Assembly (NCBI GenBank): GCA_031177765.1
Contig: JAPSKH010000004.1
Coordinates: 26,477 to 90,476, forward strand
Length of the DNA stretch: 64,000 bases
Direction of reading: 5' to 3'
Source of the DNA: Microbacterium sp.
Lineage (GTDB): Bacteria > Actinomycetota > Actinomycetes > Actinomycetales > Microbacteriaceae
The notes below the pieces were generated by a model. The model saw only the letters and a program-made list of their open reading frames with translations. It ran no database searches and was not told where the DNA came from. Below are positions 1 through 64,000 of the stretch, piece after piece. Numbering within the stretch: position 1 is the stretch's first letter; the number at the start of each line of letters is the position of its first letter. A program made the position numbers and the translations under genes.

Positions 1-1368
1 GTGCTGGCCGAGCTCGACGCGGGCGGGCCGCGGTCCGAGCTGACCGAAGAGGTGCTCGAGGTCTTCCGGACGATCGGCTTCCTGCAGGAGCGCTACGGAC
101 CGCGCGCCGCGGGCCGCTACATCGTCTCGTTCACCCGGTCGGCCGACGACCTCGCGGCCGTCCACCGCCTCGCCCGCTACGCCGTCGGGCCGGACGGCAC
201 TCCGCCCGTGCTCGATGTCATCCCGCTGTTCGAGACCTTCGCCGACCTGCAGGCCGCCCCGCGCATCCTCGCCGAGATCGCGCTGCACCCCGAGTTCGCC
301 GCGCGGCTGGAGGCCACCGGCCGCCGGCTGGAGGTCATGCTCGGCTACTCCGACTCCTCCAAGGACGTCGGCCCGGTGGCGGCGAACCTCGCACTGTACG
401 AAGCGCAGGCCGCGATCTCGGCCTGGGCGCGCGAGAACCGCATCGAGCTGACGCTGTTCCACGGCCGCGGCGGGGCGCTCGGACGCGGCGGCGGCCCGGC
501 GAACTCCGCGATCCTGGCCCAGCCGCCGCACTCCGTCGACGGCCGGTTCAAGCTGACCGAGCAGGGCGAGGTCATCTTCGCCCGCTACGGCGACCCGGCG
601 ATCGCGATGCGTCACATCGACCAGGTCGCCGCGGCGATCCTGCTCGCCTCGGCCCCGTCGAACGAGGAGCGCAACCGTGCCGCCGCGGAGCGCTACGCGC
701 CGGTCGCCGCGACGATGGACGCGGCATCCCGTGAGCGATTCTTCTCGCTCGTGAAGGCGCCGGGGTTCGCGCCGTGGTTCGCTCGCGTGACGCCGATGGA
801 GGAGATCGGCCTGCTCGCCCTGGGCTCGCGTCCGGCGCGCCGGGGGCTGTCGGTCGAGTCGCTCGAGGACCTGCGCGCCATCCCGTGGGTGTTCGCGTGG
901 ACGCAGGCCCGCATCAACCTCGCCGGCTGGTTCGGACTGGGAACGGCCCTCGAGGCGGTCGGCGACGAAGTGCTGCTGCAGACCGCGTACACGGAGTGGC
1001 CGCTGTTCCGCACGCTGATCGACAACGTCGCGATGAGCCTGGCGAAGGCCGACGACCGGATCGCCCGTCACTATCTCGAGCTCGGCGACCGCGAGGACCT
1101 CGCGGCGCTCGTGCGCGAAGAGATGGCGCTGACGCGCTCATGGGTGATCCGCGTGACAGGCGGCACCGAGCTGCTGGGCAACAAGCCGGTGCTCCAGCGC
1201 GCCGTGAAGATGCGCAGCCCGTACGTCGACGCACTGTCCCTGCTGCAGCTGCGGGCTCTGCGCGCCCTGCGTGAGGCCCCGGAGGGGGCGCCGGTGGACC
1301 CCGAGCAGCAGCGGCTCCTGCTGCTGTCGGTCAGCGGCGTCGCCGCGGGCCTGCAGAACACGGGGTGA
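1..1368 (+). CDS. ppc: Phosphoenolpyruvate carboxylase, C-terminal half (5' end outside window)
   Basis: Carboxylates phosphoenolpyruvate to oxaloacetate in the cytoplasm, an anaplerotic step. The visible 455 residues hold the C-terminal half of the family: the GYSDSSKD segment (about residues 115-122), the FHGRGGALGRGGGP glycine-rich loop (about 153-166) that closes over the active site, a conserved QRAVKMRSPYVD block, and the QNTG carboxy-terminus at the very end. PEP carboxylases are about 880-920 residues, so roughly the first half lies to the left of the window; the GTG at base 1 is just the edge and not a start. No frameshift is seen. Identification is secure. Confidence 0.97.
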   Translation: MLAELDAGGPRSELTEEVLEVFRTIGFLQERYGPRAAGRYIVSFTRSADDLAAVHRLARYAVGPDGTPPVLDVIPLFETFADLQAAPRILAEIALHPEFAARLEATGRRLEVMLGYSDSSKDVGPVAANLALYEAQAAISAWARENRIELTLFHGRGGALGRGGGPANSAILAQPPHSVDGRFKLTEQGEVIFARYGDPAIAMRHIDQVAAAILLASAPSNEERNRAAAERYAPVAATMDAASRERFFSLVKAPGFAPWFARVTPMEEIGLLALGSRPARRGLSVESLEDLRAIPWVFAWTQARINLAGWFGLGTALEAVGDEVLLQTAYTEWPLFRTLIDNVAMSLAKADDRIARHYLELGDREDLAALVREEMALTRSWVIRVTGGTELLGNKPVLQRAVKMRSPYVDALSLLQLRALRALREAPEGAPVDPEQQRLLLLSVSGVAAGLQNTG

Positions 1369-1415
1369 GTCGCGACGCGCCGCGCGTCGCTTCCAGGCCT
1401 CTCGCGTGGCGGAGT

Positions 1416-1421
1416 TACGGT
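1416..1421 (+). promoter_or_regulatory. -10 hexamer TACGGT, leaderless start of the small Cys-pair gene
   Basis: TACGGT ends 6 bases before the ATG at 1428, so the transcript would begin at or next to the start codon. There is no ribosome binding site in between. Confidence 0.5.
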
Positions 1422-1427
1422 GGCGCC

Positions 1428-1598
1428 ATGGCAGGAATGATCGTCGCCGAAGTCTGCCCCGGCTGCGGGTCGCTCGAGGTGCGAGCCGGCGAGCCGGGCT
1501 GGTTCCGCGTCGAGCTCGACCGTCGCGCCGACCTCGACGACGGCGTGCTCGAGCGCCTCGAGTTCGAGTGCCGGGACTGCCGACTCGTGTGGAGCTGA
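1428..1598 (+). CDS. Small protein with two Cys-x2-Cys pairs (zinc-ribbon-like)
   Basis: A 56-residue protein of unknown function. It has one CPGC pair near residue 10 and one CRDC pair near residue 50, the spacing of a small zinc ribbon, separated by an acidic stretch. I chose the ATG at 1428 rather than the longer open frame because a TACGGT hexamer sits exactly 6 bases upstream, the leaderless arrangement used repeatedly in this window, and there is no Shine-Dalgarno sequence. It follows ppc after 59 bases and converges with the hexapeptide-repeat gene. A metal-binding role is an inference from the Cys pairs only. Confidence 0.7.
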   Translation: MAGMIVAEVCPGCGSLEVRAGEPGWFRVELDRRADLDDGVLERLEFECRDCRLVWS

Positions 1599-1624
1599 CG
1601 ACCGGGACGGCGTGATGCGACGTC

Positions 1625-1648
1625 GGCGCCGGCGCCGGCGCCGGCGCT
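1625..1648. repeat. Tandem GGCGCC hexamer between convergent genes
   Basis: Three perfect GGCGCC units followed by GGCGCT lie in the 59-base gap between two convergent genes. Each unit is itself a palindrome, so the tract can fold as a G+C-only hairpin on either transcript and may act as a bidirectional terminator. No T-run follows. Confidence 0.55.
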
Positions 1649-1657
1649 CGAGCGTCG

Positions 1658-3828
<2,171 letters not shown>

Positions 3829-3859
3829 CCGCAGCGGGACGGGGTGGGCCCGCCGATCG

Positions 3860-3865
3860 TAGAAT
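3860..3865 (+). promoter_or_regulatory. -10 hexamer TAGAAT of the methyltransferase gene
   Basis: TAGAAT ends 5 bases before the in-frame GTG at 3871. This points to a leaderless mRNA starting at that GTG and argues against the more upstream GTG at 3844, which lies before the -10. Confidence 0.5.
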
Positions 3866-3870
3866 CGAGT

Positions 3871-4575
3871 GTGCGTGCCGCGACGCTCGATGAGCTCTTC
3901 GAACTGCTCGACCGACGATTCGCCGAGCGGGCGGGCGGCGACCGGACGAGCGCTTCGGCGGCCCGCTTCTGGGAGGAGCTGCTTCAGCGCGACGGCCACC
4001 CGCTGAACACCGACCGCCCCGACGAGCCGCTCGTCGACTGGCATGAGCGTGGCCTGCTCGGCACGCTCTCCGGCGCCCGCGTCCTGGACGTCGGCTGCGG
4101 GAACGGCCGCAACGGCGGATGGCTCGCCGAGCGCGGGGCCGAGGTCGTCGGCATCGACCTCGCCGCGGCCCTGCTGGATGCGGTTCGCCCCACGCTGCCC
4201 GCGCGCATGACCGTGCAAGCCGTCGACGTGCTGCGCGACGAGCTGCCGAGGGGCCCGTTCGACCTGATCTACGATTCGGGGTGCTTCCACCATCTGGCCC
4301 CTCACCGCCGCTTCACGTACCTCGAGCGCGTGATGCCCCTCCTCGCGCCGGGGGGTCGCTACGGGATCGTGGCGTTCTCCCACGAGCGTCAGCCCAGTCC
4401 CGGCGACGCCGACATCCTCGCTTCCGGAGACACCGCCGGCGGCACCTCGTTCCTGCTCGAGGACCTCGAGCGGATCTTCCGGCCGTGGCAGCCCCTCGAG
4501 CTGCGCCCGGTGAGACCCGACGTCGACGGCGCCTTCGGATACGACTTCCTCAACGCCGGTCTGTTCCGGGCCTGA
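3871..4575 (+). CDS. Class I SAM-dependent methyltransferase
   Basis: A 234-residue cytoplasmic methyltransferase of unknown substrate. The SAM-binding motif I is VLDVGCGNGRNGGWLA, followed by a motif II acidic turn (EVVGIDLAAALLDA) and an aspartate-rich DLIYDSGCFHHL segment that fits motif IV. The overall plan resembles thiopurine/tellurite-type and small-molecule methyltransferases. I place the start at GTG 3871 because a TAGAAT hexamer lies just upstream; the ORF track start at 3844 would add 9 residues. It follows gdhA closely but probably has its own promoter. Nothing in the neighbourhood tells what it methylates. Confidence 0.85.
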   Translation: MRAATLDELFELLDRRFAERAGGDRTSASAARFWEELLQRDGHPLNTDRPDEPLVDWHERGLLGTLSGARVLDVGCGNGRNGGWLAERGAEVVGIDLAAALLDAVRPTLPARMTVQAVDVLRDELPRGPFDLIYDSGCFHHLAPHRRFTYLERVMPLLAPGGRYGIVAFSHERQPSPGDADILASGDTAGGTSFLLEDLERIFRPWQPLELRPVRPDVDGAFGYDFLNAGLFRA

Positions 4576-4583
4576 CCGCCTCC

Positions 4584-4601
4584 GCCGGGCCTCGGCCCGG
4601 C
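4584..4601. terminator. Bidirectional hairpin between methyltransferase and mfd
   Basis: GCCGGGCC and GGCCCGGC form a perfect 8-bp stem in the 27-base gap between two convergent genes. There is no T-run, as is common for actinobacterial terminators. Confidence 0.6.
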
Positions 4602-4602
4602 C

Positions 4603-7600
4603 TCACGCTCGAGCAGCGGCCTCCGACGTGGCATCCGATTCGGCCTTCTTCGGCGGCCACAGCTGATCCAGCAGCTGCGCCACCCACGCGATGAGCTCGC
4701 CGTCGCGGAGCACTTCGCCGCCGGCGGACGGCAGCGGCACGACCAGCGCCTCTCCCCCCGCCAGCAGCTTCGCCTTCGGGTACAGCCGCTGCAGGCGGAC
4801 CCGCATGGAGTCCGGGAGGTTGGCCGGCGCGAGGCGCAGGTTCGGACCCATGGCCACGACGTCGCCGAGGCCCGCCTGGCCCGCGCGCCGGCGCAGGCGC
4901 GCGACGGCGATCAGCCCGTCGACCTCGGCCGGCGGGTCGCCGTAGCGGTCGGCCAGCTCCTCGAGCACGGCGTCGATCGCGTCGTCGGAGGCCGTGGCGG
5001 AGGCGGCGGCCGACAGCTTCTGGTAGGCCTCGAGCCGCAGGCGCTCGCTGTCGATGTACGACTCGGGAATGCGCGCCTCGACCGGCAGCTCCAGGCGGAG
5101 CTCCGTCGGGCCCTCCGCCTCCTCGCCGCGGAACGTCGCGACGGCCTCGCCGATCATGCGCAGATACAGGTCGAAGCCGACACCGGCGATGTGACCGGCC
5201 TGCTCGGCTCCCAGGAGGTTGCCCGCGCCGCGGATCTCGAGGTCCTTCAGGGCGACCTGCATGCCCGACCCCAGGTCGTTGTTGACGGCGATGGTCTCGA
5301 GGCGGTCGGCCGCCGTCTCGGACAGCGGCTTGTTCTCGTCGTAGAGGAAGTACGCGTACGCACGCTCGCGGGCTCGTCCCACGCGGCCGCGCAGCTGGTG
5401 CAGCTGCGACAGTCCGTACTTGTCCGCGCGGTCGATGATGATCGTGTTGGCGTTGGAGATGTCCAGGCCCGTCTCGACGATCGTGGTGCACACCAGCACA
5501 TCGGCGCGGCGCTCCCAGAAATCGTCGACGACCTGCTCGAGCTGGTGCTCGCCCATCTGGCCGTGGGCGACCGCGATGCGCGCCTCGGGCACGAGCTCGG
5601 CCAGATGCGCAGCCACCCGCTGGATCGACGACACGCGATTGTGCACGTAGAACACCTGGCCCTCGCGCAGCAGCTCGCGGCGGATGGCCGCGGCGATCTG
5701 CTTGTCGTTGCGGGGCCCGACGTACGACAGGATCGGATGCCTGTCCTCGGGCGGCGTCTGCAGCGTCGACATCTCGCGGATGCCGGTGACCGCCATCTCG
5801 AGCGTGCGCGGGATGGGCGTCGCGCTCATGGCCAGGATGTCGACGTTCGTCTTCAGCTTCTTCAGCGCGTCCTTGTGCTCGACGCCGAAGCGCTGCTCCT
5901 CGTCGATGATGAGCAGGCCGAGGTCCTTGAACACGACCTTCTCGGTGAGGATGCGGTGCGTGCCGATGACCATGTCGATCGTGCCGTCGGCGAGCCCGGC
6001 GACCACCTCGCGGGCCTGCTTGTCGGTCTGGAAGCGCGACAGTGCGCGCACCTTGACGGGGAAGCCCGCGAAGCGCTCGGTGAAGGTCTCGAGGTGCTGC
6101 TTGACCAGCAGCGTCGTGGGCACGAGCATCGCGACCTGCTTGCCGTCCTGGATGGCCTTGAACGCGGCGCGGACGGCCACCTCGGTCTTGCCGAAGCCGA
6201 CGTCGCCCGAGAGCAGCCGGTCCATCGGGATCGGCTTCTCCATGTCGGCCTTGATCTCGTCGATGGTCTGCAGCTGATCGGGGGTCTCGGCGAAGGGGAA
6301 CGCCTCCTCCAGCTCGCGCTGCCACGGCGTGTCGGGGCCGAAGGCGTGCCCTCGGGCCGCCATGCGCGCCGAGTACAGCTTGACCAGCTCGACGGCGATG
6401 TCGCGCACGGCTTTGCGAGCCCGGCTCTTGGCCTGCGCCCAGTCGCTGCCGCCCATCTTCGACAGCGTCGGCGCCTCGCCGCCGACGTACCGCGACAGCA
6501 GGTCGAGCTGATCGGTCGGCACGAACAGCTTGTCGCCGGGATAGCCGCGCTTGGAGGGCGCGTATTCCAGGACCAGATACTCGCGGGTGCTCTTGACGGC
6601 ATTGCGTCCGCCGGTCGACACCTCGCGCTGCGTCAGCTCCACGAACCTGCCGATGCCGTGTGTGGCATGCACGACATAGTCCCCGGCTTTCAGCTGCAGC
6701 GGGTCGACCACGGCCTTGCGCCGCGACGCCAGCTTCTTGACCACCCGATTGTCGCCGCCGATGGTGCGGCCGTAGAACTCGGTCTCGGTGAGGACCGCCA
6801 GTCGAGCCTCGTGGGACTCGAATCCGCGCTCGAGAGCGCAGGGGACGAGGAGGGCGACCCCCGGGTCGGGGGCGTCCGTCACCGCGTCGACCCTGCGGGC
6901 GGCGATCCCGCGCTCGGCGAGCACATCCCGGGCGCGCTCGACCAGACCCGTGCCGGATGCTGCGACCACGACGCGCCAGCCGGCGGCGAGCAGCTCCCCC
7001 ACATGGGCGGTCGCACCGTCGACGTTGCCGTGGAACGACGGGACCGCCGTTGCGGGCACGCGGATCGTCGCCGCCGCTTCGAGCGCGACGTCGATGTCGT
7101 CATCGGCTCGCGCCTGCTGCGCCTCGCGGAGCTCGGCTACGGCATCCGCTTCGCCGGAGTCGAAAGCGCTCAGCGTCCACCACACGCCCTCGCGGGCGTG
7201 CGCGGCCTCGCGCAGCTCGGGAAGGGTCAGGAAGTCGCCCGCTCCGAGATCGACGGGCGTCTTCGCGCCCGCGGTCGCGGCGCTCCACGCGGCCTCGAGG
7301 AACTCGCGGTTGGTATCGCCGAGCGTGATGGCGCGTGTCACGGACCGCTCGGGATCGATGAGCGCGACGGCGGATGCGCGCGGCAGATAGTCCACCAGAG
7401 TCACCAGTCGGTCCACGACTGCGGGAAGGAGAGACTCCATGCCTTCGACCGGGATGCCCGCGGACATCTTCTCGAGCATGCCGGCCAGGCCCGGGAACTC
7501 GTCCTTCAGCTGCCGCGCACGACCCCGCACCGCGTCGGTGAGCAGCAGCTCGCGACTGGGCAGCAGCGAGACCTCGCGCACATCGCCCGGGAGCGAGCGC

Positions 7601-8253
7601 TGATCGGCCACCGAGAACGCGCGGATCTGGTCCACCTCGTCGCCGAAGAACTCCACGCGGTAGGGGTGCGGGGCGGTGGGAGGGAAGACGTCGAGGATGC
7701 CGCCGCGCACGGCGAACTCGCCGCGCCGCGACACCATGTCGACGCGCTGATAGGCCAGGTCCACGAGGCGCGCGGCCACATCGCCCAGGTCGTGCCCGCG
7801 AGCGCCCGCGAGCAGGTCGATCGCCGCGGCGTCGGTGAGACCGGCCGCGAGCGGCTGGATCGCCGATCGGACGGAGGCCGTCACGACGAGCGGCGAATCG
7901 CCGTCCCACGCGGCGATGCGCCGCAGCACCGCGAGACGCGTTCCGACCGTCTCGGCGCTCGGGCTCAGGCGCTCGTGCGGCAGCGTCTCCCATGCCGGGA
8001 AGTGCAGGACCTCCGCGCCGGGAAGCAGGGCTTCCACCGCGGGTCCGAGCGACTCGGCGCGGCGCCCGGTGGGCGCGACGAGCAGGACCGCCGGCGGCTT
8101 GCCCGCCGCGCGTCGGCGCTCCACGAGCGCTGCCAGCAGCGGTGCGTCCAGACCCTCGACCAGCGAGAAGTCGGCGTCGACGGATGCCGCGGCGACGGCA
8201 TCCCGGAACGGCTCAGCGTGTTCGAGGGCGCGCACGATCCCGGGAACTGTCAC
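4603..8253 (-). CDS. mfd: Transcription-repair coupling factor Mfd
   Basis: A DNA translocase that removes RNA polymerase stalled at lesions and recruits UvrA. The 1216-residue protein has the full family plan: a UvrB-like N-terminal region, the CarD-like RNA-polymerase-interaction domain (around residues 515-590, DYVVHATHGIGRFVEL), Walker A GDVGFGKTE near residue 682, the DEEQRFG motif II near 780, SATPIPRTLEMA motif III, and the C-terminal TRCF domain. The start is GTG 8253, with a TAGACT -10 exactly 6 bases upstream, so the transcript is probably leaderless. In many Actinobacteria mfd is close to glmU, prs, rplY and pth, as here. It is divergent from the Pro-rich membrane protein gene. Confidence 0.98.
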   Translation of the reverse strand: MTVPGIVRALEHAEPFRDAVAAASVDADFSLVEGLDAPLLAALVERRRAAGKPPAVLLVAPTGRRAESLGPAVEALLPGAEVLHFPAWETLPHERLSPSAETVGTRLAVLRRIAAWDGDSPLVVTASVRSAIQPLAAGLTDAAAIDLLAGARGHDLGDVAARLVDLAYQRVDMVSRRGEFAVRGGILDVFPPTAPHPYRVEFFGDEVDQIRAFSVADQRSLPGDVREVSLLPSRELLLTDAVRGRARQLKDEFPGLAGMLEKMSAGIPVEGMESLLPAVVDRLVTLVDYLPRASAVALIDPERSVTRAITLGDTNREFLEAAWSAATAGAKTPVDLGAGDFLTLPELREAAHAREGVWWTLSAFDSGEADAVAELREAQQARADDDIDVALEAAATIRVPATAVPSFHGNVDGATAHVGELLAAGWRVVVAASGTGLVERARDVLAERGIAARRVDAVTDAPDPGVALLVPCALERGFESHEARLAVLTETEFYGRTIGGDNRVVKKLASRRKAVVDPLQLKAGDYVVHATHGIGRFVELTQREVSTGGRNAVKSTREYLVLEYAPSKRGYPGDKLFVPTDQLDLLSRYVGGEAPTLSKMGGSDWAQAKSRARKAVRDIAVELVKLYSARMAARGHAFGPDTPWQRELEEAFPFAETPDQLQTIDEIKADMEKPIPMDRLLSGDVGFGKTEVAVRAAFKAIQDGKQVAMLVPTTLLVKQHLETFTERFAGFPVKVRALSRFQTDKQAREVVAGLADGTIDMVIGTHRILTEKVVFKDLGLLIIDEEQRFGVEHKDALKKLKTNVDILAMSATPIPRTLEMAVTGIREMSTLQTPPEDRHPILSYVGPRNDKQIAAAIRRELLREGQVFYVHNRVSSIQRVAAHLAELVPEARIAVAHGQMGEHQLEQVVDDFWERRADVLVCTTIVETGLDISNANTIIIDRADKYGLSQLHQLRGRVGRARERAYAYFLYDENKPLSETAADRLETIAVNNDLGSGMQVALKDLEIRGAGNLLGAEQAGHIAGVGFDLYLRMIGEAVATFRGEEAEGPTELRLELPVEARIPESYIDSERLRLEAYQKLSAAASATASDDAIDAVLEELADRYGDPPAEVDGLIAVARLRRRAGQAGLGDVVAMGPNLRLAPANLPDSMRVRLQRLYPKAKLLAGGEALVVPLPSAGGEVLRDGELIAWVAQLLDQLWPPKKAESDATSEAAARA

Positions 8254-8259
8254 CGCACG

Positions 8260-8265
8260 AGTCTA
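8260..8265 (-). promoter_or_regulatory. -10 hexamer TAGACT of mfd (leaderless)
   Basis: Reading on the minus strand, TAGACT is followed by 6 bases and then the GTG start of mfd. The 63-base divergent region 8254-8316 also carries the promoter of the gene on the other strand. Confidence 0.55.
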
Positions 8266-8304
8266 CGTCGCGCGCCGACGCCTCGGCGGCGGTCGCCCGG
8301 CTTC

Positions 8305-8310
8305 TAGGAT
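8305..8310 (+). promoter_or_regulatory. -10 hexamer TAGGAT of the Pro-rich membrane protein gene (leaderless)
   Basis: TAGGAT is followed by 6 bases and the GTG at 8317, with no Shine-Dalgarno sequence. Confidence 0.55.
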
Positions 8311-8316
8311 GAGACC

Positions 8317-8904
8317 GTGACCGACGCCCCCGAGCCCCGCACTCCCCCGGCCGGCCACGGACCGTCGACGACGCCCGTTCCGCCCGGCGGCTTCGCGCCG
8401 CCCGGCGGCTTCCCGCAGCAGCGCGCGTACGCCCCGCCGGCCGGGTACCCGGTGCCCGCCGGATACGGCCCGGTCGCCGGATCTCCGACGGGACCGCTCG
8501 GAGGTGCGGCGGCGCCGCGCTCGCCTGTCACCGGTCGCGTGGCGCTCATCCTGGCACTCGCCGCCACCGTCGGCGCGGCGCTGATGGGCGCGCTCGCGGC
8601 GTTCAACATCGGGCTCGGCGCAGGACGCGAGATGGCAGTGCGGCCGTTCGCAGCGGACTTCGACTGGTCGATCCTCACCCCGGTGCGGGACTGGGTGCTC
8701 CTGGCCGAGGTGTCCTTCTGGATGGGCACGGTCCTGGGCGTCTGGGCATTCGTGCAGGGCATCGTCGCGATCGCGACCGCGCGGGGAAGAGGACCGGGCA
8801 TCGCGGCCGTCGTCATCTCGGCGCTCGGCCCCGTCGCATTCGCCGTCGTGGTCCAGGCGCTGGTCACCGCCGGGTTCGCCTCGGGCAACGGCGTCACCGC
8901 CTGA
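8317..8904 (+). CDS. Proline/glycine-rich N-terminus, three-TM membrane protein
   Basis: A 195-residue protein I cannot assign to a function. Residues 1-70 are a low-complexity Pro/Gly/Ala segment with repeated PPGGF and PAGY elements, probably cytoplasmic and disordered. Three hydrophobic segments follow (about 75-97, 126-152 and 161-186), separated by a short extracellular loop with two Trp residues. This layout (Pro-rich tail plus DUF4190-like helices) is common in Actinobacteria, but the match is only general. The GTG start is fixed by the TAGGAT -10 six bases upstream. It lies between mfd and pth with no operon partner. Confidence 0.75.
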   Translation: MTDAPEPRTPPAGHGPSTTPVPPGGFAPPGGFPQQRAYAPPAGYPVPAGYGPVAGSPTGPLGGAAAPRSPVTGRVALILALAATVGAALMGALAAFNIGLGAGREMAVRPFAADFDWSILTPVRDWVLLAEVSFWMGTVLGVWAFVQGIVAIATARGRGPGIAAVVISALGPVAFAVVVQALVTAGFASGNGVTA

Positions 8905-8965
8905 CGGGTCGACGTCCACGCCGACCGCCGCCCGATCGCGGCGACGAGCGACGACCTCGCGGGAT

Positions 8966-9550
8966 TCAGACCCGCGGGGCGTGATGCTTCTGCTGAGCGG
9001 TGACGAGGCCTTCCTCGACGAGGAGCTCGACGGCGTCCGCCGCGTCGCCGACGAGGATCGGCAGGTTCTTGCGCTCGGCGGGCCCGAACGGGTCGAGCAC
9101 CCAGTCCGCCGGATCCTGGCGGCCGTTCGGGCGTCCGATCCCCACGCGCACACGGGCGAACGCCGTGGAATCCAGAGCCTTGGCCACATCCCGCACGCCG
9201 TTGTGCCCGCCGTGTCCGCCGCCGGCCTTGAGCTTGATGGTGTCGAAGGGGATGTCGAGCTCGTCGTGCACGACGACGACATGCTCGGGAGCGATGCCGT
9301 AGAACCTCGTCAGTCCGGCGACCGGCCCGCCGGAGACGTTCATGAAGGTGTTCGGCTTGGCGAGGACGAGCTTGGCGCCGCCCGGACGCAGCCACGTCTC
9401 CGCCACACGCGCGTTGGCCTTGTGCGCTCGGAATGCCTCGCCCCGCCGCGCCGCCAGCTCATCCACGACCAGCTGCCCGACGTTGTGGCGGGTCAGCTCG
9501 TAGCGCGGTCCGGGATTGCCCAGCCCGACGATCAGCCACGTCTGTGCCAT
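8966..9550 (-). CDS. pth: Peptidyl-tRNA hydrolase
   Basis: Cleaves the ester bond of peptidyl-tRNAs released from the ribosome and recycles the tRNA; essential in most bacteria. The 194-residue protein starts MAQTWLIVGLGNPGPRYE, continues with the catalytic histidine in TRHNVG (His22), the FMNVSGGPV asparagine loop and the HDELDIPFDTIKLK aspartate segment, all standard for the family. The ORF track begins 16 codons earlier, but the conserved N-terminus sets the start at 9550. It lies 98 bases downstream of rplY on the same strand, the pair arrangement typical of Actinobacteria, with a hairpin between them. Confidence 0.97.
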   Translation of the reverse strand: MAQTWLIVGLGNPGPRYELTRHNVGQLVVDELAARRGEAFRAHKANARVAETWLRPGGAKLVLAKPNTFMNVSGGPVAGLTRFYGIAPEHVVVVHDELDIPFDTIKLKAGGGHGGHNGVRDVAKALDSTAFARVRVGIGRPNGRQDPADWVLDPFGPAERKNLPILVGDAADAVELLVEEGLVTAQQKHHAPRV

Positions 9551-9604
9551 GAGTCCATCCTGTTCTGCGCGCGCGTGCCCCGCGGCGCGCCCCCTCACAA
9601 CGCG

Positions 9605-9635
9605 GCGAGGGGGCGCGGCATCCGCACCCCCTCGC
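9605..9635 (-). terminator. Hairpin downstream of rplY
   Basis: GCGAGGGGGCGCG pairs with CGCACCCCCTCGC with a single mismatch across a 5-base loop. It lies right after the rplY stop and before the pth start, and could terminate or attenuate read-through into pth. Confidence 0.55.
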
Positions 9636-9648
9636 TCACAGCTGTGGC

Positions 9649-10275
9649 TTACTCTCCGGCAGCCTCTCCGGACTGCTCGGCGGCGACCTCGGCGTCGGCC
9701 GCGGCGATCTCGTCCTCCGCGGCGAGGGTGGCGGCCGGAACCGAGACGGCGACCACGAGGAGCTCGGGGTCCGCGGCCAGCGAAGCGCCGCGGGGCAGCT
9801 TCAGCTCGGCGGCGGTGATGTGCGTGCCGTCCTCGAGACCCTCGACGTCGACCTCGATGTGCTCGGGGATGTCCGTGGCCTCGACCTCGAGCGCGATGGT
9901 CTGCGCGTCGAGCGTGGCGATCGTGCCCGAGACGGGCTCGCCGACGACGACGACGGGCACCTCCACCTGGAGCTTCTCGCCCCGCTGCACCACGAGCAGG
10001 TCGATGTGCTCGATGATCTGGTGCACCGGGTCCTTCTGCACGTCCTTGACGAGGGTCAGGTGCTGCGTGCCGGCGATGTCGAGCTCGAGCAGCGCGTTGG
10101 CGCGGCGGACCAGCAGCGACACCTGGTGGCCGGGGAGCGCGACGTGGACGGGGTCGGTGCCGTGACCGTAGATGACGGCGGGGATCTTGCCGGCTGCGCG
10201 GAGGCGGCGGGCGAAGCCCTTGCCGAAGTTCTCGCGGATCTCGGCCTGGACTCGGGTGTCAAGCTCGGTCGACAT
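9649..10275 (-). CDS. rplY: 50S ribosomal protein L25 / general stress protein CTC
   Basis: Binds 5S rRNA in the large subunit. The 208-residue protein is the long CTC/TL5 form: an N-terminal L25 beta-barrel (about residues 1-95, with GKIPAVIYGHG), a C-terminal TL5 beta domain (about 96-185), and an acidic Ala/Glu-rich tail. The start is the ATG at 10275 with an AAGGAG Shine-Dalgarno sequence; the ORF track extends 58 codons too far upstream. The probable promoter (TAGACT at 10471-10476) leaves an unusually long, structured leader of nearly 200 bases. It precedes pth on the same strand. Confidence 0.95.
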   Translation of the reverse strand: MSTELDTRVQAEIRENFGKGFARRLRAAGKIPAVIYGHGTDPVHVALPGHQVSLLVRRANALLELDIAGTQHLTLVKDVQKDPVHQIIEHIDLLVVQRGEKLQVEVPVVVVGEPVSGTIATLDAQTIALEVEATDIPEHIEVDVEGLEDGTHITAAELKLPRGASLAADPELLVVAVSVPAATLAAEDEIAAADAEVAAEQSGEAAGE

Positions 10276-10476
10276 GGTTGCTCCTTGCGGGCCGCTGGCC
10301 CGTTCGATCGGAGGCTCGCTCGGTGGCGGGCCTGGTATGGGGGGTCTGTTCTCGACTCGAACGCGCGTGCGTGAGGAAAGCCGCCAGGCCTGCATCACCG
10401 CGTCGATCACGGATGCCGCAGCCCGCCGCGTACGCCGGGCGCGAGGCATCCCTCGCCGAAGTTCGCTCCGAGTCTA
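10276..10476 (-). promoter_or_regulatory. Long structured leader and promoter of rplY
   Basis: About 190 bases lie between a TAGACT -10 (10471-10476) and the rplY ATG, and no ORF is supported in them on either strand. A CGGGCC-AGC-GGCCCG hairpin (10288-10302) ends directly against the AAGGAG ribosome binding site, and a GCGAGG-CATC-CCTCGC hairpin lies near the 5' end (10441-10456). Such a leader could allow autogenous control by L25, which is known in enterobacteria; that link is inferred. Confidence 0.4.
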
Positions 10477-10489
10477 CCAGCGCGCCCGG

Positions 10490-10495
10490 TACGAT
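10490..10495 (+). promoter_or_regulatory. -10 hexamer TACGAT upstream of the 42-residue membrane peptide gene
   Basis: TACGAT lies 32 bases before the ATG at 10528, back to back with the rplY promoter. The short leader carries a GGAGG ribosome binding site. Confidence 0.4.
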
Positions 10496-10527
10496 GAGAA
10501 CGAACCCGAGACACGACGGAGGACCCG

Positions 10528-10656
10528 ATGGAGTTCGAGCACGGCTTCTGGTCGCACGCGCTGCTGTGGCTGATCGGCGGCATCACCGCCGTCGGCTGGA
10601 TCGGGACGATGCTGGCGTTCTGGGGCCTGGGCCGCCAGGCGTACTACAAGGACTGA
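10528..10656 (+). CDS. Small membrane protein, 42 residues
   Basis: Not in the ORF track because of its length. It reads MEFEHGFWSHALLWLIGGITAV at the start, has one hydrophobic helix (about residues 10-33) with a glycine-rich face, and ends in a polar QAYYKD tail. The ATG is preceded by CGGAGG at proper spacing, and a TACGAT -10 lies upstream. The 3' end overlaps the 3' end of the convergent idnD gene by 13 bases. Function unknown. Coding status rests on the ribosome binding site, GC-biased third positions and the clean helix. Confidence 0.65.
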   Translation: MEFEHGFWSHALLWLIGGITAVGWIGTMLAFWGLGRQAYYKD

Positions 10657-11690
10657 CCGGCGTCCGGGCCGGTTCGCTCTTCCGGCCACACGGCGATGAT
10701 GACCTTGCCCGAGGCGCGCGAGTCCTTCGCGAGAGCGAAGGCCGCTTCGAGGTCGTCGGCGGATGCCTCGTGGGTGACCACCCGCTCGATCTCGGGATTC
10801 TCGTCCAGCAGCACGATCGCCTGATCGATCTCGTCCTTGAACCGGAAGGTGCCGTACCAGCGCAGCTCCTTCGAGATGAAGGGCGCGATGTTGATCGGAC
10901 GCGCTTCGTCGGGCACCATGCCCACCTGCACGACCGTCCCCGCCTGCCGCGCCGCCCTGAGGGCGGTCGAGATCGACGCCGCCGCCCCGGAGCACTCCAG
11001 CACGACGTCGTACGCGCTGTCGGGCACCTGATCGCGGGTGACGTCGATCGTGTGCGCGGCGCCGAGGGCCGCGGCGCGTTCGAGCGGCTCGGCCAGGACG
11101 TCGGTCGCCGTGATCTCAGCGGCGCCGGCGATCCGCGCCGCGGCGACGGCGAGGAGTCCGATGGGCCCGGACCCCGTCACCAGCACACGACGCCCACGGA
11201 CGTCGCCGGCCTTGGACAGACCGTGCAGCGCGACCGCGAGCGGTTCGGCGAGCACGGCCCGCCGCACCGGAAGGGACGCCGGCAGCGGGCGGACCATGGC
11301 GCGATCGACCAGGAGGTGCTCGACGAGGGCCCCCTGCGTGTGCGGCCACGTCGACGCGCTGCCGAGGTACGCCCCGCCCGGCCACAGATGCGGGTCGTCG
11401 GGGAAGTCGGGGTGCGGCTGACCGAAGGTCGCGGGGTGGACGGTGACCGGCGTCCCGGGCTCCCACTCCCCGGCGGGATCGAAGTCGACGCGCCCGGACA
11501 CCTCGTGCCCGGGGCTCAGCGGCTCCCGCACCACGAACGCGCCGTTGGCGCCTTCGAAGTAGTAGTGCAGGTCCGAGCCGCAGATGCCGACGTAGTCGAT
11601 GCGGATGCGCACCTGGTCGCTGGTGGGCTCGGGAACGGGGACGTCCTCCACGCGGATGGATCGGGGACCGTCGATGAATGCTGCGCGCAT
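10644..11690 (-). CDS. idnD: L-idonate 5-dehydrogenase-like MDR alcohol dehydrogenase
   Basis: Predicted to oxidise L-idonate (or a related sugar acid/polyol) to 5-ketogluconate with NAD(P). The 348-residue protein is a medium-chain dehydrogenase closest to IdnD: catalytic zinc ligands Cys37 (GICGSD), His62/Glu63 (GHEV) and a LAEPLAVA glutamate, then a Rossmann GSGPIGL motif, and FRFKDEI near the C-terminus as in IdnD. The lobe that in Escherichia coli IdnD carries four structural-zinc cysteines is replaced here by a Cys-free His/Pro/Asp-rich segment. It is last in the gntP-idnO-idnD series and has its own AGGAG ribosome binding site. Confidence 0.85.
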   Translation of the reverse strand: MRAAFIDGPRSIRVEDVPVPEPTSDQVRIRIDYVGICGSDLHYYFEGANGAFVVREPLSPGHEVSGRVDFDPAGEWEPGTPVTVHPATFGQPHPDFPDDPHLWPGGAYLGSASTWPHTQGALVEHLLVDRAMVRPLPASLPVRRAVLAEPLAVALHGLSKAGDVRGRRVLVTGSGPIGLLAVAAARIAGAAEITATDVLAEPLERAAALGAAHTIDVTRDQVPDSAYDVVLECSGAAASISTALRAARQAGTVVQVGMVPDEARPINIAPFISKELRWYGTFRFKDEIDQAIVLLDENPEIERVVTHEASADDLEAAFALAKDSRASGKVIIAVWPEERTGPDAGQSL

Positions 11691-11712
11691 GCTGCTCTCC
11701 TGAAGGCGCGGG

Positions 11713-12480
11713 TCACACGACGGCGGTCATGCCGCCGTCGACGAAGAGGTTCTGGCCCGAGACGAAGCTCGAGGCATCCGAGACGAGGAAGCGCAGGGCG
11801 CCGTCGAGCTCGGAGAAGTGGCCCCAGCGCTGCGCCGGGGTGCGCTGGACGAGCCACGAGGTGAAGGCCTCGTCCTCGACGAGGTCGCGGTTCATCTCGG
11901 TGGCGAAGTAGCCCGGCGACAGCGCGTTGACCTGGATGCCGTGGCGGGCAAGGTCCGCCGCCATGCCCTTGGTCAGCTGCGCGATGCCGCCCTTGGACGC
12001 CGAGTACGGCGCGATCGTCTGGCGCGCCAGCAGCGACTGGACCGAGGCGATGTTGACGATCTTGCCCGAGCCGCGCTCGATCATCCCCGGAGCGACGAAG
12101 CGGGACACGTAGAAGGCGCCGCTGAGGTTCGCGGCGATGATGTCGTCCCAGTCGGCGACCGAGAACTCCGCGATCGGCGCCCGGCGCTGCACCCCGGCGT
12201 TGTTCACGAGGATGTCCGGCACACCGAAGCGGGCGACGAGGTCGGCGACGCCGGCCTCCACCGCCGCCGCATCGGTCACGTCGAACGAGACCGATGCGGC
12301 GGGTCGACCCGAGAGCTCCGCCGCCTCCGCCGCCGTCGCCTCCGCCGCCGCCGCGTCCCGGCCGTGCACGATGACGCGCGCTCCCGCACGGGCCAGGCCC
12401 AGAGCGAGGGAGCGCCCGAGCCCGCGGGTGGAGCCGGTGACGAGGGCGAGGCGGTCGGAGACGTCGAAGAGGTCGGTCAT
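11713..12480 (-). CDS. idnO: Gluconate 5-dehydrogenase-like short-chain dehydrogenase
   Basis: Predicted to interconvert 5-ketogluconate and gluconate with NAD(P)H, completing the idonate-to-gluconate route with the neighbouring IdnD. It is a classical 255-residue SDR: cofactor motif TGSTRGLG (15-22), NNAG (93-96), catalytic Ser146, Tyr159 and Lys163, and a GYFATEMN segment typical of gluconate/3-deoxy-sugar-acid SDRs. It lies 22 bases upstream of idnD and 43 bases downstream of gntP, clearly one operon. The exact substrate is inferred from neighbours; KDG dehydrogenase (KduD-like) activity is an alternative. Confidence 0.85.
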   Translation of the reverse strand: MTDLFDVSDRLALVTGSTRGLGRSLALGLARAGARVIVHGRDAAAAEATAAEAAELSGRPAASVSFDVTDAAAVEAGVADLVARFGVPDILVNNAGVQRRAPIAEFSVADWDDIIAANLSGAFYVSRFVAPGMIERGSGKIVNIASVQSLLARQTIAPYSASKGGIAQLTKGMAADLARHGIQVNALSPGYFATEMNRDLVEDEAFTSWLVQRTPAQRWGHFSELDGALRFLVSDASSFVSGQNLFVDGGMTAVV

Positions 12481-12523
12481 GAGAGGGATCTCCAGGTGAC
12501 GGTGGATGGAAGAGGCCGGTGGA

Positions 12524-13912
12524 TCAGAACAGCGAGCCGACGGCGAAGACGATCAGCACGAGACCGAACGCCAGCACCGACTCGATGGTCTGCTGCACGG
12601 TCCACGTCTTCAGCGTCGTCTTGACGTCCATGCCCATGAGCCGGCCGACGAGCCAGAAGCCGGAGTCGTTGACGTGACCGGCGAACACCGAGCCCGCGGC
12701 GGTGGCGAGCGTGATCGCCGCGACCTGCACCGGGTTGAAGTCGCCGGCGATGACGGCGGGCGCCGCGAGACCGGCGGCGGTCACGAGGGCGACCGTGGCG
12801 GAGCCCTGCGCGAGGCGGATGACGACCGCGATGATGTACGCCGCCACGATGACCGGCAGTCCCATCGCGCCGAGGGTGTCGGCGAGGGCGTCGCCGATGC
12901 CCGAGGCGCGCAGGACCGCACCGAACATGCCGCCGGCGCCGGTGATGAGGATGACCGAGGCCACGGGGCCCAGCGCCGAGTCGACGAGCTTCTCCAGCGC
13001 CGTGCCGTTCTCGCCCCGGCGGGTGCCGAGGACGAACATCGCCACGAGCACGGTGATCAGGAGGGCCACCGGCGAGTTGCCCAGCAGCACGAGCAGCTGC
13101 ACCCAGAGCGCGTCGGCCGACACCGCGCCGATCGTCGAGAGGGTCGTCAGCCCGGTGTTGAGGAAGATGAGGAACATCGGCAGGAGCAGCAGCAGGATGA
13201 CCGTGCGCGGCTTCGGCGGGTTGACCGGCTGGTCCTCGTCGATCTCGCCGAAGAGGGTGGGCACCGGAAGGGGCAGACGCGCGGCGATGAACCTGCCCCA
13301 CAGGTAGCCGGAGACGTACCAGACGGGGAAGGCGATCAGCAGGCCCACCAGCAGCACGATGCCGAGGTTCGCGCCGTACAGCTCGGTCGCCGTGACGGGA
13401 CCCGGGTGCGGCGGCAGGAACACGTGCATCACCGAGAAGGCGGCGGCGGCCGGGATGCCGAAGAGAAGCACGTTCCCCTTGGACACGCGACGGGCCACGG
13501 CGAAGACGATGGGCAGCATCATGACCAGGCCCGCGTCGAAGAACATCGGGAAGCCGAGGATCAGCGAGGCGATGCCGAGGGCGAACGGCGCGCGCTTCTC
13601 GCCGAAGATGTCGACGAACTTGTCCGCCAGCGCCTTCGCGCCGCCGGAGTGCTCGATCAGTCGGCCCAGCATGGCCCCGAGCGCCACCAGCAGCGCGACG
13701 GTGCCCAGGGTGGCGCCCAGTCCATCCGTCAGGGTCTTGGCGATCACCCCCACCGGGATCTGCGCGGCGATCGCCGTCAGCAGCGACACGATGATCAGCG
13801 TCAGGAAGGCGTGGACCTTGAAGACGATGATCAGCAGCAGGATGAGTGCGATCGCTCCTGCTGCGATGAGCAGAAGCGGTGCGGTCCCCAGGGTCTGGGT
13901 CCAATCTTCCAT
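12524..13912 (-). CDS. GntP-family gluconate/sugar-acid:H+ symporter
   Basis: An inner-membrane permease for gluconate, idonate or a related aldonate. The 462-residue sequence is almost entirely hydrophobic with about 12-14 helices, and has family features such as the FPMFFDAGLVMMLPI segment, FLPPHPGPV and a near-C-terminal HVNDSGFWLVG motif. It is first in the operon with idnO and idnD, supplying their substrate. The divergent region to the regulator gene contains an AAAGAT-CGT-ATCTTT palindrome, so the operon is probably controlled by that regulator. Length is normal for GntT/GntP transporters. Confidence 0.92.
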   Translation of the reverse strand: MEDWTQTLGTAPLLLIAAGAIALILLLIIVFKVHAFLTLIIVSLLTAIAAQIPVGVIAKTLTDGLGATLGTVALLVALGAMLGRLIEHSGGAKALADKFVDIFGEKRAPFALGIASLILGFPMFFDAGLVMMLPIVFAVARRVSKGNVLLFGIPAAAAFSVMHVFLPPHPGPVTATELYGANLGIVLLVGLLIAFPVWYVSGYLWGRFIAARLPLPVPTLFGEIDEDQPVNPPKPRTVILLLLLPMFLIFLNTGLTTLSTIGAVSADALWVQLLVLLGNSPVALLITVLVAMFVLGTRRGENGTALEKLVDSALGPVASVILITGAGGMFGAVLRASGIGDALADTLGAMGLPVIVAAYIIAVVIRLAQGSATVALVTAAGLAAPAVIAGDFNPVQVAAITLATAAGSVFAGHVNDSGFWLVGRLMGMDVKTTLKTWTVQQTIESVLAFGLVLIVFAVGSLF

Positions 13913-14025
13913 CGGCGTTTCTCCATTGACGTTCCGGAGCGCACCGGCGTTCTCGCCGGTGCTCCGCGTGTACTATGCGAGCGGCTCGGCGGGTCTCCCC
14001 GCGCGGGCCATAGCGATCTAAGCAC

Positions 14026-14040
14026 AAAGATCGTATCTTT
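14026..14040. promoter_or_regulatory. Operator-like palindrome between gntP and the GntR regulator
   Basis: AAAGAT-CGT-ATCTTT is a perfect 6-bp inverted repeat with a 3-base spacer inside an AT-rich patch. The heptamer ATCGTAT recurs 22 bases downstream (14052-14058), just before the regulator ribosome binding site. A closely related word occurs at 17197-17212 before eda. This is the probable site of the FCD-type regulator encoded next to it. Confidence 0.6.
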
Positions 14041-14074
14041 ACTAACAGAACATCGTATTTGTCAGGAGTGGGCC

Positions 14075-14770
14075 GTGGCACAGGCATCGCACGACTCGGT
14101 GCTGGACGATCTCGGCGTCCGGATCGCCTCCGGCGCGCTCGCGCCGGGCACCGTGCTGACGCTCGCGGGGCTCGAGACGGACTATCGCGTCTCGCGGACC
14201 GTGATCCGCGAGGCCGTCCGGGTGCTCGAGGCGATGGGGATGCTGGCATCCCGGCGCCGGGTGGGCGTGACGGTGCAGCCGATGACGTCGTGGAGCGCGC
14301 TGGACACGCGTCTGATCGGCTGGCAGCTGGCGGGTCCTCGCCGCGCACAGCAGCTCGTGGTGGTGACCGAGCTGCGTGCCGCGATCGAGCCGGTCGCCGC
14401 CCGGCTCAGCGCCGTGCGCGCGAGCGACGTGCAGAGGGCCGAGATCATGCGGCTCGCGACGCTCCTCGAGCAGCTGGGACACGACGGCCGTGGCGACTCC
14501 GAGGAGTACCTCGCCGCCGACATCGCGTTCCACGACCTGATCCTGGACGCGAGCGGCAACCTGATGCTGGCGGCGACGAAGCAGGCGATCGCCGCGGTCA
14601 TCGCCGGCCGGTCCCGCGTCGGTCTCACCCCGCCCGTCCCCGACAGCGAGGCGCTGCACAATCACGTGCAGACCGCCGCGGCGATCGCCCGCGGCGACGC
14701 GCAGGCCGCGGAGCATCACACGCGGCGCTACGTCGACGCGGTGCTGGCCGAGGTCAGGCAGTCGCCCTGA
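14075..14770 (+). CDS. GntR-family (FadR/FCD type) transcriptional regulator
   Basis: A 231-residue DNA-binding regulator: an N-terminal winged helix (about residues 8-72, DYRVSRTVIREAVRVLEAMG) and a C-terminal FCD ligand-binding domain with the usual metal-site residues in ADIAFHDLI, ALHNHVQTAAA and HHTRRYVDAV. It is hidden inside a 754-residue ORF of the track; the start is GTG 14075 behind an AGGAG ribosome binding site. It is divergent from the gntP operon, and its 3' end overlaps the convergent hydroxyacid dehydrogenase gene by 17 bases. It probably represses the cluster until gluconate or a ketogluconate is bound. Confidence 0.92.
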   Translation: MAQASHDSVLDDLGVRIASGALAPGTVLTLAGLETDYRVSRTVIREAVRVLEAMGMLASRRRVGVTVQPMTSWSALDTRLIGWQLAGPRRAQQLVVVTELRAAIEPVAARLSAVRASDVQRAEIMRLATLLEQLGHDGRGDSEEYLAADIAFHDLILDASGNLMLAATKQAIAAVIAGRSRVGLTPPVPDSEALHNHVQTAAAIARGDAQAAEHHTRRYVDAVLAEVRQSP

Positions 14771-15713
14771 CGGCGTTCGCCGACACGCCGCCGCCGAGCA
14801 CCGTGAGCAGGTCCGCGATGGACTGCGCGGCGACACGGGCGACGGCCTCGGAGGTGTGCGCACCGCTGTGCGGCGTGGAGACCACGTGGGGATGCCCCAC
14901 CAGCGGCGACGCCGACGGCGGCTCGGTCTCGTAGGCGTCGAGCGCGACGCCGAAGAGCCGGCCCTCGTCCAGCGCGCGACGCGCGGCGTCCTCGTCGATC
15001 AGGCCTCCGCGCGCGGTGTTGACGACGATGGCGCGGTCGGGCAGGAGATCCAGACGTCGCTCGTCGATGAGGTGGCGCGTCTGCGGGGTCAGCGGAACGT
15101 GCAGACTCACCACGTCGCTGCGCCGGCACAGGTCGTCCAGCTCGCACCGCTCCACGCCGGCCGCCTCGAACGCGTCGTCCGGCAGCATCGGATCGTACGC
15201 GACGACCGCCATGCCGATGCCTCGCGCGCGCTCGGCGACGAGCCGGCCGATGGCGCCGAATCCGACGACCCCCATCACGCCGCCGGTGAGCTCCCGGCCC
15301 TCGCGCCGGGGCCACTCCCCCGCTCGCACCCCGGCGTCCAGCAGCGGGATGCCGCGTGCCACGGCGAATGCCAGACCGATGGCAAGCTCCGCCACCGCGA
15401 GGGCGTTCGCCCCCGGCGCGCGGGTCACCACGATGCCGCGCTCGGCCGCCACGGCGAGGTCCACGTTGTCGACGCCGACCCCGTAGCGGGCCACGACGCG
15501 CAGCGTGTCGGCGGCGCGCAGCGCCCGCGCACCGAAGTCGTCCACGCCGGCGAGCACGCCGTCGACGCCGGGGAGGACTGCGATCAGCTCATCCTCGGTC
15601 ATGGGCCGGCCGAACGGGTTGAACACGACCTCGTCGACCGCTTCCCGCAGCGCGTCGAGCACCGGCGCGTCGGGGTTGCGGCACAGGGAGGTGGGCGTGA
15701 CGAGCACCTTCAT
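14754..15713 (-). CDS. D-isomer-specific 2-hydroxyacid dehydrogenase (2-ketogluconate-6-P reductase-like)
   Basis: A 319-residue NAD(P)-dependent enzyme of the phosphoglycerate dehydrogenase fold. The cofactor motif is GVVGFGAIG (about 148-156), and the catalytic triad is visible as Arg235 (NTARGG), Glu264 (YETEP) and His282 (TPHSGAHT). In sugar-acid clusters this family reduces 2-ketogluconate or its 6-phosphate (GhrB/KguD) to gluconate or 6-phosphogluconate, which fits the neighbouring kinase and 6-phosphogluconate dehydrogenase. The ATG overlaps the kinase stop codon by 4 bases, so the two are translationally coupled. The precise substrate cannot be read from the sequence. Confidence 0.85.
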   Translation of the reverse strand: MKVLVTPTSLCRNPDAPVLDALREAVDEVVFNPFGRPMTEDELIAVLPGVDGVLAGVDDFGARALRAADTLRVVARYGVGVDNVDLAVAAERGIVVTRAPGANALAVAELAIGLAFAVARGIPLLDAGVRAGEWPRREGRELTGGVMGVVGFGAIGRLVAERARGIGMAVVAYDPMLPDDAFEAAGVERCELDDLCRRSDVVSLHVPLTPQTRHLIDERRLDLLPDRAIVVNTARGGLIDEDAARRALDEGRLFGVALDAYETEPPSASPLVGHPHVVSTPHSGAHTSEAVARVAAQSIADLLTVLGGGVSANAVRATA

Positions 15714-17149
15714 CGGGCGGCCTCCGTTCCGGGGCGTGTCTGCGAGTAGTGGTCGAGATACCGGGCGAACCCGGCGTCGTACTGCTCCCGGCGCTCGAGG
15801 CGGGGCTGGATGCGGCGCGGCCGGCGGCCGTCGAACGCGGGGTGCTGCGCGGGCAGACCCGCGGCGATGAGGCCCATGCGGACGGCGCCGGTCACCGAGC
15901 TGTGCTGCAGCGGCGACACCTCCATCTCCTGACCGAACACGTCGGCCGTCAGCTGGGTCCAGAAAGGCGAGGACAGGACGCCTCCGGAGAGGATGATGCG
16001 CCGGGGCATCCCGTTGAGGGCGGTCAGCTCCTTGAAGCAGTGGTACAGCGAGAAGACGATGCCCTCGAGCACCGCCTGGTACATGTCGGCACGGCCGTGG
16101 TGGGGCTGAAGCTCGACCAGACCACCACGTCGCTGGTCCTGCCAGCCCGGGCTGCGCTCGCCGAAGAGGAACGGCAGGAAGACGGGAAGGTCGTCCCGGT
16201 CCGCCGACAGCAGCGGCTCGATCTCGGAGTAGTCCGTGCTCAGTCCGAACAGGCGCTCGCGCGCCCAGTCGACGCAGTTGCCGCACCCGGAAGTGGCTGC
16301 GCCGCTCAGCGCTCCCAGCGGCGACCGGTACGACCAGGTGCTGAGAGCGGGCGAGAACGCGGGATGGCGCGTCGCGACCCGGAGGGCCCCGCTCGTGCCC
16401 ATCGAGAAGGTCATGTCGCCCGGCTCGGTGGCGAGGTCCCCGACCTGGCTGAGCCCGCCGTCCGGGCCGGGCATCAGCACGGGGATGCCCGCCTTCAGAC
16501 CGAGCAGGACGGCGGCCTCGGGTGACAGCGGCGCCGTCGCGGTGCTCTCGCGCAGCTCCGGCAGCCCGAGCTCGGTCAGTCCCAGGCGGGCACGGACGTC
16601 GGCATCCCACGTGAGCGTGTCAGCGGCGAGCAGTCCCGTGCCCGAAGCCAGGGACGGGGTGGTCGCGACCTCGCCGGTCAGTCGCGCGAAGTTGAGGGAC
16701 GGCTGGTCCATCGCGGTCAGCCCGTCCAGGGACAGGCCCTGCTCCTTGAGGTACATGGCCTTGAACGCCGGGTAGATCGCGTTGACCATGCACCCCGTGC
16801 GCTCATAGAACCACCACGTGAACTCGTGATCCGTCCGCTCGCGCGCCGAGAGGTCCTGGGCGCTCGTGTCCGGCCACTCGCGCACCGGCGTGGCCGCCCG
16901 CAGGTCGCGGTCCATCAGCGTCAAGCCATGCCAGGTGCCGCTGAGGACGATCATGTCCACCGGCTGCCCGGCCGCGCTCTCGCGGCCGAGGGCCATCGTC
17001 TGCGTGTAGATCGCGTCGGGGTCGCGCACCGACGAGTCGGGCCCGGGCACCTCGAACCGTCGGCTCCGCACGGCCACGCTTCCGCTGTCGGTGTCGAACA
17101 GCAGCGTCTTGGCCGATGTCGTGCTGGATTCCAGGGCGAGAATGATCAT
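15710..17149 (-). CDS. FGGY-family carbohydrate kinase (gluconokinase-like)
   Basis: A 479-residue sugar kinase of the xylulokinase/gluconokinase superfamily. It begins MIILALESSTTSAKTLLFD (phosphate-1 loop), has the TWHGLTLMD segment, the MSFSMGTSGA-type phosphate-2 region (DMTFSMGTSGALR), and the C-terminal ILSGGVLSSPFW adenosine motif. With a GntP permease, 2-ketoacid reductase and KDPG aldolase around it, the likely substrate is gluconate or a ketogluconate. The start codon has no clear Shine-Dalgarno sequence. It is first gene of a two-gene operon whose -10 (TATCAT on the minus strand) overlaps the proposed operator at 17197-17212. Confidence 0.88.
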   Translation of the reverse strand: MIILALESSTTSAKTLLFDTDSGSVAVRSRRFEVPGPDSSVRDPDAIYTQTMALGRESAAGQPVDMIVLSGTWHGLTLMDRDLRAATPVREWPDTSAQDLSARERTDHEFTWWFYERTGCMVNAIYPAFKAMYLKEQGLSLDGLTAMDQPSLNFARLTGEVATTPSLASGTGLLAADTLTWDADVRARLGLTELGLPELRESTATAPLSPEAAVLLGLKAGIPVLMPGPDGGLSQVGDLATEPGDMTFSMGTSGALRVATRHPAFSPALSTWSYRSPLGALSGAATSGCGNCVDWARERLFGLSTDYSEIEPLLSADRDDLPVFLPFLFGERSPGWQDQRRGGLVELQPHHGRADMYQAVLEGIVFSLYHCFKELTALNGMPRRIILSGGVLSSPFWTQLTADVFGQEMEVSPLQHSSVTGAVRMGLIAAGLPAQHPAFDGRRPRRIQPRLERREQYDAGFARYLDHYSQTRPGTEAAR

Positions 17150-17196
17150 GTCGGTGTCCGTCGTCGGTGGTTCACAGACCGTGGAGCCTGCGCTCC

Positions 17197-17212
17197 AAAT
17201 GATATGATCTTT
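17197..17212. promoter_or_regulatory. Operator and overlapping divergent -10 elements between kinase and eda
   Basis: The minus-strand reading AAAGATCATATCATTT closely matches the palindrome upstream of gntP (AAAGATCGTATCTTT). The same bases hold two -10 hexamers pointing apart, TATGAT on the plus strand (17203-17208) for eda and TATCAT on the minus strand (17199-17204) for the kinase operon, sharing one TA. A regulator bound here would block both. Confidence 0.55.
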
Positions 17213-17242
17213 TCCCTCAGCGTCCCACCCCCGAAGGCGGAT

Positions 17243-17917
17243 ATGAGCATTCTCGAGCGCATCTCACTGGCCGCGATCGTTCCGGTCGTCGTCGCGGACT
17301 CGGCACAGGAGGGAGCGGCCATCGCCGACGCCCTCGCATCGGGCGGCCTGCCCGTCGCCGAGGTGACCTTCCGCACCCCCGCCGCTCGCGCCGCCATCGC
17401 CCGCATCGCCGAGCGCGGCGACATCCTGCTGGGCGCCGGGACTGTCACCACGTCGAAGCAGGTGGACGATGCGGTGGCCGCCGGCGCGCAGTACATCGTG
17501 TCGCCGGGGACCTCGCGCGCCGTGATCGAGCGCGCCCTCGAGCACGGCGTGCCCGTGCTCCCGGGTGCCGTCACCGCGTCCGAGATCCAGACGGTGCTGG
17601 AGCTGGGGCTGTCGACCGTCAAGTTCTTCCCGGCGCAGACCTCCGGCGGCGCTGCCGCCATCCGCGCGCTCGCCGCGCCGTTCGGCGATGTGACGTTCCT
17701 CCCGACCGGCGGCGTCGGACCGGCCAACCTCGCCGACTACCTCGCGATCCCCCAGGTGGTCGCCGTCGGCGGCTCGTGGATGCTGCCGGCGTCGGCGATC
17801 GCGCGCGGCGCGTGGTCGGAGGTCACGGCTGCCACCGGCGAGGCGGTCGCCCTCGCTGCGCGCCTGCGGCCCCGCTCGGCGGGCGCCGACACCGCGGCGG
17901 CGCGCGTCGCCCGCTGA
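17243..17917 (+). CDS. eda: 2-dehydro-3-deoxy-phosphogluconate (KDPG) aldolase
   Basis: Splits KDPG to pyruvate and glyceraldehyde 3-phosphate, the last Entner-Doudoroff step. The 224-residue protein shows the class I aldolase residues: Glu40 and Arg44 (AEVTFRT), the GAGTVTT phosphate loop, and Schiff-base Lys127 in STVKFFPA, then FLPTGGV. The start is ATG 17243 behind a GAAGG ribosome binding site; the ORF track starts far too early. No 6-phosphogluconate dehydratase (edd) is in the window, so KDPG must come from elsewhere or the aldolase serves a related 2-keto-3-deoxy acid. It is followed by gnd. Confidence 0.95.
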   Translation: MSILERISLAAIVPVVVADSAQEGAAIADALASGGLPVAEVTFRTPAARAAIARIAERGDILLGAGTVTTSKQVDDAVAAGAQYIVSPGTSRAVIERALEHGVPVLPGAVTASEIQTVLELGLSTVKFFPAQTSGGAAAIRALAAPFGDVTFLPTGGVGPANLADYLAIPQVVAVGGSWMLPASAIARGAWSEVTAATGEAVALAARLRPRSAGADTAAARVAR

Positions 17918-17947
17918 CGCGCGACGTAACACCCGAACGCCAGACTC

Positions 17948-17953
17948 TAGGCT
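17948..17953 (+). promoter_or_regulatory. -10 hexamer TAGGCT of gnd
   Basis: TAGGCT lies 32 bases before the GTG start at 17986, with an AGGAGAG ribosome binding site between, so gnd has a conventional short leader. Confidence 0.45.
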
Positions 17954-17985
17954 GAGAACGACCCCCGACGAATCCAGGAGAGCGT

Positions 17986-19593
17986 GTGTCCTCGAACGAT
18001 CTTTCGCTGCACGGCGATCAGGCCCGAACGAACATCTCGACCGATCAGGACCAGGCGCCTGACGAAGCGGCGATCGCTCACGAGGGGGCCCCGGCACCGG
18101 AGGACGTGGCTCGTCCCACGCCCGAGCCGCAGGGACCGGCTGCCCCGGTGACGGCGACGGCGAACATCGGCGTGGTCGGCCTGGCCGTGATGGGCTCCAA
18201 CCTCGCCCGCAACCTCGCCAGCCGTGAGGGCAACACCGTGGCGATCTTCAACCGCAGCCGCGTCAAGACCGACGCCGTGCTCGCCGAGCACCCCGAGGCG
18301 GAGTTCGTGCCGGCATACTCGTACGAGGAGTTCGCCGCGTCGCTGCAGAAGCCGCGCACCGCCGTGATCATGGTCAAGGCGGGACCGGCGACGGATGCGG
18401 TCATCGATGCGCTGGTGCAGGTCTTCGAGCCGGGCGACATCATCGTCGACGGCGGCAACGCCCTGTTCAGCGACACCATCCGGCGCGAGAAGGCGGTCCG
18501 CGAGACCGGCATCAACTTCGTCGGCATGGGCGTCTCCGGCGGCGAGGAGGGCGCCCTCCTCGGGCCGTCGCTCATGCCCGGCGGCTCGGACGAGTCCTGG
18601 ATCACCCTCGGGCCGATCCTGAAGTCCATCGCGGCAGTCGCCGAGGGCGAGCCGTGCGTGACGCACGTCGGCCACGACGGCGCCGGGCACTTCGTGAAGA
18701 TGGTGCACAACGGCATCGAGTACGCCGACATGCAGCTGATCGCCGAGGCGTACGACCTCATCCGCCGCGGCACCGGCAAGAGCCCGGCCGAGATCGCCGA
18801 GGTGTTCGCCGAGTGGAACCGCGGCGAGCTGGAGTCGTACCTCATCGAGATCACGGCCGAGGTGCTGCGCCAGACCGACGCCGCCACCGGCCGGCCGCTC
18901 GTGGACGTCATCGTCGACCAGGCCGGCGCCAAGGGCACCGGCGCGTGGACGGTGCAGACCGCGCTGTCGCTGGGCGTCCCGGTGTCCGGCATCGCCGAGG
19001 CCACCTTCGCCCGGTCGCTGTCGTCGCACCCCGAGCAGCGCGCGGTCTCCCGCGGCCTGCCCGGCCCGGTGGAGGCGCTGCAGGTCGAGGATGTCGACGC
19101 GTTCATCGAGGACGTGCGCCTGGCGCTGTACGCGTCGAAGATCGTCGCCTACAGCCAGGGCTTCGACGAGATCCGCGCCGGCGCGGCCGAGTACGGCTGG
19201 AACATCGACCTCGGCCAGGTCGCGAAGATCTGGCGCGGCGGGTGCATCATCCGCGCGCAGTTCCTCAACCGCATCACCGACGCGTACGCGCAGACGCCCG
19301 ACCTGCCCGTGCTGCTGACCGCGCCCTACTTCGTCGACGCCCTCGGCCGCGCCCAGGACGCCTGGCGCCGGATCGTCTCGACGGCCGCGACCGCCGGCAT
19401 CCCGGCACCGGCGTTCTCCTCCTCGCTGGCCTACTACGACGGCCTCCGCGCCGAGCGGCTCCCCGCCGCCCTCATCCAGGGTCAGCGCGACTTCTTCGGC
19501 GCCCACACCTACCGCCGCATCGACAAGGACGGCACCTTCCACACGCTGTGGTCCGGCGACCGCACCGAGGTCGAGGCCGAAGACACCCACTGA
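17986..19593 (+). CDS. gnd: 6-phosphogluconate dehydrogenase, NADP-dependent, decarboxylating
   Basis: Oxidatively decarboxylates 6-phosphogluconate to ribulose 5-phosphate in the pentose phosphate pathway. The core (from IGVVGLAVMGSNLARN) has all family features: FNRSR cofactor selection, GMGVSGGEEGALLGPSLMPGG, and the catalytic lysine in HFVKMVHNGIEYADMQ. The ORF is 535 residues, about 55 longer than usual, because of an acidic, Pro/Ala-rich N-terminal extension without predicted fold. The GTG at 17986 has a good AGGAG site, while an internal GTG at 18148 would give the canonical 481 residues but has a weak site. It lies next to the gluconate cluster, whose product it consumes. Confidence 0.95.
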   Translation: MSSNDLSLHGDQARTNISTDQDQAPDEAAIAHEGAPAPEDVARPTPEPQGPAAPVTATANIGVVGLAVMGSNLARNLASREGNTVAIFNRSRVKTDAVLAEHPEAEFVPAYSYEEFAASLQKPRTAVIMVKAGPATDAVIDALVQVFEPGDIIVDGGNALFSDTIRREKAVRETGINFVGMGVSGGEEGALLGPSLMPGGSDESWITLGPILKSIAAVAEGEPCVTHVGHDGAGHFVKMVHNGIEYADMQLIAEAYDLIRRGTGKSPAEIAEVFAEWNRGELESYLIEITAEVLRQTDAATGRPLVDVIVDQAGAKGTGAWTVQTALSLGVPVSGIAEATFARSLSSHPEQRAVSRGLPGPVEALQVEDVDAFIEDVRLALYASKIVAYSQGFDEIRAGAAEYGWNIDLGQVAKIWRGGCIIRAQFLNRITDAYAQTPDLPVLLTAPYFVDALGRAQDAWRRIVSTAATAGIPAPAFSSSLAYYDGLRAERLPAALIQGQRDFFGAHTYRRIDKDGTFHTLWSGDRTEVEAEDTH

Positions 19594-19625
19594 CGGGACG
19601 GCGCGCGACGCCGACCCGCATGCGC

Positions 19626-19658
19626 GGAGGGCGGGCTCCCCGGGGGAGCCCGCCCTCC
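19626..19658. terminator. Strong bidirectional hairpin between gnd and the flavoprotein gene
   Basis: GGAGGGCGGGCTCCC and GGGAGCCCGCCCTCC form a perfect 15-bp stem with a 3-base loop between two convergent genes. No T-run follows. Confidence 0.75.
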
Positions 19659-19664
19659 GTCGTG

Positions 19665-20990
19665 TCAGGCGGGCACGACGTTGTGGTTCCGGCAGAAGAG
19701 GTTCGCCGGATCCCACTCCCGCTTGACCGCCGCCAGCCGCGCCATCGTCTCGGGCGGGTACATGCGCTGGACCCACGAGCGATCCGTCGACGTGGTGAAG
19801 TTGCCGTACACGCCCGCGCCGCGGGCCTCGATGGCGTCCCACGCAGCCAGGATGTCGGCGCGCCGGGCGTCGTCGAGCATGCCGGGGATGTCGAACGCAC
19901 CTGCCATCGCGAACCACGTCGCGTCGCGCGCGGGGAAGGGCGTGGCGTCCTGGGCGACGTCACCGAACGCGCCGCCCAGCGAGCGCAGGAAGAGCACCGA
20001 GGCCGGGTTCTGCTCGTGGAAGGACACCAGCGCGTCGATCGTGCCCTCATCGAGGTCGTGAAGCAGCGTGTTCCCGCCCACGAACCCCGGCATCGGCTGC
20101 TCGGGATCGAACTCCGGCACCTCGAGCAGGACGTCCGGATAGCTCTTGACCCCCAGTTCCCGCACGCTGATGCCGGGGGCATCCAGCAGCGGCGCCAGGG
20201 CGGTGCGCGCGGCCTGCTCGTCTGTTCCGATCCACACCGCGGTGAGGGATGCGCCGGCGGGCGCACTGGGGTCCATGGCTGGCACGTCCATGTAGGTGAC
20301 GGTCAGCTCGCGCGGGGCGGCGGCGAGGACGTCGCGCACCATCCGCAGCGCGGTCCGCACGTCGCCGTCGATGCCGAGCGTCGCGAACACGACCCCGTCG
20401 AGGGGGTGTGCCTCGAAGTCGAAGCGCGTGACGACCCCGAAGTTGCCGCCGCCGCCGCGCAGCGCCCACAGCAGGTCGGGATGCGAGGACTCGGACACCT
20501 CCACCACCTCGCCGCGCGCGGTGACCACCTGCGCGCCGACGAGCTGGTCGGCTGCCAGTCCCCATGCGCGCACCATCCAGCCGATGCCCCCGCCCAGGGT
20601 GAGGCCCCCGACGCCGACCGACGCGGTGTCGCCGGAGCTGATGCCCAGGCCGTGCCGGGCGAGGGTGCGCGCCACGTCGCCCCAGTGCGCGCCGCCGCCG
20701 ACGCGCACCCGCGTGCCGTCGACGGTCACGTCGGCGAGGGCCGAGATGTCGATGGTGAGGCCGCCGGGAAGGGTGCCCCAGGCGCTGTGACCGCCGCTGC
20801 GAACCAGGATCTCCAGCCGCTCGGCCGCGGCGTAGCGGAGGGCGCCACGGACGTCGTCGACCGAGGAGACGCGGATCACGGCGGCGGGCTCGCCGATGCC
20901 GGAGTGGAAGCGGCGGGCGGCGTCCCAGTCGGGATCGCCGGGACGGATGACGGTACCGCCGGTGGCGGTGGAGAGCTCGTCGAGTGTCAT
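19665..20990 (-). CDS. FAD-linked oxidase of the berberine-bridge (BBE) family
   Basis: A 441-residue flavoprotein with an N-terminal PCMH FAD domain and C-terminal BBE domain. His68 in VRSGGHSAWG is the expected 8-alpha covalent FAD attachment site. The second, cysteinyl, attachment site of bicovalent members is absent (the position reads SSGDTASVGVGGLTLGG), so single covalent attachment is expected. The C-terminus WDPANLFCRNHN is the typical BBE ending. Substrate unknown; relatives oxidise sugars or small aromatic compounds. No signal peptide is seen. The ATG at 20990 follows TAGTGT by 7 bases, so the mRNA is probably leaderless. It is divergent from the SDR gene. Confidence 0.88.
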   Translation of the reverse strand: MTLDELSTATGGTVIRPGDPDWDAARRFHSGIGEPAAVIRVSSVDDVRGALRYAAAERLEILVRSGGHSAWGTLPGGLTIDISALADVTVDGTRVRVGGGAHWGDVARTLARHGLGISSGDTASVGVGGLTLGGGIGWMVRAWGLAADQLVGAQVVTARGEVVEVSESSHPDLLWALRGGGGNFGVVTRFDFEAHPLDGVVFATLGIDGDVRTALRMVRDVLAAAPRELTVTYMDVPAMDPSAPAGASLTAVWIGTDEQAARTALAPLLDAPGISVRELGVKSYPDVLLEVPEFDPEQPMPGFVGGNTLLHDLDEGTIDALVSFHEQNPASVLFLRSLGGAFGDVAQDATPFPARDATWFAMAGAFDIPGMLDDARRADILAAWDAIEARGAGVYGNFTTSTDRSWVQRMYPPETMARLAAVKREWDPANLFCRNHNVVPA

Positions 20991-20997
20991 GCGCGTC

Positions 20998-21003
20998 ACA
21001 CTA
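20998..21003 (-). promoter_or_regulatory. -10 hexamer TAGTGT of the BBE flavoprotein gene (leaderless)
   Basis: On the minus strand TAGTGT is followed by 7 bases and the ATG; no ribosome binding site is present. Confidence 0.5.
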
Positions 21004-21043
21004 GCGACGGCGGCGGACAGACGACAGGGCCCAGACGTGCCCG

Positions 21044-21049
21044 TAGGCT
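21044..21049 (+). promoter_or_regulatory. -10 hexamer TAGGCT of the SDR/epimerase gene (leaderless)
   Basis: TAGGCT is followed by 7 bases and the GTG at 21057, fixing the start of a gene buried inside a longer ORF of the track. Confidence 0.55.
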
Positions 21050-21056
21050 CGTCGTC

Positions 21057-22046
21057 GTGACGAGCATCCTGTACATCGGCGGCACCGGCACGATCAGCGC
21101 GGCCTGCGTGCGCAGGTCCGTCGCCGTGGGACACGACGTCACCGTGCTCAATCGCGGCACCGGCCGGCGCCCGCTCCCCGATGGGGTGCGGCGGATCGAG
21201 GCCGATGTGCACGATCGCGACGCTGTGCGCGACGCGCTCGCGGATGCCGCGTTCGACGTCGTGGCGCAGTTCCTGGCGTTCACCCCCGATCAGGTCGCGG
21301 CGGATCTGGAGCTGTTCGAAGGCCGCACCGGGCAGTACGTCTTCATCAGCTCCGCCTCGGCCTATGAAAAGCCCCCGCGCCGGCTCCCCGTGACGGAGTC
21401 GACGCCGCTGCGCAACCCGTTCTGGCGCTACTCCCGCGACAAGATCGCGTGCGAGGACCTGCTGGTGGCGGCCCACCGCGAGCGCGGGCTCCCGGTGACG
21501 ATCATCCGCCCCTCCCACACGTACGACGAGCGGATGCTGCCCACGCTCGGCGGGTGGACCGACATCGCCCGCATGCGGGCGGGCAGGCCCGTCGTGATCC
21601 ACGGCGACGGCACGAGCCTGTGGACCATCACCCACAGCGACGACTTCGCGGTCGCCTTCACCGGGCTCGTGGCCAATCCCGCCGCGATCGGCGACGCCTT
21701 CACCATCACCGGCAGCCACGCGCCCACGTGGAACCAGATCTACGGGTGGCTCGCGGACGCGGCCGGCGTCGCGGCGCCGGAGTTCGTCCACGTCGCCTCG
21801 GAGACCATCGCCGCCTTGGCGCCGGACCTCGGGCCCACGCTCATCGGCGACAAGGCCCACTCGATGCTGTTCGATGTCTCGAAGGTGACCGCGCTCGTGC
21901 CCGACTTCCGCACGACCATCACCTTCGACGAGGGTGCACGGCGGATCCTCGCCCACTACGACGCCCACCCGGACCAGCAGCGCGTGGACGCGGACCGCGA
22001 TGCGCTGTTCGATCGCATCGCGGCCCACGCCCGCAGCGCCGGGTGA
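21057..22046 (+). CDS. NAD-dependent epimerase/dehydratase-like protein (atypical SDR)
   Basis: A 329-residue extended SDR. It opens with SILYIGGTGTISAACVRRS, a GGTGxIS variant of the nucleotide motif seen in atypical SDRs related to isoflavone reductase and plant CSP41-type proteins, followed by FISSASAYEK and WRYSRDKIACEDLL, where a Tyr-x3-Lys pair is present. The C-terminal part resembles sugar-nucleotide epimerases. Substrate unknown. The true start (GTG 21057) is inside the 1130-residue ORF 18654-22046 of the track and is set by the TAGGCT -10. It ends 3 bases before the convergent ABC ATPase gene. Confidence 0.85.
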   Translation: MTSILYIGGTGTISAACVRRSVAVGHDVTVLNRGTGRRPLPDGVRRIEADVHDRDAVRDALADAAFDVVAQFLAFTPDQVAADLELFEGRTGQYVFISSASAYEKPPRRLPVTESTPLRNPFWRYSRDKIACEDLLVAAHRERGLPVTIIRPSHTYDERMLPTLGGWTDIARMRAGRPVVIHGDGTSLWTITHSDDFAVAFTGLVANPAAIGDAFTITGSHAPTWNQIYGWLADAAGVAAPEFVHVASETIAALAPDLGPTLIGDKAHSMLFDVSKVTALVPDFRTTITFDEGARRILAHYDAHPDQQRVDADRDALFDRIAAHARSAG

Positions 22047-22049
22047 CCA

Positions 22050-22775
22050 TCAGCGGGTGATGTCCCGCACCGCTCCCTTCTCCAGTCGCAGACGGCGACG
22101 GGCGCGGCGGGCGACCGCGGAGTCGTGCGTGACCACGATCAGGGTGAGCCCCTCGTCGTTGAGCGCCTGCAGCAGGTGGAGGATGTCGTCGCGCATGCTC
22201 TCATCCAGATTGCCGGTGGGCTCGTCTGCCAGCAGCACACGCGGCCGCTTGACGATCGCCCGCGCGATGGCCACCCGCTGCTGCTGACCGCCGGACAGCT
22301 CCCCCGGACGGTGGCCAGCGCGGTCGGCCAGACCCACGTGGGCCAGCGCCTCGCGCACGCGCGCGGCGCGCTCGTCAGCGGCAAGCCGCAGCGGCTCGAG
22401 CGCCATGTCGACGTTCTCGTGCGCGGTGAGCGTCGGGATGAGGTTGAAGCCCTGGAACACGAAGCCGATCTCATGGGCGCGGATCCGGCTCAGCGCGGCG
22501 CCGCCCGCCGTCGCGATGTCGATGTCGCCGAGTGCGACCGAACCGCTGGTCGGCCGGTCGAGCGCCCCGAGCAGCTGCAGCAGCGTGGACTTGCCGCCGC
22601 CGGTCGGGCCCTGGATGGTCACGAAGTCGCCTTCGTGGATGTCGAGGTCGACGCCGTCCAGCGCCGTCACGGCACGCCCCTTCCCGGTGTACGTGCGGGT
22701 CACGCCCGCCAGTCGGTAGAGCACTGCGGGCGCGGCATCCGGCTCCGCTTCGAAGCCGGTGTCGGTGAGGGTCAT
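22050..22775 (-). CDS. ABC transporter ATP-binding protein (MacB/LolD type)
   Basis: The 241-residue ATPase of an exporter or mechanotransmission-type ABC system. Walker A GPTGGGKST (56-64), Q-loop FVFQGFNLIPTLTAHENV, signature LSGGQQQRVAIARA, Walker B VLLADEPTGNLD and the switch His in VVTHD are all intact. The FNLIPTLTA Q-loop is the hallmark of the MacB/LolD/FtsE group. It is transcribed after the permease gene with a 62-base gap and an AAGGAC ribosome binding site. Together with the adjacent two-component system it probably forms an envelope-stress or antimicrobial-peptide response module. Confidence 0.93.
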   Translation of the reverse strand: MTLTDTGFEAEPDAAPAVLYRLAGVTRTYTGKGRAVTALDGVDLDIHEGDFVTIQGPTGGGKSTLLQLLGALDRPTSGSVALGDIDIATAGGAALSRIRAHEIGFVFQGFNLIPTLTAHENVDMALEPLRLAADERAARVREALAHVGLADRAGHRPGELSGGQQQRVAIARAIVKRPRVLLADEPTGNLDESMRDDILHLLQALNDEGLTLIVVTHDSAVARRARRRLRLEKGAVRDITR

Positions 22776-22837
22776 AGTCTGTCCTTTCGTCGTGGTGCGG
22801 GATACGGCATCCCGCTGCGGCGTGGGCGTGACGCCTG

Positions 22838-24316
22838 TCATCCGACCGCTCGCAGCGCCTCGGCGGGGCTGAGGCGGGCGGCGCGCCAGCCGCCGAACGC
22901 GCCGGCCACCAGGCCGCCGAGGATCGCGATCCCGACGGCGGCGACGACGACCCACGGCGTGACCGGCGCGTGCAGCACGATCTCGCTCGCACCCTGCGGG
23001 GACAGGACGTCGGCCAGTCCTCCTCCCCCGGGCGCGGCACCGCCCGCCGGGCCGCCCTGACCGGGGCCGAGGACGTCGGCCGAGGGCGCGCTGGAGATCG
23101 TCGGCGCCAGAAGGTTGATCGCGAGGATGCCGCCGAAGCCGAGCACGAGTCCGACGGCGCCACCGAGGAGCCCCTGCACGGCCGACTCCCCGGCCACCTG
23201 CCCGACGACGCGGCCGTTCGACCAGCCGATGGCTTTGAGCGTGCCGAACTCCCTCGTGCGACGGGAGATGCCCGAGATGGTGAAGAGGACCGCGAGCCCG
23301 AGGGCGACCGCCAGCACGACAAGCGAGAGCCACGTGCCGAGGTTCGTGATGAGCGACGACGCGCTGGCGAGGGATCCCGACACCGTCGAGGCGAGCTCGG
23401 ACTGCGAGCTCACCGTCGCGTCGGGCAGCGCCTCCTCCAGGTCCGCCTGCACCTCGGCGATGGCGTCGGACGACGACGCCCGGACGTACACGGTCGAGAC
23501 GACATCTCCGGCACCCGACAGCGTCTGCGCCACATCGAGGGGGATGTAGACGTTCGATGCCGTGTCGGCCGCGTCGGACGTCGATGCGGCGATGCCGACG
23601 ACCTCGAACTGCTCGCCGCCGATGTCGAGCGCGTCTCCGACCGTCAGCTCCGCACCCGACGCGTAGGTCGCATCCAGCACGGCGACGTGCTCGCCCGCGT
23701 CCGAGGCCTCCACCGCCCTGCCCTGCGTGATCTCGACCGCCGAGAGAGGGCCCACGTCGGCACCGGACGGATCGATTCCGAGCACGGTGAAGGAGTCGAC
23801 CCCGAACGAGCCGCCGCCGAAGCCGCCCTGCCCGGCGTCGGCGCTCGGCGGCGCCTGGTCGGATGTGACCTGGTCGTCTCCGTCGGCGGGCCGCTGCGGC
23901 AGTTCGCCCGAGAACGTCATGTTCGTCAGGCTGAGGGCGGCCGAGGCTGCGGCCACCCCGTCGATGTCCGTCACCGTCTCGAGCACGCCGGCGTCGAGGG
24001 TCGCGCGCATCGGCTCGGTGACCAGGCGCGACTGGCTGAGTTCCGTCGTCCCGTCCTCACCTGCCTGGCCGCTGTCCTCGCCGAACTCGAAACGCTGCAT
24101 CCGGCCCTCGCCCGGCGCCGCCGTCGCGCCGGTGACGGTGAGGTCCGTGCCGACGCCGTACACCGAGTCCAGGGCCTCGGACTGCGCGTCGCGCACACCG
24201 GCGGCGAGCGCGTTCACCACCATCACGAGCGCGATGGCGATCGCCAGCCCGGCCGCCACGATGATCGTCTGCTTCTTGCGGCCGAGCAGTTCCTGCCGCA
24301 GATACCGTCCGTACAT
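22838..24316 (-). CDS. ABC transporter permease, MacB/FtsX type
   Basis: The 492-residue membrane partner of the ATPase. It has one N-terminal helix (about 18-40), a large extracellular domain of the MacB periplasmic-core type (about 41-350) and three C-terminal helices with an FtsX motif (LVVLAVALGLAVLFTISGISRRTREFGTLKAIGWSNGRVV). A Gly/Pro-rich insert lies in the loop before the last helix. The extracellular part is rich in acidic residues and Gly. The start is ATG 24316 behind GGAGGAG; the ORF track begins 43 codons too early. It is divergent from the response-regulator gene with shared direct-repeat boxes. Confidence 0.92.
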   Translation of the reverse strand: MYGRYLRQELLGRKKQTIIVAAGLAIAIALVMVVNALAAGVRDAQSEALDSVYGVGTDLTVTGATAAPGEGRMQRFEFGEDSGQAGEDGTTELSQSRLVTEPMRATLDAGVLETVTDIDGVAAASAALSLTNMTFSGELPQRPADGDDQVTSDQAPPSADAGQGGFGGGSFGVDSFTVLGIDPSGADVGPLSAVEITQGRAVEASDAGEHVAVLDATYASGAELTVGDALDIGGEQFEVVGIAASTSDAADTASNVYIPLDVAQTLSGAGDVVSTVYVRASSSDAIAEVQADLEEALPDATVSSQSELASTVSGSLASASSLITNLGTWLSLVVLAVALGLAVLFTISGISRRTREFGTLKAIGWSNGRVVGQVAGESAVQGLLGGAVGLVLGFGGILAINLLAPTISSAPSADVLGPGQGGPAGGAAPGGGGLADVLSPQGASEIVLHAPVTPWVVVAAVGIAILGGLVAGAFGGWRAARLSPAEALRAVG

Positions 24317-24391
24317 GTGTCTCCTCCCGCCGGATCGGATGCCGGCTGTCGAGACGGTAGGAGCCGCCCCGATGGGAACGTGCAGGGACGA

Positions 24392-24407
24392 GTATGGGAG
24401 GACTATG
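24392..24407 (-). promoter_or_regulatory. Response-regulator box CATAG-N6-CATAC before the ABC permease gene
   Basis: On the minus strand CATAG and CATAC start 11 bases apart, the spacing used by OmpR/PhoB-type dimers. It faces the ABC operon and mirrors the box at 24466-24483 facing the regulator gene. Confidence 0.45.
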
Positions 24408-24465
24408 AACACGGCGGCCGAGCGAGCCCACCGGAAGCGATTCACAGCCGCGGCATAGCCGGCGC

Positions 24466-24483
24466 CATAGGGAACTCATAGGG
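24466..24483 (+). promoter_or_regulatory. Response-regulator box, CATAGGG direct repeat, before the two-component genes
   Basis: CATAGGG occurs twice 11 bases apart (24466-24472 and 24477-24483), with a third CATAG at 24454-24458. The repeat ends 7 bases before the GACAAT -10, over the -35 position, so it is a likely autoregulatory site of the OmpR-family regulator. Confidence 0.5.
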
Positions 24484-24490
24484 TGAGCGC

Positions 24491-24496
24491 GACAAT
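24491..24496 (+). promoter_or_regulatory. -10 hexamer GACAAT of the response-regulator gene (leaderless)
   Basis: GACAAT is followed by 6 bases and the ATG at 24503, with no ribosome binding site. Confidence 0.45.
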
Positions 24497-24502
24497 GAGA
24501 GC

Positions 24503-25231
24503 ATGACCAGCCCCGCGCCCGCACTCTCCCGCCCCGACGGCTCGGCTCTCCGCGTCCTCGTCGTCGACGACGAGCAGATGCTGACCGACCTGCTTTCGAT
24601 GGCTCTGCGGATGGAGGGCTGGGACGTGCGCACCGCCGGCTCCGGATTCGAGGCGCTGCAGGCTGCGCGGGAGTTCGGCCCCGACGCCATGGTGCTCGAC
24701 ATCATGATGCCCGACCTCGACGGCATGGCGGTGCTCCAGCGCCTGCGGCAGTCCGGCGACGACGTGCCGGTGCTGTTCCTCACCGCGAAGGATGCCGTCG
24801 GCGACCGCGTGGCGGGCCTGACAGCCGGCGGCGACGACTACGTGACGAAGCCCTTCAGCCTCGAGGAGGTGGTCGCCCGCCTCCGCGGCCTCATGCGACG
24901 CGCCGGGACGGCGCACGCCGCCGGCGCGGAGCCGATCCTGCGCGTGGGCGACCTCTCGCTCAACGAGGACAGCCACGAGGTGGAGCGGGGCGGCGAGGAG
25001 ATCGAGCTGACGGCCACGGAGTTCGAGCTGCTGCGCTACCTGATGCGCAATCAGCGTCGCGTCGTGTCGAAGGCGCAGATCCTCGACCGGGTCTGGAACT
25101 ACGACTTCGGTGGACGATCGAGCGTCGTCGAGCTGTACATCTCGTACCTCCGGAAGAAGATCGACGCGGGGCGGGAGCCCCTGATCCACACCGTCCGCGG
25201 CGTCGGCTACATGATCAAGGCACCGCAGTGA
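24503..25231 (+). CDS. OmpR/PhoB-family response regulator
   Basis: A 242-residue two-component regulator. The receiver domain has Asp22/Asp23 (VVDDEQ), the phospho-acceptor Asp66 (MVLDIMMPDLDG), a FLTAKD threonine and a DDYVTKPF lysine. The C-terminal winged helix (about 150-240) has the usual LTATEFELLRYL start and TVRGVGYMIK end. Its stop overlaps the kinase GTG by 4 bases. It probably controls its own operon and the divergent ABC exporter through the CATAG repeats between them. The signal is unknown. Confidence 0.95.
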   Translation: MTSPAPALSRPDGSALRVLVVDDEQMLTDLLSMALRMEGWDVRTAGSGFEALQAAREFGPDAMVLDIMMPDLDGMAVLQRLRQSGDDVPVLFLTAKDAVGDRVAGLTAGGDDYVTKPFSLEEVVARLRGLMRRAGTAHAAGAEPILRVGDLSLNEDSHEVERGGEEIELTATEFELLRYLMRNQRRVVSKAQILDRVWNYDFGGRSSVVELYISYLRKKIDAGREPLIHTVRGVGYMIKAPQ

Positions 25232-26763
25232 CACCCGAGGACGCGCCGCAGGCGCCCGCCCCGGATGCTACGGCGCGCGCGGATGCCGCGGGCGACGCAT
25301 CCGCCGGCCCGCCGTGGACGCTGCAGCGCCGGCTGATCGTCACCGTCGTGTCGATCACCTCGCTCATCCTCGTCCTGGTCGCCGTCACCACCAATGCGAT
25401 CCTCGCCGGCGTGCTCGAGCAGCAGCTCGCCGAGCGGGTGCACACGTCGGCGCTCTCCTCGGTGTGGATGCGCCCGCTCATCACGCAGGGGTTCACCGCG
25501 GAGGAGATCCTCCAGCAGCGGCCCCAGCAGGCCGGGTTCCTGCTGGCCGTCGAGACGCCGCCGAGCCTTCCGACGGCGGCGGTCACGGACTCCTCCGCCG
25601 ACGTCGTCGCGCTGACCGACGCGCAGATCCGCGAGATCACGCGCAGCCTCGAGGATCAGCAGGGGCCGCTGGTCGTGTCGATCGACGGTGTGGGCACCTA
25701 CGGCGTCGAGGGGGTCCGCATCGGGAACTCCGTCGCCATCGTGGGGATCTCCCGGGCAGAGGTCGCGCACACGACGGGGCAGATGCTGACGACCATCGGG
25801 CTGCTCACGGCGGGCGGGCTGGTCCTCCTCGCCACAGCGACGGCGTGGACGATCCGCGCGGGGCTCGCGCCGCTGCGGGCGGTCGCCGACACCGCCGAGC
25901 GGGTCTCGAGGATGCCGCTGTCGCAGGGCGAGGTGTCGATCCCCGAACGCGTCCCCGCCCACCAGGCCGACCCGCGCACGGAAGTCGGGCGGGTCGGCGA
26001 GGCGCTCAACACCCTTCTCGACCACGTCGGGGACTCCCTGACGGCGCGGCAGCGCAACGAGGAGCGCATGCGTGCGTTCGTCGCGGATGCCAGCCACGAG
26101 CTGCGCACTCCGCTGGCGTCGATCCGCGGCTACTCGGAGCTGTCGCTGCGCGCGCTCACGCGCGGCCACGACACGGCGACCGTGGAGACGGCGGAGTCGT
26201 CCCTCGAGCGCATCCAGGCGCAGTCGCTGCGGATGACGTCCCTCGTCGAAGACCTGCTGCTGCTGGCACGGCTGGACGAGGGGCAGGAGCTCGTCTTCGG
26301 CACCGTCGACCTCACCCGCCTCGCGATCGACGCGGTCGGCGATGCGCGCGCGGCCGGCCCCGACCACGCGTGGGTGCTCGACGTCGACGAGGAGCCTGTG
26401 CTCATCGCCGGAGATGCGGGCCGTCTCCATCAGGTCGCCGGCAACCTGCTCGCCAACGCCCGTGCCCACACCCCCGCCGGCACCACGGTGACCGTCAGCG
26501 TGACGCGCGAGGGCGGCAGCGCCGTCCTGCGCGTGCACGACGACGGCCCGGGCATCGACCCGGGCATCAAGGACGAGCTGTTCGAGCGCTTCGCGCGCGC
26601 CGACCGGTCACGGGCCCGGCAGACCGGCGGCACGGGCCTCGGCCTGTCGATCGCGCGCGCGATCGTCCAGGCCCACGGGGGCACCATCACTGTCGACAGC
26701 GCCCCCGGCGACACCACGTTCGAGGTCCGTCTTCCCGCCCGTCCCCTCGACCCGGCGGTCTGA
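25228..26763 (+). CDS. Sensor histidine kinase, HAMP type
   Basis: A 511-residue membrane kinase partner of the response regulator. A Pro/Ala-rich cytoplasmic start precedes TM1 (about 32-55); an extracellular sensor region of about 130 residues follows, then TM2 (about 185-207), a HAMP domain, the HisKA phospho-acceptor in DASHELRTPLASIRGYSEL (His near 290), and the HATPase boxes NLLANARAHT (N), DDGPGI (G1) and TGGTGLGLSIA (G2). The GTG start overlaps the regulator stop, so the two proteins are made together. A large hairpin follows its stop. Confidence 0.95.
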   Translation: MTPEDAPQAPAPDATARADAAGDASAGPPWTLQRRLIVTVVSITSLILVLVAVTTNAILAGVLEQQLAERVHTSALSSVWMRPLITQGFTAEEILQQRPQQAGFLLAVETPPSLPTAAVTDSSADVVALTDAQIREITRSLEDQQGPLVVSIDGVGTYGVEGVRIGNSVAIVGISRAEVAHTTGQMLTTIGLLTAGGLVLLATATAWTIRAGLAPLRAVADTAERVSRMPLSQGEVSIPERVPAHQADPRTEVGRVGEALNTLLDHVGDSLTARQRNEERMRAFVADASHELRTPLASIRGYSELSLRALTRGHDTATVETAESSLERIQAQSLRMTSLVEDLLLLARLDEGQELVFGTVDLTRLAIDAVGDARAAGPDHAWVLDVDEEPVLIAGDAGRLHQVAGNLLANARAHTPAGTTVTVSVTREGGSAVLRVHDDGPGIDPGIKDELFERFARADRSRARQTGGTGLGLSIARAIVQAHGGTITVDSAPGDTTFEVRLPARPLDPAV

Positions 26764-26778
26764 CCCCCGCGGCAAGCA

Positions 26779-26850
26779 CGCGAGACAGCACTGGGGCGCC
26801 GAGACGGCAGTCGCACGACTGCGGTCTCGGCGCCCGGATGCTGTCTCGCG
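26779..26850. terminator. 72-nt compound hairpin between convergent operons (REP-like)
   Basis: Three nested stems: CGCGAGACAGC with GCTGTCTCGCG (11 bp), GGGCGCCGAGA with TCTCGGCGCCC (11 bp), and GCAGTCG with CGACTGC (7 bp), separated by small internal loops. It lies between the histidine kinase and the convergent membrane oxidoreductase gene and can end transcription both ways, but it is larger and more regular than an ordinary terminator. Confidence 0.7.
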
Positions 26851-26860
26851 GGATGGAAGC

Positions 26861-26892
26861 GGACGGAGACGGGCGAGGACGGAGACGGGCGA
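26861..26892. repeat. Perfect 16-bp tandem duplication
   Basis: GGACGGAGACGGGCGA occurs twice without a gap, just downstream of the compound hairpin and before the convergent stop codon. It is purine-rich on the plus strand. Confidence 0.7.
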
Positions 26893-26898
26893 GGAGGG

Positions 26899-28464
26899 TC
26901 AGTAGCCGCTGAAGGCGTCGGTCGTGATCGACCGGGCGCGCTCGAGCGCGGGCGCCAGAGCGGCGATGAGGCCGGCGGGACCGGAGATGTAGGCGTGACG
27001 CGACGAGATGTCGGGCACGACGCGCAGCAGGCCCTCGGCGTCCAGGCGCACGCCGCGCGCCCACTGCCAGTGCGGGGGCAGGTCCGCCGGCTCGTCCCGC
27101 GTGAACACGATGACGCGCGCCCCGGATGCCTCGATCTCGTCACGGTACGCCAGCTCCGAGGCATCCGACGCGACGTAGATCAGGACGACGTCGCGCTCCT
27201 GGCCGGTCAGGCGCATATGGCGCAGCTGCGACACGAACGGGGTCACGCCGATGCCGGCCGCCACCATGAGCACCGGCGCGGTGGACCGGGTGGGGAGCAG
27301 GAAGTCCCCCCACACTCCCGTGGTCGCGAGCCTCCCGCCCTCGGGCACCGCCGCGAGTGCGCGCTTGTAGGAGCTCTGCGGCTTGCTGCTGCCTCCCTCC
27401 TTGAAGGCGACCTTCAGCTGCGGCAGGTCCTCCGGCGCCGAGGCGATGCTGAACTCCCGGCGCGTGCCCCGCGCGTCGGGATGGCGGTGCGGCACCTCGA
27501 GCTCGAGATACTGCCCGGGCCGGAACGCCAGTCGGTCGTGCACGTGGAAGGTGATCTCACGCACCGTCGGTGTCGGCGCGCGGCGAGAGGTCAGCGTGAG
27601 GCGCACGGCGGTGCGCACGGCGAACGCGAAGGCGACGAGGTTGCCGATGAGCAGGGCGCGCTCCTGTCCGAGGGTGATCTCCCCGACGGGGATCGGCCAG
27701 CCGGCCAGGACGCCGACGACGGCGGCGACCGTGAGCTGCTGCCACCGGCGCGGCGGCAGAGTGAGAGGCTCGGACAGCATGAACGCCCCGAGGAACAGGA
27801 AGGGCGATGACCACAGCACCGGCCACAGGATCTCGAACCCGGTGATCTGGATGCCGGCGGCCTGATACTGCGACGCCGTCCGCACGAACGCGACGCCGAC
27901 CGCCACCACGACGAACACGGCCGCCACGCGCAGCTTCTCGGTCCGCATCAGCACCGCGATCCCCAGTACCAGCACGGGGCCGGCCAGTTCGGGCGTGCCC
28001 ACCCACCACGCCGACGCGCCCAGCTCCGGCCACGCCAGGCTCAGCAGCGTCAGCACCGTCGCCCCGACGGCCGCCGGGTTGAAGATGTGGCGGCCCCGCC
28101 ATGCCAGCACGTACTTCGACAGCGATGCCACGGCTGCGGCGAGGACGATGCCCGCGAGCCCGGCGGGCACCAGCGTGGGCCGCAGGACGAACAGCAGGAT
28201 GTGCGCGGTGATGAGCGAGGACTCGATGCGCCACGGAAGTCCGAGAAGCCGCTGGGCGGCGGCGTCCACGCCGACGCACACGGCGCTGAGCACCGCGAGG
28301 GTCGCCAGCAGCTCCAGCGGTCCCGGCGCGACGCGCCCCAGCAGCGACAGGACGAACGCGATGACGGCGAGCGCGGCAAGGGCGAGGTAGACCAGGCGGT
28401 ACATCGAGACGCGGCCGAGCACCGCGAAGACGCGGTTCCAGACGGCCGTCAGTGTTCCGGTCAC
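26899..28464 (-). CDS. RnfD/NqrB-like membrane domain fused to FAD/NAD(P) ferredoxin-reductase-like module
   Basis: A 521-residue predicted transmembrane NAD(P)H oxidoreductase. Residues about 15-290 form ten or so helices of the NQR2/RnfD/RnfE type (GRHIFNPAAVGATVL, FLFLGAFMLSEP). Residues about 295-515 are a ferredoxin-reductase fold: RPGQYLELEVP and RREFSIASAP for FAD, AAGIGVTPFVSQL for NAD(P)H, and a C-terminal YISGPAGLIAAL; there is no 2Fe-2S domain. It probably moves electrons from cytoplasmic NAD(P)H through membrane flavin to the extracellular FMN lipoprotein encoded upstream. Its GTG overlaps the stop of the mini-MOSC ORF by 4 bases. Confidence 0.88.
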   Translation of the reverse strand: MTGTLTAVWNRVFAVLGRVSMYRLVYLALAALAVIAFVLSLLGRVAPGPLELLATLAVLSAVCVGVDAAAQRLLGLPWRIESSLITAHILLFVLRPTLVPAGLAGIVLAAAVASLSKYVLAWRGRHIFNPAAVGATVLTLLSLAWPELGASAWWVGTPELAGPVLVLGIAVLMRTEKLRVAAVFVVVAVGVAFVRTASQYQAAGIQITGFEILWPVLWSSPFLFLGAFMLSEPLTLPPRRWQQLTVAAVVGVLAGWPIPVGEITLGQERALLIGNLVAFAFAVRTAVRLTLTSRRAPTPTVREITFHVHDRLAFRPGQYLELEVPHRHPDARGTRREFSIASAPEDLPQLKVAFKEGGSSKPQSSYKRALAAVPEGGRLATTGVWGDFLLPTRSTAPVLMVAAGIGVTPFVSQLRHMRLTGQERDVVLIYVASDASELAYRDEIEASGARVIVFTRDEPADLPPHWQWARGVRLDAEGLLRVVPDISSRHAYISGPAGLIAALAPALERARSITTDAFSGY

Positions 28465-28610
28465 CTCGCACCGCCCGCAGCGGCTCGTGACTGCCCGTCG
28501 CCTTCGACGCCGCAGCCGGCGATCAACGTGACGCTCTCGCGCGTGGGCTTGCTGAAGCGGTGCCCGTCGTCGCGGGCGACGGCGAGGACTTCTCCCGGGG
28601 AGTCGGTCAC
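28461..28610 (-). CDS. 49-residue MOSC-domain fragment, coupled on both sides
   Basis: The short ORF reads GEVLAVARDDGHRFSKPTRE and continues to ITL-like VTLIAGCGVEGDGQS, which is the N-terminal strand and signature of MOSC (molybdenum-cofactor sulfurase C-terminal) domain proteins. Complete MOSC domains are about 130 residues or more; this one stops after a degenerate SRAAAGGAR tail. It starts with GTG overlapping the apbE stop by 4 bases (GTGA) and ends with TGA overlapping the next start by 4 bases (GTGA again). It is either a trimmed relic kept for translational coupling or a functional mini-protein. It cannot have normal MOSC catalysis. Confidence 0.7.
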   Translation of the reverse strand: MTDSPGEVLAVARDDGHRFSKPTRESVTLIAGCGVEGDGQSRAAAGGAR

Positions 28611-29521
28611 GATCCCACGGTATCGGGTCGGACGAACAGCTCGGCGCGGCATCCGGGCGACCATTCCACGCGTCCGTCGGTGGTCATCCGCACCCATTCC
28701 ACGCGGCGATGGAAGGCCAGGGCCGGTCCGCCGTCGAAGAAGAGCGCGGTGGCGATCGCGTCGGCCGTCATCGCGTCCTCGGCGACCGCCCACGTCGCGG
28801 CGATCGTCCGCACCGGCATGCCCGTGCGGGCGTCGAGCACGTGGTGCAGTCCCTCGGCGCCGGTCGCCGACGGCCACGCGCGCCGGTTCGTCGCCGACGC
28901 GCACAGCGCGGCATCGGTGACCTCCCACACGCCGATCGCCCGGCGACGGTCGAACGGGTGCTCGAGGCCGATGCGCTGGGTGCCGCGGACGGCGATGTCG
29001 CCGCCCGCGTCGACGACGGCGTCACCGGGCATCGCGGCGGCCACGACCGCCATGACCCGGTCGACGAGCCGGCCCTTGCCGATCGCGCCGACGTCGATCG
29101 AGGCGGGCTGCGCGAGCGTGAGCGAGCCGCCCTGCCATGAGAGGACATCCCGCCACCGCTCGGGCGCAGGCCGCGGCCCGCGATCCCGCAGCGAGTACGT
29201 CGCGTCGTATCCCAGGGCCTCGAGGGATGCCCCGACGAGCGGGTTCACGGCGCCGCCGGTCGCCTCCGACAGCTCCGCGTACGCGTCGAGCATCGGGCCG
29301 GCATCCGGCGGCGCGGGAACGTGCCCGCCGCGCGCGGCGAGCGCGCTCACCGTCGAGTCGGGCCGGAAGCGCGACCAGTCCCGGTCGAACGCCGCGATGG
29401 TCCCCGTGACGGCATCGCGGACCGGCAAGGGAAGAGCGTCGCTCGTGACGATCTCCCACGCCGTGCCGATGGCCTCGAACGCCCACGCGTGCGGCGTCGG
29501 ACCGTCGGAGGCGCCCATCAT
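28607..29521 (-). CDS. apbE: FAD:protein FMN transferase ApbE
   Basis: Transfers FMN from FAD to a Ser/Thr of target flavoproteins. The 304-residue protein has the family core: PASIDVGAIGKGRLVDRV, VVDAGGDIAVRG, the HHVLDARTGMPV segment and metal-site residues in EDAMTADAIATALF. No signal peptide or lipobox is visible at the N-terminus (MMGASDGPTPHAWAFE), unlike many ApbE proteins that act outside the membrane, so it may work in the cytoplasm. Its ATG directly follows the TAG stop of the FMN-binding lipoprotein gene, its obvious target. Confidence 0.93.
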   Translation of the reverse strand: MMGASDGPTPHAWAFEAIGTAWEIVTSDALPLPVRDAVTGTIAAFDRDWSRFRPDSTVSALAARGGHVPAPPDAGPMLDAYAELSEATGGAVNPLVGASLEALGYDATYSLRDRGPRPAPERWRDVLSWQGGSLTLAQPASIDVGAIGKGRLVDRVMAVVAAAMPGDAVVDAGGDIAVRGTQRIGLEHPFDRRRAIGVWEVTDAALCASATNRRAWPSATGAEGLHHVLDARTGMPVRTIAATWAVAEDAMTADAIATALFFDGGPALAFHRRVEWVRMTTDGRVEWSPGCRAELFVRPDTVGS

Positions 29522-30001
29522 CTACGCGGCGGCTTCGGCCTTGATGGCCTCGATCGCGTCGTTGAAGCCGCCGCTGGTCAGGGACGACCCCGCGACACGG
29601 CTGACCTGGATCTCATCGATGTCCTGACCGACCACGACGTCGGCGATGCCGCCGATGAACTGTCCCTGATACTGCTCGGACTCGCGCTTCTGCGGATCGC
29701 CGGTCACCTGCACGTCCGTGATGACGTCGCCCTCGAGCGTCACGGTGACGCTGATCGTCTCCACGCTCTCGGGCGTGGCGTACGACCCCTCGGCCGTGTA
29801 CGTGCCGTCGGCGTACGCCGCGGAGCCGCTCGCACCGGACGTCGACCCGTTCGAGGACGAGCTGTCGGAGCCGGGTCCGGTCCCCTCCTCGGAGGCGTCC
29901 GGAGCGGCAGGCGCGCAGCCGGCCAGCAGCGCGATCCCCGCTGCGGCGGCGAGGGTGGCGCCGGTCCGGACGGGGCGGGCGACGAGGGCGGTGCGGGTCA
30001 C
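29522..30001 (-). CDS. FMN-binding domain lipoprotein
   Basis: A 159-residue exported lipoprotein with a C-terminal FMN_bind domain (as in NqrC/RnfG and PplA). The signal peptide ends in a LLAGC lipobox with lipid-anchor Cys29; a Ser/Gly-rich linker (about 35-65) leads to the domain. The flavin-attachment motif, usually SGATxTS, reads AGSSLTS, so the acceptor would be Ser140 rather than Thr. The start is GTG 30001 behind GGAGG; the ORF track begins 14 codons early. First gene of the flavin operon, it is probably flavinylated by the adjacent ApbE and reduced by the membrane oxidoreductase. Confidence 0.88.
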   Translation of the reverse strand: MTRTALVARPVRTGATLAAAAGIALLAGCAPAAPDASEEGTGPGSDSSSSNGSTSGASGSAAYADGTYTAEGSYATPESVETISVTVTLEGDVITDVQVTGDPQKRESEQYQGQFIGGIADVVVGQDIDEIQVSRVAGSSLTSGGFNDAIEAIKAEAAA

Positions 30002-30071
30002 GTGAACCTCCAGGCTCGAGCAGCGCGTGCGTGCACGAGGCATCCTCGCAGCGGCGCCTATGAAACACCTC

Positions 30072-30094
30072 GGAGCCCCGCCGACGAGGGCTCT
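30072..30094 (-). terminator. Weak hairpin downstream of prs
   Basis: GAGCCC and GGGCTC can pair across about 10 bases between the prs stop and the flavin operon. It is short, and the case for termination is modest. Confidence 0.3.
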
Positions 30095-30110
30095 GCGGGC
30101 GGGAGGCCGG

Positions 30111-31145
30111 TCAGGCGGCCCCGTCGAACATGCTCGTGACCGAGCCGTCCTCGAAGACCTCGTGGATCGCGCGTGCCAGCAGCGGAGCGATGGGCAGGAT
30201 CGTCAGGTTCGGGAAGCGCTTGGCCTCGGGGATCGGGACGGTGTCCGTGACGACCACCTGATCGATGGCTTCGCTCTGGAGGCGCTGCGCCGCGGGGTCG
30301 CTGAAGATGGCGTGGGTCGCCGCGACGATGACGCGGGTCGCGCCGTTGGCCTTCAGCGCCTCGGCCGCCTTCACGATCGTGCCGCCGGTGTCGATCATGT
30401 CGTCCACCAGGAGGCAGACGCGGCCGTCGACCTTGCCGACGATCTCGTTCACCGTGACCTGGTTGGCGACGTTGGGGTCGCGCCGCTTGTGGATGATGGC
30501 CAGCGGTGCGCCGAGGCTGTCGGACCAGGTGTCGGCCACGCGCACGCGTCCGGTGTCGGGCGAGACGACGGTCAGCTGCTCGCGGTCGTCGGCGCTGAGC
30601 GTGCGCCGGAAGTACTCCAGCAGCACCGGCTTGGCGAAGAGGTGATCGACCGGACCGTCGAAGAAGCCCTGGATCTGCGCCGCGTGCAGGTCCACGCTCA
30701 TGACGCGGTCGGCTCCCGCCGTCTTGAACAGGTCCGCGACCAGCCGTGCGCTGATCGGCTCGCGACCGCGGCCCTTCTTGTCCTGCCGCGAGTAGGGGAA
30801 GTACGGCGCGACCACGGTGATGCGCTTCGCCGACGCGCGCTTGGCGGCGTCGAGCATGATGAGCGTCTCCATGATCCACTCGTTCACCGGAGGCCCGAAG
30901 CTCTGCACGAGGAACAGATCGCAGCCGCGGATGGAGACCTCGAAACGGGTCAGGATCTCGCCGGACGCGAACGTGCGGTACTCCGTCGGGACGAGCTCGG
31001 TGCCCAGCTGCGCGGCGACGGCCTCCGCGAGCTCGGGGTGGGAGCTGCCGCGCGCGACGACCAGGCGCTTCTTCGTCTTCGCGACAAGACCGGGGGCGAT
31101 GTCATTCGCCCGGTCGAGCTCAACGGTCTTGTTCTTGCGCGCCAT
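30111..31145 (-). CDS. prs: Ribose-phosphate pyrophosphokinase (PRPP synthetase)
   Basis: Makes PRPP from ribose 5-phosphate and ATP for nucleotide, His and Trp synthesis. The 344-residue protein has PYFPYSRQDKKG (ATP loop), the metal-binding DLHAAQIQGFFD and the PRPP-binding LLVDDMIDTGGTI, all canonical. The N-terminus carries about 15 polar residues more than short homologues. The ATG at 31145 lies inside the 3' end of glmU (26-base overlap), so the two genes are one operon, as in other Actinobacteria. Confidence 0.97.
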   Translation of the reverse strand: MARKNKTVELDRANDIAPGLVAKTKKRLVVARGSSHPELAEAVAAQLGTELVPTEYRTFASGEILTRFEVSIRGCDLFLVQSFGPPVNEWIMETLIMLDAAKRASAKRITVVAPYFPYSRQDKKGRGREPISARLVADLFKTAGADRVMSVDLHAAQIQGFFDGPVDHLFAKPVLLEYFRRTLSADDREQLTVVSPDTGRVRVADTWSDSLGAPLAIIHKRRDPNVANQVTVNEIVGKVDGRVCLLVDDMIDTGGTIVKAAEALKANGATRVIVAATHAIFSDPAAQRLQSEAIDQVVVTDTVPIPEAKRFPNLTILPIAPLLARAIHEVFEDGSVTSMFDGAA

Positions 31146-32592
31146 CGTCCGCCTTCTGTGCGCTGCGGGCCCGCGCCGCGACCTCTGCCGCGCCGGTACC
31201 CGGCCTGTTCTTCTCGACCCACCCCTCGACGTTGCGCTGGGGGGCGACGCTGAGAGCGAGGGCACCGGCGGGCACATCCTTGCGGATGACCGCTCCCGCC
31301 CCCGTCTTCGCTCCGTCTCCGATCCTAACGGGCGCGACGAAGACGTTGTGCGAGCCGGTGTGCACCTCGTCGCCGATCTCGGTGCGGTGCTTGGTGAGGT
31401 CGTCGTAGTTCGCCGTGATGGCGCCCGCGCCGAGGTTGACGCCGGTGCCGATCGTGGTGTCGCCGATGTACGACAGGTGCGGCACCTTGCTGCGCTCCCC
31501 GATCGTGGAGTTCTTCGTCTCGACGAACGTGCCGATCTTGCCCTTGTCACCCAGGTACGTTCCCGGGCGCAGGTAGGCGAAGGGACCCACGGTCGCGCCC
31601 GCGCCGATGACGGCCAGGGTCGCGTCGGTGCGGGTGACCGTCGCGTTCTCGCCGACTTCGCAGTCCACCAGGCTCGTGTCGGGTCCGATCGTCGCACCCT
31701 CGGCGACGACCGTCGCCCGCAGGATGTGGGTGTTGGGAAGCACCGTGACGTCCGGTGCGAGCGTGGCGGTGACGTCGATCCACGTCGTCGCGGGATCCAG
31801 GATCGTCGCCCCCTCCAGCTGCCAGCGACGCACCACACGTGCGTTCAGCACGCGTGCCGCCTCGGCCAGCTGCACACGGTCGTTCACGCCCAGGGCGGCG
31901 GCGGCATCCGGTGCGGGCGTGGCCGACACGGGCAGTCGCGCGTCCCGCAGGAGCGCCACGACGTCGGTGAGGTACTTCTCCCCCTGCGCGTTGGCGGTGC
32001 CCACCAGGGGAAGGTGCCGGCGCAGCGCCGACGCCTGGAACACGTAGACGCCGGCGTTGATCTCGGTGACGGATGCCTCTTCGTCGGTGGCGTCCCGCTG
32101 CTCGACGATCCGGGCCACGGCGCCCTCGGCGTCGCGGATCACCCGGCCGTAGCCCGTCGCGTCGTCCACGATCGCGCTGAGCACCGTCGCGGCCGCGGCG
32201 CCCGCGCGATGCGCATCGATCAGGCGGCCGAGCGTGTCGGATTCGAGCAGCGGCACGTCACCGCTGAGCACGAGCACGTCGCCGGTGAAGTCCTCGAGCG
32301 CGTCGAGGGCGACCTCGACCGCGCGGCCGGTGCCGGGGACCTCGTCCTGGTCGACGACCACGACGCCCGGCGCGGCCTGCTCGACCGCCGACGCGACGAG
32401 CTCGCGCTCATGGCGCACCACGACCACGACGCGCTCAGGCTCGAGAGCCAGGGCGGTGTCGAGCACGTGGCCCACCAGCGGGCGCCCGCCGATGCGGTGC
32501 AGCACCTTCGGCAGCGAGGACTTCATGCGGGTGCCCTGTCCCGCGGCGAGCACGATGACGGCCAGGCGGGTGTCGGCGATGGTCTCGGTCAT
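31120..32592 (-). CDS. glmU: Bifunctional GlcNAc-1-P uridylyltransferase / GlcN-1-P acetyltransferase
   Basis: Produces UDP-GlcNAc for peptidoglycan. The 490-residue protein has the N-terminal pyrophosphorylase signature LAAGQGTRMKSSLPKVLH, the DVPLL metal site, and a C-terminal left-handed beta-helix with the acetyltransferase residues in LRPGTYLGDKGKIGTFVETKN, ITANYDD and GSHNVFVAP. The ATG at 32592 lies one base beyond the tRNA-Gln discriminator base; the only Shine-Dalgarno-like bases (GGAG) are in the tRNA acceptor stem. The ORF track start at 32625 would run through the tRNA and is rejected. Confidence 0.97.
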   Translation of the reverse strand: MTETIADTRLAVIVLAAGQGTRMKSSLPKVLHRIGGRPLVGHVLDTALALEPERVVVVVRHERELVASAVEQAAPGVVVVDQDEVPGTGRAVEVALDALEDFTGDVLVLSGDVPLLESDTLGRLIDAHRAGAAAATVLSAIVDDATGYGRVIRDAEGAVARIVEQRDATDEEASVTEINAGVYVFQASALRRHLPLVGTANAQGEKYLTDVVALLRDARLPVSATPAPDAAAALGVNDRVQLAEAARVLNARVVRRWQLEGATILDPATTWIDVTATLAPDVTVLPNTHILRATVVAEGATIGPDTSLVDCEVGENATVTRTDATLAVIGAGATVGPFAYLRPGTYLGDKGKIGTFVETKNSTIGERSKVPHLSYIGDTTIGTGVNLGAGAITANYDDLTKHRTEIGDEVHTGSHNVFVAPVRIGDGAKTGAGAVIRKDVPAGALALSVAPQRNVEGWVEKNRPGTGAAEVAARARSAQKADDGAQEQDR

Positions 32593-32593
32593 G

Positions 32594-32665
32594 CTCCGCC
32601 GCCAGGACTCGAACCTAGACCTCACAGCTCCAAAGGCTGTCGTGCTGCCATTACACCACGGCGGA
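32594..32665 (-). tRNA. tRNA-Gln (anticodon TTG)
   Basis: A 72-base cloverleaf on the minus strand: acceptor stem TCCGCCG with CGGCGGA, anticodon stem ACAGC/GCTGT around loop CTTTGGA (anticodon TTG), T arm CTAGG-TTCGAGT-CCTGG, discriminator G. The CCA tail is not encoded; the bases after the discriminator are CATG, whose ATG is the glmU start. Confidence 0.95.
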
Positions 32666-32733
32666 CCGCGACGATCCGCGATCGGGAAGGCCGCCCGTCA
32701 AGTCTGCCATGATCGGTCATCGCCACCCGCCCG

Positions 32734-32739
32734 GATAAT
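32734..32739 (+). promoter_or_regulatory. -10 hexamer GATAAT of the MarR-type gene (leaderless)
   Basis: GATAAT is followed by 6 bases and the ATG at 32746. No ribosome binding site is present. Confidence 0.5.
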
Positions 32740-32745
32740 GGGTGC

Positions 32746-33243
32746 ATGGCCCAGCAGAGCGACGAGGTCGACCGCATCGTCGAAGCGTGGATCGCGCAGC
32801 GCCCCGACCTCGATTTCTCGCCCCTGGGAGTGCTCTCGCGGGTCGACCGACTGTCGCGCCACCTCGACCGTGCGCGGCGCGAGGCGTTCCGCCGCAGCGA
32901 CCTGGAGCCCTGGGAATGGGACGTGCTGTCGGCGCTGCGCCGCGCCGGCGAGCCCTTCCAGCTCAGCCCCAAGCAGCTGCTGCAGCAGACGCTCGTCTCC
33001 AGCGGCACGATGACGAACCGCATCGACCGGCTGGTCGGACGCCGGCTGGTGCGCCGCGAAGCGGATCCGGGCGACGGCCGCAGCGTCCTGGTGACCCTCA
33101 CCGACGACGGCAGGACCCGCGTGGACGCCGCGATCACGCGCCTCGTCGACGCAGAGGCCGTGCTGCTGTCGACGCTGTCGCGGGCGGACCGCGACCGCCT
33201 CGCGGGTCTGCTGCGCAAACTCAGCCTCGGGTTCGACACCTGA
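32746..33243 (+). CDS. MarR-family transcriptional regulator
   Basis: A 165-residue winged-helix regulator. The HTH and wing span about residues 45-115 (WEWDVLSALRRAG, SSGTMTNRIDRLVGRRLVRREADPGDGRSVLVTLTDDG), ending in the DxRS/DGR wing typical of the family, with dimerisation helices at both ends. Ligand and target are unknown; no divergent transporter is adjacent, since the neighbour on the left is tRNA-Gln/glmU on the other strand. The mRNA appears leaderless. A strong hairpin separates it from the convergent giant surface-protein gene. Confidence 0.93.
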   Translation: MAQQSDEVDRIVEAWIAQRPDLDFSPLGVLSRVDRLSRHLDRARREAFRRSDLEPWEWDVLSALRRAGEPFQLSPKQLLQQTLVSSGTMTNRIDRLVGRRLVRREADPGDGRSVLVTLTDDGRTRVDAAITRLVDAEAVLLSTLSRADRDRLAGLLRKLSLGFDT

Positions 33244-33279
33244 CCCGGCGTCGGCGGTTCGCCGGGCGGCACGATACGG

Positions 33280-33322
33280 CTGCGCCTCCCCCGTGGGACG
33301 GATCCGCACGGGGAAGGCGCAG
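33280..33322. terminator. Bidirectional hairpin between MarR gene and surface-protein gene
   Basis: CTGCGCCTCCCCCGTG and CACGGGGAAGGCGCAG form a 16-bp stem with one mismatch and an 11-base loop, placed between two convergent stop codons. Confidence 0.7.
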
Positions 33323-33345
33323 GGCCGAGCGACGCCGGCGTCGGA

Positions 33346-36300
33346 CTATCGCACCATCCGCCGGCGACGGGCGACGACCACGACGGCGGCGCCGACCGCG
33401 AGCAGGACGAGCGCTGCCAGCAGCGCCGGCATCACGTCCACTCCGGTGAAGGGCAGCACGCCCTGCCCCGCGGCGGCGGGGACGGAGATCGTGAACGGAT
33501 CGGACATCACCGACAGACCGGAGGCCCCGATCGCTTCCAGCCGGTGCGCGCCGGCCGTCGCGTCGGCCGGGATCGGCAGGACCCCGGTGACGGTGCCGTC
33601 TGCGCCCGCGGTGAGCACCTCGCCCAGCGCCGTCGGGTCGGAGTGCAGCACGAAGCGCACCTCCTCGCCGGCCTGGAAGCCGCGGAACTCCACCTGCATG
33701 CGGCCGCCGGGGACCAGAGCGGATCCGAAAGCGGCCCACACGCGCCCGGACGGCTCGATCGCCTCACCGTCGCCGGGGTCGCCCGCACCCGGATCGCCCT
33801 CGCCGGGGTCGCCCTCGCCGGGGTCCCCCTCGCCCGGGTCCCCCTCGCCCGGGTCGCCCTCACCGGGATCGCCCCCGCCCGGGTCGGTCTGCGTGGGAAC
33901 CGTCGTGAACGAGCGGACCGGCGAGTACTGGATGCCGCCGTGCGGTCCCGCCGCGATCACGTACCAGCCGTGCTCGCCCTCGGTCAGGCCCCGCCACGTC
34001 ACCGTCGCCGGTTCACCAGACGCGGCCCCGGCGACGGCGCCGATCTCGCTCGCCGTCAGGATCTCCGCCCGGAACGAGTCGGTCGCGAGGGTCTTGGCCT
34101 GCGGCGCGATGCCCACGGCGGCGTACGGGATCTCGAACTCCTGCATGCCCGGCGGGTCGTTCAGGGACGCATCGTCGGAGTCGAAGTCCTGCAGCGACGG
34201 CGAGTAGGTGCGGAAGACGATCCGCCCGCCGTCGTTGTCGAAGTGGGCCAGGCGCAGGTAGCCCTGGCCGCCCTCCGGCAGACCCTGGTAGTCGAACAGC
34301 ATCGAGTAGACCGTGCGGTCGGCCAGCCCGTCGCCGTCGTCGTCGAACTCGTCGGTGCGCGTGTAGGCGTCGTGATAGTGGCCCGAGCTCACCGCGAACA
34401 CGTTCGGGTTCGGCGCCACCACCTCGTCGAAGACGCGCTGCGGGAACGGGCCGAGACCGCCGGTGGTCAGCATGTACTCGTGGAGGTTCAGCCACACCTT
34501 CCGCTCGGGATGCTGCCGGATGACCTGGTTCATCCAGGCGATGTCCTCGGTGTTGGCCGCGGCGTCGTTCGGCGTCGGCCAGCCCATGTAGAGGAACAGG
34601 AAGTCCACGCCTCCCACCGACACGAGGTCGTAGTGGCCGCGGTTGTCCTTGTACGAGCCGCCGTACCAGGGGTTGCCGGCGAAGCGGGCCTCGCCGAAGA
34701 ACTGCGAGTACTGGGTGTAGTCCGCGGCGAACCCGCCCACGTCGTGGTTGCCCGCGAGCACGCCGTAGGGCAGGCCGGCCTCGTCGAGCATCCGATAGGC
34801 GGCGTCGGCATTGGCCCACTGGTGCGGCTGCGTGTGGACGTTGACGATGTCGCCGTTGTGGATCATGTACTGCAGGTTGAGGTTCTCGCGCTGCTGGCGC
34901 AGGAACTCGTGGATCGCGACCTGATGCGGGTAGTACTCGGCGGTCTCGTTGTAGTACTGCGTGTCGGACTCGATCGCGACCGTGAAGTCGTACTCCGACC
35001 GCGGCGTGGCGCCGGCGTGGAAGGGCTCCACCCGGCTCTCGCGCGTGGACAGGTCCGTCGCCGCGAAGCCCTCCGAGTGCTGCACGAGGAAGGTGAGCGT
35101 GCCGTCGGCGACGTGTCCGTCGACGGGCACGAGCGCCTCCAGCGTGAACTCCGTCGCCGCGCCGCCCGTGGTCAGCACCTGGTCGACCGCTTCCCACCCG
35201 CCGTCGACCGTCCGGGCGTAGAGGGTCACCTTCGCGTTCGCATTCGCGCTCCCGCGCCAGTCCACGCGCACCTGCGAGCCGGGGCCGGCACCTTGAGGCG
35301 CCGCGACCGTGAACAGCTGGTACGGCAGCGCCGTCTCGCTCGTGGTCTCGACGTTCACGCCGTCCGTGCCGAGCAGCTTCGCCAGGTCCTCCGCTCCCAG
35401 CGCCACGCCTGCGCTGCGATCGCCAGTGCCGGAGTCGGTCACCGTGCCGGTGGTCACAGTCATCTCGGCGTCTCCCGGCGCGTAGCGGTACCCCTCCCGG
35501 AAGCTGAGGTTCAGGGCATCCTGCTCGGGCGAGCTCGGGGTCGCGATGAGGTCGGCGCTGTCCCCCTCGACGATCTCACCGTCGGAGGGCCCGTTCAGCT
35601 CGATGCCGGGCTGCTCATCAGCCGTCTCGAACGTGACGGTGTGCGTCCCCGTGTTCCCCACCTCGTCGGTGGCGGTGAACTCCGCGACGTGCGAACCCGG
35701 CTCGAGCGCGAGCGAGCTGGTCGCGAGCGGAAGCGAGATCGGGTCGCCGTCGAGCGTCGCTGTGAGCGAGGCCACGCCCGATCCGGCGTCGTCGGCCGTG
35801 GCGTCCACGGCGAAGTGGCCTCGGTAGCGCTGGCCCTCCACGAGCGGGCTCTCGATCACCGGCCCGGTGTTGTCGACCTGAACGGTGCGCGACGCGGTGG
35901 ACGAGCCGTCGGTCGCCGCGATGACGTGCGTGCCGTCCGCGACCGCGGTGGTGTCCCACACGGTCGACACCGACGTGAACGCGTCGTCGGGAATCGTGAA
36001 CGTCGCCAGGAACGAGACCAGGTTCGCGTCGGAGTACGAGATGCGCGCATCCGGCGCCGGGCACTCGACGAAGGCGGGGGCCGTGACGGCGCCCGACTGC
36101 TCCTTCGTCGTGGCGCAGTAGTCCGGCCTCAGCACGCGCCCGTCCGGGAGCGCCAGCCGGAGGTTCATGCTCGTGAAGTCGTCGTTGTTCTCGTTGACGT
36201 CGGCTTCGGGCCAGGCCTTGGTGCCCGCGACGATGGTGAGGGTGAGCGGCTGACCGGGAACGACCCGCTCGACCGGAACGGTCGCGTCGACCGTGACGAT

Positions 36301-38844
36301 GCGGGAGTAGTACCCCTCGTCGAAGATCCGCAGCACCTCGTCGCCGAGCTTGACCCCGTTGCGGAAGAACGCGTCGGTGTTCGTCGCCTCGAAGGCGAAG
36401 ACCGGCCCGGTCTCGAGCGAGGCGACCGCGTCGACGACCGGAGTCCCGTCGATCGTGAGCGCGAGGTCCGTGCCGCTGTCGCCGGTCGCCGAGATGCGCG
36501 TCTGGCCGCCGAGGAACTGGCCCTCGACCAGGTTGATCCGGACCGGGTCCGGCTCGCCTTCGGCCAGGTCCACGCGCACGGGGCCCAGCGTGGACGTCTG
36601 CGAACCATCGCTCGCCAGCAGTGTGTACTCGATCCAGCGCTTGCCGAACAGGTCGGCGGCCGGAACGGTGTAGTAGTAGCGGTTCGCCGCCTCGAAGGCG
36701 AGGCTGCGGGTCTCGGTCGCACCGAGGTTGTCGGTCAGGCTCAGGGTCACCGTGCGCACGAGCACGTCATCGGTCACGTCGAAGCCCAGGTCGAGATCGG
36801 CCGTGTCCGGCACGTCCGAGCTTCCCGTGAGGTCTGTGATCACGGGCGCGCTGCCGGGCGCCGGCGCGGCGACGAACGCCGTCGGCACCTGGTCGGCACT
36901 CACCGAGCCGGGGGTCGGCGCGGCAAGGCGCATGAGCGTCTGCACGGTGCCGTCCGGCGTGGGCGGCGCCCACAGGGGGGCGGCCGCGCCCGGGTTCCAG
37001 CCGTACTGGATCGCCGTGCTCGCGGTGGTCTGGTCGTCGGTGAAGTAGTACGCGCGGCTGATGTCATGGCCGGTGTTCGTGCGCACCTGGATGCCGCGCG
37101 ACCCGCCGTTGGCCATGCCGCCGTTGTACAGCTCGACGATGTCCTCGCCGAGCACGAGGTCGCTCCCGAACGCCTGGTTGAAGTCGGCGACCGTCAGTCC
37201 CGCGGTGACGCCGGCGGGGTTCTTCACCCACAGCACCAGCGTGCCGCCCGCGGCGATCGTGACCTCGTTCGGCTGGGCGGGCCACAGGGTCGAGCTCGTG
37301 GTCACCGGCCCCGAGAGGGCGTTGTCGGTGTAGAGGTACGACAGCGTGTAGTCGCCGAAGTCGATCGGCGCGTCCGAGGCGTTGTAGACCTCGATGAACT
37401 CGTAGGCGTCGCCTCCGCCCACGTTCGCGGTGTCCGGCGCGATCTCGGTGATCTGCAGCAGCGGCGCGGCGAGCGCGGGGTCGGTCGCCCGGGTGAGGGC
37501 GCTGGTGACTTGCTCGACCGTGACGGTGCCGGCGGTCGTCGCGACGTCCGGGCCGGCCTCCCCGAGCACCGCGTCGACACTGCCGATGGTGCTCGGCACG
37601 GCGAAGTGCGCGTTCCAGTTCGTTGTCGGGTTCACGATGGCGGGCACCCACGCGCGGTTCAGAGCGGTGCCGGCGGCGTCGACGAGGCTGAAGCCCCGGC
37701 CACCGGCGTTCGCGATGCCGGCCTGCGGACCGAAGCGGAAGACCGGCGTACCGGCGTCGGCGCCCACGGCCGCGCGGAACTGCTCCTTCGTGATCGCCCG
37801 CTGCTGCGCGCCCTCGGCGTAGTTGAGCCAGAACAGGGCCGAGCCGCCGGCCGGGATCACGACGGGCGCGTCGTTCTCACCGTCGAGGTGGACGATCGGC
37901 TGAGGCGTTCCGGCGTTCCACTGGCTCGTGTGGTAGCGGAGCCCGATGCCGGCCGCCGTGAGGTCGATCGCCGCGGTGGTGGTGTTGGTCACCTCGACGA
38001 ACTCGTAGAGGTCCGTGCCGGGGTTGTCGCCGTGGATCTCGGTGATCGCGAGCGGGAAGTACTCCCCCGCGTTGCCGCTCGCTCCGGGCCCCGGCTCGGC
38101 CGGCTCGGTCGGGTCCGTCGGCTCGGTCGGGTCGGGCTGGGGAGCAGGCTCGGGCCGGACGAGCTGCTCGGGAAGGATCGCGCCCGGGGTCGGCGTGCCC
38201 GCGGTGGGATCGGTCAGCAGGTTGCCGGTCGCCGGCACGCGGAAGTGGTCCGCGTTGCCCTTGTTCGCCACCGCGCGGCTGTAGTCGGATCCCGAGACGA
38301 GCGTGGTCCCGTCCCCGGCGAACAGGCGCAGCGACCGGGCGCCGGAGTTGGCGAACCCGCTCTGGCCGACGGCGTGGAACAGCGGGTACTCCGAGGCGGC
38401 GTCGCCGTAGTGCCCGCGGAACTCCGCCTCGGTCAGCTGCCACTGCTCGACGGCCGCGTCACCCGTTCCGACGGCGTAGCGCAGCCAGAACACGGCCGTG
38501 CCGTGGGCGGGGATCACCGCGTCGGCGAGCGCGGTGGTCGTGCCGGGCTCGACCGCCTGGATGAACGAGGCGTCGTTGTACTGCAGCCGGTAGTCGGCGA
38601 AGTCGATCGCCTCCGCCGTGGTGTTGGTCACCTCGAAGAACTCGAACCAGTCCTGGTCGCCCGGCGTGCCGGCGTTGTCCTGCGTCACCTCCGTGATGAG
38701 CAGGGGCGGCAGCGGCTCCTCGGAAGCGGCAGCGGCGGGAGCGGCCACGCCGACGCCGGTGAGGGCGATCGCGGCGGCGGCAAGGGAGGCGAGGGCGGCG
38801 CGCGGTCGCGCCGGGACACGGGTCGTCACGGTGTTCGAGAACAC
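33346..38844 (-). CDS. Giant secreted surface metallophosphoesterase with lamin-tail domains and LPxTG-type anchor
   Basis: 1832 residues. A signal peptide (about 1-41, ending APAAAA) is followed by three lamin-tail-like domains, each opening with an ITE motif and an EFxEVxN motif (about 45-180, 255-400, 465-650), then Ig-like beta domains, and a calcineurin-type metallophosphoesterase (about 1325-1600: IESDTQYY, IHNGDIVN, LAGNHD, NLHEYM, SSGHYHDAY). Near the C-terminus come an eightfold GEGDP repeat, a beta domain, LPFTG, a hydrophobic helix and an Arg-rich tail, a sortase signal. It probably hydrolyses an extracellular phosphoester. The GTG start lies in a 28-bp palindrome, and a PHO-box-like repeat is upstream. 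Confidence 0.85.
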   Translation of the reverse strand: MFSNTVTTRVPARPRAALASLAAAAIALTGVGVAAPAAAASEEPLPPLLITEVTQDNAGTPGDQDWFEFFEVTNTTAEAIDFADYRLQYNDASFIQAVEPGTTTALADAVIPAHGTAVFWLRYAVGTGDAAVEQWQLTEAEFRGHYGDAASEYPLFHAVGQSGFANSGARSLRLFAGDGTTLVSGSDYSRAVANKGNADHFRVPATGNLLTDPTAGTPTPGAILPEQLVRPEPAPQPDPTEPTDPTEPAEPGPGASGNAGEYFPLAITEIHGDNPGTDLYEFVEVTNTTTAAIDLTAAGIGLRYHTSQWNAGTPQPIVHLDGENDAPVVIPAGGSALFWLNYAEGAQQRAITKEQFRAAVGADAGTPVFRFGPQAGIANAGGRGFSLVDAAGTALNRAWVPAIVNPTTNWNAHFAVPSTIGSVDAVLGEAGPDVATTAGTVTVEQVTSALTRATDPALAAPLLQITEIAPDTANVGGGDAYEFIEVYNASDAPIDFGDYTLSYLYTDNALSGPVTTSSTLWPAQPNEVTIAAGGTLVLWVKNPAGVTAGLTVADFNQAFGSDLVLGEDIVELYNGGMANGGSRGIQVRTNTGHDISRAYYFTDDQTTASTAIQYGWNPGAAAPLWAPPTPDGTVQTLMRLAAPTPGSVSADQVPTAFVAAPAPGSAPVITDLTGSSDVPDTADLDLGFDVTDDVLVRTVTLSLTDNLGATETRSLAFEAANRYYYTVPAADLFGKRWIEYTLLASDGSQTSTLGPVRVDLAEGEPDPVRINLVEGQFLGGQTRISATGDSGTDLALTIDGTPVVDAVASLETGPVFAFEATNTDAFFRNGVKLGDEVLRIFDEGYYSRIVTVDATVPVERVVPGQPLTLTIVAGTKAWPEADVNENNDDFTSMNLRLALPDGRVLRPDYCATTKEQSGAVTAPAFVECPAPDARISYSDANLVSFLATFTIPDDAFTSVSTVWDTTAVADGTHVIAATDGSSTASRTVQVDNTGPVIESPLVEGQRYRGHFAVDATADDAGSGVASLTATLDGDPISLPLATSSLALEPGSHVAEFTATDEVGNTGTHTVTFETADEQPGIELNGPSDGEIVEGDSADLIATPSSPEQDALNLSFREGYRYAPGDAEMTVTTGTVTDSGTGDRSAGVALGAEDLAKLLGTDGVNVETTSETALPYQLFTVAAPQGAGPGSQVRVDWRGSANANAKVTLYARTVDGGWEAVDQVLTTGGAATEFTLEALVPVDGHVADGTLTFLVQHSEGFAATDLSTRESRVEPFHAGATPRSEYDFTVAIESDTQYYNETAEYYPHQVAIHEFLRQQRENLNLQYMIHNGDIVNVHTQPHQWANADAAYRMLDEAGLPYGVLAGNHDVGGFAADYTQYSQFFGEARFAGNPWYGGSYKDNRGHYDLVSVGGVDFLFLYMGWPTPNDAAANTEDIAWMNQVIRQHPERKVWLNLHEYMLTTGGLGPFPQRVFDEVVAPNPNVFAVSSGHYHDAYTRTDEFDDDGDGLADRTVYSMLFDYQGLPEGGQGYLRLAHFDNDGGRIVFRTYSPSLQDFDSDDASLNDPPGMQEFEIPYAAVGIAPQAKTLATDSFRAEILTASEIGAVAGAASGEPATVTWRGLTEGEHGWYVIAAGPHGGIQYSPVRSFTTVPTQTDPGGGDPGEGDPGEGDPGEGDPGEGDPGEGDPGAGDPGDGEAIEPSGRVWAAFGSALVPGGRMQVEFRGFQAGEEVRFVLHSDPTALGEVLTAGADGTVTGVLPIPADATAGAHRLEAIGASGLSVMSDPFTISVPAAAGQGVLPFTGVDVMPALLAALVLLAVGAAVVVVARRRRMVR
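33766..33885 (-). repeat. Eight 15-bp tandem repeats encoding (G-x-G-D-P)8
   Basis: Within the surface-protein gene, eight near-identical 15-bp units encode DPGEG-type pentapeptides (flanking units are GGG, GAG and GDG variants). They form a flexible acidic linker before the cell-wall region and could vary in number by slippage. Confidence 0.85.
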
Positions 38845-38851
38845 CGTGACG
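38824..38851. promoter_or_regulatory. 28-bp perfect palindrome spanning the surface-protein start codon
   Basis: CGTCACGGTGTTC and GAACACCGTGACG are perfect 13-bp arms around a GA spacer. The GTG start (38842-38844) lies in one arm. It may be an operator or an mRNA hairpin hiding the start; no T-run follows, so a terminator role for the upstream ABC-F gene is less likely. Confidence 0.7.
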
Positions 38852-38874
38852 CGGTGTCCGGGAGGGAGACGTCG

Positions 38875-38892
38875 GATGAACGGACGCCGAAC
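38875..38892 (-). promoter_or_regulatory. PHO-box-like 11-bp direct repeat before the surface-protein gene
   Basis: On the minus strand GTTCGGC and GTTCATC start 11 bases apart, resembling the GTTCACC direct repeats bound by actinobacterial PhoP; a weaker third unit (GTCTCCC) follows in phase. It lies 31-48 bases upstream of the start. Confidence 0.35.
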
Positions 38893-38928
38893 CGCCTGCG
38901 TCCGGTTCCCCGCCGCCGGCGGACCGGT

Positions 38929-40755
38929 TCAGCCGATCTGCTCCGTCAGCTCGAACCAGCGCTCCTCGATGCCGTCGCGCTCCTTCTCGAGCTCGCCGAT
39001 GCGCGCCATCTCCGCTCCGAGGCCCACGTAGTCGGACTGGTCGTGATCGGCCAGAGCCGTTCGCGCCGCGTCGATCTGCGCCTCGAGCTTCTCCAGGCGT
39101 CGCTCCAGGGCCGTGGCCTCCTTCTGCGCCGCGCGCAGGTCCGCGCCGGTGAGCGCGGCGGACCGCCCGGATGCCGCGGCATCCGTCGTCGTCGAGGAAG
39201 CGCCGTCGGCGCCGCCGGTGGCTGCGGCGCGAGCGCTCAGCGCCCGAGCCCGCAGGCGAAGGTACTCCTCCACACCGCCGGGAAGGTGGCGGAGGTGACC
39301 GTCGAGGATGGCGTACTGCTGATCGGTGACGCGCTCGAGGAAGTAGCGGTCGTGGGAGACCACCAGCAGGGTCCCCGGCCAGCTGTCCAGCAGGTCCTCG
39401 ATCGCGGCCAGCATGTCGGTGTCCAGGTCGTTCGTGGGCTCGTCGAGGATGAGGACGTTCGGCTGCTCCAGCAGGATGAGCAGCAGCTGGAGGCGGCGCT
39501 TCTGACCGCCCGAGAGGTCCTTCACCGGGGTCGACAGCTGGGCGCTGGAGAACCCCATGCGCTCGAGGAGCTGTCCGGGCGTCAGCTCCTGCGCCTTGGA
39601 TCCGGTGCCGAAGGTGTACGTCGTGCGCAGGCGGGAGACGACCACGCGGACCGGCTCGTCGAGGTGTTCGGCGAGCTCGTCCATCCGCTGCGACAGCGTG
39701 GCGACCTTGACCGTCTTCCCGCGTTTGACGCGCCCGCCCGTGGGTGTCACGTCGCCGGACACCAGCCCGAGCAGCGTCGATTTGCCGGCGCCGTTGACGC
39801 CGAGGATGCCGGTGCGCTCCCCCGGCGCGATCCGCCACTCGATCGGATGCAGCACTTCCCGGCCGTCGTAGCTCACGGCCGCGTCGAGAAGGTCCACGAC
39901 GTCCTTGCCCAGCCGCGACACCGCGAGGGACTGCAGCTCGGTGCGGTCGCGGATCTCGGGCACGTCGGAGATGAGCGCGTTGGCCGCGTCGATGCGGAAC
40001 TTCGGCTTCGAGGTGCGGGCGGGGGCTCCTCGGCGCAGCCATGCCAGCTCCTTGCGCGCGAGGTTCTGCCGGCGCGCCTCGATCGCAGCGGCCTGCCGGT
40101 CGCGCTCCACGCGCTGCAGGATGTACGCCGCGTACCCGCCCTCGAACGGCTCCACGATGCGGTCGTGCACCTCCCACGTCATGGTGCAGACCTCGTCGAG
40201 GAACCAGCGATCGTGCGTCACCACGAGAAGCCCGCCCTGTCCCGCAGGCCATCGCCGTTTGATGTGCTCGGCGAGCCACGCGATCGCCTCGACATCCAGG
40301 TGGTTGGTCGGCTCGTCGAGGAACAGCACGTCGTAGTCCCCGACGAGGAGCGCGGCCAGCGAGATGCGCCGCCGCTGACCGCCGGAGAGGCCGGCCACCG
40401 GCCCGTCCCAGGGGATGTCCGCCAAAAGGCCCGCGATCACGTCGCGGATGCGCGCGTCACCGGCCCATTCATGGTCGGGACGGTCGCCCACGACCGCATA
40501 CCGGACGGTGACCGCCTCGTCGAGGCGGTCCGCCTGGTCGAGGACGCCGATGCGCGTCCCGCCGCGCACGGTGACCCGTCCGGAGTCCGGTTCCAGCCGG
40601 CCGGCGAGCATCGCCATCAGGCTCGACTTCCCGTCGCCGTTGCGGCCGACGATGCCGATCCGGTCGCCCTCGTCGATGCCGAGCGACACCCGGTCGAAGA
40701 CGACCTTGGTCGGAAACTCCAGGTGCAGGGCCTCGGCCCCCAGAAGATGTGCCAT
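38929..40755 (-). CDS. ABC-F family ATPase (Uup-like)
   Basis: A 608-residue cytoplasmic protein with two ABC domains in tandem and no membrane segment, of the class that acts on ribosomes. ABC1 has Walker A GRNGDGKSS (about 38-46), LSGGQRRRISLA and DEPTNHLDVEA; the linker (about 225-280) is rich in Arg/Lys; ABC2 has GVNGAGKST, LSGGQKRRLQLLL and DEPTNDLDTDM. A C-terminal coiled coil of about 70 residues (ALERRLEKLEAQI...) is typical of Uup. The start ATG follows a GGAAGGG site. It lies downstream of the Eis-like and ispE genes in the conserved actinobacterial block. Confidence 0.94.
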   Translation of the reverse strand: MAHLLGAEALHLEFPTKVVFDRVSLGIDEGDRIGIVGRNGDGKSSLMAMLAGRLEPDSGRVTVRGGTRIGVLDQADRLDEAVTVRYAVVGDRPDHEWAGDARIRDVIAGLLADIPWDGPVAGLSGGQRRRISLAALLVGDYDVLFLDEPTNHLDVEAIAWLAEHIKRRWPAGQGGLLVVTHDRWFLDEVCTMTWEVHDRIVEPFEGGYAAYILQRVERDRQAAAIEARRQNLARKELAWLRRGAPARTSKPKFRIDAANALISDVPEIRDRTELQSLAVSRLGKDVVDLLDAAVSYDGREVLHPIEWRIAPGERTGILGVNGAGKSTLLGLVSGDVTPTGGRVKRGKTVKVATLSQRMDELAEHLDEPVRVVVSRLRTTYTFGTGSKAQELTPGQLLERMGFSSAQLSTPVKDLSGGQKRRLQLLLILLEQPNVLILDEPTNDLDTDMLAAIEDLLDSWPGTLLVVSHDRYFLERVTDQQYAILDGHLRHLPGGVEEYLRLRARALSARAAATGGADGASSTTTDAAASGRSAALTGADLRAAQKEATALERRLEKLEAQIDAARTALADHDQSDYVGLGAEMARIGELEKERDGIEERWFELTEQIG

Positions 40756-40797
40756 GTCCCTTCCAGGCTAGGCGAGCCCGGGAGAGGAGCCGTCCGC

Positions 40798-42150
40798 TCA
40801 GTACCAGATGCTCAGGCGCGGCGCGATATGCCAGCCGAGGACGCGCGCCGCCGTGGCGGCATCGGTCGTGGTGACGCGCCCCGCCGCGGCGAGCGTCGCC
40901 AGTGACACGCCTCCGAGGTACGCCGCCGACAGCTCCTCGATCCCCAGCGCCACCGTCACGGCGTCCGGCCGCGCATCCGCATCCTCGAGCGGCGTCACCC
41001 GGCCTCGTCCGTCCTGGTCGGCTTCGAGGAGGAAGCGGCCGCCCGCCAGACCGAGCGGATCGTGCACGTCGAGTGCGATCGCACCGGCCGCGCCGTACCG
41101 GCGGGCCTGAAGGGCAGCGCGAACGTCGAGGATCCGGACGTACTGGTGGTCGCGCACGGTCACGGTGGCCGCTCGCTGGTCGGCGATCATCCACAGCAGC
41201 GGCTCATCGGGCGACAGCTCGCTCGCGTGGACCTCGGCGACGAGGTCGAGCTCCAGCAGGAAGCGCCACAGCGCCGCATACGCGTCGTCGGTGTCTGCGA
41301 GCAGATACGACACCGTGACCGTGCCCTTGGTGAAGTCGTCGTGGTTCTCGCGTACCGAGTACACCGCGACGCCCCGCACCTCGCCGGCGGCGTCGGTGTA
41401 CTGCACGGCCCGCTTCTCGCCGGCCTTCTCGGCGTCGGGGCGGGTGCCGGCGAAGTTGTCCCAGTGCCCCGCGGGCACGTCGATCTCGCCGGGCACCCGC
41501 AGGCGGGAGCGCTCGTGCAGCTCGGGGAGCAGCTCGCGCAGCCGCGTGCGCGGGATGAAGTCGATCCGACCCTCGGGGCGAGGGCCCGTCCACGCCGCGC
41601 GGCGCGTCTCGATGCGCCACGAGGCGCTGGCGGCGGCGGGCGCGAAACCGTAGCGGCCGTAGAGGGTGGATTCGCTCACGGTCAGCATCGCCATCGGGAT
41701 GCCGGCGGCGTGGGCGGTGCGCAGCTCGCCCTCGAGCATCGCGCGCGCGATCCCACGGCGGCGGTGCGTGGGGGCGACCGTCACCGCGGAGATCGCGCAT
41801 GAGGGGATCGCGGTGCCGCCCGGCACGGTCAGTTCGCCGAGCCACGACGCGATCGTCGACGCCGGCGCGTCGGCCATCGGCGCCGCCGGGTCGTAGACGC
41901 CCGTCACCCGGCGGTAGCCGCTGCGCTCGCGGGCGGCCGCGACCTGCTGCTCGGAGCGCTCGGGGTCCTGGAAGCCCCGCGCCACGACCTGCAGCCACGC
42001 GCCGAACGCGTCGCTGTCGACCGGGACGAGCCGGTAGTCCAGTCCCTGGGTGGCGAGGCGGTCACGGGACACCTCGTCCAGCGGCGCCGCGCGGAAGGCG
42101 GCGCGATCGGAGTCTCCCGCGACGGCGGTGGATGCGGCGAGCGTGCTCAT
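40798..42150 (-). CDS. Eis-like GNAT N-acetyltransferase
   Basis: A 450-residue acetyltransferase of the Eis architecture: an N-terminal GNAT domain with the acetyl-CoA loop VTVAPTHRRRGIARAML (about 125-141), a second GNAT-like fold (GxVSYLLADTDDAYAALWRFLLELD), and a C-terminal SCP2-like domain. The chain ends in a tyrosine (RLSIWY), matching the catalytic C-terminal carboxylate of Eis proteins. Eis enzymes acetylate aminoglycosides or lysines of peptides; the substrate here is unknown. It sits between ispE and the ABC-F gene on the same strand. Confidence 0.88.
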   Translation of the reverse strand: MSTLAASTAVAGDSDRAAFRAAPLDEVSRDRLATQGLDYRLVPVDSDAFGAWLQVVARGFQDPERSEQQVAAARERSGYRRVTGVYDPAAPMADAPASTIASWLGELTVPGGTAIPSCAISAVTVAPTHRRRGIARAMLEGELRTAHAAGIPMAMLTVSESTLYGRYGFAPAAASASWRIETRRAAWTGPRPEGRIDFIPRTRLRELLPELHERSRLRVPGEIDVPAGHWDNFAGTRPDAEKAGEKRAVQYTDAAGEVRGVAVYSVRENHDDFTKGTVTVSYLLADTDDAYAALWRFLLELDLVAEVHASELSPDEPLLWMIADQRAATVTVRDHQYVRILDVRAALQARRYGAAGAIALDVHDPLGLAGGRFLLEADQDGRGRVTPLEDADARPDAVTVALGIEELSAAYLGGVSLATLAAAGRVTTTDAATAARVLGWHIAPRLSIWY

Positions 42151-42216
42151 CTGGATTCCTTCCCTCGAAGTGGCTGCTTCGTACCCCGTCTCGCCGTCGT
42201 CGTGGCGAGGCTGCGG

Positions 42217-43146
42217 TCAGTTCGGCAGGACGCGGGCCCCTGGGACGGGGCCATGGACGTGCAGCGCCTGCAGTCCTGCGGCCGAGAGCGTGACCTGCAG
42301 CTCGAGCGCCGATTCGGCGTCGGCGGCCAGGAAGGCCAGCGTAGGCCCTGACCCCGACACCATGCCCGTGAGCGCACCGGACTCCTCGCCGAGTTCGAGC
42401 ACATCACGCAGCTCGGGCCGCAGCGACAGCGCGGCCACCTGCAGGTCGTTGCGGGTGTGCTCGGCCAGCGCGACGGCGTCGCCTGCGCGCAGCGCCTGCA
42501 GCACGGCCGGCGCGACATCGGGGACGCCGGGCACGCCCACGATGTCGTGCCGGGCACGCAGCGCGTCCAGCTGCGCGTACACCTCCGGCGTCGACAGCCC
42601 CTCATCAGCCGGCACGATCACCCAGTCGAAGCGCCCCTTCGCCAGCGCAGGGCTCAGCTGGTCGCCTCGTCCGGTGCCGATCGCGGTGCCGCCCATGAGC
42701 GCGAACGGCACGTCCGCGCCGAGCCGCGTGGCGAGCTTGTGCAGCTCGCCGCTGCCGAGGTCCGCGCCCCAGAGCGCGTCGCAGGCGACCAGCGCCGCGG
42801 CGGCGTCGGCGGACCCGCCGCCCATGCCTCCGGCGACGGGGACGTTCTTGACGATGTCGAGGTGGACGCCGCCGTCGTGGCCGATGCGCTGCGCGACGAG
42901 CCGCGCCGCGCGCACGGCCAGGTTGCGGTCGTCGGCCGGGACGGTGGTGACATCGACCGTTCCCGAGATGGCGACGGTGAACTCGTCGGAGGGGGTGGCC
43001 CACACCTCCTCGTACAGCGACACCGCCTGGTAGGCCGATGCCACGTCGTGGTAGCCGTCGTCCTGGACACCGCCGACCTCGAAGAAGAGGTTTAGCTTGC
43101 CCGGCGCCCGCACGCGGACGCCGGGGGTCACGACGGCGTGACTCAC
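42217..43146 (-). CDS. ispE: 4-diphosphocytidyl-2-C-methyl-D-erythritol kinase
   Basis: Phosphorylates CDP-methylerythritol in the MEP isoprenoid pathway. The 309-residue GHMP kinase begins [17 protein letters not shown], has the ATP loop [17 protein letters not shown] (about 113-129) and a C-terminal [10 protein letters not shown] motif. The GTG start overlaps the stop of the aldo/keto reductase gene by 4 bases, so the two are co-translated, which is unusual since rsmA normally precedes ispE. Here rsmA lies about 3.8 kb upstream on the same strand. Confidence 0.96.
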
Positions 43147-44207
43147 CGCTTCGCCGATTCCGCCCAGAGGTCGACGTCGATGCCGTCGGACAGCGCGTCG
43201 ATGCGCTCGAGCTCCTCTGCGGTGAACGCCGGCCCCTCCAGCGCCCGCAGGTTCTCATCGAGCTGAGCCGGGCGCGACGCGCCGATGAGGGCGGAGGCGA
43301 CCACCGGGTCGCGCAGCACCCACTGGATCGCCATCTGCGCGAGCGACTGACCACGCTCGCGCGCGATCAGGTCGAGCGCGCGGAGCGTCTCCAGACCGTC
43401 GTCCGTCAGCGGCTCGTCAGGCAGCGACCGTCGCTTCTGGGCACGCTCGGCGGGCCCGCCGCCCAGGTACTTGTCCGTCAGCAGACCCTGCGCGAGCGGC
43501 GTGAACGCGATGGCGCCCATGCCCTCCTGGCGCAGCACCTCCGTCAGGCCGTCCTCGACCCAGCGGTTGAGGATCGAGTACGCCGGCTGATGGATCACCA
43601 GCGGCGTCCCCAGGGATCGGGCCACGGCTGCGGCGGCCGCCGTGCGCTCGGCGCTGTACGACGAGATGCCCACGTACAGGGCCTTGCCCTGCCGGACCAG
43701 CGTGTCCAGCGCCGCCACGGTCTCCTCGATCGGCACCTCCGGATCCACGCGGTGCGAGTAGAAGATGTCGACGTGATCCAGGCCCATGCGGCGCAGCGAC
43801 TGCTCGGCGCTGGCGATGAGGTACTTGCGCGAGCCGCCGTTCCCGTACGGGCCGTCCCACATGTCGTAACCGGCCTTGGACGAGATGATGAGCTCGTCGC
43901 GGTAGGGCGCGAAGTCCTCCCGCATCATCCGGCCGAAGTTGGTCTCGGCGGAGCCGTACGGCGGCCCGTAGTTGTTCGCGAGGTCGAAATGGGTGATGCC
44001 CCGGTCGAACGCGTGCCGCAGTAGCTCCCGCTGATCGTCGAACGGGATGTTGTCGCCGAAGTTCCACCACAGGCCCAGCGAGACCGGCGGAAGCGTGAGC
44101 CCCGAGCTGCCGACTCGCCGGTACTCGGCGAGGTCGTACCGGTCATCGGCGGCGACGTACGGGCGGTGGAGATCTCCTCCACGGGAGCGGTAGCGGGACT
44201 CGGTCAC
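43143..44207 (-). CDS. Aldo/keto reductase, YghZ/AKR14-like
   Basis: A 354-residue TIM-barrel oxidoreductase using NADPH. It has the [19 protein letters not shown] segment holding the catalytic Asp/Tyr, [14 protein letters not shown] with the lysine, and [14 protein letters not shown] with the histidine. The N-terminal motif and [18 protein letters not shown] match YghZ/GPR, which reduces L-glyceraldehyde 3-phosphate and methylglyoxal; this is a family-based guess. The GTG start is fixed by TAGCCT 6 bases upstream (leaderless). It is coupled to ispE downstream. Confidence 0.92.
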
Positions 44208-44213
44208 CGCACC

Positions 44214-44219
44214 AGGCTA
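44214..44219 (-). promoter_or_regulatory. -10 hexamer TAGCCT of the aldo/keto reductase-ispE operon (leaderless)
   Basis: On the minus strand TAGCCT is followed by 6 bases and the GTG start at 44207. The 206-base divergent region also serves the Stealth gene, whose side contains an AT-rich patch (about 44303-44340) and no clear -35/-10 pair. Confidence 0.5.
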
Positions 44220-44413
44220 TCGGCGGCGAGCCTTCCACGGGCAGTCGGACGGTCCGCGCAGGCGGGTACACCATGGCGGACGCGGAAGGGAAGAGCCCCG
44301 CCCGAAATGCCGTTGTAATGAAAAGTGCTTATGGTGAATCGTTGCGGCCAGGCCGGTCGCGCCGATCACGGCGCCCCTGCCGCAGCCTTCCCCGTCGTGC
44401 GAAGGAGGTATCG

Positions 44414-46009
44414 ATGCCCACACTCTCGGTCGTTCCGCCGCAGCCGGATCCCTGGTCCGATCTGCTGGAGCGGGGGGACGTCGTCCTCGATCGCGGCGTC
44501 CTGCACCTGGTGCATGACACCGTGACGCCCCGTCAGGCGCAGCTGGACGATCTCCAGCTGGTCGCGTCGGCCCTGGAGCGCGCGGGACTCGAGGTCACGC
44601 TGATCCGGCACGATCGGGTCGTTCCGGCGCTCGTCGTCGATGTGGCCGCACGCGATGTGGCCTTCGCGGCCCTCGCCGCCCTGTGCGACCGTGAGCCGGT
44701 CTACATCAAGGCGAAGGGGCGGTCCGCCGCCCTCGCGACGCTCGCCGAGGTGCCCGGCGCCGAACCGTCGGCGGTGCGCGTCTACCGTCCGCGCATCACC
44801 AGGAACGGCGCACGTCGCTATGGCGCCGCGCTCGGCGTCCGCCTGGAGTTCTGGCGGTTGTCGGGCGATCTCGTCGAAGCGCCCAGTGCCAACGCGCTCA
44901 CACGCCGCACCATCGCCCGTGCCGACCTGGCCTACACGACGATCGAGCGCTACGGCCGCAGCTGGCGCACGATCGCGGGCATGTTCGACCCGCAGCCGGA
45001 CGAGTTCACCGATGACATCGACATCGTCTTCTCGTGGGTCGACGGCTCCTCCAGCGAGTTCCAGCGTCAGCGCGCGGCCCGCATGGCCGAGTACGTCGTC
45101 GGCGAGGGCGACGACGGTCCTGCCCGGTACCGCCACGTCGACGAGCTGAAGTACGCGCTGCGCAGCGTCCACATGTACGCGCCCTGGGTGCGGCGCATCT
45201 TCATCGCGACCGACTCGCCGGCGCCGGCGTGGCTCGCGGACCACCCGAAGGTGAAAATCGTGCGCAGCGAGGAGTTCTTCGCCGACCCCTCGGTCCTGCC
45301 CACGCACAACTCCCACGCCGTCGAGGCGCAGCTGCACCGGATCCCGGGACTGGCCGAGCACTTCCTCTACTCGAACGACGACATGTTCTTCGGCCGTCTT
45401 GTGGAGCCCGAGCTGTTCTTCACGCCCGCGGGCGTGTCGAAGTTCGTCGAGTGCGGCGTACGCATCGGCACGGGCGAGCCGGCGCTGCACCGCAGCGGCC
45501 ACGACAACGGCCTGCGTGTGAATCGCGCCCTGCTGCGGGAGCGGTTCGGGCGCACGATCGTCCGGGACCTCGAGCACTGCGCAGCGCCACTGCGCCGCAG
45601 CGTGATGGCCGAGCTCGAGCGGGAGTTCCCCGAGGACTTCGCCCGCACCGCGGCATCCCGGTTCCGTTCCGCGACCGACATCTCGGTGACCAACAGCCTG
45701 TACCACTACTACGCCCTCCTGACGGGGCGCGCCGTGGTCACGCGTCGCCCCCGGGTCCGCTACGTGCAGACGACGATCGCACGCAACCTTCGTCGCATGG
45801 AGAGACTGGCCGAGCGCACCGACGTCGACATGTTCTGCCTCAACGACGGCGGCGAGACCGAGGTGCCCGAAGAGGTGCGGGTCGCCGCCCTCCGCGGTGC
45901 TCTCGAGCGGATGTTCCCGGTGCGTGCACCGTGGGAGCGGTCCGACCTCAGCGAAGCAGAGCGATCGGCTCGGTCGGCTCACCCGTCGGCGCACCGCCAA
46001 GAGGCCTGA
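44414..46009 (+). CDS. Stealth-family sugar-phosphate transferase
   Basis: A 531-residue protein with the conserved Stealth regions: CR1 in [14 protein letters not shown] (about 198-211), CR2 in [29 protein letters not shown]3 in [29 protein letters not shown], and CR4 in [15 protein letters not shown]. Such enzymes transfer hexose-1-phosphate in capsule or teichuronic-type polymer synthesis. The N-terminal 190 residues are a separate alpha/beta region. The start is ATG 44414 behind GGAGG; the ORF track adds 47 spurious residues. No other polysaccharide gene is adjacent. The 3' end overlaps the convergent phosphoesterase gene by 62 bases. Confidence 0.9.
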
Positions 46010-46868
46010 TCCCGGCGGCGACGAGCCGTCGGCGCGCCTCCTCGGCGTCGATGTGCTCGAGCACGTGGGGCGCGTCGACGGGGACGACGGAGTGCACGAC
46101 CGTGTCGTCGTAGACGTGCACGAGGTTGAACGCCTGGGCGCCGTCCTGCGGGCGGCTTCCGCCGGTGGGCACCGTGAGATCCTGCGCGTAGCAGGTGGAG
46201 GAGGCCACCGAGACCGGGATGCCCGCGAACGTCGCGAACGTCGAGTAGTGGAGGTGACCGGCGATGATGGCCCGCACGTCCGTGCCGCGCAGCACCGTGG
46301 CCAGGCGGGACTGGTCCCTGAGCTCGACGCTGGCAGCCAGCGGCAGCACGCTCGGCACCGGCGGATGATGCATCGCGAGGATCGTCCCCAGGGGCGCCGG
46401 CGTCGCCAGCACCTCACCGAGCCAGTCCAGCTGCTCGTCGCGCAGCTCGCCGTGGTGTTCGCCCGGCACGGTGGAATCGAGCGTGATCACCCGCAGGCCG
46501 TCCAGCTCGTCGACGCGGTCGACCGGGCCGATGTCCGCCGTCTCGTCCAGCAGCGTCTCGCGGAACGCGGCGCGGTCGTCGTGATTGCCCATCACCCAGA
46601 GCACACGCGCACCGAGCTCCTGCGCGAACGGCTCGACGAGAGCGCGCAGCTGGTCGTACGCGGCCGGCTCACCGAGGTCGGCGAGGTCGCCGGTGAACAC
46701 GATGGCGTCGGGGCGGATGCCACTGGCGCGGATCGCGGCGAGCGCGCGGTTCAGCCGCGCCGAGCCGTCCACCAGGTCGAAGAGCATCGAGCCGCCCGCG
46801 CGGAGGTGGGTGTCGCTCACATGCAGCAGGATCCGTTCGGGTGCGGAGTATTCGGCGCTGCGCATCAT
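45948..46868 (-). CDS. Calcineurin-like metallophosphoesterase (CpdA-type)
   Basis: A 306-residue cytoplasmic phosphodiesterase or phosphatase. All metal-site motifs are present: [30 protein letters not shown] and IAGHLHYS. CpdA enzymes hydrolyse cAMP; homologues in Actinobacteria also act on other phosphodiesters, and the substrate here is unknown. About 75 bases upstream on the same strand is a two-unit PHO-box-like repeat, suggesting induction in phosphate shortage. The last 62 bases overlap the convergent Stealth gene, so the C-terminal 20 residues ([13 protein letters not shown]) are read antisense to it. Confidence 0.93.
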
Positions 46869-46942
46869 CTCGTCTTCCCGGCCTGATCCTCCAGGCCTTG
46901 CCCGCAGGCTACCCGCGGGAGGCGAAAGGCCCCTGGCAACAC

Positions 46943-46960
46943 GGTGAACGTTCCGTGAAT
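46943..46960 (-). promoter_or_regulatory. PHO-box-like direct repeat before the CpdA-type gene
   Basis: On the minus strand ATTCACG and GTTCACC start 11 bases apart. The second unit is the consensus heptamer of the actinobacterial PhoP box. It sits in the 96-base gap after rsmA. Confidence 0.5.
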
Positions 46961-46964
46961 ACCG

Positions 46965-47807
46965 TCACAGCGCTCGGGCGATGCGGACGAAGTCGTCGAC
47001 GAACAGCTCCTCGCCGCGTGCGGTCGGGGCGATGCCCACGCTCTCCAGTACGGCGGATGCCTCCGCCGCGCTGCCGCCGAGGACGCCCGCCAGCGCCTGC
47101 CGGAGCATCTTGCGGCGCTGCCCGAACGCGGCATCCACGATGCGGAACGTCGCCCGGCGCTCGTCGTCGCTGCCGCGCGGGACGGGGTCACGACGGAAGC
47201 CCACCAGAACGCTGTCGACGTTGGGGACGGGCCAGAAGACCTGGCGTGACACGGTGCCGGCCAGCCGCCACGGCCCGTACCAGGCGGCCTTCACGCTGGG
47301 GGCGCCGTACGCCTTGGAGCCCGGCGGGGCGGCGAGCCGCTCCCCCACCTCAGCCTGCACCATCACGACGCCGCGGGAGAGGGCAGGGAAGGTCTCGAGG
47401 AAGTGCAGCAGCACCGGCACCGAGACGTTGTAGGGAAGGTTGGCGACGAGCACCGAGGGGTCGCCGGGCAGCTCGGTCACCCGCAGCGCGTCGGCATCCA
47501 CGACGGTGAGCGCGCCGTCCGACACGCCGTGGGCCGCCGCCGTCGCCGGCAGCCGCCGCGCGAGGCGATGGTCGATCTCCACTGCGGTCACCGTGGCGCC
47601 GGCCTCCAGGATCGCAAGGGTCAGCGACCCCAGGCCCGGCCCGACCTCGACGACCCGGTCGCCCTCGGCGACCTCGGCGACATGGACGATCTTGCGCACG
47701 GTGTTCGCGTCGACGACGAAGTTCTGACCGAGCTTCTTGGTGGGAGTGACGTCCAGCTCGGCGGCCAGCGCGCGGATCTCGGCCGCACCGAGGAGGGAGA
47801 CGGGCAT
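46965..47807 (-). CDS. rsmA: 16S rRNA (adenine1518/1519-N6)-dimethyltransferase
   Basis: Dimethylates two adjacent adenines in helix 45 of 16S rRNA (KsgA). The 280-residue protein has [13 protein letters not shown], motif [13 protein letters not shown], the acidic turn AVEIDHRL and catalytic [15 protein letters not shown], all standard. The ATG at 47807 is preceded by TAGGGT and 6 bases, so the mRNA is probably leaderless; the GAAGGG directly against the ATG is too close to serve as a ribosome binding site. In most Actinobacteria ispE follows directly, but here other genes intervene. Confidence 0.97.
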
Positions 47808-47813
47808 CCCTTC

Positions 47814-47819
47814 ACCCTA
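47814..47819 (-). promoter_or_regulatory. -10 hexamer TAGGGT of rsmA (leaderless)
   Basis: On the minus strand TAGGGT is followed by 6 bases and the ATG of rsmA. Confidence 0.5.
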
Positions 47820-47863
47820 AGCCAGCGAGGCGCAAGCCTTCCGGTCAGGGCGCCGGCGAGGAG

Positions 47864-47869
47864 TAGCGT
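47864..47869 (+). promoter_or_regulatory. -10 hexamer TAGCGT of the sugar-porter gene
   Basis: TAGCGT is followed by 8 bases and the ATG at 47878, leaving at most one or two leader bases. Confidence 0.4.
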
Positions 47870-47877
47870 TTCCAGTC

Positions 47878-49338
47878 ATGAGCACAACCGGAACCATCCC
47901 CGCCGACGCGTTCTCGCTTCGGAGTCCGTTCGGGCGCCGCGCCGTCGGCCTGTCGGTCGCGGCAGCCGTCGGCGGCTTCCTCTTCGGCTTCGACTCGTCC
48001 GTGATCAACGGCGCGGTGGACTCCATCGAGGGGCACTTCGAGCTCAACGACTTCCTCACCGGTCTCGTCGTGGCCGTCGCCCTCCTCGGCTGCGCGGCCG
48101 GAGCGGTGATCGCCGGCGGCCTGTCCGACCGATGGGGGCGGCTCCGGGTGATGCTCCTGGGCGCGATCATGTTCCTGGTCTCGTCGATCGGCTCGGCGCT
48201 GACCTTCAGCGTGCCGGACCTCATCGTGTGGCGCGTCATCGGCGGACTCGGGATCGGAATCGCGTCGGTGGTCGCGCCGGCGTACATCGCCGAGATCGCA
48301 CCGCGTCAGATCCGCGGGTCGCTGGCATCGCTGCAGCAGCTGGCGATCACCCTCGGCATCTTCGCCGCGCTGCTGTCGGACGCGCTGCTGGCGACGACCG
48401 CGGGCGGCGCAGCGGAGATGCTGTGGCTCGGGATGGAGGCGTGGCGCTGGATGTTCCTCGTCGGCGTCGTCCCGGCGGCCGTCTACGGCATCCTCTCCTT
48501 CACGGTGCCGGAGTCGCCGCGCTACCTGATCGCGAAGGGACGGTTCGACGAGGCTCGCGAAATCTTCTCGCGGCTGGTGCCCCCGGCCGACCTCGACAAG
48601 ACGATGAACGAGCTGAGGAACGCGATCGAAACCGACCGCCGGAACTCGGGCGTGAGCCTGCGCGGCCCGGCGCTCGGACTTCAGCCGATCGTGTGGGTGG
48701 GCATCGTCCTGTCCGTCTTCCAGCAGTTCGTCGGCATCAACGTGATCTTCTACTACTCCACGACGCTGTGGCGCGCCGTCGGCTTCGACGAGGGCGACGC
48801 GCTGCTGGTGAGCGTCATCACGAGCGTCACCAACGTCGTCGTGACGCTCATCGCGATTTGGCTCGTCGATCGCGTGGGACGCAAGCCGATCCTGCTCACC
48901 GGATCGGTGGTGATGACGGTGTCGCTGGCCACGATGGCGCTCGCGTTCGCCTTCGCGGAGGGCAGCGGTCAGGACGTGACGCTGCCGGGCGCGTGGGGCC
49001 CGGTCGCCCTCGTCGCCGCGAACCTGTTCGTCGTCGGTTTCGGCGCGTCGTGGGGCCCACTGGTGTGGGTGCTGCTCGGCGAGATCTTCCCCAGCCGCAT
49101 CCGCGGCAAGGCGCTCGGTGTCGCCGCGGGCGCGCAGTGGCTCGCGAACTTCCTCATCACCGTGACCTTCCCGCCCATGTCGGGATGGTCGCTGCCGCTC
49201 ACGTACGGCATGTACGCGCTGTTCGCCGCGCTGTCGTTCGTCTACGTGGCGATGAAGATCCCCGAGACCAAGGGCATGGAGCTGGAGCAGACCGAGACGC
49301 TCTTCGTGCGCAAGCCGAGCGGGGCCGCCACCCGCTGA
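47878..49338 (+). CDS. MFS sugar porter (sugar:H+ symporter)
   Basis: A 486-residue, 12-helix transporter of the MFS sugar-porter family (XylE/GalP/GlcP group). Diagnostic motifs: GGFLFGFDSSVINGA in TM1, GGLSDRWGRLRVM between TM2 and TM3, VPESPRYLIAKGR after TM6, QQFVGINVIFYYS in TM7, DRVGRKPILL and the final PETKGMELEQ. The QQ(F)VGIN motif points to hexose or pentose transport; the exact sugar is unknown. It is divergent from rsmA, and an unrelated MFS gene follows after 50 bases with its own promoter. Confidence 0.94.
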   Translation: MSTTGTIPADAFSLRSPFGRRAVGLSVAAAVGGFLFGFDSSVINGAVDSIEGHFELNDFLTGLVVAVALLGCAAGAVIAGGLSDRWGRLRVMLLGAIMFLVSSIGSALTFSVPDLIVWRVIGGLGIGIASVVAPAYIAEIAPRQIRGSLASLQQLAITLGIFAALLSDALLATTAGGAAEMLWLGMEAWRWMFLVGVVPAAVYGILSFTVPESPRYLIAKGRFDEAREIFSRLVPPADLDKTMNELRNAIETDRRNSGVSLRGPALGLQPIVWVGIVLSVFQQFVGINVIFYYSTTLWRAVGFDEGDALLVSVITSVTNVVVTLIAIWLVDRVGRKPILLTGSVVMTVSLATMALAFAFAEGSGQDVTLPGAWGPVALVAANLFVVGFGASWGPLVWVLLGEIFPSRIRGKALGVAAGAQWLANFLITVTFPPMSGWSLPLTYGMYALFAALSFVYVAMKIPETKGMELEQTETLFVRKPSGAATR

Positions 49339-49376
49339 CGCGGCCCGGGCGGCGCGGGGAACGGGGCGCCCGCTTG

Positions 49377-49382
49377 TAAGCT
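49377..49382 (+). promoter_or_regulatory. -10 hexamer TAAGCT of the second MFS gene (leaderless)
   Basis: TAAGCT is followed by 6 bases and the ATG at 49389. Confidence 0.5.
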
Positions 49383-49388
49383 GACGCG

Positions 49389-50657
49389 ATGCCCTCGCTC
49401 GGTGAACTCGTCGTGCCGCGCCGGCTCGGCAGGGATTTCCGCTGGCTGCTCGCCTCCTCGTGGACCAGCAACCTCGGCGACGGCATCGCCCTGTCCGCGG
49501 CGCCCCTGCTCATCGCCTCACTGACCTCGTCTCCGATCCTGGTCGCGGCGGGGGCGATGATGCAGTTCCTGCCGTGGCTGCTGTTCGGCCTGCTGGCCGG
49601 CTCCGTGGCCGACCACCACGACCGTCGACGCCTGGTCATGCTCGCCGATGCGCTGCGTGCGGTCGTCGTCCTCGGACTCGTCGGCTTCCTCGTCACCGGT
49701 CACGCGTCGGTGTGGATGGTGCTGGTGGCGGCGTTCCTGTACGGCACGGCCGAGGTGTTCGCGGACACCGCCGGCAACACGCTGCTGCCGATGCTCGTGC
49801 GGCCCGCCGACCTCGGCGTCGGCAACGCCCGGCTGCAGACCGGCTACCTCGTGGGCAACCAGCTCGCGGGGCCGCCGCTGGGAGCCTTCCTGTTCGCGCT
49901 CGGATCCTTCTGGCCGTTCCTGCTCCAGGTCGTGTGCGTCCTGCTCGCGGTGGTCCTCATCGCGCGGATGGGGCGGACGCCGATCCCGGCGCGGGATGCC
50001 GCCGGCGCTGCCGGTCCGAAGCCGCATCCGATTCGCGACGGGCTGCGCTGGCTGCGCGGCAACCCGCCGGTGCGCACGCTCGTGCTCATCATCCTCGTCT
50101 TCAACGTCACCTGGGCCGCGCCGTGGAGCGTCCTGGTGCTGTACGCCACCGAGCACCTGCACATGGGGGCCGTCGGCTTCGGCGCGCTGACGACGGCGGC
50201 CGCCCTCGGCGGGCTGATCTCGACGACGAGCTTCGGGTGGCTGGAGCGGCACGTGTCGTTCTCGACCCTGATGCGCATCTGCCTCGCACTGGAGGTGCTC
50301 ATGCACCTCGGCTTCGCTCTGACGACCTGGAGCCCGGTGGCGCTGGCCCTGATGTTCGGCTTCGGGGCGTACGCCTTCGTGTGGGGCACGATCTCCACCA
50401 CGGTGCGCCAGCGCCTGGTGCCCCTCGAGCTGCAGGGACGGATCGCCGCCGTCAACATGGTGGGCGTGTTCGCCGGCCTCGTGATCGGTCAGCTGCTGGG
50501 TGGCGTGATCGCTGAGGCGTGGGGCCTGACGGCGCCGTGGTGGTTCGCGTTCGCCGGTTCCGCGGTCACCCTCGTCCTGGTCTGGCGCTCCATCTCGCAC
50601 ATCGCCGCCGCGCCCCCCGTGGTGGGCGTCTCCGCCACGGCCGAAGACACTCGGTAG
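49389..50657 (+). CDS. MFS exporter (EntS/DHA3-like)
   Basis: A 422-residue MFS protein with 12 predicted helices. The first loop motif GSVADHHDRRRLVMLAD and ATVRQRLVP-type segment (TTVRQRLVPLELQGRIAAVN) are characteristic of the DHA3/EntS group, which exports macrolides or siderophores. The N-terminus RDFRWLLASSWTSNLGDGIALSAAPLL is typical. Substrate unknown. The mRNA seems leaderless. It ends 9 bases before the convergent tatD stop. Confidence 0.92.
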   Translation: MPSLGELVVPRRLGRDFRWLLASSWTSNLGDGIALSAAPLLIASLTSSPILVAAGAMMQFLPWLLFGLLAGSVADHHDRRRLVMLADALRAVVVLGLVGFLVTGHASVWMVLVAAFLYGTAEVFADTAGNTLLPMLVRPADLGVGNARLQTGYLVGNQLAGPPLGAFLFALGSFWPFLLQVVCVLLAVVLIARMGRTPIPARDAAGAAGPKPHPIRDGLRWLRGNPPVRTLVLIILVFNVTWAAPWSVLVLYATEHLHMGAVGFGALTTAAALGGLISTTSFGWLERHVSFSTLMRICLALEVLMHLGFALTTWSPVALALMFGFGAYAFVWGTISTTVRQRLVPLELQGRIAAVNMVGVFAGLVIGQLLGGVIAEAWGLTAPWWFAFAGSAVTLVLVWRSISHIAAAPPVVGVSATAEDTR

Positions 50658-50666
50658 TCCGGGCGG

Positions 50667-51566
50667 TCAGTCCTCGAAGGCGCCGTACACCTCGACGGTG
50701 TTGGCCGCCAGCTGCGCGCACAGCTCGTCGACGTCCACCCCCAGCTCGCCGGCCATGAAGCGCACCGTCACCGGGACGAGGTACGGTGCGTTGGGCCGGC
50801 CGCGGTGCGGCGTCGGCGTGAGGAACGGGGCATCCGTCTCGACGAGGATCCGCGCGCGCGGCGTGACGGCGAGCGCGTCGCGCAGATTCTGTGCGTTCCT
50901 GAACGTCACGTTCCCGGCGAACGAGAGGTAGTAGCCGCGGTCGGCGGCGATCCTCGCCATCTCGGCATCCCCGGAGAAGCAGTGGAAGACGGTGCGCTCG
51001 GGCGCTCCGACGCGCTGCAGCGTCTCGAGGACGGCGTCGTGGGCGTCGCGGTCGTGGATCTGCATGGCGATGCCGTGCTTCTTCGACAGCGCGATGTGCG
51101 CCTCGAAGCTCTCCTGCTGCGCGGGCAGCCCTGCCTGGTCGGTGCGGAAGAAGTCCAGCCCCGTCTCGCCGATGGCCCGCACGCGCGGCTGCGCGGCGAG
51201 CTCGTCGATGACGGCGATGGCCTCGTCGAGCCGCCCGGCCGCGGCGTACGCGGGCGCCTCGTTCGGATGGATCGCCACGGCGGCGAGCACGCGAGGATGG
51301 GATGCCGCAGCCCACGCCGACCAGCGGCTGGACTCGATGTCGCCGCCGGCCTGCACGACGCCGGCGACGCCCACTGCGCCGGCCCGCTCGAGCTGCTCGT
51401 CCAGCGACAGCGACGCATCGCCGTCCTCGATCTCCAGGTGCGCGTGGTTGTCGTACACCGGCACGGCGAGCGGCTCGGGCGCCTGCGGCCACCTCACATC
51501 GCCGCGTCCCTCCTGCGAGCGCGTGCGGACGTAGTTCGACGGGTCGGCCCCGTTGGGCTCACTCAT
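50667..51566 (-). CDS. tatD: TatD-family metal-dependent DNase
   Basis: A 299-residue TIM-barrel hydrolase. Metal ligands are visible in YDNHAHLE (His-x-His), GETGLDFF (Glu), MQIHDRDAHD (His), VFHCFSG (His) and ILVETDAPFLTP (Asp). TatD proteins act as 3'-5' exonucleases in DNA repair or RNA quality control. The first 35 residues are a polar extension beyond the usual start. It follows metG on the same strand with a 95-base gap that contains repeats, as in the widespread metG-tatD arrangement. Confidence 0.94.
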   Translation of the reverse strand: MSEPNGADPSNYVRTRSQEGRGDVRWPQAPEPLAVPVYDNHAHLEIEDGDASLSLDEQLERAGAVGVAGVVQAGGDIESSRWSAWAAASHPRVLAAVAIHPNEAPAYAAAGRLDEAIAVIDELAAQPRVRAIGETGLDFFRTDQAGLPAQQESFEAHIALSKKHGIAMQIHDRDAHDAVLETLQRVGAPERTVFHCFSGDAEMARIAADRGYYLSFAGNVTFRNAQNLRDALAVTPRARILVETDAPFLTPTPHRGRPNAPYLVPVTVRFMAGELGVDVDELCAQLAANTVEVYGAFED

Positions 51567-51570
51567 GAGC

Positions 51571-51645
51571 GTGTCCCACTTTCACGGTTCGAAACGCCCC
51601 CCCAGGCCGCGTTTTCGGGACATGAGCCCGCGGGATCGGGACATG
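51571..51645. repeat. REP-like repeats in the metG-tatD gap
   Basis: CGGGACATG occurs twice, 21 bases apart (51616-51624, 51637-51645). A nested imperfect hairpin is formed by GTGTCCC with GGGACAT and CGAAACG with CGTTTTCG. There is a C7 run in the loop. Not clearly a terminator, as no T-run follows. Confidence 0.5.
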
Positions 51646-51661
51646 GAGGACGCGTGATCGG

Positions 51662-53242
51662 TCAGACGGTCTGCTCGACGCGCGGGAACAGCGGCGCGAG
51701 GCCGTTGACGGACGTGCCCGACGGCAGGATGCCCCACCCGCCGGCTGCCCGGATCGGCTGGTCCTGCAGCCGGCCGAGGACCTCGGCGGCACCCAGCGCG
51801 ATCCACAGCTTCTCGGTCGCGATCGGCATGACCGGCGACAGCAGCACCGCGAGCGCCCGCAGACCGTCCGCGGCGGTGTACAGCACGGTGCCCAGGCGCT
51901 CGCGCTGCGCGTCGTCCTTGGCCAGCGCCCACGGCTCGTTCTCGGTGATGTACGAGTTCAGCGCGTCGACGATGGTCCAGATCGAGGTGATCGCCTCGTC
52001 GATGCGGAAGCGCTCGATGGCGGCATCGGCGGCAGCGGCGGCGTCGGCCACCGTCCGCTGGATCGCGAGGTCCGCGTCGGAGTACTGCCCCGGCGCGGGC
52101 ACGATCCCCTCGAAGTACCGCTCGATCATCGCGGTGGTGCGCGAGGCGAGGTTCCCGAAGCCGTTCGCCAGCTCCGCCTGGTACCGGGCGGACAGGTCCT
52201 CCCAGGAGAACGAGCCGTCCTGCCCGAACGCGATCGCCGAGAGGAAGTAGAAGCGGTACGCGTCGGAGCCGAAGACGTCGGTGATCTCGGTGGGCGCGAT
52301 GCCGGTGAGCTTGGACTTCGACATCTTCTCGCCGCCCACCAGCAGCCAGCCGTGCGCGAACACGCCGCGGGGCACGTCGATGCCGGCCGCCATCAGCATC
52401 GCCGGCCAGATGACGGCGTGGAAGCGCAGGATGTCCTTGCCGACCACGTGGTAGCCGGGCCAGCGGCGCGCGAACTGCTCGGGGTCGGCGCCGTAGCCGA
52501 TCGCGGTGGCGTAGTTCAGCAGGGCGTCCACCCACACGTAGATGACGTGCGACTCGTCCCACGGCAGCGGGATGCCCCAGTCGAAGGTGGAGCGCGAGAT
52601 GGACAGGTCCTTCAGGCCGTTCTTCACGAACGAGACGACCTCGTTGCGCGCCGACTCGGGGCGGACGAAGTCGGGGACGCTCCGGTAAAGCTCGAGCAGC
52701 CTGTCCTGGAACTCGCTGAGCTTGAAGAAGTAGTTCTTCTCCTGCAGCAGCTCCAGCGGCTTGGAGTGGATCGCGCACACCTTCAGGCCTTCGAAGGCGC
52801 CGGTGCCGTCGACGATCTCGGACTCCGGCTTGAACTCCTCGCAGCCCACGCAGTAGAGCGCCTCGTACTCGCCCGCGTAGATGTAGCCGCGGTCGTAGAG
52901 GGCCTGGAAGAACTTCTGCACGTTGCGCTCGTGGCGCTCCTGCGTCGTGCGGATGAAGTCGTCGTTGGCGACGTCGAGCGTCTCCAGCAGCGGGAACCAG
53001 GACTCGCCGACGAGGCGGTCGACCCATTCCTGCGGTGTGACGCCGTTGGCGGCGGCGGCGCGCAGCATCTTCTGCCCGTGCTCGTCCGTGCCCGTGAGCA
53101 TCCACGTGTCATCGCCGGCCTGGCGGTGCCAGCGTGCCAGGGTGTCCACCGCCACGGTGGTGTAGCCGTGGCCGATGTGGGGCACGTCGCTCGGATAGTA
53201 GATCGGCGTCGTGATGTAGAAGGAACGGGGCCCGGAAGTCAC
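51662..53242 (-). CDS. metG: Methionyl-tRNA synthetase
   Basis: Charges tRNA-Met. The 526-residue class I synthetase has the HIGH motif in PIYYPSDVPHIGHGYT, the insertion with a Cys-x2-Cys pair (YCVGCEEF) and a lone later Cys, and the KMSKS motif in GGEKMSKSKLTG. It lacks the C-terminal tRNA-binding domain found in longer MetRS forms, which is usual in this group. The GTG at 53242 is preceded by TAGAAT and 6 bases (leaderless). tatD follows downstream; rsmI lies 51 bases upstream on the same strand. Confidence 0.97.
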   Translation of the reverse strand: MTSGPRSFYITTPIYYPSDVPHIGHGYTTVAVDTLARWHRQAGDDTWMLTGTDEHGQKMLRAAAANGVTPQEWVDRLVGESWFPLLETLDVANDDFIRTTQERHERNVQKFFQALYDRGYIYAGEYEALYCVGCEEFKPESEIVDGTGAFEGLKVCAIHSKPLELLQEKNYFFKLSEFQDRLLELYRSVPDFVRPESARNEVVSFVKNGLKDLSISRSTFDWGIPLPWDESHVIYVWVDALLNYATAIGYGADPEQFARRWPGYHVVGKDILRFHAVIWPAMLMAAGIDVPRGVFAHGWLLVGGEKMSKSKLTGIAPTEITDVFGSDAYRFYFLSAIAFGQDGSFSWEDLSARYQAELANGFGNLASRTTAMIERYFEGIVPAPGQYSDADLAIQRTVADAAAAADAAIERFRIDEAITSIWTIVDALNSYITENEPWALAKDDAQRERLGTVLYTAADGLRALAVLLSPVMPIATEKLWIALGAAEVLGRLQDQPIRAAGGWGILPSGTSVNGLAPLFPRVEQTV

Positions 53243-53248
53243 CCGAGA

Positions 53249-53254
53249 ATTCTA
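53249..53254 (-). promoter_or_regulatory. -10 hexamer TAGAAT of metG (leaderless)
   Basis: On the minus strand TAGAAT is followed by 6 bases and the GTG start of metG. Confidence 0.55.
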
Positions 53255-53293
53255 GTCAGCACGGATGCCACCGCCTGCCGGTGTGACAGCCGG

Positions 53294-54130
53294 TCAGGAT
53301 CCGCTGCCGGACGCCGCTCGGTGCGCGAGCGCCGCCTGATAGAGCTCCCGGCGGGAGTGGCCGGTCTCGGCTGCGACCTCCGCGGCGGCGTCCTTCAGCC
53401 GCATCCCGGTCGCGACGAGCTCTCGCACCTGCGCGAGCCCGTCGGCGAACGCCACGTGGCGGGCGGCTGCACCGGCGACGACCACGACGATCTCGCCTCG
53501 CACGCCGGGCTCCGCCCACGCCGTCAGCTCGTCCAGGGTGCCGCGGGCGACCTCCTCGTGCAGCTTCGTCAGCTCACGGCACACCGCGGCACGCCGGTCG
53601 CCGCCGAATGCGGCGGCCATGTCGGCGAGCGTCGCGGCGATGCGCGAGGGGGCCTCGAAGAACACCATGGTGCGCGGCTCGGCGGCCAGGGCACGCAGCG
53701 CCGCCTCCCGCTCCCCCTGCCGGCGCGGGAGGAAGCCCTCGAAGGTGAACCGATCGGTGGGCAGGGCCGACACCGCCAGAGCGGTCACGACGGCGCTCGG
53801 GCCGGGGATCACGGTCACCTCCACGCCCGCGGCGGCTGCGGCGACGACGACGCCGTAGCCGGGGTCGCTGACGGTGGGCATGCCGGCGTCGCTGAGCACC
53901 AGCACGTCCTGGTCGCGCGCGAGCTCCACCAGCTCCGGCGCCCGGTCCTTCTCGTTGTGGTCGTGCAGTGCGACCAGCCGCGGGCGGTTGTCGATGCCGA
54001 GGGCCGTCAGGAGCCGCTGCGTGGTGCGGGTGTCCTCGGCCGCGACGACCGTCGCCGAGGCGAGCGCCTCGACCAGCCGCCGGGACGCGTCGCCGAGGTT
54101 CCCGATCGGCGTCGCCGCGAGGATGATCAC
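53294..54130 (-). CDS. rsmI: 16S rRNA (cytidine1402-2'-O)-methyltransferase
   Basis: Methylates the ribose of C1402 in 16S rRNA. The 278-residue SpoU-unrelated, tetrapyrrole-methylase-fold protein has ATPIGNLGD, VVAAEDTRTT, VLSDAGMPTVSDPGY (SAM site), IPGPSAVVTAL and VFFEAPSRI. Its start is GTG 54130, six bases from a TAGGCT -10 that overlaps the -10 of the divergent mannosyltransferase gene. The pairing of rsmI with pmt in divergent orientation is common in Actinobacteria. Confidence 0.96.
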   Translation of the reverse strand: MIILAATPIGNLGDASRRLVEALASATVVAAEDTRTTQRLLTALGIDNRPRLVALHDHNEKDRAPELVELARDQDVLVLSDAGMPTVSDPGYGVVVAAAAAGVEVTVIPGPSAVVTALAVSALPTDRFTFEGFLPRRQGEREAALRALAAEPRTMVFFEAPSRIAATLADMAAAFGGDRRAAVCRELTKLHEEVARGTLDELTAWAEPGVRGEIVVVVAGAAARHVAFADGLAQVRELVATGMRLKDAAAEVAAETGHSRRELYQAALAHRAASGSGS

Positions 54131-54136
54131 CCCCTC

Positions 54137-54146
54137 AGCCTAGACT
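54137..54146. promoter_or_regulatory. Overlapping divergent -10 elements (rsmI / pmt)
   Basis: AGCCTAGACT holds TAGGCT on the minus strand (54137-54142, 6 bases before the rsmI GTG) and TAGACT on the plus strand (54141-54146, 7 bases before the pmt GTG). The hexamers share one TA. Both transcripts would be leaderless and their polymerases compete for the same DNA. Confidence 0.6.
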
Positions 54147-54153
54147 TGGCCGC

Positions 54154-55773
54154 GTGACGGACGCCCCGCGGCTCGAGGCCGATCCGCCCGCCGAGCGGCT
54201 GCCTCCCGCGACGCGGCGGAGCCTCTACGACCGGTTCGCCGCGCGCATCACCCGCGATGACCGTGCGCGGCGACGGTACGCGTGGCTCGCGCCGGCGCTC
54301 GTCGTCGTGCTCGCTGCCGCGCTGCGGCTGTGGAACCTCGCCGCGGCGCACGACCTGATGAACCAGTTCGACGAGACGTACTACGTCAAGGACGCGTGGT
54401 CGCTGGCGCACCTGGGGTACGAGGGCTCGTGGCCGGAGAATGCCAACGAGCGGTTCCTGCGCGGCGAGGCCGACATCTTCACCGCCGAACCCGCCTTCGT
54501 CATCCATCCGCCGCTGGGGAAGTGGATCATCGCCGTGGGGATGCTGGCGCTCGGGCCGGATTCGGGGTGGGGCTGGCGGATCACGACGGCGCTGCTGGGC
54601 ACCGCCGCCGTGCTGGTGCTGATGCTCATCGCCAAGCGCCTCACCGGATCCACGACGTTCGCGGTTGTGGCGGGCCTGCTCATGGCCGTCGACGGTCTGG
54701 CGATCTCGATGAGCCGCGTCGCGCTGCTGGACATGTCGCTGACCTTCTTCGTGCTGCTGGCGTTCCTGTTCGTGCTGCGGGACCGCGAGCGCACCATGAC
54801 GGCGATCGCCCGCACGGTGGCGGCGCGCTTGGACGGCGAGGAGCCGCCGGCATGGGGTCCGGTGCTGTGGAATCGGCCGTGGATCGTGGCCGCCGGCGCC
54901 GCGCTCGGCGCGGCCACGGCGGTGAAGTGGTCCGGCGTGTGGGTGCTCGCGGGCCTGGGGATCTACCTCGTCCTCACCGACGCCCTCGCACGTCGACGGG
55001 CGGGCGTGCTGCTGTGGCCGACGGACGCCCTGCGCCAGGGCGCCGTGACCTTCGTCCTCCTGGTTCCCGTCGCCGTCGCGGTCTACCTCGCATCGTGGAC
55101 GGGATGGCTCGTCACCGACGGGGGCTACGACCGTCACGTCGCGGAGGCGAACCCGGCTGGCGGCCTGTGGTCGTGGGTGCCCCTGCCCCTGCAGAGCCTG
55201 TGGCAGTACCACGTGACGATGTACAACTCGGCGGCGCAGATCACGGCGGGCCACACCTACGCCAGTCCCGCGTGGCAGTGGCCGCTGCTGCTGCGGCCGA
55301 CCGGCATGTACTACCACCACGACGCCTTCGGCGTCGACGGGTGCACCGCTGTGAACGGCTGCTCGGCGGTGATCTCGAGCATCCCCAACCCGCTCGTCTG
55401 GTACGCCGGCGTCGCTGCGGTGCTGTATCTCGTCTACCGCTTCGTCGTGACACGGGACTGGCGATTCGCCCTCGTCCTCACCGGGGTCGTGGTCACGTAC
55501 GTGCCGTGGCTGTTCTTCCCGGCGCGCACGGTGTTCCAGTTCTACACCGTGCTGATCCTGCCGTTCCTGCTGCTGGCGCTCGCCTTCGCGCTGCGCGACA
55601 TCGCGGGGGCCCACCGCACCGACCCGCATCGGCGCCTCACCGGCCAGCGGCTGGTCCTGGTCTTCCTGCTCGTCGCGCTCGCACTCGCCGCCTTCTGGTA
55701 CCCCGTGATCTCGGCGATGACGGTGCCGTACGACTTCTGGCGGCTCCACAACTGGATGCAGGGCTGGATCTGA
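54154..55773 (+). CDS. Dolichyl/polyprenyl-phosphate-mannose protein mannosyltransferase (PMT family)
   Basis: A 539-residue polytopic membrane GT39 enzyme that O-mannosylates exported proteins using polyprenyl-phosphate mannose. The first extracellular loop carries the DE catalytic pair in NQFDETYYVKDAWSL, then HPPLGKWIIAVGM; about 11 helices follow. The last part has WLFFPARTVFQFYTV and a C-terminal WMQGWI. Proteins rich in Ser/Thr/Ala such as the surface protein or the FMN lipoprotein in this window could be substrates, but that is only a guess. Transcription shares a bidirectional promoter with rsmI. Confidence 0.94.
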   Translation: MTDAPRLEADPPAERLPPATRRSLYDRFAARITRDDRARRRYAWLAPALVVVLAAALRLWNLAAAHDLMNQFDETYYVKDAWSLAHLGYEGSWPENANERFLRGEADIFTAEPAFVIHPPLGKWIIAVGMLALGPDSGWGWRITTALLGTAAVLVLMLIAKRLTGSTTFAVVAGLLMAVDGLAISMSRVALLDMSLTFFVLLAFLFVLRDRERTMTAIARTVAARLDGEEPPAWGPVLWNRPWIVAAGAALGAATAVKWSGVWVLAGLGIYLVLTDALARRRAGVLLWPTDALRQGAVTFVLLVPVAVAVYLASWTGWLVTDGGYDRHVAEANPAGGLWSWVPLPLQSLWQYHVTMYNSAAQITAGHTYASPAWQWPLLLRPTGMYYHHDAFGVDGCTAVNGCSAVISSIPNPLVWYAGVAAVLYLVYRFVVTRDWRFALVLTGVVVTYVPWLFFPARTVFQFYTVLILPFLLLALAFALRDIAGAHRTDPHRRLTGQRLVLVFLLVALALAAFWYPVISAMTVPYDFWRLHNWMQGWI

Positions 55774-55795
55774 GTGCGCCAGGCCGGCCGCAGGC

Positions 55796-57649
55796 TCAGG
55801 CGGTGAGCTCGGCCGGATCGGTGACCGGCAGGCGGCACGCGAAGTCGTGGCAGTCGTACGCGGTCGGCGCGTCGCCACGCATCCCCTTCTCGGCGAACAG
55901 CGAGAACCCGGCGTCGACCCACGCGGCGACCTGCTCCGGCGTGACGACGGCGACCACGTCGGCCGGGAGCCGCCGCGCGGCGGCTGCGAGCGGCGCGCCG
56001 GTGTCCGCCGTGACCACGACGAGCTGTCGGGGCGCGGTCTGCAGCGACGCCGCGGCGCGCAGCAGCGCCCCGTGGGCCAGCGGCTGCACGAGCGCCGCCC
56101 CGCCGTGGGACGCGAGAAGCCTCTCCGCGAGCGCCCGGTAGCGGTCGCCGGCCCCGAGCAGCCACAGCGCTTCGGCGGCGTCGGCGATCGCTGCGACGCC
56201 GGAGGGCTCATCGCCGTCGGAGGCCGCATCGGGGGCGCCGACGCCCTGCGAGGCCAGCACCGGGTCGCCGCCGCCGGGGACGCCGATGCGCGCGCCGTCG
56301 GGCGCGCACGCGTCGACGAGCTCGCGAGCGCGTCGGGCGTACGCCGGCTCCCCCGTCGCCGCCGCGAGCGCCGCCAGACCCGAGGCGAGCTGCCCGTAGT
56401 CGGCGGTCGTCGCCGCCGCCCGCGACGGGATCTCGTCGAGCGACGCCCGCACCAGTCGGCCGTCCGCGGCGACGTTCGTCTGGAGCACCGCCTCGGCAGC
56501 CCACCGCGCCGCCTCGATCCAGCGCGGCTCGCCGTAGCGGCTTCCCGCGCGCGCGAGCGCCCCGATCGCCAGGCCGTTCCAGCCCGTCACCACCTTGCCG
56601 TCCACCGCAGGCGGCTGCAGCCGGGAGCGGGCGTCGGCATCCAGGCGGTAGTAGCCGCCCTCGCTGCGCACGCCCTCGATCCACGACTCCGAGTCCTGCG
56701 CCGCGCCGAACCCGCCGCCGGGCTGCTGCAGCACATCGATGAGGAACCCCGCCACACCGCGCGCGACCTCGTCCGCACCGGCGTCACGCGCGACGTCGAG
56801 CAGCTGGGCGTTGTCGGTGAGCATCCGCTCGTAATGCGGCACCGTCCAGTCCGGCCGCGTGGCATAGCGGAAGAACCCGCCCTCGATGTCGTCGCGCAGC
56901 GGCGAGCCGGCCATCGCGGCCAGCGCTCGGTCGGCCACGGCGGATGCCTCCGGCGCGGCATCCCGCACGAGCGGGGCCTGCAGGAAGCGCAAGGCGGTCG
57001 CCACGGGGAACTTCGGTGCCGCGACGTTCGGGTCGCCGAACCCGCCGTAGCGCGGGTCCTCCTGGCCGGCGAGCGCCCGCGCAGCGGCGATCAGCTCATC
57101 GCGGGACGGCGCCGCGGACGCGGGCGCGTCGTCCGAGATCGCACCCGCGCGTACGTCCGCCAGCGCCGCCACGATCGCGTCCGCGGTGCCGTCGATCTGC
57201 TCCCGGCGCTCGGTCCACGCCTCCCGCACCGCCGCCAGCACCTGCCGGAACGACGGCATGCCCGCCCGAGGCTGCGGCGGGAAGTACGTCCCCGCGTAGA
57301 ACGGCCGGCCTTCGGGCGTGACGAACACCGTCAGCGGCCATCCGAGGTTGCGTGTGAACGCCGCCGCAGCGGCCATGTAGGCCGCATCCACCTCGGGATG
57401 CTCCTCGCGGTCGACCTTGATCGAGACGAACCCGGCGTCGAGGTCGGCCGCCGTCTGGGCGTCCTCGAACGACTCCCGCGCCATCACGTGGCACCAGTGG
57501 CACGTCGAGTACCCGATCGAGACCATCACGGGGACGTCGCGCCGGCGCGCCTCGTCGAACGCCTCCGCGCCCCACGGGAACCACGCCACCGGGTTGCCGG
57601 CGTGGGATCTCAGGTACGGGCTGGTCGCTTCCGCGAGGCGCGGGTTCAT
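55796..57649 (-). CDS. YyaL/DUF255 thioredoxin-like and (alpha/alpha)6-barrel protein
   Basis: A 617-residue cytoplasmic protein of the YyaL/SPATA20 family. The N-terminal thioredoxin-like domain has the NPVAWFPWG segment and CHWCHVM (Cys-x2-Cys) motif with [10 protein letters not shown]; the rest is a six-hairpin glycosidase-like barrel ([33 protein letters not shown]). The function is unresolved; homologues have been linked to redox or to N-acyl-glucosamine-like epimerase folds. Length is slightly short for the family (650-700). It follows the AKR gene by 12 bases, probably one operon. Confidence 0.9.
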
Positions 57650-57661
57650 GGCACGGGCCCG

Positions 57662-62537
<4,876 letters not shown>

Positions 62538-62566
62538 CCGCCGCGCGGGAAGGGGTTGCCCCGCAC

Positions 62567-63508
62567 ATGAGCATCGCGATCGCATACACCGAGCTGGGTG
62601 GACCCGAGGTCCTGCGCATGATCGAGGTTCCCGACCCCGTCCCCGGCCCCGGCGAGGTGGCGATCCGCGTCGAGGCGGCGGGCGTGAACCCGATCGACGC
62701 GAAGCTGCGTTCGGGCGCGCGGGCATCCGCGCCCATCACCGAGCCGCGGCGCGTGGGCAGCGACGGTGCGGGCGTCGTGACAGCGGTGGGCGACGGCGTC
62801 GACGGCTTCCGCGCGGGCGATCCTGTGGCCTTCGGCGGCGTCGCCGGGGCCTACGCCACCGATGTCGTCGCACCGGCATCGGCGGTGCACGTCCGGCCGC
62901 CGCAGGTCAGCGCGGCGGAAGCCGCGGCTCTGGGCATCCCCGTGGGGACGGCCTACCAGACGCTGCGCTCGCTGGGGGTGGGCGACGGCGACGTCGTGCT
63001 GGTGCACGCCGGATCCGGCGCGGTTGGGCAGGCCCTCATCCAGTACGCCGTGCTGTGGGGGGCCACCGTCGTGGCGACCTCCTCGCCGCGGCGGTTCGAT
63101 CGGGTGCGCGAGCTCGGTGCGACTCCTGTCGCGTACGGCGACGGACTCCTCGACCGGGTGCGCGCGGCGTCACCGGACGGCGTCACCGTCGCCATCGACG
63201 CCGCGGGCACGGACGAAGCCGTGCGGACCTCCCTCGAACTCGTCGCCGATCACGAGCGGATCGCCACCCTCGTGCGTGGGCGGGATGCCGCCGGCTTCGG
63301 CATCCGCGCGTTCTCAGGCGGATCGCCCACGCCGCTGACGGCGCAGCAGCAGGCATGGCGCGGTGAGGCGATCCCCGTGACGCTCGCCCTCCTGGCGGCG
63401 GGAGCCTTCTCGGTCGAGGAGGGCCCGTCGTTCGCGCTCGCCGACGCCGTCGAGGCGCATCGCGCCCTCGAGAAGGGCATCGACGGAAAGATCACGCTCG
63501 TGCCGTGA
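62567..63508 (+). CDS. Zinc-free MDR quinone oxidoreductase-like protein
   Basis: A 313-residue NADPH-dependent oxidoreductase of the quinone-reductase (QOR) branch of the medium-chain family. It has EAAGVNPIDAKLRSG, the GVVTAVGDGV substrate-domain turn, the cofactor loop HAGSGAVGQALIQYA, and lacks the zinc-ligand cysteines of alcohol dehydrogenases. The ATG at 62567 follows a GGGAAGGGG site and lies 29 bases after hrpA; the ORF track (61694) starts much too early. Substrate unknown. It ends 6 bases before the convergent sulfurtransferase stop. Confidence 0.92.
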   Translation: MSIAIAYTELGGPEVLRMIEVPDPVPGPGEVAIRVEAAGVNPIDAKLRSGARASAPITEPRRVGSDGAGVVTAVGDGVDGFRAGDPVAFGGVAGAYATDVVAPASAVHVRPPQVSAAEAAALGIPVGTAYQTLRSLGVGDGDVVLVHAGSGAVGQALIQYAVLWGATVVATSSPRRFDRVRELGATPVAYGDGLLDRVRAASPDGVTVAIDAAGTDEAVRTSLELVADHERIATLVRGRDAAGFGIRAFSGGSPTPLTAQQQAWRGEAIPVTLALLAAGAFSVEEGPSFALADAVEAHRALEKGIDGKITLVP

Positions 63509-63514
63509 CCGGCC

Positions 63515-64000
63515 TCACACCGTTCCGGTGATGCGCGCCGCCTCCGGCCCTGTGGCGATCGGGCGGCCCGGCGTGTTGGACCACTGGCTCCAAGAGCCGG
63601 GGAACAGCCGCAGGCGCAGGCCGGCACGCTCGGCGGCGAACGCGGCCTGCGCCGCGGTGACACCGGACCCGCAGTAGGCCGCTGCCGGGGTTCCCGGCTG
63701 CACGCCGGCCGCCGCGAACAGGGCTCGCAGGGCCGCGGCGTCGCGGAAGCGCTCCCCGTCCATGTACTCCGTCGTGGGCAGGTTCACGGCGCCGGGGATG
63801 TGCCCCGCGTGCGGGTCGATCGGCTCGACATCGCCGCGGTAGCGCTCGCGGGCGCGGACATCCAGCAGCACACCCGAAGCCGGAAGGGCTGCGGCCTCGT
63901 CGATCGTCAGCACCGGCTCCTCGATCTCGCGCAGCGTCACCGCGCCCGCCGGGACCGTCACGTCGCCGTCGGCGAGCGGGAGGCCCGCGCTGCGCCACGC
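63515..64000 (-). CDS. Rhodanese-type sulfurtransferase, C-terminal domain (cut by right edge)
   Basis: The last 161 residues of a thiosulfate/3-mercaptopyruvate sulfurtransferase. The rhodanese fold has LLDVRARERYRG, HIPGAVNLPTTEY and the active-site loop YCGSGVTAAQA with the persulfide cysteine. The frame stays open to the edge, and the first residues AWRSAGLPLADGD look like the end of a preceding rhodanese domain, so the full protein is probably a two-domain enzyme of about 280 residues whose first half is beyond the window. The ATG in the ORF track (63961) is therefore unlikely to be the real start. Confidence 0.9.
   Translation of the reverse strand, partial: AWRSAGLPLADGDVTVPAGAVTLREIEEPVLTIDEAAALPASGVLLDVRARERYRGDVEPIDPHAGHIPGAVNLPTTEYMDGERFRDAAALRALFAAAGVQPGTPAAAYCGSGVTAAQAAFAAERAGLRLRLFPGSWSQWSNTPGRPIATGPEAARITGTV

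Follow-up and report, generated by a model that had tools for sequence, protein, structure and literature searches.

Three described systems come closest to the short open reading frame (ORF) considered here. First, MOSC proteins (PF03473; 184 aa in the actinobacterial form) share with it the first ~38 codons, from the N-terminus to the GVEGD motif, as well as the genomic place, whereas ~135 residues including the NPC cysteine motif are missing from the ORF, which falls below any Pfam threshold. Second, remnants of internal deletions in bacteria (pseudogene stubs in operons) show the same out-of-frame junction, intact flanks and different deletions in sister lineages, but the remnants described below end, in several lineages, at the start of the next gene more often than expected by chance. 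Third, termination-reinitiation pairs can have the same 4-nt overlap of stop and start (GTGA); in Escherichia coli and H. volcanii, measured restart worked over stop-to-start distances of -8 to +10 nt, was strongest at overlaps, was nearly abolished at ~20 nt and depended on no more of the upstream gene than its last 15 nt (PMC10666635). Unlike in those pairs, the upstream partner here is a gene remnant and not a working gene, and its coupling is a proposal. A literature search on MOSC genes associated with apbE, or on remnants serving in coupling, returned nothing on this operon.

Organization of the operon

The window (that is, the whole 64,000-nt stretch of Microbacterium sp. DNA analysed) carries on its minus strand, in this order, a gene for an FMN-binding lipoprotein, apbE, a 49-codon ORF and a 521-aa RnfD/NqrB-FNR fusion gene (FNR below). 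The apbE gene (28607..29521) encodes an FAD:protein FMN transferase (Pfam ApbE PF02424, E 3.9e-40). Upstream of it, the FMN-binding domain lipoprotein gene (29522..30043) matched Pfam FMN_bind just under the cutoff of 22 (20.6 bits, E 6.9e-4), and its synteny is retained in relatives. The fusion gene (26899..28464) joins a membrane NQR2/RnfD-like domain, which scored 24.0 bits against NQR2_RnfD_RnfE (below the cutoff of 27.7), to an FAD/NAD-binding (FNR-type) reductase domain, for which NAD_binding_1 was above cutoff (E 5e-06). The NQR2/RnfD-like and FMN-binding names, taken from weak matches plus gene order, are tentative. Between the fusion gene and a convergent sensor-kinase-like gene (25228-26763, plus strand) lies a very strong hairpin at 26779-26850 (z-score -8, MFE -85 kcal/mol for 131 nt), which is probably a two-way terminator.

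The 49-codon ORF, with the translation VTDSPGEVLAVARDDGHRFSKPTRESVTLIAGCGVEGDGQSRAAAGGAR*, occupies 28461..28610 on the minus strand, from a GTG start at 28610 to a TGA stop at 28463-28461, and the distance from the apbE stop to the FNR start is 142 nt. As the sequence-only reading had pointed out, it is joined to both neighbours by a 4-nt GTGA overlap, one between the apbE stop and its own start (28607..28610) and the other between its own stop and the FNR start (28461..28464). It should be noted that its reading frame is open for 155 codons, reaching 28928 within apbE, because of composition; openness is thus no evidence for a gene here and was rejected as such.

Origin of the short ORF from a MOSC gene

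Over residues 5-41, the 49-aa ORF was 78% identical to the N-termini of full-length MOSC proteins from the genus (tblastn E ~5e-17), a resemblance that, by this alignment, is far beyond chance and, together with the same synteny, indicates shared descent with the MOSC N-terminal segment. The translation of the ORF and this identity are what identify it. On the other hand, a profile search of Pfam and NCBIfam with the 49-aa fragment alone matched no family. An intact relative scored 57 bits against the Pfam MOSC model PF03473 (cutoff 22.7), but only over residues 61-169, so that the fragment lies almost wholly N-terminal of the Pfam-defined domain. Its model score is not above cutoff, and the NPCxQ cysteine motif, found in all 30 intact relatives, is absent from the 49 residues. 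In addition, the last ~9 residues are the MOSC 3' end read in another frame and not MOSC N-terminal sequence. These points correct the earlier description of the ORF as a MOSC-domain fragment.

The source of the fragment could be recognized in relatives. When 149 genomes of the genus were searched with the 49 residues, a full-length MOSC gene was found between apbE and the FNR fusion at 17 loci; named records of a second collection identify the organisms as Microbacterium species, among them M. yannicii, M. ureisolvens and M. hibisci. With further genomes of the genus read upstream of FNR, the intact loci used in the tree described below came to 30, each with a MOSC gene of 182-188 aa at the exact place of the stub and an apbE-to-FNR gap of ~546-614 nt; one further intact locus, G190, was kept outside the tree because apbE was unreadable there. 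The MOSC start overlapped the apbE stop by 4 nt in 26 of the 30, and on the 3' side the MOSC TGA was usually followed by a gap of 1-5 nt before FNR (-1 in two). At one other place (G209:C41:48395-48677, neighbours unread), a MOSC gene matched in two pieces in different frames, as would be expected of a further broken copy or of a sequencing error. Searches of the window's genome, which is 73% complete, with PF03473 and with the fragment revealed no second MOSC gene. In a family-wide search, neither apbE nor FNR stood beside MOSC at any of the 30 best MOSC loci, so the apbE-MOSC-FNR arrangement may be restricted to some members of the genus.

Pairwise alignment to three intact genes (G270, G052 and G019) located the deletion. 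The retained 5' part, codons 1 to ~38 ending in GVEGDG (28496..28610), showed ~85-87% nucleotide identity in its main block; nucleotides 1-115 of the window's interval align to nucleotides 1-118 of the intact G270 interval and then jump to nucleotide 526. About 407 nt (119-525 of the G270 interval) are therefore missing at a junction placed at 28495..28496, with edges uncertain by several nucleotides. What follows (28465..28495) is the retained MOSC 3' end, now in another frame: its tail GGCAGTCACGAGCCGCTGCGGGCGGT has 81% identity to the intact MOSC 3' end of G052, CGAGCCGCTGCGGGCGGTG recurs unchanged in the scar that G297 carries at this place, and CGA now stands where the old TGA stop was (28466-28468). 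A single junction is thus flanked by recognizable parts of both ends of the intact gene, and an intact homolog occupies the same place in relatives (30 loci). On these alignments, an origin of the stub by internal deletion of a MOSC gene of ~184 residues is well supported, and the comparison shows that the deletion removed the catalytic core, including the NPC cysteine motif.

The junction also accounts for both overlaps. Codons 1 to ~38 run out of frame into the final ~30 nt of the gene. In the new frame the first stop is provided by GTGACC, which forms codons 1 and 2 of FNR, so that the frame change places the stub stop on the FNR start. By comparison with intact genes, the 5' overlap was inherited, and the 3' overlap follows from the new frame. 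A decayed relic, it had been argued, would be expected to lose its perfect coupling at one end or the other. As stated, this argument fails, since the 5' overlap is already present in 26 of the 30 intact relatives and the 3' overlap requires only one of three frames, given that GTGACC contains a TGA.

The window's genome consists of 74 contigs, is 73% complete and has no second assembly of the species that we could find, features that would suit a collapsed or chimeric assembly in which the middle of an intact MOSC gene had been dropped. However, such an artefact is highly improbable: both neighbours are complete and keep their usual arrangement, the old stop has also changed (to CGA), and comparable deletions occurred independently in other genomes, several of them in a single contig or a few contigs (G153 and G162, one contig each).

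MOSC remnants in other genomes of the genus

Other truncated versions of the gene, of 13, 13, 27, 29, 51 and 70 aa, were each cut differently and shared no peptide past the inherited MOSC N-terminus. G153 kept MOSC codons 1-35 within a 51-aa ORF, and G162 had codons 1-38 joined in frame to codons 152-184 (70 aa). Shorter forms were found in G068 (about 28 codons plus AV*, 29 aa), in G025 (about 21 codons plus EPLQAV*, 27 aa) and in G297 and G074 (VTDxLALEPLR..*, 13 aa each). Short repeats read by eye near some junctions, for example GGGCG in G162, suggest that such deletions may have arisen via slippage between short direct repeats.

In a tree built from apbE plus the FNR start, in which many branches were weak, G162 was sister to the intact G270 (support 85), G025 was sister to the intact G067 (support 100) and G153 fell within a clade of intact genes (support 94). 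Taking the tree as drawn, at least 11 changes of the 'intact' label are required, or 4 when strongly supported branches alone are counted; such a count cannot by itself separate gains from losses. The nearest rows to the window's genome were G270 (intact) and the stubs G162 and G068, among which the tree does not fix the exact sister.

These data bear directly on the suggestion that the ORF yields a functional mini-protein of 49 aa that acts in flavin electron transfer. The start and stop of the ORF are intact, and its 78% identity to MOSC N-termini persists over 37 residues. However, we consider this suggestion very unlikely and rejected it, as the truncated forms differ in every lineage, ranging from 13 to 70 aa with different ends; the catalytic cysteine region and the greater part of the Pfam domain are absent from the fragment, and no genome of the genus searched other than G000 encodes the same 49-aa form. 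The conservation check by tBLASTn that the sequence-only reading had proposed went against it: the truncated form was not shared, and relatives carried a full-length MOSC gene between the same neighbours, which that reading had itself named as contrary evidence.

Two further kinds of arrangement were observed at this place. In L070 (G355) and L159 (G031), a short leader at the position of the MOSC start runs in frame into FNR and could add 8 or 17 residues to its front. In L079 (G271), L087 (G230), L097, L099, L104 and L148 (G315), the apbE frame runs past the FNR start, with computed overlaps of 16 nt to more than 100 nt, which may reflect either genuine long overlaps or misplaced stops.

Ends of the remnants and possible translational coupling

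In all seven clearly MOSC-derived stubs, representing about six events, the distance between the stop and the FNR start was -4 to +1 nt. When 13 scars of less certain MOSC origin were included, 18 of 20 ended -16 to +4 nt from the FNR start, and the remaining two (G355 and G031, both doubtful) were in-frame fusions to FNR. Random internal deletions simulated in the 30 intact genes ended near the FNR start in ~40% of cases, the rest being FNR fusions (~38-41%) and deep overlaps or early stops (15-20%). Against the simulated ~40%, six events all ending at the FNR start have P ~0.004, a value to be read with the facts that the distance window was chosen after the pattern had been seen, that events were counted by eye and that some of the doubtful scars are not independent of each other. 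When the published limits of -8 to +10 nt were applied instead (PMC10666635), the secure loci remained at 7/7 and the full set gave 16/20.

One explanation is that the stub is neutral deletion debris with no role in FNR translation, FNR being served by a ribosome binding site that lies within the retained MOSC 3' end. The history of the locus explains both overlaps simply, G-rich sequence can be seen by eye upstream of the FNR start in the retained 3' end, and the stub codons may be mildly relaxed, with a mean pN/pS against intact relatives of 0.41 compared with 0.21-0.27 for four intact genes (over a short stretch of 32 stub codons). Debris, however, should end in a random frame, whereas 18 of the 20 scars (7/7 secure ones) end at the FNR start and ~40% would be expected; we therefore regard neutral debris as the less likely account, though one that deserves serious weight.

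We favor, with somewhat better than even confidence, the explanation that the stub is a MOSC remnant in the operon that has probably been kept as a bridge for ribosomes from apbE to FNR. By comparison with relatives, the intact MOSC gene stood third in the operon, after the FMN-binding lipoprotein gene and apbE and before the RnfD/NqrB-FNR gene, and an internal deletion of ~407 nt left a stub with the inherited apbE overlap. Ribosomes that have finished apbE may reinitiate at the stub, read its 49 codons and reinitiate once more at FNR; the stop-to-start distance is -4 nt at both ends, inside the coupling range of -8 to +10 nt (PMC10666635). The stub would thereby span the 142 nt across which translational coupling would be lost without it, and, if FNR needs arriving ribosomes, the double overlap would keep the chain unbroken, while the peptide itself would probably have no function. 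Two observations count against coupling: in many more distant members of the genus, apbE and FNR share a direct 4-nt overlap with no leader between them, and the two doubtful in-frame fusions (G355 and G031) are not stop-and-restart arrangements. Thus, of the earlier proposal that the ORF is a coupling device left by recombination, the origin by deletion is well supported, and the coupling role, which we infer from the ends of the scars, is plausible and statistically favored.

Implications for gene loss in operons

The puzzling short ORF is a case of ordinary gene loss, and the wider interest lies only in the replicated pattern of remnant ends. A more general possibility, which we put forward tentatively and at slightly less than even confidence, is that upon gene loss in an operon, the point at which the remaining frame stops determines which deletions pass selection, so that truncated stubs are maintained as translated bridges that supply the next gene. 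If this is true, the present operon would be a natural example, replicated within one genus, of selection acting on leftover frames. The locus also cautions that tight 4-nt overlaps do not prove that a peptide is functional. A set of deletion scars replicated within a single genus could serve as a natural test of how strongly coupling limits which operon deletions survive.
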